Assembly: GCA_018970445.1 (NCBI GenBank)
Contig: JAGWWF010000009.1
Span: 66,141-122,978, forward strand
Origin: Alphaproteobacteria bacterium
Lineage (GTDB): Bacteria; Pseudomonadota; Alphaproteobacteria; Sphingomonadales; Sphingomonadaceae
DNA: 56,838 bases
Direction of reading: 5' to 3'
Numbering within the stretch: the stretch's first letter is position 1; each line of letters begins with the position of its first letter. This document shows positions 1 to 56,838 of this stretch, piece after piece. The notes beneath the pieces were generated by a model. That model saw only the letters and a list, made by a program, of their open reading frames with translations. It was not told where the DNA came from and searched no databases. A program made the position numbers and the translations under genes.

Positions 1-1173
1 GTTCGATGCCAGCCGGTTGGCGCCGTGCAGGCCGCTCTGGGTCACCTCCCCCACCGCCCACAGGCCATCCAGATCGGTGCGCCCGGCCAGATCGACCATC
101 ACCCCGCCGCAGCTGTAGTGCGCGGCCGGCACCACCGGAATGGGTTCGCGCGTGCAATCCAGGCCCAGTTGCAGCAGCCGGGCATGGATGGTGGGAAAAT
201 GGCCGCGCACGAAATCACCATCCAGGTGCGACAGATCCAGCAGCACATGCGGCAAGCCCAGCCGCTTCATTTCGGCATCGATGGCGCGTGCCACCACATC
301 GCGCGGTGCCAGTTCCAGGCGATCATCATAACGGGCCATGAAGCGGCTGCCGTCGGGCAGCTTCAGCTGCCCGCCTTCCCCGCGTGCCGCTTCAGTGATC
401 AGGAAATTGCGCACGGTGGGGTGATAGAGGCAGGTCGGGTGGAACTGGTTGAATTCCATGTTGGAAACCCGGCAGCCCGCCCGCCAGGCCATGGCAATGC
501 CATCGCCGGTCGCGCCATCGGGATTGGTGGAATAAAGATAGACGCGGGATGCCCCGCCGGTGGCCAGCACGGTGGCCGGCGCCACAAAGCGCATGACATG
601 CCGCCGCGCCACATCCAGCGCATAGACGCCGTGGCAGCGCCGTTGCGGAAAGCGCATCCCCAGCACATGGCGGTGGGTGATCAGATCAACGGCGGCCATG
701 CCCGGCACCAGCGTGATGTTGGGGTGGGCGGCCGCGGCCTTGATCAGCGCGCTTGAAACCGCCCAGCCGGTGGCATCATCCACATGCACGATGCGGCGGT
801 GGCTGTGGCCGCCTTCCCGCGTCAGGTGCCAGCGTTCCGATACGGTTTCGCCGGGATTGAACGGCACGCCCAGTGCGGCCAGCCGATCGATCGCGGCGCT
901 GGCATTGCTGGCGACAAATTCCACCGTGGCGCGGTGGTTCAGCCCGGCGCCCGCCACCATCGTGTCGTCCACATGCGCATCCACCGTGTCGCCGGCGTCC
1001 AGCACCGCGGCGATGCCGCCCTGGGCCCAGGCGGTCGATCCATCGGCCAGCCCGCCCTTGGCCAGCACCGCCACCGTGCCATGTTCGGCCAGGTTCAGCG
1101 CCGCGGTCAGCCCGGCCGCGCCCGAACCGATGACGATCGCATCGAAATGGCGCGCCTCAGGCGGCTTTGCCAC
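1..1173 (-). CDS. nadB: L-aspartate oxidase NadB (3' end cut by window edge)
   Basis: Flavoprotein that oxidises L-aspartate to iminoaspartate, the first step of de novo NAD synthesis. The reading frame stays open from a GTG at 1173 to position 1, about 391 residues of a protein normally 500-540 long. The N-terminus has the FAD-binding [12 protein letters not shown] motif, followed by an STAWAQGG segment and an [17 protein letters not shown] segment. Near the window edge a [10 protein letters not shown] motif is typical of NadB and related fumarate reductase flavoproteins. The GTG is chosen because an in-frame TGA lies directly upstream (1177-1179) and no other start precedes the FAD motif. 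It overlaps the 3' end of the ABC ATPase gene by 17 bp, so the two are probably co-transcribed. nadA and nadC are not in the window. Confidence 0.9.
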
Positions 1174-2083
1174 TGGTCAGCTCCAGGAACACATCCTCCA
1201 GATCGGCTTCGCGGGTGGAAACCTCCACCACGCCCAGCCCGGCCGCGGCCACCATCGCCAGCACCGCGCCGGCATTGCTGCTGCGCTTGTCATAGGTGAG
1301 AACCAGGGTGCGCGCGCCCTTCAGCTCGGCCGCCTTGCAGGCCAGCAGCGCCGGCGGCACCGCCGCCAGATCGCGGTCCACCATCACTTCCAGCACCTTG
1401 TCACCCGTGGTGCCCAGCAGCTTGGCCGTCTCGTCATTGGCCACCACCTGGCCATGGTTGATGATGGCGATGCGGTCACACAGGCTTTCGGCCTCTTCCA
1501 GATAATGGGTGGTCAGCACGATGGTGGTGCCCAGCCTGTGCAGCTCGCGCACATAATCCCACAGCAATTGCCGCAATTCGATGTCCACGCCGGCGGTGGG
1601 TTCATCCAGCACCAGCACCGGCGGGGTGTGCACCAGCGCCTTGGCCACCAGCAGCCGGCGCTTCATGCCGCCCGACAAGGTGCGGGAATAGACATGCGCC
1701 TTGTCGTCCAGCCGCACCGCCTTCAGCAGTTCCATGGTGCGGCGCTGCGCCTTCGGCACGCCGAACAGGCCGGCCTGCAATTCCAGCGTTTCGAACGGGG
1801 TGAAGAACGCATCGAACACCAGTTCCTGCGGCACGATGCCGATGCTGGCCTTGGCGTTGCGCGGGTGTTCGTCGATGTCAAAGCCCCAGATGCGCGCGCT
1901 GCCCGCCGTCTTGTTCACCAGGCCGGCCAGGATGTTGATCGTGGTCGATTTGCCGGCGCCGTTGGGGCCGAGCAGGCCAAAGATGCTGCCGCGCGGGATC
2001 TCCAGATCAATCCCCTTCAGCGCCTGCTTGCCGCCGGCATAGGTCTTGGTGAGCCCCTTCAGGCTGATGGCGGATTCTGACAT
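1157..2083 (-). CDS. ABC-2 type transporter ATP-binding protein (YadG/CcmA-like)
   Basis: Cytoplasmic ATPase of a two-component ABC-2 type exporter, 308 residues. Walker [10 protein letters not shown] is at residues 39-47, followed by the signature LSGGMKRR, Walker [13 protein letters not shown] and the H-loop TTHYLEEAE. The C-terminal ~90 residues form the usual ABC-2 ATPase tail. The frame is open further upstream, but the [10 protein letters not shown] start at 2083 gives the family's normal N-terminus; the extra upstream residues are arginine/proline-rich read-through. No ABC-2 permease gene is visible in the window, so the substrate is unknown. It lies just upstream of nadB and overlaps it. 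Confidence 0.88.
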
Positions 2084-2137
2084 GGGCGCAAGCGATAGAC
2101 CCGCACGGGAGAGGGGGCAAGGCAATCTCGCCTGGAG

Positions 2138-2217
2138 CCTCCCCCTCCGGGGGAGGCAAAAGGCGGCGGGCGCTTGCCGGGTGTTTGGCACGGCCGGCGG
2201 CAAAGCCGCCGAGTCCG
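2138..2217. repeat. Two intergenic palindromic repeat copies
   Basis: The 300-bp gap between the ABC ATPase and the TonB receptor holds no gene. It contains two palindromes that recur elsewhere in the window. A 19-base palindrome of the form CCTCCCCCTC-GGGGGAGG at 2138-2156 matches 24998-25016 with one mismatch. A 26-base sequence at 2192-2217, containing a GGCGGC/GCCGCC stem, is repeated exactly in inverted orientation at 54553-54578. They look like REP-type dispersed intergenic elements. Confidence 0.7.
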
Positions 2218-2292
2218 TGCGGGCTTGCGGCACAGGGTGGGGCAACAGGCAGCGGGCCGTGCGTGGCAGAGGCACGCCGTCGAACGACACAA

Positions 2293-2323
2293 GCAAGGGG
2301 CGGCCTGTTGTGGCCGCCCTTGC
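2293..2323 (-). terminator. Hairpin downstream of the TonB receptor gene
   Basis: Inverted repeat with GCAAGGGGCGGCC (2293-2305) pairing with GGCCGCCCTTGC (2312-2323) around a 6-base loop, with one bulged G. It lies about 60 bp after the stop of the TonB-dependent receptor gene on the minus strand. The downstream T-run is weak (TTGTGT), so termination may not be purely intrinsic. Confidence 0.5.
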
Positions 2324-2383
2324 CTGGTCGCCGGCCGATCCTGCCGGAGTCGGCGCGCGGCGCGCGCGCTCGCCCGGCGGCGA

Positions 2384-4705
2384 TCAGAAGCGGTACACCG
2401 CCTCCACCCCGAACAGCCGCGGCAGGCCGCGGATGAAGGTGGGGATGCCAAAGGCCCCGCCGGTGTTGCCGGCATCCAGCAGATAGCGTTCATTGAACAA
2501 ATTGCTGGCAAAGCCGATCACTTCCCATTTGCCGTCGGGGTGGCGCACCCCGGCGCGCAGATTGGCCAGCGTGACCGGGCCCTGGGCGGTCACCGGGTTG
2601 TTGGGCAGTTCAAAGAACAGGCTGGAACGGTGGGTGACGTTGGGATTGGCGAAGAGCTCCAGCCTGGCGTTCAGCGGCACGCGGATATTGGCACCGGCCG
2701 CGCCCTGCCATTCCGGTTGCAGGCGGAAACGGTCGCCGGCAAAATTGCCGAAGCGCGCATCATTGTTCACCCGCGCCTGAATATAGCTGCCGTTGGCATA
2801 AAGTGTGATCATGTCGGACACGGCGGCGTTGATCTCCGCCTCGATGCCCTTGTTGGTGGCATCGGCATTGACGATCAGCGCCGGTGCGCCCTGCTGCGGC
2901 ACCGAAATCTGGAAATCCTTGTACTGCATGATGTAGGCGCCCAGGCTGAAATTCACCTTGCCCAGCGCGCCCTTCACACCCACTTCATAATTGGTCAGCA
3001 GTTCGGCCGGGAAGATGCGCTGGCTGGGCACCACCTGCCCGGCCACGCGCGCCGCGCTCACCTGCACCACCGGCGAGCGGCGGCCGCGCGACCAGGTGGC
3101 ATAGACATTCAGATTGTCGGTGACACGATACAGGATGTTGGCGCGCGGCAGGAAGGCATCGAAACGGCCTTCGCCCGTCAGCACCGCGCCGCCCGTGCTC
3201 ACCCCGCCGGGGATCAGGCTGGCGCCGGTGATGCGGGTGTTGGGGATGTTGCTGGAAAAGCCGCTGAAGCGGTTTTCCGTCAACCAGCGGCCGCCGACAT
3301 TGATTTCCAGCCCGTCAACCGGAATCACGGTGACATCGCCGAACAGGCTGAACGTGTCGATGGTGGCCGAATTGCGGAACTGTTCCGAAGCATAGGGCAA
3401 CCGGGTGAAGGCGCCATTGGTCAGGATCGCGGTGGCACGGGCGGCATCGACCACGCCGGTGGCATTGTTGATGCAGGCCAGGTTCGGCACCAGCCGCGCC
3501 GCGCACTGCAGGAAAATGCCTTCTTCCGAGCTGAATGGCACGCGCTGGAAGCCGGTTTCCCAGAAATAATTCGCCCCGGCAAAGGCGCGCACCGCGTCGC
3601 TGGTGAAGTTCACCCGGCCTTCGAAGCTCAGCTGCTCGCCGCGCGCGTCTTCGGCAAACTCCAGATAATGCGCCTGGGTGCCATCGGCATCGAACACCTC
3701 CAGGCTGTCGAAATTGCGATAGCCGGCGATGGCGGTGATGCTGAACGCCTCGTCGATCCTGTAATTGCCCGTGAGGTTGAGATCATAGACGTTGCGCTTC
3801 AGCCCCGGCTGATCAAGGCCCAGGGTGGCGGCGCTGTCGGGCGCGCCGGCGGCTTCCTTGAAGCTGTAGGGGCTGGTGGTGCCGCCGGTGGGCGCGAAGG
3901 TGCCGCTGGAAAAGGCGGTGCCCGGCGCGCGCTGGCCATCATAGGTGCCCACCACATCCAGGGTGAGATCGGCCGACGGCGTGTAGCGCAGCGAGACGCG
4001 GGCGCCATATTGGCCCTGGCCGTTCAGATCATCGATGCGCGGGCCATTGGGGGTTTGCGAACCCGGCCGGCCGGCGATGTTGGGCACCACGCCATCGCGC
4101 AGCTTGATGGCCCCCGCCACGCGCAGCGCCAGCGTGTCGTTGCCAACATTGACGAAGCCATCGATGCGGCGCTGATCGAAATTGCCATAGCCCACGCGCA
4201 CTTCGCCCGCCGTGCCGGCCCGCGGCCTGGCGGTGATCACGCTGACCACACCCACGGCCGCGGCCGTGCCGAACAGGGTGGATTGCGGCCCCTTCACCAC
4301 TTCCACCCGCTCCAGATCATAAAGATCGAAATAGGATCCGCGCGACCGGCTGACATCGACGCCGTTCAGATAGACGGTGACGGCGGGCGCGCCCTGCGAC
4401 GAACCCGTGTCGGACGTGATGCCGCGGATGACGAAACCGGGGTTGTTGGGCGATTGTTCCTGCACGTTGAGGCCGGGGACATAGGCCGACAGCTGGTCAA
4501 ACTGGGTAACGCCGATCTCGCGCAGGCTGCGGCCGGAATAGGCGGTGATGGTGATAGGCACATCGACCAGCTTCTGCTCGCGCTTCTGGGCGGTGACGAC
4601 AATCTCCTCGCCGATCGATTCGGCAATCTGCTCGTCGGCGGCAAACGCCGGCAGGGCAGGCAACAGGCTGGCGGTGGCAAGCAGGATCAGGCGGCGCATG
4701 TTCAA
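2384..4705 (-). CDS. TonB-dependent outer-membrane receptor
   Basis: Outer-membrane gated beta-barrel that imports a ligand with energy from TonB-ExbBD; 773 residues, normal for the family. A signal peptide covers about residues 1-22 (LILLATASLLPALPAFA). Then comes the EEIVVTAQKREQ segment common in sphingomonad receptors, a plug domain with FVIRGI and ERVEVVKGPQSTLFG motifs, and a large barrel ending in EAVYRF with the C-terminal aromatic expected by the BAM machinery. The ligand cannot be told from sequence. It is monocistronic: the next gene is divergent and a hairpin follows its stop. The plug and FNERYLLDAGN-like C-terminal motif resemble the large FyuA/CirA-like sphingomonad receptor families. 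Confidence 0.93.
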   Translation of the reverse strand: MNMRRLILLATASLLPALPAFAADEQIAESIGEEIVVTAQKREQKLVDVPITITAYSGRSLREIGVTQFDQLSAYVPGLNVQEQSPNNPGFVIRGITSDTGSSQGAPAVTVYLNGVDVSRSRGSYFDLYDLERVEVVKGPQSTLFGTAAAVGVVSVITARPRAGTAGEVRVGYGNFDQRRIDGFVNVGNDTLALRVAGAIKLRDGVVPNIAGRPGSQTPNGPRIDDLNGQGQYGARVSLRYTPSADLTLDVVGTYDGQRAPGTAFSSGTFAPTGGTTSPYSFKEAAGAPDSAATLGLDQPGLKRNVYDLNLTGNYRIDEAFSITAIAGYRNFDSLEVFDADGTQAHYLEFAEDARGEQLSFEGRVNFTSDAVRAFAGANYFWETGFQRVPFSSEEGIFLQCAARLVPNLACINNATGVVDAARATAILTNGAFTRLPYASEQFRNSATIDTFSLFGDVTVIPVDGLEINVGGRWLTENRFSGFSSNIPNTRITGASLIPGGVSTGGAVLTGEGRFDAFLPRANILYRVTDNLNVYATWSRGRRSPVVQVSAARVAGQVVPSQRIFPAELLTNYEVGVKGALGKVNFSLGAYIMQYKDFQISVPQQGAPALIVNADATNKGIEAEINAAVSDMITLYANGSYIQARVNNDARFGNFAGDRFRLQPEWQGAAGANIRVPLNARLELFANPNVTHRSSLFFELPNNPVTAQGPVTLANLRAGVRHPDGKWEVIGFASNLFNERYLLDAGNTGGAFGIPTFIRGLPRLFGVEAVYRF

Positions 4706-4841
4706 TCCCCGTGTTGGTCAGGTTCATTGGCCGGTGCGCATTGCCCACGGCTGGTTGCAGCGCCATGGCAGCGGCGTGACAAACGCGTTGCAGCCGCTGC
4801 GGCATGGTGACTTTGCGGCGGCAGCCCGATAGAAGGGCCGC

Positions 4842-5042
4842 ATGACAGCCCCGCGCGCCCTGGCGATTCCCGCCCCCGAAACCTATGTCAGCGATACCGT
4901 CCGCGTGATCTGCGACGGCGACGAACAGGGCGGGGATGGCCACCCGCGCGTGTGGATCCAGATCGATGCGTCGGGCTTTGCCGATTGCGGCTATTGCGAC
5001 CGCCGTTTCATCCTGGCCGGCGGCCCGGCCGACAAGCGATGA
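4842..5042 (+). CDS. zf-CHCC zinc-finger domain protein (NDUFS6-like)
   Basis: Small 66-residue protein with the CHCC zinc-ligand pattern VICDGD...GHPRVWIQID..GFADCGYCDRRF: Cys, His, then CxxC near the C-terminus. This matches the zf-CHCC family related to the mitochondrial complex I subunit NDUFS6. Its role in bacteria is uncertain; many alphaproteobacteria carry it as a stand-alone gene. An AGAAGG ribosome-binding site precedes the ATG. Its stop codon CGATGA lies inside a 14-bp tandem repeat array that leads into the next gene. Confidence 0.85.
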   Translation: MTAPRALAIPAPETYVSDTVRVICDGDEQGGDGHPRVWIQIDASGFADCGYCDRRFILAGGPADKR

Positions 5043-5085
5043 AGGCCGGGCGATGAAGGCCGGGCGATGAAGGCGGGGCGATGAA
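5038..5085 (+). repeat. 14-bp tandem repeat between two genes
   Basis: Three tandem copies of gatgaaggccgggc (5038-5051, 5052-5065, 5066-5079, the third with one C-to-G change) and a partial fourth copy. The array begins at the stop codon of the zinc-finger gene and ends at the ATG of the next gene. Each unit carries an AAGG that could serve as a ribosome-binding site. Confidence 0.9.
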
Positions 5086-6037
5086 CTGCGGCGCGACGCA
5101 GGCGCTGGCCGCGCTGCTGCTGCTGGCCACGCCGATGGCGGCGCAGGCAGCGAGGCCAAAGCCGCCCGCCGCCTTCACCATCGCCATCAGCCCCAACGGC
5201 AATCCCTATCTGCCGGTGATGGTCAAGAACGCCACGCTCAACATCCGCATCGCGCTCAGCTATGATCAGGGCCTGGTGCTCAACCCGGCTGCCGTGCAGC
5301 GGGCCGGCGTGAAGCCCTTTCCGATCATCGGCAAGTTCAGCCTGGACAACACCCCCTTTGCCAGCGGCAAGACGGTGATCCGGTTCAACCTGGGCACCGC
5401 CACGCCGCAGGGCCTGCCCGGCCGCAAGGTGCCGATCGCCTGGCTGGAAACCCCCACCGCCGCCGATGCCGATGGCATACTGCCGGTGGGATCGCTCAGC
5501 GCCGACCGCATCGACATCGTGCGCGGCGACACCCCGCCCGGCAGCCAGACCTTTGTCATCCCGAAAAAGGGCAAGGGCGAGGCGATGATCCGCACCCGCA
5601 TCGGCGGGGAAGAGGTGAATGTCAGCCTTGAACTGAACATCCCGACGACGGTGATGAACGCCCGCGCCGGCGCGGCGCTGATCAAGGCCGGGATGGCCAG
5701 CCGCGTCGCCGAAATCGGCTATTGGCGGCCGTTTCCGGCCGTTTCGCTGCCGATGCAGAGCCTGGCCGGCAAGCCGGGCCTGACCATCGCCGGCCTGCCG
5801 ATGCGCCGTCTGTCGGTCAGGGTATCGGAATCCGAAGCGCGGGCGATCGACGCCCAGGCCAGGGGCACCTCCACCGCCAAGGATGACGAGGACACCATCA
5901 CGGTTGCCGCCGACCGCAAGCAGCGGCGCGGCCGTGATCCGTGGCTGCTGATCGGCCGCGACGTGCTGGACGATTGCAGCCGCATCACGTTCGACCGGCC
6001 GGGCGAGCGCTGGGTGCTGACCTGCAAATTCGGTTGA
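5081..6037 (+). CDS. Secreted bilobal aspartic-protease-like protein lacking DTG motifs
   Basis: 318 residues with a signal peptide (ALAALLLLATPMAAQA). Two lobes resemble retropepsin-type domains: a segment ending SYDQGLVLNP in lobe 1 (about residues 60-70) and LELNIPTTVMNARAG in lobe 2 (about 185-200), the latter like the DTGAPTTVLNARA pattern of family proteases. A C-terminal LLIGRDVLDDCSRITFD also fits this fold. In neither lobe is a catalytic D-(T/S)-G triplet present, so proteolysis is doubtful. The fold assignment is my inference from local similarity. The ATG lies at the end of the 14-bp repeat, preceded by a weak AAGGCGGGG. Confidence 0.6.
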   Translation: MNCGATQALAALLLLATPMAAQAARPKPPAAFTIAISPNGNPYLPVMVKNATLNIRIALSYDQGLVLNPAAVQRAGVKPFPIIGKFSLDNTPFASGKTVIRFNLGTATPQGLPGRKVPIAWLETPTAADADGILPVGSLSADRIDIVRGDTPPGSQTFVIPKKGKGEAMIRTRIGGEEVNVSLELNIPTTVMNARAGAALIKAGMASRVAEIGYWRPFPAVSLPMQSLAGKPGLTIAGLPMRRLSVRVSESEARAIDAQARGTSTAKDDEDTITVAADRKQRRGRDPWLLIGRDVLDDCSRITFDRPGERWVLTCKFG

Positions 6038-6100
6038 GGCCAAGGCGGCGCGGCATCGCACCCCTTCCCCTTTGCGCGGCGCTGGCCCATATCTGCCACC

Positions 6101-7531
6101 ATGAGCCAGTTTGATGCCACCCAACTCTTCTATACCGACACCGGGCTTGATCCGGCGGCCACCGAACGCCAGGTGGCGGACGCGCTTGCGGGCTGCGACG
6201 ACGGCGAGCTGTATCTGCAATATGCCGTGTCGGAAAGTTTCAGTTTCGATGATGGCCGGCTGAAGGCCGCCAGTTTCGACACGCAGAAGGGCTTTGGCCT
6301 GCGCGGCGTCGCCGGCGAGATGACGGCCTTTGCCCATGCCACCGAATTGTCGGCCGCCGCCATTGCCCGCGCCGCCGATACGGTGAAGCTGGTGCGCGAT
6401 GGCCATGGCGGCAGCATGGCGCTGGCGCCGATGCCCACCAACGCCCGCCGCTACAGCGATGACAACCCGTTGGCTGGCATCGATTTTTCCGCCAAGGTCG
6501 CCTTGATGCAGCAGATCGATGCGGCTGCCCGCGCGCGGCACCCCGGCGTGGTGCAGGTATCGGCCAGCCTGCTGGGCAGCTGGAGCGTGGTGGAGATATT
6601 GCGCGCCGATGGCAGCCGGGTGCGCGACATCCGCCCGCTGGTGCGGTTGAACGTGCAGATTGTCACCGAGAAGAATGGCCGGCGCGAAACCGGCTTCCAC
6701 GGCCTGGGCGGCCGCACCCTCTATGACCGGCTGTTCGAGGAAGCGACCTGGCAGCGCGCCATTGATATCGCGCTGAATCAATCACTTGCCAATCTTGACG
6801 CCGTCGATGCCCCGGCCGGCGAGACGACGGTGGTGCTGGGCCCCGGCTGGCCCGGCATCCTGCTGCACGAAGCCATCGGCCATGGCCTGGAAGGCGATTT
6901 CAACCGCAAGGGCACCAGCGCCTTTTCGGGCCGCATCGGCGAACGGGTCGCCGCCCCCGGCGTGACGGTGGTGGATGATGGCAGCCTGGACCAGCGCCGC
7001 GGCAGCCTGACGGTGGATGATGAAGGCACGCCCACCGGCCGCACCGTGCTGATCGAGGATGGCATATTGAAGGGTTACATGCAGGATCGGCTCAACGCCC
7101 GGCTGATGGGGGTGGCGCCCACTGGCAATGGCCGGCGCGAATCCTATGCCCACGCCCCGATGCCGCGCATGACCAACACCTTCATGCTGGCCGGCGGCGA
7201 GGATCCGGGCACCATCCTGGCTGGCGTGAAAAAAGGCATATTCGCCAAAAGCTTCGGCGGCGGCCAGGTGGACATCACCAGCGGCAAGTTCGTGTTTTCC
7301 TGCACCGAAGCCTATGAGATCGAAAACGGCCGGCTGGGCCGCCCGCTCAAAGGTGCGACGCTGATCGGCAACGGGCCGGACGTGCTGACCCGCGTGCGGG
7401 CCATCGGCAATGATCTGGAACTGGATGAGGGCGTCGGCATCTGCGGCAAGGCCGGGCAGAGCATTCCGGCCGGGGTGGGCCAGCCCACCCTGCTGGTGGA
7501 AGGCCTGACCGTCGGCGGCACCGCCGCCTGA
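6101..7531 (+). CDS. tldD: Metalloprotease TldD
   Basis: Cytoplasmic zinc protease subunit that with TldE/PmbA degrades or matures peptides; 476 residues, the normal length. The zinc site HEAIGH is at residues 256-261, followed by GLEGDFNRKGTSAFSGRIG, a strong TldD signature. The C-terminal part (GGGQVDITSGKFVFSCTEAYEIENGRLG) is the conserved beta-rich domain. No clear Shine-Dalgarno site precedes the ATG. The partner gene pmbA is not in the window. The next gene follows after 16 bp. Confidence 0.95.
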   Translation: MSQFDATQLFYTDTGLDPAATERQVADALAGCDDGELYLQYAVSESFSFDDGRLKAASFDTQKGFGLRGVAGEMTAFAHATELSAAAIARAADTVKLVRDGHGGSMALAPMPTNARRYSDDNPLAGIDFSAKVALMQQIDAAARARHPGVVQVSASLLGSWSVVEILRADGSRVRDIRPLVRLNVQIVTEKNGRRETGFHGLGGRTLYDRLFEEATWQRAIDIALNQSLANLDAVDAPAGETTVVLGPGWPGILLHEAIGHGLEGDFNRKGTSAFSGRIGERVAAPGVTVVDDGSLDQRRGSLTVDDEGTPTGRTVLIEDGILKGYMQDRLNARLMGVAPTGNGRRESYAHAPMPRMTNTFMLAGGEDPGTILAGVKKGIFAKSFGGGQVDITSGKFVFSCTEAYEIENGRLGRPLKGATLIGNGPDVLTRVRAIGNDLELDEGVGICGKAGQSIPAGVGQPTLLVEGLTVGGTAA

Positions 7532-7547
7532 TCCCTGGGAGGCGGCG

Positions 7548-8102
7548 ATGGATTTCTTTGACCATATCACGCAGAAGCAGGTCGAATTCATCGCCCGCCA
7601 GCCGCTGTTCTTTGTCGCCACCGCCGCCCTCGGCGCGCGCATCAACCTCAGCCCCAAGGGGCTGGACACATTTCGCGTCCTGGATGGCGGCCGGGCCTGT
7701 GCCTATCTGGATTATGGCGGCAGCGGCAATGAAACCCACGCCCATCTGGCCGCTGATGGCCGCATCACCATCATGTTCTGCGCCTTTGATCAGCCGCCGC
7801 TGATCTATCGCATCTATGGCACCGGCCGGGCGGTGTTGCCGCAGGATGCCGATTTTGCCGAACTGGCCAGCCATTTCACCATCGAACGCGGCGTGCGCCA
7901 GATCTTCCTGATCGCGGTGGATTCGACCCAGGAAAGCTGCGGCTGGGCGGTGCCCAGGATGGCCATGGTGGAAGAACGCCAGACCCTGCGCAAATATCAT
8001 GCCCAGGATGATCCGGCCGCGCGGCTGGCCAAATATCAGGAGCGTGACCGCTCCATCGATGGCCTGCCCGTCACCCCGCCTTCCGTGCTGCCCTACAGCT
8101 GA
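7548..8102 (+). CDS. Pyridoxamine 5'-phosphate oxidase family (FMN-binding) protein
   Basis: 184-residue protein of the split-barrel flavin family. FVATAALGARINLSPKG and the following DYGGSGNET segment match the putative pyridoxamine phosphate oxidase domain seen in many uncharacterised actinobacterial and proteobacterial proteins. The substrate is unknown. A GGGAGG site lies 6 bases before the ATG. The gene follows tldD by 16 bp and its TGA overlaps the next ATG (TGATG), so tldD, this gene and the DUF2007 gene probably form one operon. Confidence 0.85.
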   Translation: MDFFDHITQKQVEFIARQPLFFVATAALGARINLSPKGLDTFRVLDGGRACAYLDYGGSGNETHAHLAADGRITIMFCAFDQPPLIYRIYGTGRAVLPQDADFAELASHFTIERGVRQIFLIAVDSTQESCGWAVPRMAMVEERQTLRKYHAQDDPAARLAKYQERDRSIDGLPVTPPSVLPYS

Positions 8103-8305
8103 TGGCGCTGGTCTGCGTCGAAACGCTGTTTTCGCCCGTCGAAGCCGAAATCGCCCGCGCCCGGCTGGAAGCCGCGGGGATCGCGGCCGTGCTGTTCGAT
8201 GCCGGCATCGCCAGCCTGATCGGCCCCGGCGTGTCGGGCATCAGGCTGATGGTGTTGGACGCCGATGAAGCCAGCGCGCGCCGGCTGCTGGCCGGGCCGG
8301 ACTGA
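8102..8305 (+). CDS. DUF2007 domain protein
   Basis: 67 residues. The pattern ETLFSPVEAEIARARLEAAGI...VSGIRLMVLDADEASARRLL is that of the DUF2007 family, a small ferredoxin-like fold with unknown function sometimes called a putative signal-transducing protein. Its start overlaps the stop of the upstream flavin-family gene by one base, indicating translational coupling. Confidence 0.8.
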   Translation: MALVCVETLFSPVEAEIARARLEAAGIAAVLFDAGIASLIGPGVSGIRLMVLDADEASARRLLAGPD

Positions 8306-8388
8306 ACCGCGCACCGTCAAACGCCTTATGTCGTGCGCACCCCGCCTGCGGCACCGTTTCTGGCGGCAACTGGATGGGGATGGCAGGC

Positions 8389-8727
8389 ATGAAGCTGATC
8401 ACGGCGATCATCAAGCCGTTCCGCCTTGATGCGGTTCGCGACGCCTTGTCCGGTGCTGGCGTGCAGGGCATGACGGTGAGCGAAGTGCGCGGCCTGGGCC
8501 GGCAAATGGGCCACAGCGAAGCCTATCGCGGCGCCGAATATAATCTCAACCTGGTGCCCAAGCTGAAGATCGAAGCCGTGGTTGAAGATGATGACGTGCT
8601 GCGGCTCGTCGACCTGATCGCCCAGGCCGCCCACAGCGGCAGCGTTGGCGATGGCAAGATCTTTGTTTCGCCCGTCCAGAATGCGGTGCGGATCCGAACC
8701 GGCGAGGTTGACGAAACCGCCCTGTAG
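8389..8727 (+). CDS. glnB: Nitrogen regulatory protein P-II
   Basis: 112-residue trimeric signal protein sensing 2-oxoglutarate and ATP/ADP to control nitrogen assimilation. [11 protein letters not shown] opens the protein; the T-loop [12 protein letters not shown] places the uridylylatable tyrosine at residue 51; [10 protein letters not shown] and RTGE.D..AL complete the signature. The ATG at 8389 gives the canonical P-II N-terminus; an in-frame ATG at 8374 would add five residues. GlnB and GlnK cannot be separated by sequence alone. No glnA or amtB is adjacent. Confidence 0.9.
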
Positions 8728-8785
8728 GCAAGCGCCGGCAAGATGGGGGCTGGCAAGCGGCGGCGGGCCTGCTAAACCGCTGGCC

Positions 8786-9463
8786 ATGCCTACACTTGTC
8801 CTGCTTCGCCATGGCCAGAGCCAGTGGAATCTCGAAAACCGCTTCACCGGCTGGTGGGATGTCGGGCTGACCGATCAGGGCATGGCCGAGGCGCTGGACG
8901 CTGGCCAGCGCATGGCCGCTGCCGGCCTGGATTTCGACATCGGCTTCACCAGCGTGCAGAGCCGGGCGATCAAGACGCTGAATCTGGCGCTGGCCGCGAT
9001 GGACCGGGTGTGGATCCCGGTGATCAAGGATTGGCACCTGAATGAACGCCATTATGGCGGCCTCACCGGCCTCAACAAGGCAGACACCGCGGCACGCTAT
9101 GGCGAGGAACAGGTCAAGCTGTGGCGGCGCAGTTTCGATGTGCCGCCGCCGCCGCTGGAACCGGGTTCGGCCTTCGATCTGTCGAGCGATCGCCGCTATG
9201 CCGGGGTCGCGGTGCCGGCGGCTGAAAGCCTGAAGGACACGATTGCCCGCGTGCTGCCCTATTTCACTGCCGAAATCGCCCCACACCTGCGGGCCGGCAA
9301 GCGCGTGATCATCGCGGCGCACGGCAATTCACTGCGCGCGTTGGTCAAGCATCTGTCGGGCCTGTCGGATGAAGCAATCATCCACGAGGAAATCCCCACC
9401 GGCCAGCCCATGATCTATGATCTGGCCGATGATCTGAGCGCGATGTCGCGGCGCTATCTCTGA
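8786..9463 (+). CDS. gpmA: 2,3-bisphosphoglycerate-dependent phosphoglycerate mutase
   Basis: Interconverts 3- and 2-phosphoglycerate in glycolysis. 225 residues, starting [15 protein letters not shown]; His9 in the RHGQS motif is the phosphohistidine. [28 protein letters not shown] and the second-histidine motif [12 protein letters not shown] are all characteristic of dPGM. The start at 8786 is taken from the family N-terminus; the frame is open upstream but that sequence overlaps the P-II gene. About 58 bp after glnB, possibly in the same transcript. Confidence 0.95.
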
Positions 9464-9563
9464 ACGGGGGCCGGTGCAGCACCCCGCCGCATGGCGCACC
9501 GGCTGACCGGTGGTGAGGCCATCGATCAACGCGGCGCAAACCGCCCTGGGCATTTAACACAGC

Positions 9564-9592
9564 TTGACCTTTTGCTGTGCTGGCAGCATAAG
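9564..9592 (+). promoter_or_regulatory. Promoter for the GntR gene, possibly leaderless
   Basis: TTGACC at 9564-9569, a 17-base spacer, then CATAAG at 9587-9592. A start site 7-8 bases further on would fall at or next to the ATG at 9600, giving a leaderless or nearly leaderless transcript. No Shine-Dalgarno sequence precedes that ATG, which fits. Confidence 0.5.
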
Positions 9593-9599
9593 ACAGTGC

Positions 9600-9935
9600 A
9601 TGTTTTCCAGTGACCGCCCCATCTATCGCCAGATCCGTGACCGCATTGTCGACCGGATATTGACGCTGGGTGATGGCGCGATGCTGCCATCGGTGCGGGC
9701 GCTGGCTGCCGAAGCCGGTGTAAACCCGCTGACTGTGGCCAAGGCCTATCAGGACCTGCAAGCCAGTGGGCTGGTGCGGGCACGGAAGGGCGTTGGCCTG
9801 TTTGCCGCCGATGATGCGGTGCGCGCCCTGCTGGCCGCCGAACGCGAAGCCTTCCTGACCGAGGAATGGCCGCGCGTCGCCGCCCGCATCAACCGGCTGG
9901 GGCTGGACGCGGCCGACCTGCTGGAACAGGCCTGA
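9600..9935 (+). CDS. Short GntR-family regulator (YtrA-like)
   Basis: 111 residues. The winged helix-turn-helix is GntR-type: PIYRQIRDRIVDRILTLGDGAMLPSVRALAAEAGVNPLTVAKAYQDLQASGLV. The short C-terminal tail (about 40 residues, two helices) instead of a large ligand domain is characteristic of the YtrA subfamily. Such regulators usually control neighbouring ABC transporter genes, but none is adjacent here. The ATG at 9600 is preferred because the frame upstream runs through the promoter. Confidence 0.82.
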   Translation: MFSSDRPIYRQIRDRIVDRILTLGDGAMLPSVRALAAEAGVNPLTVAKAYQDLQASGLVRARKGVGLFAADDAVRALLAAEREAFLTEEWPRVAARINRLGLDAADLLEQA

Positions 9936-9941
9936 TCCGCG

Positions 9942-10838
9942 CTACCAGCGCTCCTCCGGCCACCAGGGGAACACGGCCGGCATGTCCTGGCTCACCGTAT
10001 CGGGATAGACCGGGGCACGCTTTTCCAGAAAGCTGACCACGCCTTCCTTCGCATCGCCGGAGCGGCCGCGCATATAGACCATGCGGCTGTCGAGCCGGTG
10101 GGCATCCCACGGGCTGGCGGCGCCGGCCATGCGCCACAGCATCTGCCGGGTGAGTGCGACCGACACCGGCGCGGTATTCTCGGCAATCTCCAGCGCCAGC
10201 GCGCGGGCAGCAGGCAGCAGATCATCGGGCGCATGGGTGGAACGGGTGAGGCCGCCCCTTTGCGCTTCGGCGGCATCGAACACCCGCCCGGTCATGCACC
10301 ATTCCAGCGCCTGCGGCAGGCCGACCAACTTCGACAGGAACCAGCTTGACCCAGCCTCCGGCACGATGCCGCGCCGGGCAAAGACAAAGCCGAAGCGGGC
10401 GGTGTCGCTGGCCAGCCGCATGTCCATGGCCAGCTGCATGGTGGCCCCGATGCCCACCGCCGGGCCGTTGACCGCAGCGATCACCGGCTTCAGGCTGCGG
10501 AAGATGCGCATCGTCACCTGGCCGCCGCCGTCGCGGGTGGCGGGATGCGTCCAGTCGATGCTGCCATCATCCCTGACCGGGCTGGCACTGCGCGCGCCGC
10601 CCAGCTTCTCATAATCAAAGGTGGCCGCGCCGGCGCTCAGGTCCGCCCCGGCGCAGAAGGCACGGCCGCGGCCAGTGACGATGACGGCTTTCACCGCATC
10701 ATTGGCGTCCGTCTGGTCAAAGGCGGCAATGATTTCGGTCATCATCACGCCCGTGAAGGCGTTCAGCTTGTCAGGCCGATCCAGCGTGATGGTGGCGATG
10801 GGGCCATCGATGTCGAGGGCGATCTGGGTGTAGCTCAT
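9942..10838 (-). CDS. Enoyl-CoA hydratase/isomerase (crotonase) family protein
   Basis: 298-residue crotonase-fold enzyme acting on a CoA thioester, probably in fatty-acid or aromatic-acid beta-oxidation. The oxyanion-hole motifs are present: RAFCAGADLSAG and AAVNGPAVGIGATMQLAMDMRLAS. FARRGIVPEAGSSWFL carries the glutamate usual in hydratases. It begins 1 bp after the thiolase stop, so the pair forms an operon and would catalyse successive steps. An insertion of about 25 residues after the first motif (FDYEKLGGARSASPVRDDGS) makes it longer than the ~260-residue norm. Confidence 0.88.
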   Translation of the reverse strand: MSYTQIALDIDGPIATITLDRPDKLNAFTGVMMTEIIAAFDQTDANDAVKAVIVTGRGRAFCAGADLSAGAATFDYEKLGGARSASPVRDDGSIDWTHPATRDGGGQVTMRIFRSLKPVIAAVNGPAVGIGATMQLAMDMRLASDTARFGFVFARRGIVPEAGSSWFLSKLVGLPQALEWCMTGRVFDAAEAQRGGLTRSTHAPDDLLPAARALALEIAENTAPVSVALTRQMLWRMAGAASPWDAHRLDSRMVYMRGRSGDAKEGVVSFLEKRAPVYPDTVSQDMPAVFPWWPEERW

Positions 10839-10839
10839 G

Positions 10840-12015
10840 TCAAAGCGCCTCGATGATCGTCACATTGGCCAGGCCGCCGCCTTCGCACATGGTCTGCAGC
10901 CCCCAGCGCTTGCCGCGGTTGTGCAGGGCGTGCACCAGCGTTGCCATCAGCTTGGTGCCCGATGCACCCAGCGGGTGGCCCAGCGCGATGGCGCCGCCAT
11001 TCACGTTCAGCCGGGCATGATCGGCCTCCAGCTGTTGCAGCCAGGCCATCGGCACGGAGGCAAAGGCCTCGTTCACTTCGTAAAGATCAATGTCGTCGAT
11101 CTTCATCCCGGCGCGTTGCAGCGCCTTCTTGGTGGCACCGATCGGGGCTTCCAGCATGATCACCGGGTCTTCGCCCACCACCGTCATGGTGTGGATGCGG
11201 GCCAGCGGCTTGACGCCCAGCGCCTTCAGCCCGCGCTCGTTCACGATCATCACGGCGGACGCGCCGTCGCAGATCTGGCTGCTGGTGGCTGCCGTCAGCC
11301 GGCCGCCGTCGGGGTTGATCAGCTTCACGCCCTTCACGCCGTCGAGGCTGACATCAAAGCGGATGCCCTCATCCTGAGTATGAAGGTGGGGCACCCCCTC
11401 GTGCGTGGTGACGTTGATCGGCACGATCTCGGCCGCAAAGGCGCCGGCCCTGGCCGCTTCGCCGGCGCGGCGCTGGCTTTCATAGCCATATTCGTCCAGC
11501 ATGTCCTTGGAAAGGCCGTATTTTACCGCAATCATCTCGGCGCCGGTGAACTGGCTGAACTGGATGCCGGGATAGCGCGCGGCCATGCCGTCGCCATAGG
11601 GCATGCCCATTCCGGCCTTGGCCGGCAGCGCCACGGTCATGCCCATCGGCACGCGCGTCATCGATTCCACCCCGGCGGCGATCACCACGTCCATCTGGCC
11701 GCTCATCACCGTGGCGGCAGCAAAATGAATGGCTTGCTGGCTGGAACCGCACTGGCGATCCACCGAGGTGCCGGGCACCGATTCGGGCAGTTTCGACGAC
11801 AGCACGGCGTTGCGGGCGACATTGGTGGATTGCTGGCCGCCCTGGCCAACACAGCCCATGATCACATCCTCGATCAATGCCGGATCAACGCCGGTTTCAT
11901 CCACCAATGAATCCAGCACCTTGGCCGAAAGATCGGCGGGGTGCCAATCGCGCAGCAGGCCGCCGCGGCGGCCCCCGGCAGTGCGCTTGGCGGCAACGAT
12001 ATAGGCTTCGCTCAT
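10840..12015 (-). CDS. Acetyl-CoA C-acyltransferase (thiolase)
   Basis: 391 residues. Nucleophile Cys89 is in VDRQCGSSQQA; the second active-site motifs NEAFAS, GGAIALGHPLGASG and CEGGGLAN are all present. Catalyses thiolytic cleavage or condensation of acyl-CoAs. The start MSEAYIVAAKRT at 12015 is the family N-terminus; the frame is open for another ~96 codons but that sequence is alanine-rich and antisense to the next gene. Transcribed with the crotonase gene. Its start is divergent from, and close to, the DUF1254 gene. Confidence 0.92.
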   Translation of the reverse strand: MSEAYIVAAKRTAGGRRGGLLRDWHPADLSAKVLDSLVDETGVDPALIEDVIMGCVGQGGQQSTNVARNAVLSSKLPESVPGTSVDRQCGSSQQAIHFAAATVMSGQMDVVIAAGVESMTRVPMGMTVALPAKAGMGMPYGDGMAARYPGIQFSQFTGAEMIAVKYGLSKDMLDEYGYESQRRAGEAARAGAFAAEIVPINVTTHEGVPHLHTQDEGIRFDVSLDGVKGVKLINPDGGRLTAATSSQICDGASAVMIVNERGLKALGVKPLARIHTMTVVGEDPVIMLEAPIGATKKALQRAGMKIDDIDLYEVNEAFASVPMAWLQQLEADHARLNVNGGAIALGHPLGASGTKLMATLVHALHNRGKRWGLQTMCEGGGLANVTIIEAL

Positions 12016-12109
12016 GGCTGTGATCCTTGGCTTCATGGGATTCGCAATCATCACTTTACGCCTGTCACCCCCTTGGGCATTGACGGCCAAAATGATCAGG
12101 GAGGGCGAG

Positions 12110-13549
12110 ATGCGCCACCATCGGGGAATGATCGCGGCGGCGCTGGCCGTGCTGGTTGCGGGCGCAAGCGTGGCGGCGCCAACGCGCGCCGTGCCCGCCA
12201 GGGCTGCACCGGTGGTGGCAAGACCGGCGCCGGTGGCGGCCGCCACGCCGGCCGTGGCGCCAACCGCCCCCCAGCCAGCGGCTTTGCCCGACACGCCCGA
12301 CATCCGCGCCCTGCGCCGCGCCTTCCGCTTTGGCTTTGCGCCCTATGAAATGCTGCGCACCCGCCAGGCCCAGTCCGCGCGGGTGGCGGCGGCCGGGATG
12401 GGCACCGGCATCAACGCGCTGATCCCGCGCCTGGCGCTGGCCGATGCCGGCAGCCGCGAGGTGACGACGCCCAACAACGACACGCTTTATGGTTCGGCCT
12501 GGCTGGATCTGTCGCAAGGCCCGGTGATCTTCACCATCCCGCCGCTGGGCCGCTATCACTCCGCCGCGCTGATGGGCATCACGTCCGATGTCGCCGCCGT
12601 GCTCGGCACCCGCACGGTGGGCGCCGCCGGCGGGCGCTATGCCATTGTTGGCCCCAATTTCGCCGGCGAACTGCCGCGCGGGGTCGAACTGGTGCGCAGC
12701 CCGTCCAACGATGCCTGGCTGCTGGTGCGGGTGGTGGTGAACGGGCCGGATGATCTGGCCGCCGCGGCCGACGGCCTCACCCGCTACACGCTTTCGGCCA
12801 CCGCCGGGGAAACGCCGCTGGATCTGGCGGTGCCGGCCCGGCCCGATGGCCGCGCCTTCATCACCACGGTCAATGCCGCCATCGCGCGTTCTGGCGATGA
12901 ACGCCTGCAGGCGCGGGCGCGCGGCTTTGCCGACATGGGCATCGGCACCGCCTGGGAGCAGCTGAGCCCGGCGCTGCAACAATTGTGGACCGACAGCCTG
13001 CCGGCGCTGGTGGCCGAGCTGAAGGACGGGCTGTCCAGCGGCGAGACGGTGAATGGCTGGGCCTATCCACCGCCCCACATGGCCCTGTATGGCGAGGATG
13101 ACGATCTGCGCAGCGCCGTTGCCCTGGGCGGGCTGGCGGCGCTGCCACGGGTGGAGGCGGTGTATCTCAGCGCCCGCCGCGACGGCGCCGGCCAGCCATT
13201 GACCGGCGCGAAAAGCTGGCGGCTGAAAATCCCGCCCGGCCTGCCGGTGGGGGCCTTCTGGTCGCTCACCATGTACCAACAGGAAGCCGATGGCCGGCTG
13301 TTCTTCGTCCCCAACCCGCTTGATCGCTTTGCAGTGGGGGATCGGTCGCGCCATCTGCGCCCCGATCGCGATGGCAGCATCGAATTGTTCATCCAGGCCG
13401 GCAAGCCATCGGGCGAACGGGTGGTGAACTGGCTGCCCGCCCCCAGCGGCCGTTTCGTGCTGCTGTTCCGCGCCTATCTGCCCGGCAGCGGCCTGCTGGA
13501 TGGCAGCGTGCGGCTGCCCCCGGTCACCGAAGGCGAGATGATCCCATGA
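12110..13549 (+). CDS. Secreted DUF1254/DUF1214 domain protein
   Basis: 479 residues. Signal peptide MRHHRGMIAAALAVLVAG, then an Ala/Pro linker, a DUF1254 region (TPNNDTLYGSAWLDLS...RYHSAALMGITS) and a C-terminal DUF1214 region (LSARRDGAGQPLTG...YQQEADGRLFF to ERVVNWLPAP). These domains often occur together in exported proteins whose function is not established. The ATG at 12110 is chosen because an AGGGAGG Shine-Dalgarno site lies 5-8 bases upstream, between this ATG and the earlier in-frame ones. Its stop overlaps the start of the next gene (ATGA). Confidence 0.85.
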   Translation: MRHHRGMIAAALAVLVAGASVAAPTRAVPARAAPVVARPAPVAAATPAVAPTAPQPAALPDTPDIRALRRAFRFGFAPYEMLRTRQAQSARVAAAGMGTGINALIPRLALADAGSREVTTPNNDTLYGSAWLDLSQGPVIFTIPPLGRYHSAALMGITSDVAAVLGTRTVGAAGGRYAIVGPNFAGELPRGVELVRSPSNDAWLLVRVVVNGPDDLAAAADGLTRYTLSATAGETPLDLAVPARPDGRAFITTVNAAIARSGDERLQARARGFADMGIGTAWEQLSPALQQLWTDSLPALVAELKDGLSSGETVNGWAYPPPHMALYGEDDDLRSAVALGGLAALPRVEAVYLSARRDGAGQPLTGAKSWRLKIPPGLPVGAFWSLTMYQQEADGRLFFVPNPLDRFAVGDRSRHLRPDRDGSIELFIQAGKPSGERVVNWLPAPSGRFVLLFRAYLPGSGLLDGSVRLPPVTEGEMIP

Positions 13550-15216
13550 GCCAGAACAACCCCCACGGCGGCCGCGTCGGCAAGCATCTGTTCCTCGACA
13601 TTCTGCACAGCGAAGGCGTGGAGATCATCTTCGGCAATCCCGGCACCACCGAACTGCCGCTGCTGGATGCCTTCGTGGTGGAAGACCGGCTGCGCTATGT
13701 GCTGGGCCTGAACGAAGTGGTGGTGATGGGCATGGCCGATGGCTGGGCGCAGGCCACCGGCCGACTGGCGGTGTGCAACCTGCACGCCGCCCCCGGCCTC
13801 GGCAATGCCATGGGCATGCTGTACAACGCCGCCCGCGCCGGTGCGCCGATCCTTGTCACCGCCGGCCAGCAGGACATGAGCATCCGCCTGACCGAACCGC
13901 TGTTGTGGGATGATCTGGCCACCATGGCGCGGCCGCTGTGCAAATGGTCGTTCGAAGTGACCAGCATTGCCGAACTGCCGCGCGCCGTGCGCCGCGCCGC
14001 CAAGGTGGCGCTGACCGCGCCGACCGGGCCGGTGTTCCTTTCGATCCCCGGCGACATATTGAACGCGATTGCGCCCGCTGATCTGGATATCGGCGCCCCC
14101 ACCCGCATCGGCGCCGCCCTGCGCGGTGATGCCGGCGAAGTGGCCAGGGCCGCCGCCCTGATCCGCGCCGCCGCCAATCCGATCATCTTTGCCGGCGATT
14201 GCATCGCAACCCGAGATGCATTCGCGCCGATGGTGGCCTTTGCCGAGGCCGTGGGCGCACCGGTCTATCTGGAAGGCATGGCCAACCGCGCCGCCTTCCC
14301 TAGCAACCACCCGCTGTTTGCCGGCACGGTGCCGCGCATGACCCCGGCGCTGCGCGCTGCCACGCGGGATCATGATCTGGTCATCTCCATCGGCGCCGAT
14401 CTGCTCACCCAGAGCCAGGCCACCGGCATCGAGGCGCTGGAACCGGGCAAGCCGTTGGTGCATCTGGACGACAACCCCTGGGAAATCGGCAAGAATTTCG
14501 CCGCCACCGCCGCCATCCAGGGCTGCCCCGCGGCGACGCTGCCGGAATTGACCGCGCTGGTGGCCGGCTGCGGCGACGGCCGCCGCGCCGGCAACGCGGC
14601 AAGGATCGCCGAGGCGAAGGCCGCCCTGCTGGCCAAGGCCGAAGCGGCGATGGATGCGGTGCCGCTGGACCCGCTGGCCGTGCTGAAACGGCTGGGCGAG
14701 GTGATGCCCGATGATGCGATCATCATCGAGGAGCTGCTGTCATCCGGCATGAACGTGGTGCGCAGCCTGTTGCCGACCACCCGGCCCGACAGCTGGTTCG
14801 GCATGCGCGGCGGCGGCATCGGCGTTGCCCTGCCCCAGGCCGCCGCTATGCAACTGGCCCACCCCGGCCGGCCGGTGGTGGCCCTCTCCGGCGATGGCAG
14901 CCTGATGTATTCGGCCGCCGCGCTGTGGAGCCTTGCCCATTACCGGCTGCCGGTCGTCACCATCGTGTTCAACAATGCCTCCTATCGCATCCTGAAACAG
15001 CGCACCCGTGCCATCGGCGATCACAGCGCCCGCGAAGGCCGCTTCGTCGCCATGGACCTGACCGAACCGGCCATCGATTTCATGGCGCTGGCGACCGCGC
15101 ACGGCGTGCAGGGCGTGCGGGTGGAAAGCATCCCGGCGCTGGTCACGGCCTTCCAGGCCGCGCTGGCCAGCGACACCCCCACCCTGATCGAGGTGCCGGT
15201 GGCGCGGGCGGTGTAA
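13546..15216 (+). CDS. Thiamine-diphosphate enzyme, benzoylformate decarboxylase-like
   Basis: 556 residues with the three-domain layout of ThDP decarboxylases. The PYR domain has FGNPGTTELPLLDAF with the expected catalytic glutamate LGLNEVVVMGMADG. The PP domain has the cofactor motif GDGSLMYSAAALWSLAHYRLPVVTIVFNN. GNPGTTE is typical of benzoylformate decarboxylase (MdlC) and its relatives, which make an aldehyde from a 2-oxo acid. No mandelate pathway genes are visible, so the substrate is unsure. It overlaps the DUF1254 gene by 4 bp. Confidence 0.85.
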   Translation: MSQNNPHGGRVGKHLFLDILHSEGVEIIFGNPGTTELPLLDAFVVEDRLRYVLGLNEVVVMGMADGWAQATGRLAVCNLHAAPGLGNAMGMLYNAARAGAPILVTAGQQDMSIRLTEPLLWDDLATMARPLCKWSFEVTSIAELPRAVRRAAKVALTAPTGPVFLSIPGDILNAIAPADLDIGAPTRIGAALRGDAGEVARAAALIRAAANPIIFAGDCIATRDAFAPMVAFAEAVGAPVYLEGMANRAAFPSNHPLFAGTVPRMTPALRAATRDHDLVISIGADLLTQSQATGIEALEPGKPLVHLDDNPWEIGKNFAATAAIQGCPAATLPELTALVAGCGDGRRAGNAARIAEAKAALLAKAEAAMDAVPLDPLAVLKRLGEVMPDDAIIIEELLSSGMNVVRSLLPTTRPDSWFGMRGGGIGVALPQAAAMQLAHPGRPVVALSGDGSLMYSAAALWSLAHYRLPVVTIVFNNASYRILKQRTRAIGDHSAREGRFVAMDLTEPAIDFMALATAHGVQGVRVESIPALVTAFQAALASDTPTLIEVPVARAV

Positions 15217-15241
15217 GGCTGCCGCGCGCCGTAAAGCATTG

Positions 15242-15268
15242 GTCATGCTGAACCTGTTTCAGCATGAC
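15242..15268. terminator. Perfect hairpin between convergent genes
   Basis: An 11-bp perfect inverted repeat: GTCATGCTGAA (15242-15252), a 5-base loop and TTCAGCATGAC (15258-15268). It lies between two genes that converge and could terminate both. The same kind of motif is a frequent intergenic repeat in sphingomonads, so it may equally be a REP-like element. It has no long T-run. Confidence 0.55.
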
Positions 15269-15293
15269 GATCGGCTGTTGGGGAATGCCGGCC

Positions 15294-16403
15294 TCAGAAC
15301 ACCACCACGCTCCTGATGCTCTCGCCGCTGTGCATCAGGTCGAACGCGCGGTTGATCTCCTCCAGGGCCAGCACGTGGGTGATCATCGGATCGATGGCGA
15401 TCTTGCCGTTCATGTACCAATCGACGATCTTGGGCACATCGGTGCGGCCCTTGGCGCCGCCAAAGGCGCTGCCCCTCCACACCCGGCCGGTCACCAGCTG
15501 GAACGGGCGGGTGGCGATTTCCTTGCCGGCTTCGGCGACGCCGATGATGATGCTTTCCCCCCAGCCGCGGTGGCAGGCTTCCAGCGCGGTGCGCATCACA
15601 TCGGTATTGCCGGTGCAATCGAAGGTGTAATCCGCGCCGCCATCGGTGATCGCGACCAGATGCGCTGCCAGATCGCCTGAAACATCCTGCGGGTTGACGA
15701 AATCGGTCAGGCCGAACTGGCGGCCCCAGGCCTCGCGATCGGGGTTGATGTCCACCCCGATGATCTGATCGGCCCCCACCAGCTTCAGCCCCTGGACGAC
15801 ATTCAGGCCGATGCCGCCCAGGCCAAAGACGATGCAGCGCGCGCCAGGCTCCACACGCGCGGTCTTCACCACCGCCCCGACCCCGGTCGTCACCCCGCAG
15901 CCGATGTAACAGGCCTTGTCGAACGGCGCATCGGTGCGGATCTTCGCCACGGCGATTTCGGGCAGCACGGTGAAATTGGAAAAGGTGGAACAGCCCATGT
16001 AGTGGAAGATGGGCTGGCCCTTGTAACGGAAGCGGGTGGTGCCATCGGGCATCAGCCCCTTGCCTTGCGTGGCGCGGATGGCGGTGCACAAGTTGGTCTT
16101 GCCCGACAGGCAGCTTTTGCATTGCCGGCATTCGGGGGTGTAGAGCGGGATGACATGATCGCCGGGCACCACGCTGGTGACGCCGGGGCCGATCTCGCGC
16201 ACGATGCCGGCGCCTTCATGGCCCAGGATGGACGGGAAGAGGCCTTCTGAATCCTTGCCTTCCAGCGTGTAGGCATCGGTGTGGCAGATGCCGGTGGCCA
16301 TGATTTCCACCAGCACCTCGCCCGGCTTCGGGCCTTCCAGATCAACCTCGACAATCTCCAGCGGCTGGTTGGGCGCAAAGGCAACGGCGGCACGGCTTTT
16401 CAT
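15294..16403 (-). CDS. frmA: S-(hydroxymethyl)glutathione / class III alcohol dehydrogenase
   Basis: 369-residue zinc enzyme that oxidises S-hydroxymethylglutathione (formaldehyde detoxification) and reduces S-nitrosoglutathione. Catalytic zinc ligands lie in [19 protein letters not shown] and [15 protein letters not shown]; the structural zinc cysteines in [18 protein letters not shown] site: [14 protein letters not shown]. Start at 16403 ([15 protein letters not shown]) has an AGGGGAAG site just upstream. Divergent from infA. The frmB hydrolase gene is not adjacent. Confidence 0.95.
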
Positions 16404-16636
16404 CGGGCTTCCCCTGTTGAGCTTTGGCCACACTTGCCGCTGTTGTGGCCCGTTTGCCAAGCCCATGGCCGCCGCGCGCTTGCATTTTGGGCGCGATGCG
16501 GTCATTGGGCAGGCCAGCCGGCGTGCATCCGCACGGCCGGCCTTTGCGACGTTTTCGGCCACCGGGCGTTTTGCCGCCTGCCGGCCTGTGCACAAGGGAT
16601 CGTTCATGCGGTTTGCCAGCGGGATCAAGGCGTAAC

Positions 16637-16897
16637 ATGCCGAAAGAGGAAATCATCCGGATTGAAGGTGAGATCACCGAAATCCTGCCCGACGGCCGGT
16701 TCCGCGTTCGCCTTGAAAATGATCACGAGATCATCGCCTATACCGCCGGCAAGATGCGCAAGAACCGCATCCGGTCCATCGTCGGCGATCGCGTGCATGT
16801 GGAAATGACGCCCTATGATCTGGACAAGGGCCGCATCGTGTTCCGCGAAAAGACGACGCCGATGCCGATGAACCAGCGGCGATTCTTCCGCCGCTGA
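16637..16897 (+). CDS. infA: Translation initiation factor IF-1
   Basis: 86-residue OB-fold protein that binds the 30S A-site during initiation. [50 protein letters not shown] is the family core. It is longer than the usual 72 residues because of a C-terminal basic extension ([11 protein letters not shown]). AAGG lies 6 bases before the ATG. The frame extends upstream but the [11 protein letters not shown] start matches the family. Confidence 0.93.
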
Positions 16898-17013
16898 TGC
16901 GGCGCCGGCGGTGGCCGGCAGCCTCGTGCCTGCACCGGTTCCGGGCCAGCCCGTGGGCTGCAGCCACCCGATTGCGGTTCTGGGTGAGATTGCGCCTTCC
17001 TGCAGTTCCCTGC

Positions 17014-17042
17014 TTGACTCGGACGCGCAGAAAGCCTAATTT
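17014..17042 (+). promoter_or_regulatory. Strong sigma-70-type promoter
   Basis: TTGACT (17014-17019), a 17-base spacer and TAATTT (17037-17042), about 40 bp before the ATG of the following small gene. This is one of the clearest housekeeping promoters in the window, in a locally AT-rich stretch. Confidence 0.7.
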
Positions 17043-17079
17043 TTTATTAACAGGCAAGGGCCTGCGGAGGAGGATCGCA

Positions 17080-17415
17080 ATGATTCGTCACACTGTCACG
17101 GCGCTGAAGTCGCAATACACCCCGGCGGGTGCGGTGCTGGATCGTTTCTGCGGTCCGGGCTGGACGGCAACGCCGGCCAAGATGCTGGAATTGCTGCGTT
17201 CGGGCGCGCATGAATTTTTCCTGGCCGGCAACGGTGATCTGCGCGTGGTGGCCGACCGGCGCACCGATGGTGCCTGGGCCCTGGCCGTGGTTGGCGGCAA
17301 TGGCGAACGTGTCACCCCCAGCAGCCTGCCGCACTGGCAGGTGGAACGGCCGCGCGCTGCGGCCCCGCGCAAGCGCAGCTGGCTGGAAAAGCTGATGGAT
17401 CCTGACGCCCGCTGA
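17080..17415 (+). CDS. Uncharacterised small protein
   Basis: 111 residues, not recognised. No signal peptide or membrane segment. The N-terminal two thirds look like a small globular domain (LDRFCGPGWTATPAKMLELLRSGAHEFF, then DLRVVADRRTDGAWALAVV); the C-terminus is basic (PRAAAPRKRSWLEKLM). It is a single-gene unit with its own strong promoter, a GGAGGAGG ribosome-binding site and a good terminator, so it is probably well expressed. The start at 17080 is fixed by that ribosome-binding site. Confidence 0.75.
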   Translation: MIRHTVTALKSQYTPAGAVLDRFCGPGWTATPAKMLELLRSGAHEFFLAGNGDLRVVADRRTDGAWALAVVGGNGERVTPSSLPHWQVERPRAAAPRKRSWLEKLMDPDAR

Positions 17416-17467
17416 GGCGTTGCCCGGGTCTGGGTCTGGCAGCTTCCTTCAACAGCAGGAATTTCTG

Positions 17468-17498
17468 GGGCGGGCAGTGTCGACTGTCCGCCCTTTTT
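17468..17498 (+). terminator. Rho-independent terminator
   Basis: GGGCGGGCAGT pairs with ACTGTCCGCCC (one G-U pair) around a GTCG loop, followed by TTTTT at 17494-17498. It lies 50-80 bp after the stop of the small plus-strand gene. Confidence 0.85.
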
Positions 17499-17517
17499 GC
17501 ATGGGCACGATGGGGTG

Positions 17518-17982
17518 TTACTGCACCCGGTCGCCCGGTTTCAGGCCGATGCGATCGGCTTCGCCGGCCGCCAGTTCGATCACATCGGCCGTCACCCCGG
17601 CGGAGGGGAGCACATCGCGCGAATAGGGCTGGCCCCGCCGCACATTCAGCACGCGCCGCGCCGGCGAGACATAGATGATGTCCAGCGGCAGGATGGTGTT
17701 TTCCATCCAGAACCCGGTCTGGCGCGGTGGCACCATGGGAAAGCTCATGCCGGTGCCGGGCTTCATGCTGTCCCGGAACATCATGCCGCACGCCTGCTGC
17801 TCCGGCGTGCGCGCCACCTCCACCTGATAGGCAAAGCGGCCCTTGGCGGTGACGAAGCGCACGGTGCGCGTGGCCAGGCCGGCATTGGGGCACGGCACGG
17901 CGGCCGCCACCGGGGCGGGCGGCAAAACGGCCAGCAGCAGGGCCAGGGCCGGCAGGGCGAAGCGTGGGCGGGTGATGATCAT
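17518..17982 (-). CDS. Exported DUF192 family protein
   Basis: 154 residues. A signal peptide ([20 protein letters not shown]) precedes a DUF192 domain: [37 protein letters not shown] and a C-terminal [21 protein letters not shown]192 proteins are small secreted beta-rich proteins of unknown function. Its start overlaps the stop of the cold-shock gene by 4 bp (ATGA), so it is translated from the same message. Confidence 0.88.
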
Positions 17983-18533
17983 TCCGTCTTATCGGCGATT
18001 TCGGCCAGAACAGCCAGAGGGCCCTTGTGCCCCGGTGCCACCCGCACCAGCAGGCGCTGGCCGGGCTGCGGATCGGCCAGGCCGGCGCGGCGCAGCGTTT
18101 CCATGTGGACGAAGATATCGGGCGAGCCATCATCGCGCACGACAAAGCCATAGCCCTTGAGCCGGTTGAACCATTTCACCGCCACCGGTTCCAGCGGGCC
18201 GGCCGCCGCCAGCATGGCCTGGGGATTGATGCGATCGGCGGCCCGTGCCGCGGCCAGTTCGGGATCGGGGCCAATGGCGGTGGACAGATCCAGATCGATG
18301 ATGCGGCGGGCCTGGCGGCCGCGTTCCCGTTCCACCACGATGCAGGTGAGGGTGCAGCCTTCGGGCAGGCTGCGCCGGCCGATCTCGCGCACCACCGAAA
18401 AATGCACCAGCACGTCGCGGCCTTCGCCGGTGCCGGGCAGCATGAAGCCGTAACCACGCACCGGATCGAACCATTTCATCGTGCCGCGCACGAACACTTC
18501 ATCGTCGGCCAGGATTTCTGATTGTTCGTCCAC
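17979..18533 (-). CDS. Tandem cold-shock domain protein
   Basis: About 184 residues with two cold-shock domains. The first (about residues 15-80) has [15 protein letters not shown] and RDVLVHFS; the second (about 115-180) has [16 protein letters not shown] and [13 protein letters not shown]. The aromatic RNP1/RNP2 residues are kept in both, so single-stranded nucleic acid binding is expected. Paired-domain versions occur widely in alphaproteobacteria. The start is GTG at 18533 or TTG at 18536; a GGGGGAG site lies 8 and 5 bases upstream respectively. Confidence 0.88.
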
Positions 18534-18722
18534 CAATGCAACTCCCCCGCCGCCGATGCTCCCCCAAGCCAGGCGTTGTCCGGCCGCGCCGAAACTGCTG
18601 CCGATTCATGTTGTTTATTAACGAATTCTTTGCGCTCTGCAATCGGCAAACGGTCGGGGTCTGGCTGATCTTGCCGCTGGCCGCCGGCCATGCGAGACAG
18701 GCGCCAAAGGAAAGGCCAAGCG

Positions 18723-19307
18723 ATGAACCTGTCTGGAAGCGTTGCCATCGCTGCCCCGCGCGAACGTCTGTGGGCGGCACTGAACGATCCCGATGTGCTG
18801 GCCCGCTGCATCGATGGCGTTGAACAGCTGGTCCGTACCGATGGCGATGTGCCCAGCTTTGATGGCACATTGAACGCCAGGGTGGGGCCGGTGCGGGCGA
18901 AATTCGCCGGGCAGGTGCGGCTGGAAGACATTGTTGCGCCCGAACGCTATCGCCTGGTGGGCGAAGGCAAGGGCGGTGTCGCCGGCTTTGCCAAGGGGGC
19001 GGCCGATGTGCGGCTGACCAGCCTGGACGCAGGCAACACCCGGCTGGATTATGTGGTCGATGCGCAGGTGGGCGGCAAGCTGGCGCAGCTGGGCGCCCGC
19101 CTGATCGAAGGCACCGCCAAGGCCTATGCCGAACATTTCTTCGCCGCCCTGAAAACGCATGTGGAAGGCGCGGACGAGGCCGCCCCGCCACCGGAACCCG
19201 CAGCACCAGCCGCCACCACGCCCGGCATGTCGCCTTTGCTGTGGGGCGGCGGCCTGATGCTGCTGGTGCTGCTGTTCCTGGGCTGGCAGTGGCTGGCCGG
19301 GCCATGA
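18723..19307 (+). CDS. CoxG/SRPBCC family carbon monoxide dehydrogenase subunit G-like protein
   Basis: 194 residues. The first ~150 form a START-like fold of the CoxG family (MNLSGSVAIAAPRERLWAAL...RCIDGVEQL...RAKFAGQVRL). A Pro/Ala linker then leads to one C-terminal transmembrane helix (LLWGGGLMLLVLLFLGWQWLA), which fits the known role of CoxG in anchoring CO dehydrogenase to the membrane. AAGGAAAGG precedes the ATG. It starts a three-gene operon with xdhC and a molybdopterin transferase; no oxidase subunits are present nearby. Confidence 0.85.
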   Translation: MNLSGSVAIAAPRERLWAALNDPDVLARCIDGVEQLVRTDGDVPSFDGTLNARVGPVRAKFAGQVRLEDIVAPERYRLVGEGKGGVAGFAKGAADVRLTSLDAGNTRLDYVVDAQVGGKLAQLGARLIEGTAKAYAEHFFAALKTHVEGADEAAPPPEPAAPAATTPGMSPLLWGGGLMLLVLLFLGWQWLAGP

Positions 19308-20242
19308 CCGGCGATGACGATCTGGCCACCCTGGCCCGGGCGCTGGAATGGCACGCGGCTGGCCATGGCGTTGCCGTTGCAACGGTGATCAGCACCTGGG
19401 GTTCCGCCCCGCGCCGCGAAGGCAGCCATCTGGCGGTGCGCGCCGATGGCCTGTTCGCCGGCAGCGTTTCGGGCGGCTGTGTGGAGGCCGAGGTGATCCT
19501 GGCCGCGCAGGCGCTGATCGCCGCCAGTGCCGGCCATGACGTGCTGGAATTCGGCGTGGCCGACAGCGTGGCCTGGGCCGCCGGCCTGGCCTGCGGTGGG
19601 CGCATCGCCATCCTGGTGCAGCGGCTGGCCGCCGATGGCCTGCCGCCCGCGCTGCTGGCCGATGTGCTGGCCGCCACGGCGCGGGGCGACGGTGGCGCGA
19701 TCAGCAGCGATCCCGCCACCGGCCGCAGCCTGGCCGGGCGCGACGGCCCCTTCGTGCGCGAATATCCACCGCCACGCCGGCTGTTCATCATCGGCGCCGT
19801 GCACATCGCCCAGGCGCTGGTGCCGCTGGCCGCCGGGCTGGGCATTGCGGCCACGGTGATCGATCCGCGCGGGCTGTTTGCGGCCGATGCCCGCTTTGCC
19901 GGGCTGGCGCTGGATCGGCGCTGGCCGGATGAGGCGCTGGCCGAACTGAAACCCAATGCCGCCAGCGCGGTGGTGGCGCTCACCCACGATCCCAAGATCG
20001 ACGATGTCGCGCTGGCCTGCGCGCTGGCCTCGCCGGCCTTCTATATTGCAGCGCTGGGCAGCCGCAAGAATCACGCCGGCCGGCTGGAACGGCTGGCGGC
20101 ATTGGGCTTTGGCCCCGCCGATCTGGCGCGGGTGCACGGGCCGGCGGGCCTGGCCATCGGCGCCATCGGCCCGGCCGAAATCGCCCTGGCCATCGCCGCC
20201 CAGATGGTGGCGGGGTGGCGGGGTGCGCTGGCACCGCGATGA
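19304..20242 (+). CDS. XdhC/CoxI family molybdenum cofactor maturation protein
   Basis: 312 residues. The N-terminal XdhC/CoxI domain has TWGSAPRREGSHLAV and SVSGGCVEAEV; the C-terminal Rossmann-like domain has FIIGAVHIAQALVPLAA and DPRGLFA, then ALGSRKNHAGRLERL. These proteins bind molybdenum cofactor and insert the sulfurated form into xanthine-dehydrogenase-type enzymes. It overlaps coxG and the next gene by 4 bp each. Confidence 0.9.
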   Translation: MTGDDDLATLARALEWHAAGHGVAVATVISTWGSAPRREGSHLAVRADGLFAGSVSGGCVEAEVILAAQALIAASAGHDVLEFGVADSVAWAAGLACGGRIAILVQRLAADGLPPALLADVLAATARGDGGAISSDPATGRSLAGRDGPFVREYPPPRRLFIIGAVHIAQALVPLAAGLGIAATVIDPRGLFAADARFAGLALDRRWPDEALAELKPNAASAVVALTHDPKIDDVALACALASPAFYIAALGSRKNHAGRLERLAALGFGPADLARVHGPAGLAIGAIGPAEIALAIAAQMVAGWRGALAPR

Positions 20243-21795
20243 AGTTCGGGCCTGTCCCGCTGGCCGCCGCGCTGGGCGCCACGCTGGCACATGGCCAGCT
20301 GCTGGGCGGCCGCCGGCTGGCCAAGGGCCACCGGTTGACCGCCGCCGATCTGGCCGCGGCGCGGGCCGAAGGACTGGCCGAACTGGTGGTGGCCCAGCTG
20401 GCCGCCGATGATGTGGCCGAAGACGCCGCCGCCCTGGCGCTGGCCCGGGCGCTGGCCGGGCCGGGCACACGGCTGCTCGCGCCGGTGCATGGCCGGGTCA
20501 ATCTGGCGGCGGCGGCCGATGGCCTGTTGCAGCTGCCGGCGGGCATGGTGGCAGCGGTGAACAACGTGGACGACGCCATCACCCTGGCCAGCCTGCCCGC
20601 CGGCCGGCGGGTGGCCGCCGGCGAGATCATCGCCACCATCAAGATCATCCCCTATGGCGTGCCGGCGGCCACGCTGGCCACCGCGCTGGCCAGGGCGCAA
20701 TCGCTGGCGGTGGCGCCATTCCGGCCGCTGGCCGCCAGCCTGATTGCCACCACCCTGCCCGGCACCAGTGCCAAGGCGCTGGACAAGCTGGCGCGGATCA
20801 CCACGGCGCGGCTGGCCGGGCTGGGCAGTGCGCTGGTGGTCGTCCCGCCCTGCCCGCACGACACGGCGGCGCTGGCCGGGCGGCTGGCCGGGCTGGCCGG
20901 CGATGTGCTGCTGGTGGCCGGCGCATCGGCCACGGTGGACCGGGCCGATGTGATCCCGGCCGCCATCCTGGCCGCCGGCGGCCAGGTGGAGCGGGTGGGC
21001 ATGCCGGTTGATCCGGGCAATCTGCTGGTGCTGGGCCGGCTGGGCGGCCGGCCGGTGATCGGCCTGCCCGGCTGTGCCCGCAGCCCGAAACGCAACGGCC
21101 TGGATATCGTGCTGGAACATCTGGCGGCCGGCCTGCCGGTGGACAGCGCGATGATCGCCGGCCTGGGCGAAGGCGGCCTGCTGCCCGAAGCCGAGCGGCC
21201 GGAACCGCGCACCGCCGCCGCCGCGCCCGGCCGGGTGGGCGCGCTGCTGCTGGCCGCCGGCCGATCCAGCCGCTTTGGCGGCGAGCACAAGTTGCTGGCG
21301 CTGTGGCGCGGCCAGCCGCTGGTGGCGCATGTCGCCGATGCCATCGCCGCGGCCGGCCTGCCGCCGCCGCTGGTGGTGCTGGGCCATGATGGGGAACGGG
21401 TGCGCGCTGCGCTGGCCGGGCGGGCAGCGCGCTTTGTGGTGGCCGCCGATTGGGCCGATGGCATGGGCCGCAGCCTGGCCGCCGGCATCGCGGCGGTGCC
21501 GGCCGATTGGGATGCGGCGCTGGTCTGCCTGGCCGACATGCCGGCGGTGGAAGCCGGCCTGATCGCGGCGCTGGCGGCGGCGGCCGGCGACGTGGTGATG
21601 CCCACATGGGATGGCCGGCGTGGCCACCCGGTGCGCTGGCCGCGCGCTGCCTTTGGCCGCCTGCGCCAGTTGAGCGGCGATCAGGGCGGCCGGGCGCTGC
21701 TGGCCGATTTCGCCGTCACCGAGGTGGCGGCGCCGTCGCCAGCCTGCCTGATCGATGTGGACACACCGGCCGCCCTGGCCACTCTCGGCGATTGA
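20239..21795 (+). CDS. Molybdopterin-binding / molybdenum cofactor cytidylyltransferase fusion
   Basis: 518 residues. The N-terminal ~330 residues are a MoeA/MoaB-like molybdopterin-binding region, with ATTLPGTSAKALDKLARIT and PVDPGNLLVLGRLGGRPVIGLPGCARSPKRNG as landmarks. The C-terminal ~180 are an NTP-transferase fold with LLLAAGRSSRFGGEHKLL, CLADMPAV and a GHPVRW motif typical of MocA. Known MocA enzymes make the cytosine dinucleotide form of the cofactor used by CO and aldehyde dehydrogenases. The two-domain fusion is seen in other alphaproteobacteria. Last gene of the coxG-xdhC operon. Confidence 0.85.
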   Translation: MKFGPVPLAAALGATLAHGQLLGGRRLAKGHRLTAADLAAARAEGLAELVVAQLAADDVAEDAAALALARALAGPGTRLLAPVHGRVNLAAAADGLLQLPAGMVAAVNNVDDAITLASLPAGRRVAAGEIIATIKIIPYGVPAATLATALARAQSLAVAPFRPLAASLIATTLPGTSAKALDKLARITTARLAGLGSALVVVPPCPHDTAALAGRLAGLAGDVLLVAGASATVDRADVIPAAILAAGGQVERVGMPVDPGNLLVLGRLGGRPVIGLPGCARSPKRNGLDIVLEHLAAGLPVDSAMIAGLGEGGLLPEAERPEPRTAAAAPGRVGALLLAAGRSSRFGGEHKLLALWRGQPLVAHVADAIAAAGLPPPLVVLGHDGERVRAALAGRAARFVVAADWADGMGRSLAAGIAAVPADWDAALVCLADMPAVEAGLIAALAAAAGDVVMPTWDGRRGHPVRWPRAAFGRLRQLSGDQGGRALLADFAVTEVAAPSPACLIDVDTPAALATLGD

Positions 21796-21806
21796 AGCGG
21801 CGCGCA

Positions 21807-21812
21807 TATAAT
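21807..21812 (+). promoter_or_regulatory. TATAAT -10 element before the dienelactone hydrolase gene
   Basis: A perfect TATAAT in the AT-rich sequence CATATAATATAC, 37 bases before the ATG. No good -35 box is found at the expected distance, so the promoter may depend on an activator. The gap after the molybdopterin transferase gene is only 53 bp. Confidence 0.45.
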
Positions 21813-21848
21813 ATACACTTGGCCGCAGACCCACCCAAGGAGCCTGCC

Positions 21849-22751
21849 ATGGCCGATGCCCAGCCCACGCCCGCAATGATCGCGCTGTATGATCGCTTCA
21901 CCCATAGCGGCGACATGAGCCGCCGCGAACTGATGGCGCAGATGACGCGGCTGGCCGGCAGCGCCGCTGCTGCCGGGGCCATGCTGGGGGTGATTGGCGG
22001 CCAGGCCGATGCAGCGCCGCTGGTGGCGGCCGATGATCCACGCATCAAGGCCGCCGATGTGCGCTTTGATGCTGGCGGCCGCACGCTGGGCGGCTATCTG
22101 GCGCAGCCCGTCAAGGGCGCGGCGGCCGCGCCGCGCGTGCTGGTGATCCACGAAAATCGCGGCCTGAACGATCATATCCGCGATGTGGCGCGGCGGCTGG
22201 CCAGCGCTGGCCTGGTGGCATTGGCCGCCGATTTCCTGTTGCCGGCCGGCGGCACCCCCACCCAGCCCGACGGCGCAACCAGTGCCGAAGATGTGGCGCG
22301 CGGCATGATCGGCAAGCTGGACCGGGCGCAGACCGTGGCCGATGGCGTCGCCATGCTGAACTGGCTGGCGGCCAGCGCCCCGGGCAAGGGCACGCCCGGA
22401 GCGGTGGGGTTCTGCTGGGGCGGCGGCATGGTCAATGCGCTGGCGGTCGCCGCCGGGCCGGCCTTGCGCGCCGGCGCCGCCTATTATGGCGCGGCCCCGC
22501 CCGATGCGGCGGGGGCGGCCAATGTGAAGGCGCGGCTGCTGCTGCACTATGCCGGGCTGGATGATCGCATCAACGCCATGGGCCCCGCCTGGCAGGCGGC
22601 GCTGACGGCCGCCGGGGTGCGCTTTGACGCCTTCACCTATCCGGGCGTCAACCACGCCTTCAACAACGACACGGCGGTGGGCCGCTATGATGCCGCCGCC
22701 GCGGCGCTGGCCTGGGAACGCACGCTCGCCCTGCTCAAATCGCCCGGTTGA
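21849..22751 (+). CDS. Dienelactone hydrolase family protein, probably exported
   Basis: 300 residues. Alpha/beta hydrolase with nucleophile motif GFCWGGG, aspartate in AGLDDRIN and histidine in GVNHAFNND, the Cys-Asp-His set of dienelactone hydrolases. An SRRELMAQ...GSAAAAGAMLG stretch (about residues 24-50) looks like a Tat signal, though it lies further in than usual. True substrates of this paralogous group are generally unknown. The ATG at 21849 has an AAGGAG site 6 bases upstream; the frame is open far upstream but overlaps the previous gene. Confidence 0.85.
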   Translation: MADAQPTPAMIALYDRFTHSGDMSRRELMAQMTRLAGSAAAAGAMLGVIGGQADAAPLVAADDPRIKAADVRFDAGGRTLGGYLAQPVKGAAAAPRVLVIHENRGLNDHIRDVARRLASAGLVALAADFLLPAGGTPTQPDGATSAEDVARGMIGKLDRAQTVADGVAMLNWLAASAPGKGTPGAVGFCWGGGMVNALAVAAGPALRAGAAYYGAAPPDAAGAANVKARLLLHYAGLDDRINAMGPAWQAALTAAGVRFDAFTYPGVNHAFNNDTAVGRYDAAAAALAWERTLALLKSPG

Positions 22752-22756
22752 TTATC

Positions 22757-22766
22757 TGCATATGCA
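22757..22766. promoter_or_regulatory. Candidate MarR operator palindrome
   Basis: TGCATATGCA, a perfect 10-base palindrome in an AT-rich stretch (ATTATCTGCATATGCATGTT), 16 bases before the GTG of the MarR gene. MarR proteins commonly bind such palindromes at their own promoters. The outer flanks do not match well. Confidence 0.4.
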
Positions 22767-22781
22767 TGTTAATTGGGGCGC

Positions 22782-23231
22782 GTGAACGGTGCCCCTGCCC
22801 TTTCTGTCGCCAGCCTGTGCACGGCTGCCAAGGTGCGGCGGCTGTCGCGCCGGGTCAGCCAGATCTATGACGAAGCACTCGGCCCGCATGGGCTGACGGT
22901 GGGGCAATATGGGCTGCTGGCCTGCCTGTCGCGGCGGCGCGGCGCCGCCATCGGCGCGCTGGCCACCCTGTTGGCGGCCGATGCCTCCACCGTGTCCCGC
23001 CTGGTCAAGCCGCTGGCGGCAGCCGGCCTGATCCTGATCCGCAGCGCGCCCGATGATCGGCGCAGCAAGCTGGTGTGGCTGTCGGACGATGGCCACCGCC
23101 GGCGCAGCGCCGCACAAACCGGCTGGCAGGCCGCGCAGGATCGGATGGCGGCGGCCCTGGGCGACGGCCGCCTGGCCGCGCTGCGTTTCATGCTGGATGA
23201 TGCCCATGAACGGCTGGAGGATAGCGAATGA
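22782..23231 (+). CDS. MarR-family transcriptional regulator
   Basis: 149 residues. The winged helix region has LTVGQYGLLACLSRR, IGALATLLAADASTVSRLVKPLAAAGLI (recognition helix) and SAPDDRRSKLVWLSDDGHR (wing), typical of MarR. Ligand unknown. The GTG at 22782 is the likely start; an in-frame TTG lies at 22773. Its TGA overlaps the ATG of the thioesterase gene, so it probably regulates its own operon of a thioesterase, an SDR and an isomerase. Confidence 0.88.
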   Translation: MNGAPALSVASLCTAAKVRRLSRRVSQIYDEALGPHGLTVGQYGLLACLSRRRGAAIGALATLLAADASTVSRLVKPLAAAGLILIRSAPDDRRSKLVWLSDDGHRRRSAAQTGWQAAQDRMAAALGDGRLAALRFMLDDAHERLEDSE

Positions 23232-23674
23232 CTGCAATTGCAGATGAAACCCCCGGCTTGCAGGCCATGCGCCAGCTTGCCGCCAGCGCCGGTGGCATGG
23301 GCGGCATGGGCGGCCTGATGGGCATGACCGGCGGCGAGGCCGCGCCCGGCCTGATGATCTTTCATGCCAGCGCAGGCCCGCAGCATGGCAACCCGATCGG
23401 CATCACCCACGGCGGCTTTGCCGCCACCCTGCTGGACAGTTGCATGAGCTGTGCGGTGCACACCACCCTGGCCGCCGGCGAAACCTATGTGACGACCGAT
23501 CTGCATGTCAGTTTCATCAAGGCGATCACCCCGGCCACCGGCACCGTGACCGCGCGCGGCGAGGTGTTGAGCCGCGGCCGCCGGCTGGCGACGGCGCGCG
23601 GCACCTTGACCGACAGTGCCGGCCGGCTGCTGGCCAGCGGCATTGTCACCTGCATGATCATGGCCGCGCCATGA
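23228..23674 (+). CDS. PaaI-type hotdog thioesterase
   Basis: 148 residues. HGNPIGITHGGFAATLLDSCMSCAVHT is the PaaI-family active-site helix, and VTTDLHVSFIKAITPATGTVTARGEV the following sheet. Predicted to hydrolyse an acyl-CoA, often an aromatic one. A glycine/methionine-rich stretch (GGMGGMGGLMGM, residues 19-30) sits before the hotdog core and is unusual. Overlaps both neighbours by 4 bp. Confidence 0.88.
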   Translation: MTAIADETPGLQAMRQLAASAGGMGGMGGLMGMTGGEAAPGLMIFHASAGPQHGNPIGITHGGFAATLLDSCMSCAVHTTLAAGETYVTTDLHVSFIKAITPATGTVTARGEVLSRGRRLATARGTLTDSAGRLLASGIVTCMIMAAP

Positions 23675-24393
23675 GCGGCGTGGCGGTGGTGATCGGGGCC
23701 GGCGATGCCACCGGCGGCGCGGTGGCGGCGGCCTTTGCCCGCGATGGCCTGATTGCCGTGCCGGTGCGCCGCCATGCCGACAAGCTGGCCCCGCTGGCGC
23801 TGCGCATCGCGGCCGAAGGCGGCCAGTGCGTGGCCGTGGGCGCCGATGCCCGCGACGAAGCCGCGATGATCGCCCTGTTCGACCGGATCGAGGCCGACAT
23901 CGGCCCGGTCGAAGTGCTGGTGTTCAACATCGGGGCCAATTCGCCGATGCCGATTCTGGACGAAAGCGTGCGGCGCTATACCAAGATCTGGGAAATGTGT
24001 GCGCTGGCCGGATTCATCACCGCACGCGAGGCGGCGCGGCGCATGGCCCCACGCGCATCCGGCACGATCATCTTCACCGGCGCGACCGCATCCTTGCGCG
24101 GATCGGCCGGCTTTGCCGGCTTTGCCGGCGGCAAGTTCGCGCTGCGCAGCCTGGCGCAGGCGATGGCGCGCGAATTGGGGCCAAAGGGCATCCATGTTGC
24201 CCACAGCATCATCGATGGCGCGATCGACACCGAATTCATCGCCAGCAATTTCCCGGCACGTTACGCCCTGAAGGATCAGGATGGAATATTGGACCCGGAG
24301 GCGATTGCCGCCGAATATGTGCGGCTGCACCACCAGCCGCGCAGCGCCTGGACGCACGAGCTGGATCTGCGCCCGTGGCTGGAACGCTGGTGA
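23671..24393 (+). CDS. Short-chain dehydrogenase family protein with altered catalytic site
   Basis: 240 residues with the Rossmann start VVIGAGDATGGAVAAAFARDG and the core NIGANSPMPILD (the NNAG-like region). At the usual YxxxK position the sequence is FAGGK, and the serine normally 13 residues before the tyrosine is alanine (in GATAS). A 9-bp tandem duplication (GGCTTTGCC twice) lies just before the lysine. The dinucleotide fold is clear but a normal reductase mechanism is not assured. Third gene of the MarR operon. Confidence 0.85.
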   Translation: MSGVAVVIGAGDATGGAVAAAFARDGLIAVPVRRHADKLAPLALRIAAEGGQCVAVGADARDEAAMIALFDRIEADIGPVEVLVFNIGANSPMPILDESVRRYTKIWEMCALAGFITAREAARRMAPRASGTIIFTGATASLRGSAGFAGFAGGKFALRSLAQAMARELGPKGIHVAHSIIDGAIDTEFIASNFPARYALKDQDGILDPEAIAAEYVRLHHQPRSAWTHELDLRPWLERW

Positions 24394-24404
24394 AGGAGAC
24401 GAAC

Positions 24405-24992
24405 ATGCCCCATCCAATCGAGTTTCTGTTCGATGTCGGTTCGCCCACCGCCTATCTGGCCTGGCACCGGCTGAAGGGAATCGCGGCGCGCACCGGCGCG
24501 GCCGTGCAGCCGGTGCCGATTCTGCTGGGCGGGGTGTTCAAGGCCACGGGCGGCAGCCCGCCGGGCGCGGTGGCGGCCAAGGGCCGCTGGATGAACGAGG
24601 ACATGCAGCGCTGGGCGGCGCGCGATGGCATCACGCTGGCGATGAACCCATTTTTCCCGGTCAACACCATCACCATGATGCGGATATTGGCCGGCCTGGC
24701 TGACGATGCGCGTTTTGATGCTGTGACTGACACGCTGTTTGCCGGCATGTGGCGGCACGGCCGCAACATGGCCGATGCCGACATATTGGCCGAGACCTTG
24801 ACGCAGGACGGCAAAGACGCCGCCGCGCTGCTGGCGCTGGCGCAAGCGCCGGAGGTGAAGCAGCGCCTGATCAGCAACACCGAAGCCGCCGTGGCGCGCG
24901 GCGTGTTCGGCGCGCCCACCTGTTTCGTGGCCGGGCAGATGCATTTTGGCCAGGACCGGCTGGACTGGGTGGAGGCGGCGGCGCTGGGGTGA
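24405..24992 (+). CDS. 2-hydroxychromene-2-carboxylate isomerase-like (DsbA-family) protein
   Basis: 195 residues. IEFLFDVGSPTAYLAWHRL and GVFGAPTCFVAGQMHFGQDRLDWVE match the kappa-class glutathione-transferase/HCCA isomerase family. The known member NahD isomerises a naphthalene intermediate with glutathione; many homologues have other, unknown substrates. AAGGAG lies 7 bases before the ATG. Last gene of the MarR-thioesterase-SDR unit, 11 bp after the SDR, and followed by a repeat and a terminator. Confidence 0.87.
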   Translation: MPHPIEFLFDVGSPTAYLAWHRLKGIAARTGAAVQPVPILLGGVFKATGGSPPGAVAAKGRWMNEDMQRWAARDGITLAMNPFFPVNTITMMRILAGLADDARFDAVTDTLFAGMWRHGRNMADADILAETLTQDGKDAAALLALAQAPEVKQRLISNTEAAVARGVFGAPTCFVAGQMHFGQDRLDWVEAAALG

Positions 24993-24995
24993 AAA

Positions 24996-25107
24996 ATCCT
25001 CCCCCTCTGGGGGAGGTGCCCGCAGGTCGGAGGGGGAGACCAGGGACTGCGCCCGACCAGCCCCCCGCGTCGCCCTTCGGGCGCCACCTCCCCCAGAGGG
25101 GGAGGAT
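24996..25107. repeat. 112-bp element with perfect 23-bp inverted ends
   Basis: The left arm 24996-25018 and right arm 25085-25107 are exact reverse complements (23 bases, beginning ATCCTCCCCCTCTGG). Each arm is itself nearly palindromic (CCTCCCCCTCTGGGGGAGG). The interior is GC-rich and noncoding. One arm-like copy occurs at 2138-2156. It resembles the miniature palindromic repeats scattered between sphingomonad genes. Confidence 0.85.
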
Positions 25108-25143
25108 AAAAAAGGCCCGGCAGATTGCTCTGCCGGGCCTTTT
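25108..25143. terminator. Bidirectional rho-independent terminator
   Basis: GGCCCGGCAGA (25114-25124) pairs perfectly with TCTGCCGGGCC (25129-25139) around a TTGC loop. Six A residues precede and four T residues follow, so it works on both strands. It separates the plus-strand isomerase operon from the minus-strand Bax-inhibitor gene. Confidence 0.92.
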
Positions 25144-25165
25144 CATGCGGCTGTATCAGCCTGTG

Positions 25166-25915
25166 TCAGTCGCGGTTGCCCATGAAGCTGAGCAGGAACT
25201 GGAACAGGTTGACGAAGTTGAGATACAGCGTCAGCGCGCCCATCACCGCGGCCTTGCCGGCGAAATCGGTGCCGGCAACCTGATAATACAGGTCGCGCAG
25301 GCGCTGCGTGTCATAGGCGGTGAGGCCGGCGAAGATCAGCACGCCCAGGATGTTCACCGCCAGTTGCAGGCCGGTGGAGCCAATGAAGATGTTGGCGATC
25401 GAGGCGATGATGATGCCGACCAGGCCCATGAACAGGAAGCGGCCAAACGCCGACAGATCCTTTTTCGTGGTGTAGCCATAGAGGCTGAGCGCGGCGAAGC
25501 TGGCGGCCGTCACGAAGAAGGTCTGCGCCACCGACGCGCCGGTGTAGCGGGCGAAGATCGTGCTCATCGACACGCCCATCAGCGCGGCATAGGCCCAATA
25601 CAGGCCCTTGACCGTGGGGGTGGACATGCGGTTGAGGCCAAAGCTCATCGCCATGACCATGCCGAGCGGCGACAGCATGGCGACCCAGCCCAGGATGGTG
25701 GGGCGGCCGAATTCGTTGAAGAACACCGCGAACAGCGCCGGGGTGGAATAGACCAGCAGCGCGACGATGCCGGTGAGCAGCACGCCCGATGCCATATAGT
25801 TGTAGATGCCCAGCATGTAGCTGCGCAGGCCGGCATCATAACCGGCCGCCGAGCCAGTGGCGTTTGGGGCCTGGGCCCGGAAGGCGGCAAGCCGGGGGTC
25901 CATGTTGTTGGCCAT
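25166..25915 (-). CDS. Bax inhibitor-1/YccA family membrane protein
   Basis: 249 residues with seven predicted membrane segments, for example YNYMASGVLLTGIVALLVY, ILGWVAMLSPLGMVMAMSFG and LFMGLVGIIIASIANIFIG. AYDTQRLRDLYYQ near the C-terminus holds the conserved aspartate of this family. Bacterial members are proposed calcium-leak channels or regulators of the FtsH protease. The ATG at 25915 (MANNMDPRL) is chosen because an AGGAGG site lies 9 bases upstream; earlier in-frame ATGs touch or precede that site. Confidence 0.92.
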   Translation of the reverse strand: MANNMDPRLAAFRAQAPNATGSAAGYDAGLRSYMLGIYNYMASGVLLTGIVALLVYSTPALFAVFFNEFGRPTILGWVAMLSPLGMVMAMSFGLNRMSTPTVKGLYWAYAALMGVSMSTIFARYTGASVAQTFFVTAASFAALSLYGYTTKKDLSAFGRFLFMGLVGIIIASIANIFIGSTGLQLAVNILGVLIFAGLTAYDTQRLRDLYYQVAGTDFAGKAAVMGALTLYLNFVNLFQFLLSFMGNRD

Positions 25916-25959
25916 GTGATTCATCCTCCTGTGACCGGCATAGGGCCGGCGACGCACTG

Positions 25960-25988
25960 AATATCGGGCATCTTGCCTGAATATTCAA
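25960..25988 (-). promoter_or_regulatory. Sigma-70-type promoter for the Bax-inhibitor gene
   Basis: On the minus strand: TTGAAT (25988-25983), a 17-base spacer and GATATT (25965-25960), about 45 bp before the start codon. The spacer is ideal, with 4-5 of 6 matches in each box. Confidence 0.6.
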
Positions 25989-26013
25989 TGACCCGTGCGA
26001 CGAACGGTGGGCT

Positions 26014-28482
26014 TCAGAGTTGTCGCAGCACGGCGGCCGGGCGGGCCGAAAGCGCTTGCCAGTTGCCGATCAGGCCCAGCCCGATGGTGGCCGCAGCGCC
26101 CACCGCCACGGTGATGATCACGCGCGGCCAATCGGGTGTCCATTCCAGGCTGAACACCTGGGTGATGACGAACCAGCCCGCCGCGCTGCCCAGCAGCAGC
26201 GCCAGGCCCGACACGATGGCCGCGATCGCGCCATATTCGGCCAGGGTGGCGCGCGCCACCTGGCCGCGCGTGGCGCCCAGCAGTTTCAGCAGCACCGCAT
26301 CATAGGTGCGCGCCCGCGCGCCCGCCGCAATCGCGCCCACCAGCACGGCAATGCCGGCGGCAACGGTCACGCTGGCCGCCGCGCGGATGGCGGCCGACAA
26401 CTGGCCCAGCAATGTCTGCACCTGGCCGATCACATCCTTCACCCGGATCACGCTGGCGGTGGGAAAGTCGCGCGTGATGGCGCGCGACAGCGCCGGTTCG
26501 GCCGCGGTTGGCACCTGCACCGTTGCCATCCAGCCGTGCGGCGCGGCCTCCAGCGTGCCGCGGGCGAACAGCACGGCAAAGTTGAAGCCCAGGCTTTGCC
26601 AGTCGATCGCCCGCGTGGAGGCGATGGTGGCGGTGACCTCGACGCCCAGCACCGACACGGTCAGCGTGTCGCCAATCTTCACGCCCAGGGCGCGGGCGGC
26701 GTCTTCGTCGATCGACACCAGGGGGGGGCCGGCATAATCCTCTGGCCACCATGTGCCCTGCACGATCCGGTTGCTGGCCGGCAATCGCGCGGCATAGGAC
26801 AGGCCGCGATCGCCGCGCAGGATCCAGGCTTCGGGGGCCTTGATCCGTTCGGATGGCACGCCGTTCACCGCCGTCACCGGCCCGCGCAGCGACGGCACAA
26901 TGGCCAGTTCCGCCCCCGGCGCGGCTGCGGCCACGCGGGCGGCAAAGCGATCACGGGCATCGTTGGGGATATCCAGCACGAAGAAACTGGGCGCGCGGGT
27001 GGGGATGGTGCGGTTGATCTGGCCGGCCAGCGTGCCTTCGATGCTGGCCAGCGTGGCAAACAGGGTGAGGCCCAGGCCCAGCGCCACGATCAGGTTGCGG
27101 GTGGGCGCGCCGGGGCGGTGCAGATTGGCCAGCGCCAGCCGGGCCAGCGTGCCGCGCGGACGCGGGGCGCGGGTGGCGATGATCTTCACCAGCGCCGCCA
27201 GCGCCCACAGCAGCAGGATCAGGCCGATGGCCCCGGCCAGAAAGCCCATCACGAACAATTTCTGTTCGGCCTGGGCGATGGTGAGGCCCAGCACCAGGGC
27301 TGCGGCCCCGGCGATGGTGGCGATCGTGCCCATGCCCGGCCGCACGGGCCGTTCGGTCAGGCTGCGCAGCAGGCGGGCGGCCGGCATCGCCGCGCCCTGC
27401 CCCAGCGGCCACAGCGCAAAGGCCAGCGCGACCAGGCCGCCATAGGTGGCGGCCAGCGCCAGCGCGCCCCATTGCGGGCCGGGCGCCGGCGGCACCGGCA
27501 GGCTGGCGGCGGCCAACTGGCCCACCACCGCCGGGGTGAGCGCGCCCAGCGCCAGGCCGATCAGCACCGCGCCGGCCGACACCAGCGCCAGCTGCCACAG
27601 ATAGACGGCGCGAATGGTGGCGCTGTCGGCCCCCAGCACCTTGAGCGTGGCGATGGTGCGGGTGCGCGCACCCATATAGGCTGAAACCCCGCCGGCCACG
27701 CCCACGCCGGCCACCACCAGCGCGGTGAGGCCAACCAGCGTGAGGAACTGGCCCAGCTGCGTGATGAAATTGCGGGTGCCGGGCGCGCCATTGCTGCGAT
27801 CGCGCACGCGGCCGCCACCGGGCTTCACCGCGGCCTCCAGCCGTGCGCGCGCCGCGGCGATGCTGGTGCCGGGCGGCAGCTTGATGCGATAATCCACGGT
27901 GAACAGGCTGCCGATGCCCAACAGCCCGGCCCGATCCAAATCGGCGCGATGGATGACAAGGCCGGGGCCAAAGCCAAAGCCATCGGCGGCACGATCGCTC
28001 TCCTCCACCAGCGGCCCGGCATAGCGCAGCGTCACCTGGCCCAGGCTGATGCGATCACCGGGTTTCAGGGCCAGCCTGTCGGCCAGCGCCGGCTGGGCCG
28101 CGGCGGTGCCGGGCGCGATGCGGCCGCCGCCGGCGATGACGACGCGGCCATAGAGCGGCCAACGATCATCCACCGCCTTCACTTCGGCCAGCACGGCATC
28201 GCCGCCGGCGGCGTTGCCCGCCATCCCGCGCAGCTTGACCACCTCGTTCAGCGTGCCGACGCTGCGGATGGCCGCCAGTTCGGCAGCCGTGGCAAAGCGG
28301 CCGGACAGCCGCACCGCAACATCGCCGCCCAGAAGATCCTGGCCGCGTTCCGCCAGACCGGCATTAATGGCGCTGGCCAGGCTGCCCACCCCGGCCAGCG
28401 CGGCGACGCCCAGCACCAGACACACGGCCAGGATGCGCAGACCGGCCAGGCCGCCGCGCAATTCCCGCAGCGCAAGGCGCAA
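26014..28482 (-). CDS. FtsX-family ABC transporter permease (YbbP-like)
   Basis: About 822 residues: an N-terminal membrane helix (LRILAVCLVLGVAALAGVG), a periplasmic domain, three membrane helices with FtsX motifs (VGLTALVVAGVGVAGGVSAYM), two central helices, a second periplasmic domain and a final FtsX unit (VTVAAGIAVLVGAIAAG...ATIGLGLIGNW). This ten-helix form matches YbbP, the permease partner of YbbA. Start codons are scarce: TTG at 28482 is the first after the preceding gene and is tentative; the ATG at 28632 would overlap the hydrolase gene by 142 bp. The transport substrate is unproven. Confidence 0.85.
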   Translation of the reverse strand: MRLALRELRGGLAGLRILAVCLVLGVAALAGVGSLASAINAGLAERGQDLLGGDVAVRLSGRFATAAELAAIRSVGTLNEVVKLRGMAGNAAGGDAVLAEVKAVDDRWPLYGRVVIAGGGRIAPGTAAAQPALADRLALKPGDRISLGQVTLRYAGPLVEESDRAADGFGFGPGLVIHRADLDRAGLLGIGSLFTVDYRIKLPPGTSIAAARARLEAAVKPGGGRVRDRSNGAPGTRNFITQLGQFLTLVGLTALVVAGVGVAGGVSAYMGARTRTIATLKVLGADSATIRAVYLWQLALVSAGAVLIGLALGALTPAVVGQLAAASLPVPPAPGPQWGALALAATYGGLVALAFALWPLGQGAAMPAARLLRSLTERPVRPGMGTIATIAGAAALVLGLTIAQAEQKLFVMGFLAGAIGLILLLWALAALVKIIATRAPRPRGTLARLALANLHRPGAPTRNLIVALGLGLTLFATLASIEGTLAGQINRTIPTRAPSFFVLDIPNDARDRFAARVAAAAPGAELAIVPSLRGPVTAVNGVPSERIKAPEAWILRGDRGLSYAARLPASNRIVQGTWWPEDYAGPPLVSIDEDAARALGVKIGDTLTVSVLGVEVTATIASTRAIDWQSLGFNFAVLFARGTLEAAPHGWMATVQVPTAAEPALSRAITRDFPTASVIRVKDVIGQVQTLLGQLSAAIRAAASVTVAAGIAVLVGAIAAGARARTYDAVLLKLLGATRGQVARATLAEYGAIAAIVSGLALLLGSAAGWFVITQVFSLEWTPDWPRVIITVAVGAAATIGLGLIGNWQALSARPAAVLRQL

Positions 28483-28490
28483 GGGCAGGC

Positions 28491-29189
28491 TCAGAGCACG
28501 TCTGCCAAGTGGCCGGTCATCGCCGCCCAGCTGCGCCGGTCGGCATCCGGGCTGTACATCGCGGTGCCCGGCGCATTGGCATGTTGGTTGGTGAAGCTGT
28601 GATAGGTGTGGCCATAGGCGATGATCTGCCAATCGGCACCGGCGGCGGTGAGTTCGGCGGCCAGCGCGTGGTGATCCTGCGGCGGCGTATAGGGATCCTC
28701 CCAGCCGTGCAGCACCAGCACTTTCGCGCTGATCGGCCCGGCAGCACCCAGGCCGGGGTTGTAGATGCCGTGGAAGCTGACGGCGGCCTTGATGCGCGGA
28801 TCGCCGCTGCGCGCCACATCAAGGGCGCACAGCCCGCCAAAGCAATAGCCGATGATCGCCATATGCTCATCATCCACCTGCGGCAGCGCGGCGGCGGCAT
28901 CGACAGCGGCGATCAGCCGGCGCCTGAGGGCGGCGCGATCGGCCACCCAGGGGCCCATCAGGGCGCTGTTGTCCCCGGACGGATCGCCGCGCCTGCCCTT
29001 GCCATAGACATCGATGGCAACCGCGACATAGCCCAGTTCGGCCAGCCTGTCGGCCACATCATTGTCCCACGCGGTCTGGCCCACCCAGTTGGGGGCGATC
29101 AGCACGCACGCGTGCGGGCCGGGGCCGGTGGGCATGGCGACATAGGCTTCGCATTCGGCATCGCCGTCGAAATAGCTCAGGCTGGTCAT
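28491..29189 (-). CDS. Dienelactone hydrolase family protein
   Basis: 232 residues, cytoplasmic (no signal). Nucleophile motif GYCFGG, acid in GWEDPYTPP and histidine in GHTYHSFTN complete the Cys-Asp-His triad. Starts inside the last codons of the ybbA-like ATPase gene (4-bp overlap) and is followed after 8 bp by the FtsX permease gene. Being placed between the two halves of one ABC exporter is unusual and suggests co-regulation with it. Substrate unknown. Confidence 0.87.
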   Translation of the reverse strand: MTSLSYFDGDAECEAYVAMPTGPGPHACVLIAPNWVGQTAWDNDVADRLAELGYVAVAIDVYGKGRRGDPSGDNSALMGPWVADRAALRRRLIAAVDAAAALPQVDDEHMAIIGYCFGGLCALDVARSGDPRIKAAVSFHGIYNPGLGAAGPISAKVLVLHGWEDPYTPPQDHHALAAELTAAGADWQIIAYGHTYHSFTNQHANAPGTAMYSPDADRRSWAAMTGHLADVL

Positions 29190-29902
29190 GAAATTCCCTG
29201 TTCTGCAGCGGTTTGAAGAGTGGCAAGATCCGAAACGATGCGGCCGTCGCGCATGGTGATGACCCGGTTGCAGCGGCGCGCCAGATCGGCATCATGGGTA
29301 ATCAGCACCAGCGTTGCGCCGGTTTGCGCCAGCCGACCGAACAGCAATTCCACGATGGACTCCCCGGTGGCGGCGTCCAGATTGCCGGTGGGTTCATCGG
29401 CAAAGATCAGCGCCGGGCGGCCCACCAGCGCGCGGGCGATGGCCACCCGCTGCTGTTCCCCGCCGGACAATTGGGTGGGATAATGGGTCAGCCGGTGGCC
29501 CAGGCCCACGGCGTCCAGTTCGGCGCGGGCGCGGGCCTGGCAATCGGCCTCGCCGGCCAGTTCCAGCGGCACCGCGACATTTTCCAGCGCGGTCATGGTG
29601 GGGATCAGGTGGAAGGCCTGCAACACGATGCCGATGCGGCCGCGGCGGGCGCGGGCCAGGCCGTCTTCGTCCAACTGGGTGAAATCGGCCCCGGCGACGA
29701 TCACCTTGCCGCTGTTCGCCCGCTCCATGCCCGACAGGATCGCCATCGCCGATGATTTTCCGGAACCCGACGGGCCCAGGATGGCCACGCGTTCGCCGGC
29801 CGTTATGGCCAGGTTCAGGCCGCGCAGCACATCCACTGCGGCATCGCCGTCGCCCAGGCGAAGCGTGACATCGCGGGCATCAATGACGATAGAAGAGTCC
29901 AT
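29186..29902 (-). CDS. ABC transporter ATPase (YbbA/LolD-like)
   Basis: 238 residues. Walker A GPSGSGKS at residues 43-50, signature LSGGEQQR, Walker B LIFADEPTGNLD and H-loop ITHDADLA; the DEPTGNLDAATGE string is typical of the MacB/LolD class that works with FtsX-fold permeases. With the FtsX gene two positions downstream it corresponds to YbbA-YbbP, found beside a TesA-type esterase gene in many Proteobacteria, as here. Divergent from the esterase with only 25 bp between. Confidence 0.92.
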   Translation of the reverse strand: MDSSIVIDARDVTLRLGDGDAAVDVLRGLNLAITAGERVAILGPSGSGKSSAMAILSGMERANSGKVIVAGADFTQLDEDGLARARRGRIGIVLQAFHLIPTMTALENVAVPLELAGEADCQARARAELDAVGLGHRLTHYPTQLSGGEQQRVAIARALVGRPALIFADEPTGNLDAATGESIVELLFGRLAQTGATLVLITHDADLARRCNRVITMRDGRIVSDLATLQTAAEQGIS

Positions 29903-29927
29903 GTCCCGCCTGTGAAGGAGTTGAGTC

Positions 29928-30578
29928 TTGCCCGAATTAGGCCTGCGCCGCGCGCTTTACCAGATGGTGTTGGCGATAATCGCGGCCTTCGTGTCGCAGG
30001 CGGCGGCCGCGCGGCCGCTGGTGGTGCTGGCCTTTGGCGATTCGCTCACCGCCGGATATCAGTTGCCGCCCGGCCAGGGCTTTGCGCCGCAGCTGGAACG
30101 GGCGCTGAAGGCAAGGGGCCGCGATATCACCGTGGTGGGTGCCGGCGTGTCGGGCGACACCAGCACGCAGGGGCGCGCCCGCGTGGGCTGGGTGCTGGCC
30201 GGCATGAAGCGCAAACCCGATCTGGTCGTGCTGGAACTGGGTGCCAACGACATGCTGCGCGGCCAGCCGCCGCGCGTGGCAAAGGCCAATCTGGATGCGA
30301 TGGTGAAGGCGTTCCAGGCCAATGGCGCCCGCGTGCTGGTGGCCGGCATGCGCGCCAACCCCACGCTGGGCCGGGCCTATGTGGCGGAATATGAGGCGCT
30401 GTTTCCGGCGGTGGCCAGGGCCAATGGCGCGGCGCTCTATCCCTTTTTCCTCGATGGCGTGGCGGCGCAGAAGGGGCTGCAACTGGCCGATGGCATGCAC
30501 CCCAATGCCAGGGGGGTGCAGGTGATGGTGCAGCGCATCCTGCCGGCGGTGGAGCGGGAGCTGGACGCGAAGCGATGA
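29928..30578 (+). CDS. tesA: TesA-like GDSL esterase / lysophospholipase
   Basis: 216 residues; SGNH hydrolase with block I AFGDSLTAGYQLP, block III ELGANDMLRG and block V DGMHPN(A), the full Ser-Gly-Asn-His set. A hydrophobic N-terminal segment (MVLAIIAAFVSQAAAA) indicates periplasmic export. TTG at 29928 is the likely start because AAGGAG lies 7 bases upstream; ATG at 29964 would shorten the signal peptide. Divergent from the ybbA-like gene, the classical arrangement. The thpR gene overlaps its stop. Confidence 0.9.
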   Translation: MPELGLRRALYQMVLAIIAAFVSQAAAARPLVVLAFGDSLTAGYQLPPGQGFAPQLERALKARGRDITVVGAGVSGDTSTQGRARVGWVLAGMKRKPDLVVLELGANDMLRGQPPRVAKANLDAMVKAFQANGARVLVAGMRANPTLGRAYVAEYEALFPAVARANGAALYPFFLDGVAAQKGLQLADGMHPNARGVQVMVQRILPAVERELDAKR

Positions 30579-31102
30579 TGCGCCTGTTTGTCGGGCTGGA
30601 ACTGCCCGCGCCGGTGAAGGCGGCGCTGATCGCCAGCATGGGCGGCGTTGCCGGCGCGCGCTGGCAGCGCGATGAACAACTGCACCTCACCTTGCGCTTC
30701 ATCGGGGCGGTGGACCGGCACCAGGCGCTGGATGTGGCCGCCGCGCTGGGCCGGGTGAACATCCGGCCGTTCAGGGCCGAACTGGGCGCGCCCGGCCATT
30801 TTGAACATCGCGGCCGCATCGACACGCTGTGGGTAGGCGTGCGCCCGGCCGAACCGCTGGCGGCGCTGGCGCGGGCGGTGAACGCCGCGCTGGCCGGGGT
30901 GGGCATTGCGCCTGATCCCCGCGCCTTTGTGCCCCACATCAGCGTGGCGCGCGGGCGCGGGATGATCGGGGCCACCGGCTGGCCCCAGGCCCCCATAGCG
31001 GCGCTGGGCTGGGTGGTGGATGGCTTTGCCCTGTTCGAAAGCCGCATGGGCAAGGATGGGAGTGATTATCAGGTGATTGCGCGCCGAAATGTGAAACATT
31101 GA
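30575..31102 (+). CDS. thpR: RNA 2',3'-cyclic phosphodiesterase ThpR (LigT family)
   Basis: 175 residues. The 2H-phosphoesterase motifs are HLTLRFIG (first HxTx) and HISVARGR (second, with Ser in place of Thr, common in this family). Opens 2',3'-cyclic phosphate ends on RNA. Starts with ATGATG overlapping the esterase stop; either ATG (30575 or 30578) is possible. Normal length. Confidence 0.92.
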   Translation: MMRLFVGLELPAPVKAALIASMGGVAGARWQRDEQLHLTLRFIGAVDRHQALDVAAALGRVNIRPFRAELGAPGHFEHRGRIDTLWVGVRPAEPLAALARAVNAALAGVGIAPDPRAFVPHISVARGRGMIGATGWPQAPIAALGWVVDGFALFESRMGKDGSDYQVIARRNVKH

Positions 31103-31535
31103 TCTGCTTGTGATCGGTTTCCTTGCGCGCTGCCCGGTGTCTGGATCATGCTGCTGATGGCCGGATCAATGCAGATACGCTGTCATCTCGCCGCCCCCTT
31201 GGCCCTGTCGTGGGCCGCCAGCCCGAACTTCGAAGCATCGGGCATCCAGCGGCCATCATTGCGATCCTGACAACAGCGCTTCGAAACGCGATTGCGTCTG
31301 GGCTGATGCAAACCCGCTCATGCGGAGCTTGTGGAGGCACGGTGACGCCCGTCCCCGGCATCACGGCGGCACTGCCGGAACCACGATGATCGCGGCCTGA
31401 TCCTTTTGGACAGGCAAGCCATACCGATGCGACTTTGCCAGCCACGGCCCGACCGGGGCATAGGGATCATGTTGACCGGCAGATGTCCCGGTTTGGGTCT
31501 CCAGGCAGCTCCCGGTCAACAAAAGTATTAAGGGC
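31103..31535. other. Gap without a recognisable gene
   Basis: About 430 bp between thpR and the gcv operon terminator. Short open frames of 88 and 99 codons exist on opposite strands but show no family resemblance and no ribosome-binding site. Sampled lines are 52-68% GC, somewhat below the flanking genes. I see no tRNA, repeat or clear promoter here; a decayed gene or an unknown small RNA cannot be excluded. Confidence 0.6.
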
Positions 31536-31565
31536 GGGGCGTCGGATCAGCTGATCCGGCGCCCC
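31536..31565 (-). terminator. Terminator of the gcv operon
   Basis: A 30-base perfect-centre palindrome: GGGGCGTCGGATCAG pairs with CTGATCCGGCGCCCC with one G-U pair. On the minus strand it lies 10 bp after the gcvPB stop and is followed by TTAATACTTTTG, moderately T-rich. Confidence 0.75.
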
Positions 31566-31574
31566 CAACCCGTT

Positions 31575-33137
31575 TCAGGCTGCGGCGCTGTCTTTCCAGC
31601 CCAGCACGGGCTTGCGTGCCGCCAGCGTTTCATCCAGGCGGCGGCGCGGGGCAAAATGCGGGGCGGCGCGCCAGGCATCGGGATCGGCCAGCATCTGGGT
31701 GGCGATATGGCGCATGGCCCCGATCAGCTGGTCCAGGCTGGCCTTGCTCTCGGTTTCGGTGGGTTCCACCAGCATGGCCCCGTGCACGACCAGCGGGAAA
31801 TACATGGTCATCGGGTGGAAGCCTTCATCGATCATCGCCTTGGCCAGATCGAGGGTGGAAAGGCCGGTGCCTTCCAGGAAATCATCGGAAAACAGCGCTT
31901 CGTGCATGCACGGCCCGCTTGAGGCGAACGGCGCGGTATAGATGTCCTTCAGGCTGGCCAGCACATAATTGGCGTTGAGCACCGCATCTTCGGCCACCTG
32001 GCGCAGGCCATCGGCACCGTGGCTCATCATGTAGCTGAGCGCGCGGACGAACATGCCCATCTGGCCGTGGAAGGCAACCATGCGGCCGAAACTGTCGGGC
32101 GCGGCGGTGCCCGCGGTGTCTTCCTCCACCAGTTCCAGCGCGCCCTTGGCGGTGCGCCGCACGAACGGGATCGGCGCGAACGGCGCCAGCGCGGCCGACA
32201 GCACCACCGGGCCCGATCCCGGCCCGCCGCCGCCATGCGGGGTGCTGAACGTCTTGTGCAGGTTGATGTGCATGGCATCCACGCCCAGATCGCCCGGCCG
32301 CACGCGGCCAACGATGGCGTTGAAATTGGCCCCGTCGCAATAGACATAGCCGCCAGCGGCGTGCACCGCGTCGGAAATCGTCTTCAGATCGGGTTCGAAC
32401 AGGCCGCAGGTGTTGGGGTTGGTGATCATCACCGCCGCCACATCCGGCCCCAGCCGGGCCAGCATCGCATCCAGATCCACCCGGCCGCGCGCATTGGCCG
32501 GGATGTTTTCAACGGTGAAGCCGCAGAAGGCCGCGGTGGCCGGATTGGTGCCGTGGGCCGATTCCGGCACCAGCACGACGCGGCGCGGATCATTCTTCGC
32601 ATCCAGCGCGGCGCGGATGGCCAGCATGCCGCACAATTCGCCGTGCGCGCCGGCCTTGGGGCTCATCGCCACGGCCGGCATGCCGGTCAGCTTCATCAGC
32701 CAATCGGCCAGCGTGTCGATCAGTTCCAGCGCGCCCTGCACGGTGGATTGCGGTTGCAGCGGGTGGATATCGGCAAAGCCGGGCAGCCGCGCCATCTTCT
32801 CGTTCAGGCGCGGATTGTGCTTCATCGTGCACGAACCCAGCGGGAAGATGCCCAGATCAATGGCATAATTCTGGCGCGACAGGCGGGTGTAATGCCGCAC
32901 GGTTTCCGGTTCCGACAGGCCGGGCAGGCCGATCACCGCAGCGCGGGCCAGGCCGCCCAGCCGATCGGGCACGGGCGGCACGGCGGGCAGATCGACGCCC
33001 GACGTGTCCAGGCTGCCGCGTTCGAACAGCAGCGGCTCTTCCAGCATCAGCGCCCGGTTGCCGGTGAAGCTTTCGGCCACCGCACCGGTGCCGGCAACCA
33101 GCCGTGTGGGGCGGCCCACGTTGTTCATCGTGCTCAT
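31575..33137 (-). CDS. gcvPB: Glycine dehydrogenase (P-protein) subunit 2
   Basis: 520 residues, the PLP-binding half of the split glycine decarboxylase. PLP lysine lies in HINLHKTFSTPHGGGGPG; SAHGTNPA and NPNTCGLFE are family motifs. With subunit 1 it decarboxylates glycine and loads the aminomethyl group onto GcvH. TAATG overlap with gcvPA. Terminal gene of the operon. Confidence 0.97.
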   Translation of the reverse strand: MSTMNNVGRPTRLVAGTGAVAESFTGNRALMLEEPLLFERGSLDTSGVDLPAVPPVPDRLGGLARAAVIGLPGLSEPETVRHYTRLSRQNYAIDLGIFPLGSCTMKHNPRLNEKMARLPGFADIHPLQPQSTVQGALELIDTLADWLMKLTGMPAVAMSPKAGAHGELCGMLAIRAALDAKNDPRRVVLVPESAHGTNPATAAFCGFTVENIPANARGRVDLDAMLARLGPDVAAVMITNPNTCGLFEPDLKTISDAVHAAGGYVYCDGANFNAIVGRVRPGDLGVDAMHINLHKTFSTPHGGGGPGSGPVVLSAALAPFAPIPFVRRTAKGALELVEEDTAGTAAPDSFGRMVAFHGQMGMFVRALSYMMSHGADGLRQVAEDAVLNANYVLASLKDIYTAPFASSGPCMHEALFSDDFLEGTGLSTLDLAKAMIDEGFHPMTMYFPLVVHGAMLVEPTETESKASLDQLIGAMRHIATQMLADPDAWRAAPHFAPRRRLDETLAARKPVLGWKDSAAA

Positions 33138-34504
33138 TACGCCATCACCTCGTCCAGCGCGTCCTCGAACGCGTCAAAATCCTCATCCGTCGCGGTTTCG
33201 GTCACCGCCACGATCATGCCGTTCTGCAGCGATTTCTCGCCTGGCCACAGCCGGCCCAGCGACACGCCGGCCAGCACGCCCTTTTCGGCCAGCTTTCGCA
33301 CCACCGGCCGGGCTTCGCGGCCCAGATCCAGGGTGAATTCGTTGAAGAACGGCCCGTTGAGCAGGGTGACGCCGGGCACCCGGCCCAGCCGGTCGGCCAG
33401 CTGCACGGCGCGGGCGTGGTTCAGCGCCGCCAGGTGGCGCAGGCCCTTTTCGCCCAGCAGGGTGAGGTGGGCGGAAAAGGCCAGCGCGATCAGGCCCGAA
33501 TTGGTGCAGATGTTGCTGGTCGCCTTTTCACGGCGGATATGCTGTTCGCGGGTGGACAGGGTGAGCACGAAGCCGCGCTTGCCGCTGGCATCCACGGTTT
33601 CGCCGCACAGCCGGCCGGGGGCCTGGCGCACATGCTTCTCGCGGCAGGCGAACAGGCCCAGATAGGGCCCGCCAAACAACAGGCCGGCGCCCAGCGACTG
33701 GCCTTCGCCCACCACGATATCGGCGCCCATTTCGCCCGGCGATTTCAGCGCGCCCAGCGAAACGATCTCGGTGACAACCACGATCAGCAGCGCGCCGGCC
33801 TGGTGGCAGGCATCGGCCAGCGGCCTGAGGTCGGCGATGTGGCCGAACAAATTGGGGTTCTGCACCACGACACAGCTGGTGTCCTTGTCGATGCCGGCGA
33901 TCAGTTCGGCCAGATCATCGCCGGGCGCGCCGGGGGTGAAGCGCGGCGTGCCGGCCACCACCACATCGCCGGTGAAGCGGGTGAGCGTGTTCAGCACCGA
34001 GGTGTAATGCGGGTGCACCCCGGCTGCCACCAGGCACTTGGGCCGCCGTGTGATGCGCCGCGCCATGAACACCGCCTCGGTCATCGCGGTGGAACCATCA
34101 TACATGGAGGCGTTGGCCACCTCCATGCCGGTGAGCCGCGCCACCTGGGTCTGGAATTCGAACAGCACCTGCAGCGTGCCCTGCGCGATTTCCGGCTGAT
34201 AGGGGGTGTAGGCGGTGAGGAATTCGCCGCGCTGGATCACCATGTCCACCGTGGCCGGCACATGATGCTTGTAGGCGCCGCAGCCGATGAAGAAGGGCGT
34301 GGTGCTGGCGGTGGCATTCTTGCCCGCCAGCTTTACCAGCGCGCGTTCCACCGCCATTTCGCTGGCGTGATTGGGCAGGCCGGCGATCGGGCCGTCCAGC
34401 ACGGCCGAAGCCGGCACGTCGCTGAACAGGTCATCGATGCTGGCAGCGCCGATGGTGGCCAGCATGGCTGACCGGTCAGCGGGCGATAGGGGCAGATAGC
34501 GCAA
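33137..34504 (-). CDS. gcvPA: Glycine dehydrogenase (P-protein) subunit 1
   Basis: 455 residues. Landmarks are [18 protein letters not shown] at the start, [32 protein letters not shown] and [12 protein letters not shown]. It is the non-PLP partner of GcvPB. The start is TTG at 34504, giving the family N-terminus, with GGAG about 10 bases upstream; upstream in-frame sequence lies within the methyltransferase gene. The stop overlaps the gcvPB start by one base. Confidence 0.95.
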
Positions 34505-34509
34505 CGGGG

Positions 34510-35262
34510 TTACTCCGGCAGATGGGCAGAAAAACGGATGCGGACATAATCGGCCGTCCACTGGCCGTCGGCGGCGCGCAGGGCCGGGGCGAGCAGCTGG
34601 CAGGTTTCGGCAATGATCTGATCATGCAGGCTGGCCGGCACGCCGGCGGCAGCGATGAAGCCGCCGCGAAACGTGTCCAGCCAGCCGGCCATGCCGCTGG
34701 CCGGCAGCGGGGTGGGCCGCGGGATGATCTGGCAGGTTTCGACCAGGAGCCCGCCGGCTTCCAGCACGGCGCGGAAGGCTTCGGCCGTGGGATAATAGCT
34801 GGATTCGGCCCCCGCCGCCGGAAAGCCATGCGCCGCCAGCACGGCGATCAGCGCGGTGCGGATGGCCGCGATGTTGGCATGGCCGCCAAATTCGCCAACA
34901 TATCGCCCGCCGGGCTTCAGCGCGCGGCGGACGCCTTGTGTCACCACATCGGGCTGGCCCACCCAGTGCAGGCAGGCGTTGGTGAACACCGCATCATATT
35001 CGCGATCAAAGGCCAGCGCGCGCGCATCGCCCGGCCTTGCATCCAGCCCGCGCGCCTGCGCCGCGGCCACCATGGCGGCATCGGCATCGATGCCCACCAC
35101 GGTGCAGCCGGCATCGACCAGCCTTTGCGTGAGCACGCCATCGCCGCAGCCGATATCCAGCACCCGCTCCCCGGCGCGGGGGGCGAGCAGATCCAGCACG
35201 GCGGCCCCCAGCGCCGGCACGAAGCCGGCGTTGGCGGCATAGAGCGCCGGATCCCAGGCCAT
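34510..35262 (-). CDS. Class I SAM-dependent methyltransferase inside the gcv operon
   Basis: 250 residues. SAM motif I is [19 protein letters not shown], with the acidic residue in [10 protein letters not shown] and motif [26 protein letters not shown] follows. This is the methyltransferase-11/trans-aconitate methyltransferase-like group; the substrate is unknown. It sits between gcvH and gcvPA, where other gcv operons have nothing. ATG at 35262 ([13 protein letters not shown]) is preferred; GTG at 35280, directly after the gcvH stop, is possible. Confidence 0.87.
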
Positions 35263-35280
35263 GGCAGTGCCGCCGGTCAC

Positions 35281-35652
35281 TTACAGGCTGGCCACGAACG
35301 CATCATAGGCGGCCTTGTCCATCAGGCCATCCAGTTCGGCCGGATCGGACAGGGTGAGGCGGAAGAACCAGCCATCGCCTTCCGGCGCGTTGTTGACCAG
35401 CGCTGGGTCCTCCACCAGCGCCGGATTGGCTTCGATCACCGTGCCCGACACCGGGGCATAGACATCGGATGCCGCCTTCACCGATTCGACCACGGCCGCT
35501 TCGCCGCCCTTGGCAACGGTGGTGCCCGCTTCGGGCAGATCGACAAACACCACATCGCCCAATTGCCCCTGGGCATAATCGGTGATGCCAACGGTGGCAG
35601 TATCACCCGCCACGTCGATCCATTCATGCTCCTGCGTGTACAGTCGGCTCAT
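35281..35652 (-). CDS. gcvH: Glycine cleavage system H protein
   Basis: 123 residues; carrier of the aminomethyl group on lipoate. The lipoylated lysine is Lys59 in [23 protein letters not shown] and [19 protein letters not shown] are family motifs. Its start overlaps the gcvT stop by 4 bp. Confidence 0.97.
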
Positions 35653-36797
35653 CCCTGTTGTCCTTCCCTCACATAATTCTTCTGGCGGAACGGCATCGGC
35701 ACCACGGTGGCGGCGATGCGCCTGCCCCGCACGTCGATCTCCAGCGCGGTGCCGTCGCCGGCCAGCGGCGTTTCAACCATCGCCATGGCGATCGGCGCAT
35801 TCAGGCTGGGCGCAAAGCCGCCGGAGGTGACGATGCCCACCTGCACATCGCCGTGCCACACGGTGGCGCCTTCGCGCGCCGGCAGCCGGCCGGCCACCGC
35901 CAGGCCCACGCGGCGGCGCGGCGCGCCGTTGAACAGCTGGTCAAGGATGCGCTGCGCGCCCGGAAAGCCGCCGTCGGCCTTGCGCCGCTTGGAAATGGCA
36001 AAGGCCAGATCGGCCTCCACCGGGGTGATCTGCGGGGTGAGATCATGGCCATAGAGCGGCAGCCCGGCTTCGAGCCGCAGCGAATCGCGCGCGCCAAGCC
36101 CGATCGGCTTCACCTCGGCATGGGCCAGCAGCGCCTGCGCCAGCGTTTCGGCATGGGCATTGGGCACCGAAATCTCATAGCCATCCTCGCCCGTGTAGCC
36201 CGACCTTGTGATGCCCAGCTTGATCCCGTTCCACAGCCAGCGCGCGCCGGCCATGAACTTCAGGTCGGCAAAGGCCGGCTGGTCGGTGGTTTCCGGCGTG
36301 AGGTCGAACCGGCGCATCACCGTCACCGCCGCCGGGCCCTGCAGCGCCAGCAGGGCGTGATCATCCATGTGGTGCAGCGAAAGGCCATCCGGCAGACGGG
36401 CCATCATGTGGGCGATGTCGGCCGCCTTGGTCGCGCCATTGACCACCAGATAGAAGCTCTTGCCGGTGTTGGTGACCATCAGGTCGTCCAATATGCCGCC
36501 ATCATCGGCCAGCAGCAGCGAATAGCGCACGCGGTGGGGCAACAAGGCCTTGAAATCGCCGGGTGCGATGCTTTCCAGCCACGCGGCTACGGCTTCAGGA
36601 CCTGGGCCGGCCACCAGCAATTGCCCCATGTGCGACACATCGAACAGGCCGGCCCGTTCGCGGGTCCAGTTGTGTTCGGCAATGATGCCCTCATACTGGA
36701 TCGGCATGGCATAGCCGGCAAACGGCACCATCCGCGCGCCCAGGCGGCGGTGCAGGCCATCGAGTGGCAATGGTTTCAGATCGGCAGCATCAGCCAT
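35649..36797 (-). CDS. gcvT: Aminomethyltransferase (glycine cleavage T protein)
   Basis: About 382 residues. Transfers the methylene group from GcvH to tetrahydrofolate. [33 protein letters not shown] and the C-terminal [25 protein letters not shown] are diagnostic. Starts at 36797 or the adjacent ATG at 36800; GGGGG lies just upstream. First gene of the operon, about 50 bp after a glycine riboswitch. Confidence 0.96.
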
Positions 36798-36845
36798 CAT
36801 GGCCCCCGGCAACAGCGCACGGCCCGGCGGGCTGCCGAACCTGTT

Positions 36846-37030
36846 CCCCCACTGTCGCCAGACCTGAGAGCTTTGACTCCAACGGAGCTTACCCCTTCGG
36901 TGGGGCAAAGGCACATGCCTCCACCCGCTTTCCAGAGTGTCGCTGATACGCCGGCGCGGTCCTTGGTGCCTGAGAGATTCCGGGGGCGGCTTGCTCCTTC
37001 GGCGGTGACGATCGCTCGCCACACTCTCCC
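36846..37030 (-). promoter_or_regulatory. Tandem glycine riboswitch
   Basis: On the minus strand, two aptamers lie in series before gcvT. Aptamer I (about 37030 to 36940) opens with GGGAGAGTGTGGCGA and has the conserved CGCCGAAGGAGCAA (37004-36991) and AATCTCTCAGGCA (36979-36967). Aptamer II (about 36940 to 36846) has CACCGAAGGGGTAAG (36902-36888) and CAAAGCTCTCAGGT (36875-36862) and closes with GACAGTGGGG. Glycine binding to such tandem aptamers typically turns the downstream gcv genes on. The expression platform probably lies in the 50 bp before gcvT, where a GC-rich stem and a GGGGG site are close to the start codon. Confidence 0.95.
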
Positions 37031-37155
37031 GCGCGCGGCGCCGGGGTTGCCCCCGACGACGGCTGCCGATTGGGCGAAGTGGCCGGCGCTGTCAATGGGC
37101 CGTGATGCGCATGTTCGGCGCGCAAGCTGCGGCGGCGGCGGCCGTTATCGGGGGC

Positions 37156-37641
37156 ATGAAACCGCATCTCGCCCTTGCCCTGGTGGTGGTTGGCATCACT
37201 GCTGCCGTGCTGGCCCGGCCCCTCACCGCCACCGATGCCGGCGCGCCGGCCGCCCTGCCCGCCGGGCCTGTGACATTCAACCGCGACTGGAGCGCGCCGC
37301 CCTGCGCGCTGCCGCCGTGCAGCCCGGCCACCGTGCCCGACCGGCCGTGGAGCGCGCCGCCGCCGCCATCCCCCGATGTGCTGGGGCCGGGCCGCGTCCC
37401 GCCCGAAACCGCCTTCCGGCCGGTGGCCGACCCGCTCACCCGGCTGCGGCCGCTGCTGCTGGTTGCCCCCGCCAGCATCCAGCCCACCCGGCTCAGCGCC
37501 GAATCGGCCGCCGATGTCTGGTCCTACGGCCGGGCGCTGGGGCCGGAACCGGTGCCGGAACCGGCCAGCTGGCTGCTGATGCTGGCCGGCTTTGCCCTCG
37601 TTGGCCTGGGCCAGCGCCGGGCCTATTTGGCAACGTTGTAG
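37156..37641 (+). CDS. Small PEPxxWA-CTERM sorting-domain protein
   Basis: About 161 residues. A hydrophobic N-terminal signal (LALALVVVGITAAVLA) is followed by a proline-rich middle and a C-terminal sorting signal PEPASWLLMLAGFALVGLGQRR: the PEP motif, one membrane helix and a basic end. In the related systems such proteins are cut by an exosortase. ATG at 37156 follows a GGGGGC; a GTG at 37102 is possible. Its last 19 bases overlap the 3' end of the convergent lipoprotein gene. Confidence 0.75.
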   Translation: MKPHLALALVVVGITAAVLARPLTATDAGAPAALPAGPVTFNRDWSAPPCALPPCSPATVPDRPWSAPPPPSPDVLGPGRVPPETAFRPVADPLTRLRPLLLVAPASIQPTRLSAESAADVWSYGRALGPEPVPEPASWLLMLAGFALVGLGQRRAYLATL

Positions 37642-38264
37642 GCCAGCGCCTTTTCGTCGATCTGGAAGCCCAGCAGCACTTCAAAGCTGGCGGCCTTGAT
37701 GGCGGCGCGCACTTCGGGATCGGCCATCGGATCGGTGGCGGCATCGATGTCGCCGGGCCGGCGGTCGCGGTTGATGCGGGCCATGATCTCGGCCGGCACG
37801 GCCGCTGCGGTGCGTGACACGCCGGCATCCAGCGTGGCGCTGGCCACCGCGCGTTCCTGGCCGGCGGCGAAATTCACCGAAACACTGGTGATGCGCTTTG
37901 CATCGATGATGGTGCCGGCCTGGATCACCGCGGCAAACACCGGCAGCACCAATGTGCGCGCCTGCGCCGTATCGGTGCGGCGGGCCACCACATCGAAACT
38001 GATGCGCGACACGAACTGGCTGGCGGTTTCGGTGCAGACATCGCGCACATTGGTGATGGTGGCCACCGCATCCAGATTGGCCATATCGGGATCGCCGCCG
38101 CGGAACAGGGTGACATCGCCGACATGCGCCGCCACCGCCACCGCCGGGCAGGATGAACGCCGCACGATCAGTGGATTGCGATCGCAGCCGGCCAGCACCA
38201 GCGCGCCCACAATCAGGCCGGCAGGCAGCAGGCGGCGGGCAGGAAGGCGGGGCTGGTCGATCAT
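37623..38264 (-). CDS. Putative lipoprotein
   Basis: 213 residues. The N-terminus is a type II signal with lipobox LAGC ([27 protein letters not shown]), so the mature protein should start at the cysteine and be membrane-anchored. The rest is predicted soluble; the function is not recognised. ATG at 38264 is supported by a GGAGAAGG site. Divergent from ispH. Confidence 0.82.
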
Positions 38265-38356
38265 CGTCCTTCTCCTATGGGGCAAATCGCATCGGGGCAA
38301 GCCGGCTTGGGCCTGGGGCGTTGCGGGGCGGCGGCCAATCGCGTATCAGCGCGGGC

Positions 38357-39343
38357 ATGATCGCTGCTGCCCCCGCTCCGCTCGCCCCCGATGCAAATCC
38401 CGCCGCCCGGCCGGCCCTGTCGGTGCTGGTGGCGGCGCCGCGCGGTTTCTGCGCCGGGGTGGATCGGGCGATCCACATCGTCGAACTGGCGCTGCAACGC
38501 TGGGGCGCGCCCGTCTATGTGCGGCACGAGATCGTGCACAACAAGTTCGTGGTGGACAGTCTGAAGGACAAGGGCGCGATCTTTGTCGAGGAGCTGGACG
38601 AGGTGCCCGACGGCGTGCCGGTGGTGTTTTCCGCCCATGGCGTGCCCAAGGCGGTGCCGGCCAAGGCCGAAGAACGTGGCCTCACCTATGTCGATGCCAC
38701 CTGCCCGCTGGTTTCCAAGGTGCATCGCCAGGCCGAACGGCTGGTGGCGCAGGGCTGCCACATCCTGTTCATCGGCCACGAAGGCCATCCGGAAGTGATC
38801 GGCACCTTCGGCCAGGTGCCCGATGGCGCGATGACGCTGATCGAAACGCTGGAGGATGCACAGAACGTGCAGCCGGCCAATGCCGGCAAGCTGGGCTTCC
38901 TCACCCAGACCACGCTCAGCGTGGACGACACGTCGGACATGGTGGCCGAGCTGAAGCGGCGCTTTCCCGGCATCGAGGGGCCGCGCGGCGATGACATCTG
39001 CTATGCCACCTCCAACCGGCAGCAGGCGGTGAAGGCGATGGCGCCGCGCTGCGATCTGGTGCTGGTGATCGGGGCGGCCAACAGCAGCAACAGCCAGCGC
39101 CTGCGCGAAGTGGCGGAGCGCGAGGGCGCCCGCAGCTATCTGATCCAGCGCGCCACCGAAATCGACTGGCGCTGGTTCGAAGGCGTAGCCACCGTGGGCA
39201 TCACCGCCGGCGCATCGGCCCCCGAACTGCTGGTGCAGGAAGTGATCGCCGATCTCAACGCCCGCTATCAGGTGGTTTCCGAAAACATCACCACGGCAGT
39301 GGAAGAAGTGGTGTTCAAGCTGCCGCGCGCCCTCACCGTCTGA
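38357..39343 (+). CDS. ispH: 4-hydroxy-3-methylbut-2-enyl diphosphate reductase
   Basis: 328 residues; last enzyme of the MEP pathway, making IPP and DMAPP, the precursors of carotenoid and bacteriochlorophyll side chains. Iron-sulfur cysteines are in [21 protein letters not shown] and [16 protein letters not shown] and the [11 protein letters not shown] end are typical. The start at 38357 (MIAAAPAPL) adds about 20 residues before the conserved core. thrB follows after 10 bp. Confidence 0.96.
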
Positions 39344-39353
39344 GCGCCGGGCC

Positions 39354-40310
39354 ATGGCGGTCTACACGCCGGTCAGCGCCGATGAACTGGCCGTTTTCCT
39401 GGCCGGATATGACATTGGCGCCGCGATCAGTTTCAAGGGCATCGCCGAGGGCGTGGAAAACAGCAATTACCTGCTGGAGACCACGGCTGGCCGTTATATC
39501 CTCACCCTGTATGAAAAGCGGGTCGCGGCCGGCGATCTGCCCTGGTTCCTGGGCCTGATCGGCCATCTGGCGGCCAGGGGCCTGCCGGTGCCCGGCCCGG
39601 TGGCCGATCGCGGCGGCCGCACCCTGCAACAGCTGAACGGCCGCCCGGCCTGCCTGATCGATTTCGCCCCCGGCGTGAGCGTGACCGAGGCCACCCCGGC
39701 CGCCGCGCGCGCGGTGGGCGCGGCGCTGGGCCAGCTGCACCGGGCCGCCAGCGATTTCACGGCGGTGCGGCCCAACGCCCTGGGCCCGGCCAGCTGGCCC
39801 CCGCTGGCGCAGCGCTGCCACGGCAAGCTGGGCGAGATCGACCCCGCACTGCCGGGCCTGGTGGCGGCCGGGCTGGCGGCGGCGGCCGATTGGCCGGCCG
39901 GCCTGCCGGTCACCACCATCCATGCCGATCTCTTCCCCGACAATGTGCTGCTGCTCGATGGCCGGGTCACGGCGCTGATCGATTTCTATTTCGCCTGCAC
40001 CGATGCCCGCGCCTATGATGTGGCCGTCACCCACGCCGCCTGGTGTTTTTCCCATGATGGCCGGCAATATTTCCCCGATCGCGCCGCCGCGCTGATGCAG
40101 GGCTATGCCAGCGAAGTGGCGCTCGATGCGGCCGAACGCGCCGCCCTGCCGCGGCTGGCGGCTGGCGCGGCGCTGCGCTTCACCCTCACCCGCGCCTTTG
40201 ACTGGCTCAACACGCCCGCCGATGCGCTGGTCACGCGCAAGGACCCGATGGCCTTTGCCCGCCGGCTGGCCTGGTATCTGGCGGCCACCCCGGAGATGAT
40301 GGGTGGCTGA
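39354..40310 (+). CDS. thrB: Homoserine kinase (APH-fold ThrB)
   Basis: 318 residues. This is the aminoglycoside-phosphotransferase-fold homoserine kinase of alphaproteobacteria, not the GHMP type. [11 protein letters not shown], the catalytic loop [14 protein letters not shown] and the metal-binding ALIDFYFAC motif are present. It phosphorylates homoserine for threonine synthesis. The end overlaps rnhA by 8 bp. Confidence 0.92.
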
Positions 40311-40761
40311 TCCGCGCCCGCTGGTCCAGATTTTCACCGATGGCGCGTGCAAGGGCAATCCCGGCCCCGGCGGCTGGGGGGCGATCTTGCGCTTTGGCGG
40401 CACCGAAAGGGAACTGAACGGCGCCGAACCCCACACCACCAACAACCGCATGGAACTGCAGGCCGCGATTGCCGGCCTGCAGGCGCTCACCCGGCCGTGC
40501 ACCGTCGATCTCACCACCGACAGCGTCTATGTGCGCGACGGCATCACCAGGTGGGTGCATGGCTGGCAGAAGAACGGCTGGAAGACCGCCGACAGGAAGC
40601 CGGTGAAGAACGACGATCTGTGGCAGGCGCTGCTGGCCGCCGCCGGCCCGCATGTGGTGCGCTGGCACTGGGTGAAGGGCCATGCCGGCCATGCAGAGAA
40701 TGAGCGCGCCGATGCCCTGGCCAATGCCGCCATCGCCCGGTTGCGCGCCAACCCAGATTGA
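40303..40761 (+). CDS. rnhA: Ribonuclease HI
   Basis: 152 residues. Active-site carboxylates are in [33 protein letters not shown] and [10 protein letters not shown]. Cleaves RNA in RNA-DNA hybrids. Starts with GTG at 40303, inside the last codons of thrB; this thrB-rnhA order is common in alphaproteobacteria. Confidence 0.96.
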
Positions 40762-40802
40762 AGCCATTGCCAAGCCGCCCACAATCAGCTTTGAGGCAAA
40801 GC

Positions 40803-42212
40803 ATGTCTGCCGAACCCGCGCCAAAGGGCCTCAATGCCCGGTTGATCAAAGTGTGGACGACATGGGGGGCGCGCTTCCTGCCCTTTGCCGATGTCGCCAG
40901 CCCGGAATTGCCGCTGTCGCGGCTGCTGCGCCTGTCGCTGATCCAGGTGAGCGTGGGGATCAGCCTGGTGCTGCTGGTTGGCACGCTGAACCGGGTGATG
41001 ATCGTGGAGCTGAACGTGCCGGCCTCGCTGGTGGGGCTGATGCTGGCGCTGCCGCTGCTGGCGGCGCCGTTTCGCGCCCTGGTCGGCCACCGATCCGATA
41101 CCCACAAATCCGCCATGGGTTGGCGGCGCGTGCCCTATATCTACATGGGCACGATGGTCCAGTTTGGCGGGCTGGCGTTCATGCCGTTCGCCATCCTGGT
41201 GCTGTCGGGTGCGCAGGAAGCCTATGACGAACGCCTGTGGCTTGGCCTGCCCACCGCCGCCATTGCCTTTCTGATGGTGGGTGCCGGCGTCCACATCACC
41301 CAGACCGTGGGGCTGGCGCTGGCCACCGATCTCACCAAGCCGGAACAACAGCCCAATGTCGTCGGGCTGATGTATGTCATGCTGCTGATCGGCTCGATTG
41401 CGGCGGCGCTGGTGTTTGGCTGGGCGCTCAGCGATTTCAAGCAGGGCCGGCTGATCCAGGTGATCCAGGGCTGCGCGCTGGTGACAGTCAGCCTGAACTT
41501 CATTGCGCTGTGGCGGCAGGAAGCCCGCATCCCCAGCCGGCTGCGCACCGCGCCGGCCGCGCCTGATCCCAGCTTCAGCGAAAGCTGGAACCTGTTCATG
41601 TCCCGCGACAAGACCCTGCTGCGCCTGATCGCCGTTGGCCTGGGCACACTGGCCTTTTCCATGTCCGACATCGTGCTGGAACCCTATGGCGGCGAAGTGC
41701 TGAAGCTGGGCGTGGGCACCACCACCTTGCTGTCGGCCCTCACGGCCGGCGGCAGCCTGATCGGTTTTGCCTATGCCTCCTATATCCTCAGCCTTGGGGC
41801 CGATCCGTTCCGCATGGCCAGCCTGGGCGCGCTGATCGGCGTGCCGGCCTATGGTCTGGTCATCTTCGCCGCCGGATCCGACACGCCGTCCATCTTCACG
41901 CTGGGCGTGCTGCTGGCGGGCCTGGGCACCGGTCTGTTCGGCCACGGCACGCTCACCGCCACGATGCAGCTGGCTCCCAGGGCGCAGGTGGGCATTGCCA
42001 TGGGGGCCTGGGGCGCCGTGCAGGCCACGTCGCAGGGTGTGGGCGCCACCATCGGCGGCGCCATCCGCGATCTGACCCGCGGCATCGACCTGGGCCTGGG
42101 CGTGCCCGCCAATGCCGATGGTTATGTGCTGATATTTGGCCTGGAGCTGGCGCTGATGCTGGCAACGCTGGCAGCGATGTGGCCGCTGCTGCAGCGGGAC
42201 GGCCAGAATTGA
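40803..42212 (+). CDS. pucC: PucC/LhaA family MFS protein (light-harvesting assembly)
   Basis: 469 residues with about 12 predicted membrane helices. The family motifs RLSLIQVSVGISLVLLVGTLNRVMIVEL, FRALVGHRSDTHKSAMGWRRVPYI and LEPYGGEVLKL identify the PucC/LhaA group, inner-membrane proteins needed to assemble bacteriochlorophyll antenna complexes. Convergent position next to pucBA supports the LH2-type PucC, but the LH1-type LhaA or Bch2 cannot be excluded. ATG at 40803 has a GAGG site; a TTG upstream would add 15 residues. Confidence 0.87.
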   Translation: MSAEPAPKGLNARLIKVWTTWGARFLPFADVASPELPLSRLLRLSLIQVSVGISLVLLVGTLNRVMIVELNVPASLVGLMLALPLLAAPFRALVGHRSDTHKSAMGWRRVPYIYMGTMVQFGGLAFMPFAILVLSGAQEAYDERLWLGLPTAAIAFLMVGAGVHITQTVGLALATDLTKPEQQPNVVGLMYVMLLIGSIAAALVFGWALSDFKQGRLIQVIQGCALVTVSLNFIALWRQEARIPSRLRTAPAAPDPSFSESWNLFMSRDKTLLRLIAVGLGTLAFSMSDIVLEPYGGEVLKLGVGTTTLLSALTAGGSLIGFAYASYILSLGADPFRMASLGALIGVPAYGLVIFAAGSDTPSIFTLGVLLAGLGTGLFGHGTLTATMQLAPRAQVGIAMGAWGAVQATSQGVGATIGGAIRDLTRGIDLGLGVPANADGYVLIFGLELALMLATLAAMWPLLQRDGQN

Positions 42213-42438
42213 TGCAGCGCAACACGCAGGCCGCAACCGCCCGATGCAGTGTCAATCAGGCCTGACACTGTTGATCAGGGTGACAAGCGGCCCAGACTGA
42301 TTCGCAACCGGGCCCGCGGTCGCTGCCCAACGGGGCGATGGAGCCCCCCCGCCAGCAGAGCCGGCAAAAAAAGGGCCGGCACCTCATGGCGAGGCACCGG
42401 CCCGTTTCGATCAGTTCCGCCAGCGGCGGAAAAACCGA
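42213..42438. other. Gap between convergent pucC and pucA
   Basis: 226 bp without a gene; the only structure I see is the terminator hairpin at 42366-42403. Confidence 0.7.
42366..42403 (-). terminator. Rho-independent terminator of pucBA
   Basis: The stem GGGCCGG-(2-base internal loop)-CCTC with its partner (42373-42403) carries a 5-base loop. On the minus strand it is followed by seven T residues (42372-42366). It lies 36 bp after the pucA stop. Confidence 0.9.
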
Positions 42439-42708
42439 TTACTTGGCGGCTTCAGCCGGAGCGGCTTCGGCGGGAGCGGCTTCCATCGGCGCAGCTTCAG
42501 CAGCCGGGGCGGCCGCTTCGGCGGCCGGCGCGGCTTCGGCAGCCGGAGCGGCGGCCGCAGCAGCACCTTCCCAGAACGCCGGGAACCAGGTGGTGTTGGT
42601 CAGGATGGCAGCGTGGATCGCGAACGAGACACCCGCAACCCAGACGAGGAAGAACAGCGGCAGACCGACGCTGGGGTTGACATAAAGCCAGATACGACCT
42701 TCATTCAT
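42439..42708 (-). CDS. pucA: LH2 antenna alpha subunit with extended C-terminal tail
   Basis: 89 residues. One membrane helix with the bacteriochlorophyll ligand His32 in SFAIHAAIL, followed by TTWFPAFWEG. The first ~48 residues line up with ordinary LH2 alpha chains (NPSVGLPLFFLVW; 53-60 residues in total). The remaining ~42 residues are a repetitive Ala/Pro/Glu tail made of AAEAAP-like units, not seen in classical LH2 alpha chains. The tail would lie on the periplasmic side if topology is normal. At the position of the hydrogen-bonding Tyr44 the residue is Phe45, while Trp46 is kept. Confidence 0.9.
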   Translation of the reverse strand: MNEGRIWLYVNPSVGLPLFFLVWVAGVSFAIHAAILTNTTWFPAFWEGAAAAAAPAAEAAPAAEAAAPAAEAAPMEAAPAEAAPAEAAK

Positions 42709-42727
42709 CTGTCATACTCCCCTTGAA

Positions 42728-42880
42728 TTACTTCAGCCACGGCGTGAGCGCGTAGGCCAGAATATGGGCGAGAACGGCGCAGGCACCGTAAATGCGGGTG
42801 CCCCACTTCAAGCCTTCATTGATTTCCGACGCTTCCTTCTCGGTAAGCCCGGTCGGATAGACCTTGGTATCATCAGCCAT
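42728..42880 (-). CDS. pucB: LH2 antenna beta subunit
   Basis: 50 residues, one membrane helix. The B850-type ligand is His39 in LAHILAYALTPWLK. Aligned without gaps to the Rhodoblastus acidophilus beta chain, Arg29 corresponds to Arg20 but Asn21 replaces His12, a residue near the B800 pigment. GGAGAGGAG lies 6 bases before the ATG. The frame is open far upstream but that part is not antenna-like. Co-transcribed with pucA, 19 bp between. Confidence 0.92.
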   Translation of the reverse strand: MADDTKVYPTGLTEKEASEINEGLKWGTRIYGACAVLAHILAYALTPWLK

Positions 42881-43232
42881 GATTAACTCCTCTCCCGTTC
42901 GGGAAAGCTGCCGGCTCCACCGCCCCCGGCCACCTTGCCCGCGTTGCGGACTGGGTTTCAGAGACTGACCCCCACTCCTTGCCCACGACGCCTGCCGATC
43001 AATCGATCCACCAAGGATCGCGACCTGACGTCGCAGCCGAATCCTCCATATCCAATCCGCCGCATGTGTCAATGTGTCGCCGGAACATTGCGTATGATTG
43101 ACATGACAGTTTTGCACTGCGGCATGAACTTGTGCCGCGCTGCAACAATCACGGCTGCCCAAATGGTGCAGGCTTTACGGCCCGAATGGCCGCGTTAATG
43201 TCGCGATTGCTTGACACACACAGGGGGATGCC
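42881..43232. promoter_or_regulatory. Intergenic control region of pucBA and the M20-like gene
   Basis: 352 bp between divergent genes. On the minus strand TTGACA (43072-43067) is a good -35 box for pucBA; the matching -10 is weak (TATGGA-like). It overlaps a direct repeat ATGTGTC-A-ATGTGTC (43064-43078). On the plus strand TTGACA lies at 43098-43103. I found no perfect TGT-N12-ACA site for PpsR/CrtJ; the nearest is TGT-N11-ACA at 43131-43147. No gene is seen inside. Confidence 0.5.
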
Positions 43233-44756
43233 ATGACCGATTTCAACCGCCGCAGCCTGCTGGCCGGGGCCGCCGCCATCGCCGCCGCGCCGGCATTGGC
43301 CGCCCCCGCATTGCCCAAACCGCCGGCCGCCGACGCACAAAGGAAGATCCGCGCCGCCATCGACAGGCAGCTGCCGGAAAACATCGCCCGCATCCAGGAC
43401 TGGATCAGGCATCCCGGCATCGCGGCGGAAAACTGGCAGATGGAGGAAGCCTGCGCCTACACCATGGGCCTGTTGAAGGATGCCGGCTTCCAGATGGTGA
43501 AGAAAATGCCCACCAGCGGCCAGCCCGGCATCTTTGCCACGCTGGATGCAGGCGCAAAACGCACCATGGGCATTTATTTCATGTATGATGTGAAACAGGT
43601 GAACCCGGCGGAATGGTCCAGCCCGCCGTTCGAGGCGCGCATCACCAACAAGCCGGGCTGGGGCCAGGTGATCGTGGGCCGCGGCGCCATCAACCAGAAG
43701 GGGCCGGAAGCCGCCTTCCTCGCCGCCCTGCACGCCTTCCGCGAGGCCGGGCAGAAATTGCCGGTCAATCTGGTGCTGGTGGCGGAAGGCGAGGAGGAGA
43801 TCGCCTCCCCCAATTTCCACCAGATCGTGGCTGCGCCCGAGGTGCTGGCGGCGCTGAAACGCTGCGATGGCATCATCATCCCCACCGCCTGGCAAAGCCC
43901 CAACGGCAGCGTTTCGATCAATCTGGGATCGAAGGGCCCGCTGGAATTCCAGCTGATCGCCAGCGGGACACGCTGGGGCAAGGGGCCGAAGGGCGACATT
44001 CATTCCAGCCAGCACGCCCATGTCGACAGCCCGGTATGGCATCTGGTGCAGGCGCTCAACACGCTGGTGAAGGAGGACGGCTTCACCCCGGCCATCGATG
44101 GCTGGTTCGACAATGTGCGCGGCCTCACGCCCCGCGAAAAGGAGCTGATCGCCCAGACCGCCGCGAGCCAGAGCGAGGAACAGGCCAAGCGCGCCATGGG
44201 CGTGACGATGTGGATCAACAACGAACCCTGGCAGCAAAGCCTGGAGCGGCTGGCCAGCCAGCCCACGGTGAACATCCAGGGCCTGGTGGCCGGCTATACC
44301 GGCCCCGGCGGCAAGACGGTGCTGCCCGGCCGGGCGGAGGCCAAGCTGGAATGCCGGCTGGTGCCGAACCAGACCTTCAAGGAAGCCGAAGCCAAGCTGC
44401 GCGCGCATCTGGCCCGGCGCGGCTTCGGCGATATCGAAGTGGTGGTTTCCGGCGGCTATGACCCCACCGAAACCGCCGAGGATGCCCGCGTGGTGCGCGC
44501 CCAGCAGGCGGTCTATGCCCGCTTTGGCGCGCCCGCCACCCTGTATCCGCGCAACGCCGGCAGCTGGCCCGGCAGCGTGTTCACCCAGCCGCCGGCATCC
44601 CTGCCCGCCGGCCAGTTCGGCCTGGGCCACGGCAGCGGTGCCCACGCCCCCGACGAATATTTCCTGATCGAAAGCATCAACCCGGCCGTGCAGGGCCTGG
44701 CCGGCTGCACGGCGGGGTTCGTGGATTTCCTGTACGAGATGGCGGTGGCGAAATAG
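43233..44756 (+). CDS. Exported M20-family peptidase-like protein with altered metal site
   Basis: 507 residues with a Tat-type signal (NRRSLLAGAAAIAAAPALA). The overall layout is M20: the metal-binding domain with EGEEEIAS, a lid domain, and a C-terminal LGHGSGAHAPDEY. But the first metal-ligand motif GHYDVQP reads FMYDVKQ (His to Met), and the bridging aspartate in GRGxxDxKG is Asn (GRGAINQKG). Zinc binding is therefore doubtful, though the glutamates and last histidine are retained. The spacing of motifs is normal. Confidence 0.85.
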   Translation: MTDFNRRSLLAGAAAIAAAPALAAPALPKPPAADAQRKIRAAIDRQLPENIARIQDWIRHPGIAAENWQMEEACAYTMGLLKDAGFQMVKKMPTSGQPGIFATLDAGAKRTMGIYFMYDVKQVNPAEWSSPPFEARITNKPGWGQVIVGRGAINQKGPEAAFLAALHAFREAGQKLPVNLVLVAEGEEEIASPNFHQIVAAPEVLAALKRCDGIIIPTAWQSPNGSVSINLGSKGPLEFQLIASGTRWGKGPKGDIHSSQHAHVDSPVWHLVQALNTLVKEDGFTPAIDGWFDNVRGLTPREKELIAQTAASQSEEQAKRAMGVTMWINNEPWQQSLERLASQPTVNIQGLVAGYTGPGGKTVLPGRAEAKLECRLVPNQTFKEAEAKLRAHLARRGFGDIEVVVSGGYDPTETAEDARVVRAQQAVYARFGAPATLYPRNAGSWPGSVFTQPPASLPAGQFGLGHGSGAHAPDEYFLIESINPAVQGLAGCTAGFVDFLYEMAVAK

Positions 44757-44800
44757 GCACTGGCCCCAGCTTGCCCTGATGGCCGATTTTGATTAGTTTT

Positions 44801-44815
44801 CAATCATCGTGATTG
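44801..44815 (+). promoter_or_regulatory. Operator-like palindrome of the parDE-type module
   Basis: CAATCA-TCG-TGATTG, a perfect inverted repeat with a 3-base centre, 11 bases before the antitoxin ATG and touching its GGAG ribosome-binding site. Ribbon-helix-helix antitoxins bind such sites to repress their own operon. Confidence 0.6.
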
Positions 44816-44825
44816 GAGAATTTTC

Positions 44826-45095
44826 ATGAGCGCCGATACCCGCGTCATCACCGCCCATGTCCCGCTTGACCTTGCCGACAAGGTGGAGGCCATGGCAGCG
44901 CGGCTGGAACGGTCGCGCGGATGGGTGATGAAACAGGCGCTGGCCGCGTGGGTTGATCAGGAGGAAGAACGGCACCGGTTGACGCTTGTGGCACTGGATG
45001 ATGTGACGGCTGGCCGGGTGATCGACGCTGCCGCCATCACCGCCTGGGCCGACAGCCTGTCCACCAACGCCCCGCTGCCGCCGCCAAGGCCGTGA
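44826..45095 (+). CDS. Ribbon-helix-helix antitoxin (ParD/CopG-like)
   Basis: 89 residues. The N-terminal RHH fold VITAHVPLDLADKVEAMAARLERSRGWVMKQALAAWVDQE gives DNA binding; the acidic/Ala-rich tail should wrap the toxin. Its stop overlaps the toxin start (GTGA). A palindromic operator lies upstream. Confidence 0.9.
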   Translation: MSADTRVITAHVPLDLADKVEAMAARLERSRGWVMKQALAAWVDQEEERHRLTLVALDDVTAGRVIDAAAITAWADSLSTNAPLPPPRP

Positions 45096-45391
45096 ACATC
45101 AACTGGACCGCGGCAGCGACGCGCGATCTGGTGCGTTTCCACGATTTTCTCGCACCCGTCGCCCCCGAAGCCGCCGCCCGCGTGGTCCAGCAACTCGCCC
45201 ACGCCGCCGACCGCCTGCGCGATTTCCCCCGCCTTGGCGAGCGCCTCGATGCCTATGCACCCCGCGAGGTGCGGCGCATCATCGTCGGCCATCATGAATT
45301 GCGCTACGAGATCCGGGACGCAGAAATCTTCATTTTGCGCCTTTGGCACAGCCGCGAGGATCGAAGTTTCGGCGCAGAGGGGCACGGTTGA
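45092..45391 (+). CDS. ParE/RelE-family toxin
   Basis: 99 residues. INWTAAATRDLVRFHDFLAP..., LRDFPRLGERLDAY and the end REVRRIIVGHHELRYEIRDAEIFILRLWHSRED are the ParE/RelE fold. Such toxins hit DNA gyrase (ParE) or mRNA on the ribosome (RelE); the target is not certain. Starts with GTG at 45092. It ends 17 bp from the end of a MazF-like toxin gene on the other strand. Confidence 0.9.
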   Translation: MNINWTAAATRDLVRFHDFLAPVAPEAAARVVQQLAHAADRLRDFPRLGERLDAYAPREVRRIIVGHHELRYEIRDAEIFILRLWHSREDRSFGAEGHG

Positions 45392-45407
45392 ACCATTTCC
45401 TGGCCCA

Positions 45408-45761
45408 TCAGCGCGCGCCGGTCGTGGCCAGGCCAAGAAACACCAGCAACGCCAGATTGAACCGCACCAGATCATCGCGGGCAAGCACACCCAGCCGCTT
45501 GCCCAGCCGCTCACGCGGCACGGTGGTCAATTTGTCGATCATGATGCGGCTGGGCTGGGCCAGCCCGTTGGCCGGATCGGGCGCGATGGGCAGGCGCAGC
45601 ATGGGCGCGTCGGTGGGATCGCTGGTGAACAGGCAGATGGTGATGGAACCGGTGCCCGCGAAGGCATCGTCCTGCACGATCAGCACCGGCCGGGGCTTGC
45701 CGGCATAATCGGGGCCGCCAGCCGCAGTCCAGATCTCGCCGCGTTTCAGCTGGCGGCCCAA
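45408..45761 (-). CDS. MazF/PemK-family toxin
   Basis: 117 residues. The N-terminus KRGEIWTAAGGPDYAGKPRPVLIVQDDAF, then ITICLFTSDPTDAPMLRLPI and PSRIMIDKLTTVPRERLGKRLG, matches MazF endoribonucleases. TTG at 45761 is the only start giving the family N-terminus; it overlaps the antitoxin gene by 16 bp. Confidence 0.88.
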   Translation of the reverse strand: MGRQLKRGEIWTAAGGPDYAGKPRPVLIVQDDAFAGTGSITICLFTSDPTDAPMLRLPIAPDPANGLAQPSRIMIDKLTTVPRERLGKRLGVLARDDLVRFNLALLVFLGLATTGAR

Positions 45762-45961
45762 TCGAAATTGGCATCGATGAAGGCTTGATCGTCGCCGGCA
45801 CTGCGGCCCGCCACCGCCAGCGCCTGGCGACGGGCTTCGGCGCGGAAGCTGGCGGAGCGCACATCGGGCACCCAGATCTGCAACGGCCGCAAGCCGCGCG
45901 CGCGCAGGCGGTCACGATGGGCCTGAACCTTGGCACGCGATGGCGAGGTGGATGCGGGCAC
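45746..45961 (-). CDS. MazE-type (DUF3018) antitoxin
   Basis: 71 residues. VQAHRDRLRARGLRPLQIWVPDVRSASFRAEARRQALAVA is the DUF3018/MazE-like antitoxin pattern; it neutralises the adjacent MazF. GTG at 45961 has AGGAG 9 bases upstream. Frame runs a little further upstream to 46018 without a ribosome site. Confidence 0.85.
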   Translation of the reverse strand: MPASTSPSRAKVQAHRDRLRARGLRPLQIWVPDVRSASFRAEARRQALAVAGRSAGDDQAFIDANFDWAAS

Positions 45962-45989
45962 GGCCGGGCACTCCTGCTGGTTACATGTC

Positions 45990-46018
45990 ACCCTAAACCA
46001 ACGCGATCCAGATTGCAA
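45990..46018 (-). promoter_or_regulatory. Promoter of the mazEF-like module
   Basis: On the minus strand TTGCAA (46018-46013), a 17-base spacer and TAGGGT (45995-45990). The -35 lies in a 10-base palindrome GATTGCAATC (46011-46020), a possible operator, which also overlaps the stop of the MBL gene. Confidence 0.4.
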
Positions 46019-47110
46019 TCACGCCCGCACGAACCGGTCCACGCCCCCCGCATCCGTCACCCGGCGCACCCGGCCGCGCTCCTCCAGCCAGTGCAGGTGC
46101 GCCACCGTCTCGCCGGTGGCCAGGCCATAATCCGCCTCGCCGATCGGGCGGCGGAACAGGGCGGCAAAACAATCGACGGCGGTGCGCGGCTGCGCGCAGA
46201 AGGCTTCCAGCTTTTCCAGCTTGCCGGCGTGATCGGCGGCCAGCTGATCGAGCCGCGTGTGCAGGCCATAGAAGGGCTCGTTGTGGGCTGGCAGCACCAG
46301 CAGATGATCGGGAATGGCGCGCAGCCGCTCGATGCTCTCCAGCCAGTCGCCCAGCGGATCGGCATAGGGCTCGGTGGGATAGACCGAGACATTGCTGGTG
46401 ATGCGCGGCAGCACCTGATCGCCGGAAATCATCACGTCATCGGCCACCAGGCAGGCATGTTCCGGCGCATGGCCGCGGCCCACCACCACGGTGAATTTGC
46501 GCGCGCCAATGCTCAGCACATCGCCATCGCGCAGCCGCTTGAAACCGGCCGGCATCTTGCTGATGATCTTGCCGAAACTGCCCCAGGCCTTGGCCTTCAT
46601 GGCGGCCACCTGCTCCTCGCTCCAGCCGGCGCGCACCGAAAAGGCCACGGCTTCATCGGGCGGGGCATCGCGCACATCCAGCGTGAGGGTGCGCGCCAGC
46701 AGATATTCGGTGCGGGTGATTTCCAGCGGCACATCCCATTTGCGGCACAGCCAGCCGGCCATGCCCAGATGATCGGGGTGATAATGGGTGACGATCACCC
46801 GGCCCACCGGCTTGGCCTTCAGCGCACCGGCAAACAGCGTCTCCCACGCCGCCTTGCTGGCCGGCAGGCCCACGCCGGTATCCACGATCGCCCAGTGATC
46901 GCCGGCATCGATCACCCACAGATTGATGTGATCCAGGCCAAAGGGCAGGCCCATGCGCACCCAGAAAATTCCCGGCGCCACCGCTTCGGCCTCGCCCGGC
47001 CCAGGCACCCAGCGGCCCAGCGGGTAACGCAGGCCCTTGATCTCGTCGGCCACGCGCGCCGCGGTGCTGATCTCTCCGGCCGGAATGGGGTTGAGCGGTG
47101 GCGGTTCCAT
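46019..47110 (-). CDS. MBL-fold metallo-hydrolase
   Basis: 363 residues. Metal site THYHPDHLG plus GHAPEHA, SGDQVL and a later PAHNEP histidine. The C-terminal winged part (RTAVDCFAALFRRPIGEADYGLATGETVAHLHWLEE) resembles the LACTB2-like group. Substrate unknown. ATG at 47110 (MEPPPLNPIPAGEI) is preferred over upstream in-frame starts that overlap the divergent gene. Confidence 0.88.
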   Translation of the reverse strand: MEPPPLNPIPAGEISTAARVADEIKGLRYPLGRWVPGPGEAEAVAPGIFWVRMGLPFGLDHINLWVIDAGDHWAIVDTGVGLPASKAAWETLFAGALKAKPVGRVIVTHYHPDHLGMAGWLCRKWDVPLEITRTEYLLARTLTLDVRDAPPDEAVAFSVRAGWSEEQVAAMKAKAWGSFGKIISKMPAGFKRLRDGDVLSIGARKFTVVVGRGHAPEHACLVADDVMISGDQVLPRITSNVSVYPTEPYADPLGDWLESIERLRAIPDHLLVLPAHNEPFYGLHTRLDQLAADHAGKLEKLEAFCAQPRTAVDCFAALFRRPIGEADYGLATGETVAHLHWLEERGRVRRVTDAGGVDRFVRA

Positions 47111-47189
47111 GGCCCCAGCGCTAACCCGGCTGTGGCGCGGCGTCGACTCTCCTTGCCGACAGGATGGGCTTGCGGCAGGGGATGCCGCA

Positions 47190-47780
47190 ATGCACCCCAA
47201 TGCCGCCTTTCGCAGTGATGCTGATCCGCTCGGCTTTGTTGCCGCCCATGGCTTTGCCCATATCTTTGGCGCAACGCCGGCGGGCCCGCGTGTCGCCCAT
47301 GCCCCGGTGCTGGTGCAGGGAGGCTGCATCCTGTTCCACCTGGCGCGCGGCAATGCGCTGGCCCAACATCTCGATGGCCTCACCGCGCTGATCAGCGTGG
47401 GCGGGCCGGGCCATTATGTCTCGCCCAACTGGTATGTTCAGCCGGCGAACAACGTGCCGACGTGGAATTATCAGACGGTGGAGATCGAAGGCCCGGTGCG
47501 CGCGCTGGACATGGTGGCGCTTGAGGCGCTGCTGAACCTGTCATCCGCCACGTTCGAGCCCCGCGTGGGCCAGGATTGGACCATGGCCAAGATGGAGCGC
47601 CCGCGCGCCGAAGCGATGATGCGCGCCATCACCGGCTATTGCCTCACCCCCACCGCCATCCGCACCACGTGCAAGGCCAGCCAGAACCGCAGCGACGCCG
47701 ATGTGGCAGGCGTGATCGCCGCGCTGGAACGTCTGGGCGAACATCAGGGCGCCGCCGCCATCCGAAAGGCCAGGCCATGA
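47190..47780 (+). CDS. PaiB-like FMN-binding protein
   Basis: 196 residues. MHPNAAFRSDADPLGFVAAHGFAHIFG, GPGHYVSPNWYV and VPTWNYQTVEIEG are characteristic of the PaiB family, a flavin-reductase-like fold annotated as negative transcriptional regulator in Bacillus but likely a flavin enzyme. The first of a chain of overlapping genes; its TGA overlaps the next ATG. Confidence 0.9.
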   Translation: MHPNAAFRSDADPLGFVAAHGFAHIFGATPAGPRVAHAPVLVQGGCILFHLARGNALAQHLDGLTALISVGGPGHYVSPNWYVQPANNVPTWNYQTVEIEGPVRALDMVALEALLNLSSATFEPRVGQDWTMAKMERPRAEAMMRAITGYCLTPTAIRTTCKASQNRSDADVAGVIAALERLGEHQGAAAIRKARP

Positions 47781-48430
47781 AACTCGCCGTGTTCGATTGC
47801 GATGGCACGCTGATCGACAGCCAGGTCAACATCATCCGGGCGATGGCATCCAGTTTCCAGCGCCACGGCCTGACCGCGCCCGACAGCCATGCCACCCGGC
47901 GCATCGTGGGCCTGAGCCTGGTGGAAGCGATGCAGGCGCTGCTGCCGCAGGCCGACCATGCCCTGCACCTGAGCCTGGCCGATGATTACAAGACCGCGTT
48001 CCAGCGCCTGCGCGCCGACCGGGCGCTGGATGCCGAGCCGCTGTATCCCGGCATCGGCGATCTGCTGACGGCGCTGGCCGATGCCGGCTGGCTGCTGGCG
48101 GTGGCCACCGGCAAATCGGATCGCGGGCTGAAACTGGCGCTGGAGCATCACGGCATCCACGACCGGTTCGTTTCGCTGCAGACGGCGGATCGCCACCCGT
48201 CGAAACCGCATCCATCGATGCTGCACGCCGCCCTGGCCGATGCCGGCGCGCAGGCCGAACAGGCGGTGATGATCGGGGATACCATCTTCGACATGGCCAT
48301 GGGCCAGGCCGCCGGGGTGCGCGCCATCGGCGTCGACTGGGGCTATCACGAGGCGGACGAGCTGATCGATGCCGGCGCCGCGCATGTGGCCCGCGATGCC
48401 GATCATCTGCTGGCGATCCTGAATGGCTGA
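47777..48430 (+). CDS. HAD-superfamily hydrolase (phosphoglycolate phosphatase-like)
   Basis: 217 residues. HAD motif I FDCDGTLIDS, motif II ATGKSDRG, motif III KPHP and motif IV GDTIFDMAMG. A small helical cap between I and II is typical of the Gph/PGP-like subgroup. Phosphatase of unknown substrate. Overlaps the PaiB-like gene by 4 bp and the next small gene by 8 bp. In alphaproteobacteria a HAD gene often precedes the ATP12 gene, as here. Confidence 0.9.
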   Translation: MKLAVFDCDGTLIDSQVNIIRAMASSFQRHGLTAPDSHATRRIVGLSLVEAMQALLPQADHALHLSLADDYKTAFQRLRADRALDAEPLYPGIGDLLTALADAGWLLAVATGKSDRGLKLALEHHGIHDRFVSLQTADRHPSKPHPSMLHAALADAGAQAEQAVMIGDTIFDMAMGQAAGVRAIGVDWGYHEADELIDAGAAHVARDADHLLAILNG

Positions 48431-48653
48431 GGAGGAGGCCCCCGGTTCGGGTGCGATGGTCGCACGGTTGCGGCGGCTGGGCCGGGTGCTCGCATTGATT
48501 TCGCTGCTGTTTGGCGGGCTGTTCGTGGTGCTGGCCCGGCGCAGCGCCGCGCTGGGGGACAATGGCGAGATTGCCAGCGCGCTGTTCTGGGTGGGGGCGC
48601 TGCTGCAATTCGCGCTGGCTTTCATGTTGCTGCGGCGCGGGCGCAAGGGCTAA
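48423..48653 (+). CDS. Small two-helix membrane protein
   Basis: 76 residues with two predicted membrane segments, LALISLLFGGLFVVLA and ALFWVGALLQFALAFMLL, and a basic end. Not assigned to a family. Starts inside the HAD gene; conserved position between HAD and ATP12 genes suggests it is a real gene of the operon. Confidence 0.7.
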   Translation: MAEEEAPGSGAMVARLRRLGRVLALISLLFGGLFVVLARRSAALGDNGEIASALFWVGALLQFALAFMLLRRGRKG

Positions 48654-48663
48654 GGCCCAGGCC

Positions 48664-48867
48664 ATGAACCAGGCCCCGCTTCCCCCCGATGTCGCCCGCC
48701 GGCTTTACCTGCGCTTTCTGGCGGTGCGGCTGGCCGGGCTGGCGGTGATGGTGCTGGGCGTGTGGCTGATCCGCAGCCAGGGCCAGGCGGTGGGGCTGCC
48801 GGTGGTGCTGCTGGGCGGCGCATCGCTGTTCGTGCGGCCCAGGCATCTGGGCGGCCCGCGGCCGTGA
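48664..48867 (+). CDS. Small two-helix membrane protein
   Basis: 67 residues with two hydrophobic segments (VRLAGLAVMVLGVWLI and GLPVVLLGGASLFV). Unrecognised. ATG at 48664 follows the previous gene by 10 bp and its TGA overlaps the GTG of the ATP12 gene. Confidence 0.65.
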   Translation: MNQAPLPPDVARRLYLRFLAVRLAGLAVMVLGVWLIRSQGQAVGLPVVLLGGASLFVRPRHLGGPRP

Positions 48868-49559
48868 AGCGCTTCTGGACACAGGCCAGCGTGACCGGCG
48901 GGCCGGGCCATTGGGGCGTGGCGCTGGATGGCCGGCCGCTGCGCACCCCGGCGCGGGCGGCGTTGCTGGTGCCAACCGAAGCGCTGGCCAGCGCCATCGC
49001 CGCGGAATGGAATGCGCAAGGGCCGCAGGTGAACCCGCGCAGCCTGCCGCTGACCGGCTTTGCCAACGCCGCCATCGATCGGGTGGCGCCCGATGCGGCG
49101 GCCTTTGCCAGCCGGCTGGCGGCTTATGCGCAAAGCGAACTGATCGCCTATCGCGCCGATGGCCCGGCGTCGTTGCTGACGGCGCAGGCGCAGGCCTGGG
49201 ACCAATGGGTGGACTGGCTCGCCCGCCGCTATGATGTGGGGCTGACCATCACCACCGGCATCATGCATGTCGCTCAGCCGCCGGCAACGCTGGCGCGCAT
49301 CGCCACGGCCTTTGCCGCCTTCACGCCGTTCCAGCTGGCGCCGCTGGATCCCATCGTGACGATCACCGGTTCGGCCGTGCTGGCGCTGGCGGTGGCAGAG
49401 GGCGAACTGGACGCCACCGCCGCCCATGACATCGCCCATGTCGATGCGCGCTGGCAGGAAGAGCAATGGGGCCGCGATCCGCTGGCGCAAGCGGCAGAGG
49501 CCAGCCGCCGCGCCGATCTGGCCGCAGCGGTGGCCTGCCTGCGGCTGTTGCCCGCGTAA
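48864..49559 (+). CDS. ATP12 family F1-ATPase assembly chaperone
   Basis: 231 residues. KRFWTQASVTGGPGHWGVALDGRPLRTPARAALLVPTEALA and the central PRSLPLTGFANAAIDRV, SELIAYRAD, WDQWVDWLARRYDV segments are typical of ATP12, a chaperone for the F1 alpha subunit. GTG start at 48864 matches the family N-terminus and overlaps the preceding stop. Confidence 0.92.
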   Translation: MKRFWTQASVTGGPGHWGVALDGRPLRTPARAALLVPTEALASAIAAEWNAQGPQVNPRSLPLTGFANAAIDRVAPDAAAFASRLAAYAQSELIAYRADGPASLLTAQAQAWDQWVDWLARRYDVGLTITTGIMHVAQPPATLARIATAFAAFTPFQLAPLDPIVTITGSAVLALAVAEGELDATAAHDIAHVDARWQEEQWGRDPLAQAAEASRRADLAAAVACLRLLPA

Positions 49560-49634
49560 CCGGATCGTGACCAATCGCCTCTTGCCCGCCCGCGTGGCAT
49601 TGCTAGTGGAAAGCCGCAAGGGAGTGCTGCTGCC

Positions 49635-51161
49635 ATGTTGAAGCAACTGGAAGAACTGGAACGCCGCCGTGCCGCTGCCCGCCTGGGCGGCGGCGACAAG
49701 CGCATCGCGGCCCAGCATGCCAAGGGCCGGCTGACGGCGCGCGAACGGCTCGACATCCTGCTCGATCCCGGCAGCTTTGAAGAGCTGGACATGTATGTGG
49801 AGCACAACTGCACCGATTTCGGCATGGCCGAGACGGTGATCCCCGGTGATGGCGTGGTGACGGGCAGCGGCACCATCAACGGCCGGCTGGTGTTCGTGTT
49901 CTCCCAGGATTTCACCGTGTTCGGCGGCTCGCTTTCGGAACGCCACGCGCAAAAAATCTGCAAGATCATGGACATGGCGATGAAGGTCGGCGCGCCGGTG
50001 ATCGGCCTGAACGATTCGGGCGGCGCGCGCATCCAGGAAGGCGTGGCCAGCCTGGGCGGTTATGCCGAGGTGTTCCAGCGCAACGTGCTGGCATCGGGCG
50101 TGGTGCCGCAGATCAGCCTCATCATGGGCCCCTGTGCCGGCGGCGCGGTCTATTCGCCGGCGATGACCGACTTCATCTTCATGGTGAAGGACAGCAGTTA
50201 CATGTTCGTCACCGGCCCCGATGTGGTGAAAACCGTGACCAACGAGGTGGTGACCCAGGAAGAACTGGGCGGCGCCATCACCCACAGCACGAAATCCGGC
50301 GTGGCCGATCTGGCGCTGGAGGATGACATCGACGCGCTGCTGCGCACGCGGACATTCTTCGATTTCCTGCCGCTCAACAACCGCGAGGATGCCCCGTTCC
50401 GCCCGACCAGCGATGATCCGTTGCGCATCGACAACAGCCTGGACACGCTGATCCCTGACAGCGCCAACAAGCCCTATGACATGCACGAGCTGATCCAGAA
50501 GGTCGCCGACGATGGCGAGTTCTTCGAGCTGCAGCCCGGCCATGCCGGCAACATCATCATCGGTTTTGCCCGCATCGAAGGCCACACGGTGGGCATCGTC
50601 GCCAACCAGCCGATGGTGCTGGCCGGCTGCCTTGACATCAACGCATCGAAAAAGGCCGGCCGCTTCGTGCGCTTCTGCGATGCCTTCAACATCCCCATCA
50701 TCACCTTTGTCGATGTGCCCGGATTCTTGCCAGGCGTGGCGCAGGAATATGGCGGCATTATCAAGCATGGCGCCAAACTGCTGTTCGCCTATGCCGAAGC
50801 CACCGTGCCGAAAATCACCGTCATCACCCGCAAGGCCTATGGCGGCGCCTATGACGTGATGGCATCGAAACATCTGCGCGGCGACCTCAACTATGCCTGG
50901 CCCACCGCCGAAATCGCCGTGATGGGGGCCAAGGGCGCGGTGGAGATCATCTTCCGCAACCAGAGCGCCGACGAGATCGCGGCGCGCACCGCCGAATATG
51001 AAGCCCGTTTTGCCAATCCGTTCGTGGCGGCGGCCAAGGGCTTCATCGATGAAGTGATCATGCCGCATTCCACCCGGCGGCGCATCGCGCTGGGCCTGCG
51101 CAAGCTGCGCACCAAGACCCTGGAAAACCCCTGGAAAAAGCACGACAACATCCCCCTGTGA
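49635..51161 (+). CDS. pccB: Propionyl-CoA carboxylase beta chain
   Basis: 508 residues; carboxyltransferase subunit that carboxylates propionyl-CoA (or related acyl-CoAs) using carboxybiotin from Pcc[57 protein letters not shown] and [17 protein letters not shown] are all diagnostic. Likely followed by pccA with two short genes between. Confidence 0.95.
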
Positions 51162-51174
51162 GCGCAGGAGCGTG

Positions 51175-51642
51175 ATGCCCGACACCTATCTCGTCTGGAA
51201 ATTCCTGCACATCACCGGGGTGGTGATGCTGATGGGCAACATCACCGTCACCGCCATCTGGAAATTTTTCGCCGATCGCGATGGCCGCGGCGCGGTGCTG
51301 CAATTCGCCCAGAAACTCATCACCTACACCGATTGGTCGATGACGGTGTGGGGCGTCGTGCTCACCATGGTTGGCGGCTATGGCCTTGCCATACAAGGAC
51401 AATTTGATCTTTTCTCCGGCTGGCTGCTGTGGGCGCAGCTTTGTTTCGTCGCCGCCGGGCTGATCTGGCTGGGCCTGATCGTGCCGATCCAGATCAGAAG
51501 CGCCCGGCTGGCCCGCAGCTTTGGCGACGGGCCGGTGCCCGATGCCTATAAAGCCTTGTCAAGAAAGTGGATTTTCTGGGGCCTGGTGTCCACCGGGCCG
51601 CTGCTGGCGGCGCTGTGGCTGATGATCGCCAGGCCCGCATGA
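51175..51642 (+). CDS. DUF2269-like integral membrane protein
   Basis: 155 residues with four predicted membrane helices, starting WKFLHITGVVMLMGNITVTAIW with an early histidine, as in the DUF2269 family. Function unknown; some homologues are annotated as copper-related or heme-binding-like. The preceding AGGAG suits the ATG at 51175; a GTG directly before it is less likely. Confidence 0.75.
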   Translation: MPDTYLVWKFLHITGVVMLMGNITVTAIWKFFADRDGRGAVLQFAQKLITYTDWSMTVWGVVLTMVGGYGLAIQGQFDLFSGWLLWAQLCFVAAGLIWLGLIVPIQIRSARLARSFGDGPVPDAYKALSRKWIFWGLVSTGPLLAALWLMIARPA

Positions 51643-51670
51643 TGGTTTTGTTGCGATAAAAAGACTCTTC

Positions 51671-51707
51671 CATGACAAGTTTGTGACATTCCTGTTGCAT
51701 TGTCATG
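51671..51707 (+). promoter_or_regulatory. Inverted repeat before the UrcA gene
   Basis: CATGACAA (51671-51678) and TTGTCATG (51700-51707), exact 8-base inverted repeats separated by 21 bases, about 45 bp before the gene start in an AT-rich promoter region. A possible operator; no clear -35/-10 pair was identified. Confidence 0.4.
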
Positions 51708-51750
51708 ACAAAGAGCGCATCCTCCGGGCAGTAGAGATTTGGAGGACCGC

Positions 51751-52062
51751 ATGAAGATCATCATCGCAGCCGCACTGGCCGCCGCCGTGGCCACACCCGC
51801 CCTGACAACGCAGCCCGGCTATGAACGCGCGCAAGTGACGGTGCAGACGGCCGATCTCGATCTGTCGTCGGCCGCTGGCCAGCGCCAGCTTGATCGCCGC
51901 ATCGCCGTGGCCGTCACCCGCGTCTGCGGTGCGCCGGTGATCTTCAGCCGCGATGAACTGGCCGCGCTGGCCGATTGCGAAGCCCGCGCCATGGCCGCCA
52001 CTGGCCCGCAGATCGAAGCTGCCCGCGCCAGACGCGCCATGGCGGTGGCCGCCCGCCAGTAA
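51751..52062 (+). CDS. UrcA family protein
   Basis: 103 residues with an N-terminal signal (MKIIIAAALAAAVATPALT). VQTADLDLSSAAGQRQLDRRIAVAVTRVCG...CEARAM with two cysteines is the UrcA pattern common in sphingomonads; function unknown. ATG at 51751 is supported by GGAGG six bases upstream. Confidence 0.87.
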   Translation: MKIIIAAALAAAVATPALTTQPGYERAQVTVQTADLDLSSAAGQRQLDRRIAVAVTRVCGAPVIFSRDELAALADCEARAMAATGPQIEAARARRAMAVAARQ

Positions 52063-52082
52063 CCGATTGATTTCAGGGTGGG

Positions 52083-52119
52083 ACAGCCGGCGCAGGGCCA
52101 CACCCCGCGCCGGCTGTTT
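52083..52119 (+). terminator. Terminator after the UrcA gene
   Basis: ACAGCCGGCGC (52083-52093) pairs with GCGCCGGCTGT (52107-52117), 11 bp, then TTT. About 20 bp after the UrcA stop. The rest of the gap to 52406 (about 290 bp) is GC-rich and holds no gene that I recognise. Confidence 0.7.
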
Positions 52120-52406
52120 CGCATCCAGCTGCAGGGCCTGTTGGCCGGCACCGCGGGGCGTGCGGTGCCGGCCTTGGTCCAGGCGGGGTTGGCGGTGGCG
52201 CTGCGGCCGGGGGAAATCTGCCGCAGGCCCGGTCGGGCGGTGACTGGCCGCCAAGGCCACCTGCCCCAGCTACGCAAGACCCGCGCCCCCGGTTGCGCCC
52301 GATTGCGCCCGCCACCGTGTCACAGGCCCCCTGCCCAATCGCGCTGTTGCCAGCCTGCGCCAGCCCGCTATGGAAGCCGGGTGACCCACGTTCGGGAGAC
52401 GGCGTC

Positions 52407-54410
<2,004 letters not shown>

Positions 54411-54828
54411 GCGGGCCGGGCACAGTGCGCAGCACAGTGCCCGGACTCCGCGCAATGCCCGGCCGGCGGGGCTGGCGGCATATAGCCGCCTGATCCCGTT
54501 CGACGACGCGGCTTTGCCGCGCCCTTGCTTCGTCTTTCACGTGCAGCCCCAGCGGACTCGGCGGCTTTGCCGCCGGCCGCGCCCGTCAGCGCCGGACCAG
54601 AAAGTGAAAAGCGCCTCCGCCCCGGACTGCGCCGGGGTGACAGGCAAGGGGCACAGCCCCTTGACCCATCCGATTCAGGGCAGCCCTCAACCCCGCTCAT
54701 CCCAAGCCTGTCGAGGGACACCCCCAACCGTCACCCCGGACTTGATCCGGGGTCCAGCTTTTCAATGCGTTCGTCACTTGGCATCTTGTCATGCCATGCC
54801 CTAAACATTGATCCGGAGGCGGTGATTT
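54411..54828. repeat. Repeat-rich intergenic region
   Basis: 418 bp with no gene. It holds a hairpin with direct GCACAGTGC repeats (54416-54444), the 26-base element shared with 2192-2217 in inverted orientation (54553-54578), and a palindrome ACCCCGGA-N5-TCCGGGGT (54733-54753) typical of sphingomonad intergenic repeats. A CGAGGGACA stretch near 54713 resembles another common sphingomonad repeat. Confidence 0.75.
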
Positions 54829-56838
54829 GTGACGCTGTTGAACAGACTTGCCCAAGCCAAGACCGAAGAAGACGTGAAGGATGCGTATATCGCAGCGCTT
54901 GGCTTGAAGTCCTATTTCAAGGGGCTGGTCGATATCCAGACCGAGGAAATCTGGTTCGAAGCCAAAGACGCACCCACGCCCGCCATCATCATGTTCGGGC
55001 AATTGCTGGTTTATGTTCGCGCCGCGCGCAAGCGCGGCGAACCAATCCCGGCCTTCCTTGCGGTGATAGACCGCGAAAAGGCCGCCATCATGCCAACCGA
55101 AAAGGCGCTGCCGCTGCTGGAGGACAAGGCCATCATCTGGCCGAAATCCGGTTCGCAGGCTGGCAAGGAACTGGCGCAGCAAGTCGCCCCTTATGTGCAG
55201 GCGCACATCGTTGAATATACGATTGCCGGCGACGAGGCCGCCTTCATCAAAGCCGTGAAGGATGCCATCCGCGAACGACGCATCATCCGCACGCCCATCA
55301 CGCCCGACAATCTGCGCCAGGTGTTCGATCGTTGGGTGGACATGGTGGGCAGCGAACTCGGCGTCACCAGGCTGGCCGATTATGCCGTGCTGTTCTTTGC
55401 CGATATCATGCACGATGGCACCGAGGAAGCGATGCAGCGTCCTGCCGGTGCGCGTTTGCTGTTCACCGGAACGAAGCCGGTGTTCCTGCTCGATGGCGAG
55501 ACCTACGAACTGGCGAGCGAGCGCGGCTATCGCAATTTCTGGGCCATTTATCACCGCCCACCGGAACAGAAACACCGCCACTATCTGCTGGAACGGCGCG
55601 ACAGCCTGCTGCCGGTGGACGAACAGAAGTTCAAGGGCGCGTTCTACACACCGCTGCATATCGTGGACAAAGCCTATGACCAGTTGCGCGCCACGCTGGG
55701 TGAAGACTGGCAGGAACGCTATCTGGTGTGGGACATGTGCGCCGGCGTCGGCAATCTGGAAGCCAAGCACAGCAATTTGCGCAACGTCTTCATGTCCACG
55801 CTGGATCAGGCCGATGTGACGATCATGAAATCCAACCCGGCCTTCGCCGGGGCGGAGATTTTCCAATATGACTATCTCAATGATGACGTGACCGATTTCG
55901 GCGAGATTGATTACAGCCTATCGAACAAGCTGCCGCTGGCGCTGCGGCAGGCAATTGCCGATGCGCGCGAAGGCAAGAAAGGCGCGAAGCCGATCTTGGT
56001 ACTGATCAATCCGCCATATGCCGAAGCGATGAATGTCGACAGCAGAAAAGAAACCGGCGGCGGGGCTGCCGCAATAAAAACAGGCGTTGGGAAAACGCGA
56101 ATTTCTTATAGCATGACCGATCTAGGCTATGCAGCGCGTGAACTTTTTGTGCAATTTTTGCATCGTATCATGAAGGAGATTCCAATTTCGAAGCTTGCAA
56201 TGTTTAGTAAATTGAAATATGTAAACTCACCAAATTTTGATGAATTTCGTCGCCGTTGGACGGCCAAGTATCTAGATGGTTTTGTTGTTCATAGCCGTGT
56301 CTTTGATACGCTAAAGGGTGATTTTCCAATCGGCTTCCTCGTCTGGAACCTGGCAGAAAATGCTCCCACTGATCGTATAGATACGATTGCGCTAGATCGC
56401 ACCGGCTTAGCGATAGGCGAAAAATCATTTTATCGCGACTTGCCAAGAGCATCCCTTGCTGAGTGGATTGTTCGGCCACGATCCAACCGCACGCCCGCGC
56501 TGCCTCTTAATAATGCACTAGTTCCGACCGACCGAACCAATGACGTCCGTGGACGTTATTGGGCAGATGGTGCGATCGCAAGCATGATATGCAAAGGTAA
56601 TGACTTCCAGAACGCGGGCAATGCAACAGCACTTTTGTCATCTGGTTACAACAGTGCCGGAGCGTTCTTCGTCACTAGGCTAAACCTCTGGCAGTCTGCT
56701 GTTGTATTCAGTGCCCGCCGCCTTATCAAGCCAACATGGCTGAACGACCGCGACCAGTTTCTGCAACCCTCCGAACCACTGACCAATGAGTTCAAATCTG
56801 ACTGCCTCGTCTGGATGCTGTTCAACGGCAGCAACCTG
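54829..56838 (+). CDS. Nuclease-like / adenine DNA methyltransferase-like protein (3' end cut by window edge)
   Basis: At least 670 residues, still open at the right edge. The N-terminal part has DIQTEEIWFEAKD (residues 35-47), a candidate PD-(D/E)xK nuclease core. A central methyltransferase fold follows: SAM motif I WDMCAGVGNLE (Asp302) and catalytic motif NPPY (394-397) of N6-adenine methyltransferases. The combination resembles type IIG/Eco57I-like restriction-modification enzymes; exact family unresolved. GTG at 54829 has GGAGG 9 bases upstream. From about 56050 the sequence becomes AT-rich, with codons such as TTT, AAA and ATA rare in the rest of the window, suggesting foreign origin of the 3' half. 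The MTase assignment is firmer than the nuclease one. Confidence 0.75.
   Translation, partial: MTLLNRLAQAKTEEDVKDAYIAALGLKSYFKGLVDIQTEEIWFEAKDAPTPAIIMFGQLLVYVRAARKRGEPIPAFLAVIDREKAAIMPTEKALPLLEDKAIIWPKSGSQAGKELAQQVAPYVQAHIVEYTIAGDEAAFIKAVKDAIRERRIIRTPITPDNLRQVFDRWVDMVGSELGVTRLADYAVLFFADIMHDGTEEAMQRPAGARLLFTGTKPVFLLDGETYELASERGYRNFWAIYHRPPEQKHRHYLLERRDSLLPVDEQKFKGAFYTPLHIVDKAYDQLRATLGEDWQERYLVWDMCAGVGNLEAKHSNLRNVFMSTLDQADVTIMKSNPAFAGAEIFQYDYLNDDVTDFGEIDYSLSNKLPLALRQAIADAREGKKGAKPILVLINPPYAEAMNVDSRKETGGGAAAIKTGVGKTRISYSMTDLGYAARELFVQFLHRIMKEIPISKLAMFSKLKYVNSPNFDEFRRRWTAKYLDGFVVHSRVFDTLKGDFPIGFLVWNLAENAPTDRIDTIALDRTGLAIGEKSFYRDLPRASLAEWIVRPRSNRTPALPLNNALVPTDRTNDVRGRYWADGAIASMICKGNDFQNAGNATALLSSGYNSAGAFFVTRLNLWQSAVVFSARRLIKPTWLNDRDQFLQPSEPLTNEFKSDCLVWMLFNGSNL

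Follow-up and report, generated by a model that had tools for sequence, protein, structure and literature searches.

A putative single-chain restriction-modification gene was found at the end of the window (the whole stretch of DNA analysed here, 56,838 nucleotides from a genome of the Sphingomonadaceae), and this gene is a mosaic with conserved ends and a divergent middle, a second version of which is present in the same assembly. We put at roughly three in four the probability of the whole explanation, namely that the gene encodes a Type IIG/IIL-like enzyme, that its middle module has been swapped, that two versions occur at one chromosomal site and that the low GC at third codon positions (GC3) of the module is usual for its kind.

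An open reading frame with a composition break

The frame (54829..56838, plus strand) was open from a GTG at 54829 to the end of the window, with 670 codons and 0 stops. The last base of the window is also the last base of contig C11, and since the frame runs off the end of this contig the gene is incomplete, with codons 1-670 of about 800 present and the last ~130 absent. An earlier note on this DNA had called the reading frame intact, which holds in that no stop interrupts the 670 codons but not at the contig end, where the gene is truncated; as for sequence beyond the window, C11 stops there, and the 3' end of the gene is present on contig C42 of the same assembly.

The same note had described a change of base composition within the gene, and this proved to be real. 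Residues 1-392 had a GC of 0.588 and a GC3 of 0.75, compared with 0.486 and 0.458 for residues 393-645 (GC3, Fisher p 9e-14). A scan for the best GC3 segment (minimum length 20 codons, 500 permutations) located the sharp drop at residues 394-628, with a GC3 of 0.43 versus 0.75 outside and a log-likelihood gain of 33.0 versus a maximum of 13.3 over the 500 permutations. The 240 bp at 56101-56340, also singled out earlier as low in GC, had the minimum GC (0.396) of 944 intervals of 240 bp across the whole 56.8 kb (mean 0.672, sd 0.050), and the 5' part of the gene, at 0.588, also lay under this mean.

Conserved ends and an exchanged middle

Homologues were drawn from a pattern scan of species genomes, which gave 472 candidate stretches encoding a relative; the best 80 of the 472, with matches of 763-837 codons, were studied. 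Compared in 40-column blocks with a homologue of the same genus (L030), the window gene, whose middle we call version A, was 79-100% identical over residues 1-391 and 44-78% identical over residues 392-664, and the 3' end that follows version B, the second version of the middle, was 81-95% identical to L030. Among the sequences compared, the window gene was the closest to L030 in residues 1-390 (92%), yet the two shared 46% in residues 505-625, and the middle of L030 was closest to that of a Porphyrobacter locus (L049; 87%, versus 78% in residues 1-390). The middle of version A was 80% identical to the middle of L064, from a MAG named Phenylobacterium. The drop in identity to L030 past residue 391, together with the second version of the middle in the same assembly, bears out the mosaic that had been proposed for this gene.

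Across the family, 205 pairs were at least 85% identical in residues 1-390 (a set which includes the Bradyrhizobium loci L096-L099 compared among each other), and 186 of these 205 were at most 65% identical in residues 505-625, with medians for all 205 of 54% in the middle and 79% in residues 650-799. In none of 2850 pairs did identity in the middle exceed that of the N part by more than 10 points, and swaps between very distant members are thus not supported.

As read from these alignments, the exchanged unit is larger than the target-recognition domain (TRD), extending from just after NPPY (residue 394) to about residue 643. NPPY (residues 394-397; 56008..56019, plus strand), which we take to be motif IV of N6-adenine methyltransferases, was invariant in 72/72 aligned sequences and forms the left edge of the module, the low-GC3 segment starting at residue 394. 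Because the exchanged unit starts right after NPPY, version A (56020..56757, plus strand), recognised by its divergence from version B and L030 and by its low GC3, would comprise not just the TRD but also the second methyltransferase half. The shared 3' part starts at 56758..56838 (plus strand), where the last 81 bp of C11 were identical (81/81) to C42 12686-12766 (minus strand), and reaches the contig end. Homologous recombination within the conserved ends would be a candidate route by which the middle module is replaced.

TRD exchange as such is already known. Passages of PMC3077401 and PMC3983042 describe domain movement (DoMo) in Helicobacter pylori, where TRDs are swapped by recombination in flanking sequences, and Type III TRDs which move at conserved methyltransferase motifs. 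The exchange proposed here would be like DoMo in its use of flanking sequences, but whereas DoMo as described in those passages concerns S subunits of Type I/IIG systems and Type III genes, here the gene codes for one chain, with a module that takes in the second half of the methyltransferase. What is added to known TRD exchange is the family itself, the extent of the module, a second version at the site and a family-wide synonymous AT shift.

A second version of the module, probably at the same site

An end of contig C42 (13,428 bp) carries 379 in-frame codons of the same kind of gene, in the order middle version B and then the complete 3' end. Over the part present on C42, versions A and B had 65.5% DNA identity (426/650 aligned bases), and their composition was alike, with a GC of 0.486 in both and a GC3 of about 0.46. 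The 5' half of the gene occurred once in the genome, and a search of this genome (G000) for additional middle copies other than that on C42 found none. The end of C42 that lies inside version B overlapped no other contig end (89/90 ends examined, with the all-N ends of C1, C29, C35 and C45 masked, their matches being meaningless); the opposite end of C42 has a 144-bp overlap with C36.

Exact unmerged overlaps of 132-144 bp joined several pairs of contig ends in this assembly (C36/C42, C21/C43, C23/C2, C34/C37 and C13/C27, and further C17/C19, C9/C16, C24/C4 and C25/C26). A fixed assembler overlap of 81 bp was not supported, as the other contig ends overlap by varied lengths. The 104 bases at the start of contig C10 (42,055 bp) recur in direct order at its end, and this contig may therefore be circular, for instance a plasmid.

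The enzyme gene is preceded on C11 by a carboxylase alpha gene, and an amidase, an MGMT and a trypsin-PDZ protease gene lie on the C42 side (names by Pfam). In four relatives (G010, G011, G001 and G020) the carboxylase alpha gene was followed within 3.5 kb by MGMT-protease-GST and further C42 genes, with carboxylase and MGMT abutting and nothing between them in G020. In G014 it was followed by a C42-type amidase-MGMT-protease order, with a gene containing a guanylate/adenylate cyclase domain before the amidase, and the G009 contig breaks off after the carboxylase gene. Since synteny in relatives joins their genes, C11 and C42 are very probably neighbours, and the relatives' maps suggest that the enzyme gene was inserted as a single gene, at a site that varies. 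G014 is the one genome to support the place of the amidase, since the amidase homologues of G019, G010, G011 and G004 (best match in each 60-86% identical) lie away from the carboxylase gene.

The suggestion in the earlier note that the gene may mark the edge of a defence island was not upheld, the neighbours being metabolic or housekeeping by Pfam. PADLOC gave no match for five of seven neighbour proteins; of the other two, the trypsin-PDZ protease was matched by way of its protease domain, and one model weakly matched a response regulator. No cluster of conserved neighbour ORFs was found in more than 7 of the 80 loci. The octamers CCGGGGTG/CACCCCGG occur on both sides of the enzyme gene (window 54632 and 54732; L003 12231) and are probably ordinary intergenic repeats or chance, because the window has as many as 25 of them.

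The simplest reading is that A and B are probably two specificity alleles of one locus in a mixed sample or culture, and that one chromosomal site (carboxylase alpha - enzyme - amidase - MGMT - protease) would carry both. We consider it unlikely that one chromosome instead carries both, as a full gene and a second copy or silent cassette for phase variation. Two copies would suit a C42 that is without the 5' part of the gene, comes to a dead end inside B and is assembled into this genome through its overlap with C36, but the 5' half was found once, synteny places C11 beside C42, and C42 continues without a break from B into the shared 3' end and on in the direction of the amidase gene. One match was found in each of the 5 other relatives carrying the gene, and second TRD copies near the gene, as silent cassettes would give, were absent from the flanks of the 80 loci (reaching up to 4 kb in each direction, with at least 3 kb on both sides in 52/80) and, C42 apart, from this genome; C42 itself ends inside B.

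A predicted one-chain restriction-modification enzyme

Fold models and motifs indicate that the gene most likely encodes a one-chain restriction-modification enzyme resembling Type IIG/IIL in its predicted working. A putative PD-(D/E)XK nuclease domain (residues 1-131; 54829..55221) contains D35, E44, K46, Q58 and Y62, which we take to be its nuclease motifs, and is followed by a mostly helical spacer (residues 132-261; 55222..55611), placed by the predicted secondary structure of a homologue, L045. The methyltransferase then runs from GAFYTP to DMCAGVGN (55612..56007), presumably its motifs X and I, with D302 read from the sequence at 55732 (all plus strand); its assignment draws on the sequence, on invariant alignment columns and on Foldseek matches to DrdV, MmeI, BpuSI and M.TaqI.

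In the model of L045 (pLDDT 86.8, pTM 0.66) an N-terminal alpha/beta part, a mostly helical spacer, the methyltransferase, a beta-rich part at the position of the TRD and C-terminal helices follow one another. Its best solved matches were DrdV (E 9.4e-8), MmeI (7.7e-7) and BpuSI (1.9e-6) and then other N6-adenine methyltransferases, with M.TaqI and CamA also among the matches, at TM-scores that were low (at most 0.48 among the 50 solved chains listed). The N6-adenine methyltransferase core with NPPY and a TRD on its C-terminal side, as in Type IIG enzymes, is thus seen in the invariant motif and the fold matches, which support the adenine methyltransferase noted previously. The Type IIG arrangement of nuclease, methyltransferase and shared TRD in a single chain fits the architecture and the invariant motifs, with a non-significant fold match for the nuclease, and the large nuclease-methyltransferase first described can now be worded as an adenine methyltransferase with a probable, predicted nuclease domain.

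When modelled alone, the nuclease piece reached a pLDDT of 96 and had DrdV as its best fold match (E 0.16, not significant); the case for a putative nuclease therefore comes from the residues that are invariant and from where the model places them. D35, E44, K46, Q58 and Y62 were invariant in all 72 aligned sequences, and in the model of the N-terminal domain E44-K46 lie on or at the end of a strand, with Q58 and Y62 on the next helix. The non-significant fold match would agree with an orphan regulatory methyltransferase whose N-terminal domain is dead or not a nuclease, but we hold this to be quite improbable, as a dead domain would hardly keep these residues in 72/72 sequences from several phyla (by record title). 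In the predicted restriction-modification enzyme the putative nuclease and the N6-adenine methyltransferase would share one TRD in a single polypeptide, and because they share it a TRD swap would alter cutting and protection jointly, the cut and the protected target changing together.

DrdV, presumably a Type IIG/IIL enzyme, was the best fold match of the whole model and the best, though non-significant, match of the nuclease model, but at 12-13% identity, and it is longer (1011-1016 residues in the solved chains listed). Type ISP enzymes (LlaBIII/LlaGI), the chains of which have an ATP-dependent translocase domain, were rejected as a class, the product here having about 800 aa, compared with 1484-1517 residues in the solved chains of LlaBIII, and residues 132-261 being a short spacer. 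MmeI (Type IIL) has a five-domain order of nuclease, helical spacer, gamma-class N6-adenine methyltransferase, TRD and C-terminal helices, as outlined in PMC4833311, and the enzyme here is like it in this order, in the fold match and in a synonymous AT shift from NPPY to the TRD that genes with an MmeI TRD share (13/15; see below), but unlike it in length (about 800 versus 919 aa) and in a fold-alignment identity of 7-9%. BpuSI (Type IIG), with nuclease, helical spacer, methyltransferase and TRD in the outline given by PMC4833311, is likewise similar in fold but at 12% identity, with no PDB-sequence match. By sequence the protein falls outside the MmeI family: no Pfam model matched the window protein at E up to 1, no MmeI Pfam models were among the weak matches of 5 other members, and a search of this genome with PF20466 (MmeI_TRD) found nothing.

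A synonymous AT shift across the family

The GC3 of the middle was below that of the rest of the gene in 70/74 homologues, including 31/34 with a flank GC above 0.60 and 18/19 with a flank GC below 0.45, and it tracked flank GC (r 0.79, 71 loci) with a nearly constant offset; the drop of version A was among the deeper ones (rank 7/74 for middle minus N part). After correction for amino acid and for each gene's own codon usage, the residual was negative in 72/74 genes (mean -0.179), and in 13/13 after thinning to less than 75% N-terminal identity. Averaged in 20-residue blocks (L045 alignment coordinates), it stayed within 0.07 of zero up to residue 400, fell to between -0.15 and -0.22 at 401-620, was about -0.08 at 621-660 and lay within 0.05 of zero thereafter. 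Within the gene's own family the shift was weakest where the GC3 of the rest was below 0.35 (5/7 negative, mean -0.08).

Amino-acid make-up was rejected as a cause, the residual being already corrected for amino acid, as was protein conservation as the main cause, since conserved and variable residues were shifted to a similar degree. In columns with conservation of at least 90% the residual was +0.005 in the ends and -0.157 in the middle, and a weak conservation effect within the ends (rho 0.39, p 0.04) predicts -0.02 for the middle versus the -0.17 observed; in the gene's own family the synonymous AT shift of the module is independent of conservation. Position in any long gene was also rejected, since neighbouring ORFs were negative in 20/56 cases (mean +0.018) versus 72/74 in the family. 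For this control each of 56/80 loci supplied its longest flanking ORF with 450 codons or more (mechanical ORFs, presumed genes), read at the corresponding relative position.

Genes with an MmeI TRD (L211-L225; the 15 of 35 PF20466 matches that were near full-length with locus sequence, related genomes being included unthinned) showed the shift from NPPY to the TRD in 13/15 cases, with 10/10 negative where the GC3 of the rest was above 0.45 and 3/5 (mean -0.04) where it was lower. The near-zero values in these GC-poor genes reflect either a floor effect or a limit to generality. HsdS genes (L241-L270), compared with the upstream ORF, presumed to be HsdM, were negative in 20 of the 21 usable loci out of 30, again with related genomes unthinned, and positive in one (+0.17). 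Specificity modules in these three kinds of restriction gene were AT-shifted at synonymous third positions by about 0.14-0.18 on average. Such modules would thus usually have a low third-position GC, in the family as well as in MmeI-type and HsdS genes.

The earlier note had read the break as a sign of DNA from a foreign source, and had expected homologues of smooth composition if the mosaic were mistaken. Instead the shift recurred in 72/74 homologues, whether the host was GC-poor or GC-rich. Recent acquisition of a segment from an AT-rich organism, not yet adapted to its host, would account for a sharp-edged GC drop that coincides with the exchanged segment and is one of the deeper in the family, but we judge it very unlikely and reject it as the cause of the dip, as version B is as AT-shifted as A and the lower GC3 of the middle is found in GC-rich and AT-rich flanks alike, at a constant offset to flank GC. 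The break marks a swappable module and not a recent foreign source, because the shift recurs in nearly all homologues, where an import would predict scatter both ways. That segment A is an assembly misjoin, as a contig ending 81 bp into shared sequence might suggest, is highly improbable given that neither join breaks the frame of A, that homologues align with it over its full length and that it has a close counterpart in the middle of L064.

As to what causes the shift of swappable modules, weaker codon or GC-maintaining selection on fast-turning modules is an open candidate. More doubtfully, the conserved ends may often recombine and receive GC-biased gene conversion while divergent modules cannot form heteroduplex with their alleles and settle at a lower GC whatever the host; this is not favoured because the ends are not GC-enriched over their neighbourhood, the GC of the N part being below flank GC in 52/71 loci. 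Among the papers listed by literature searches, no title or abstract opening mentioned such a GC3 step, which is not proof of absence.

A sporadic but widely spread family

The gene was found in 5/147 other genomes among relatives and in 4/397 other genomes across the phylum, one of these four being a 60-residue piece and two being in two pieces. In G523 it lay in two pieces ~9 kb apart (that genome's contig C10:5-541 and 9830-11779), and in G462 (contig C28:26168-28559) it had a frame break near residue 555. By record title, the hosts of the best 80 relatives include alpha-, beta- and gammaproteobacteria, Sulfurimonas, Sulfurovum, Bacteroidetes, Ignavibacteria, Leptospiraceae, Opitutales and others, many of them MAGs; the family is sporadic but widely spread. 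In Fluviibacter and Acinetobacter, full-length members at 52-62% identity are encoded on plasmids of about 10-16 kb, the remaining plasmid matches having 22-30%, and 12/15 plasmid matches are annotated 'hypothetical protein', the other 3 being without annotation there. Two such loci, L208 and L209, are plasmids of 9,965 and 9,848 bp with 10 and 6 annotated features, in which the family member is a 'hypothetical protein'. A phage origin was rejected, the phage collection giving no match to the gene.

An HMM search returned 0 Pfam families for the window protein, even at E up to 1, with sub-threshold methyltransferase matches in 3/5 other members. NCBIfam gave matches far below cut-off and none near it in ten members scanned. 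PADLOC gave weak Type II methyltransferase or restriction-enzyme matches in 3/4 members, PHROGs gave one weak DNA-methyltransferase match among 3 proteins, and a PDB search with the family profile gave no match. The family is thus unnamed in the libraries searched (Pfam, NCBIfam, PADLOC, PHROGs and PDB) and may be listed in REBASE.

Were GC-biased gene conversion the cause of the shift, swapped modules in restriction genes could be mapped by their GC3 steps, and such genes would offer a natural experiment on a process that is disputed in bacteria. The edges of modules can be read from synonymous composition, and that the shift recurs in MmeI-type and HsdS genes calls for a general explanation. 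The family supplies many specificity modules on nearly constant scaffolds, which is useful for reading new methylation motifs.
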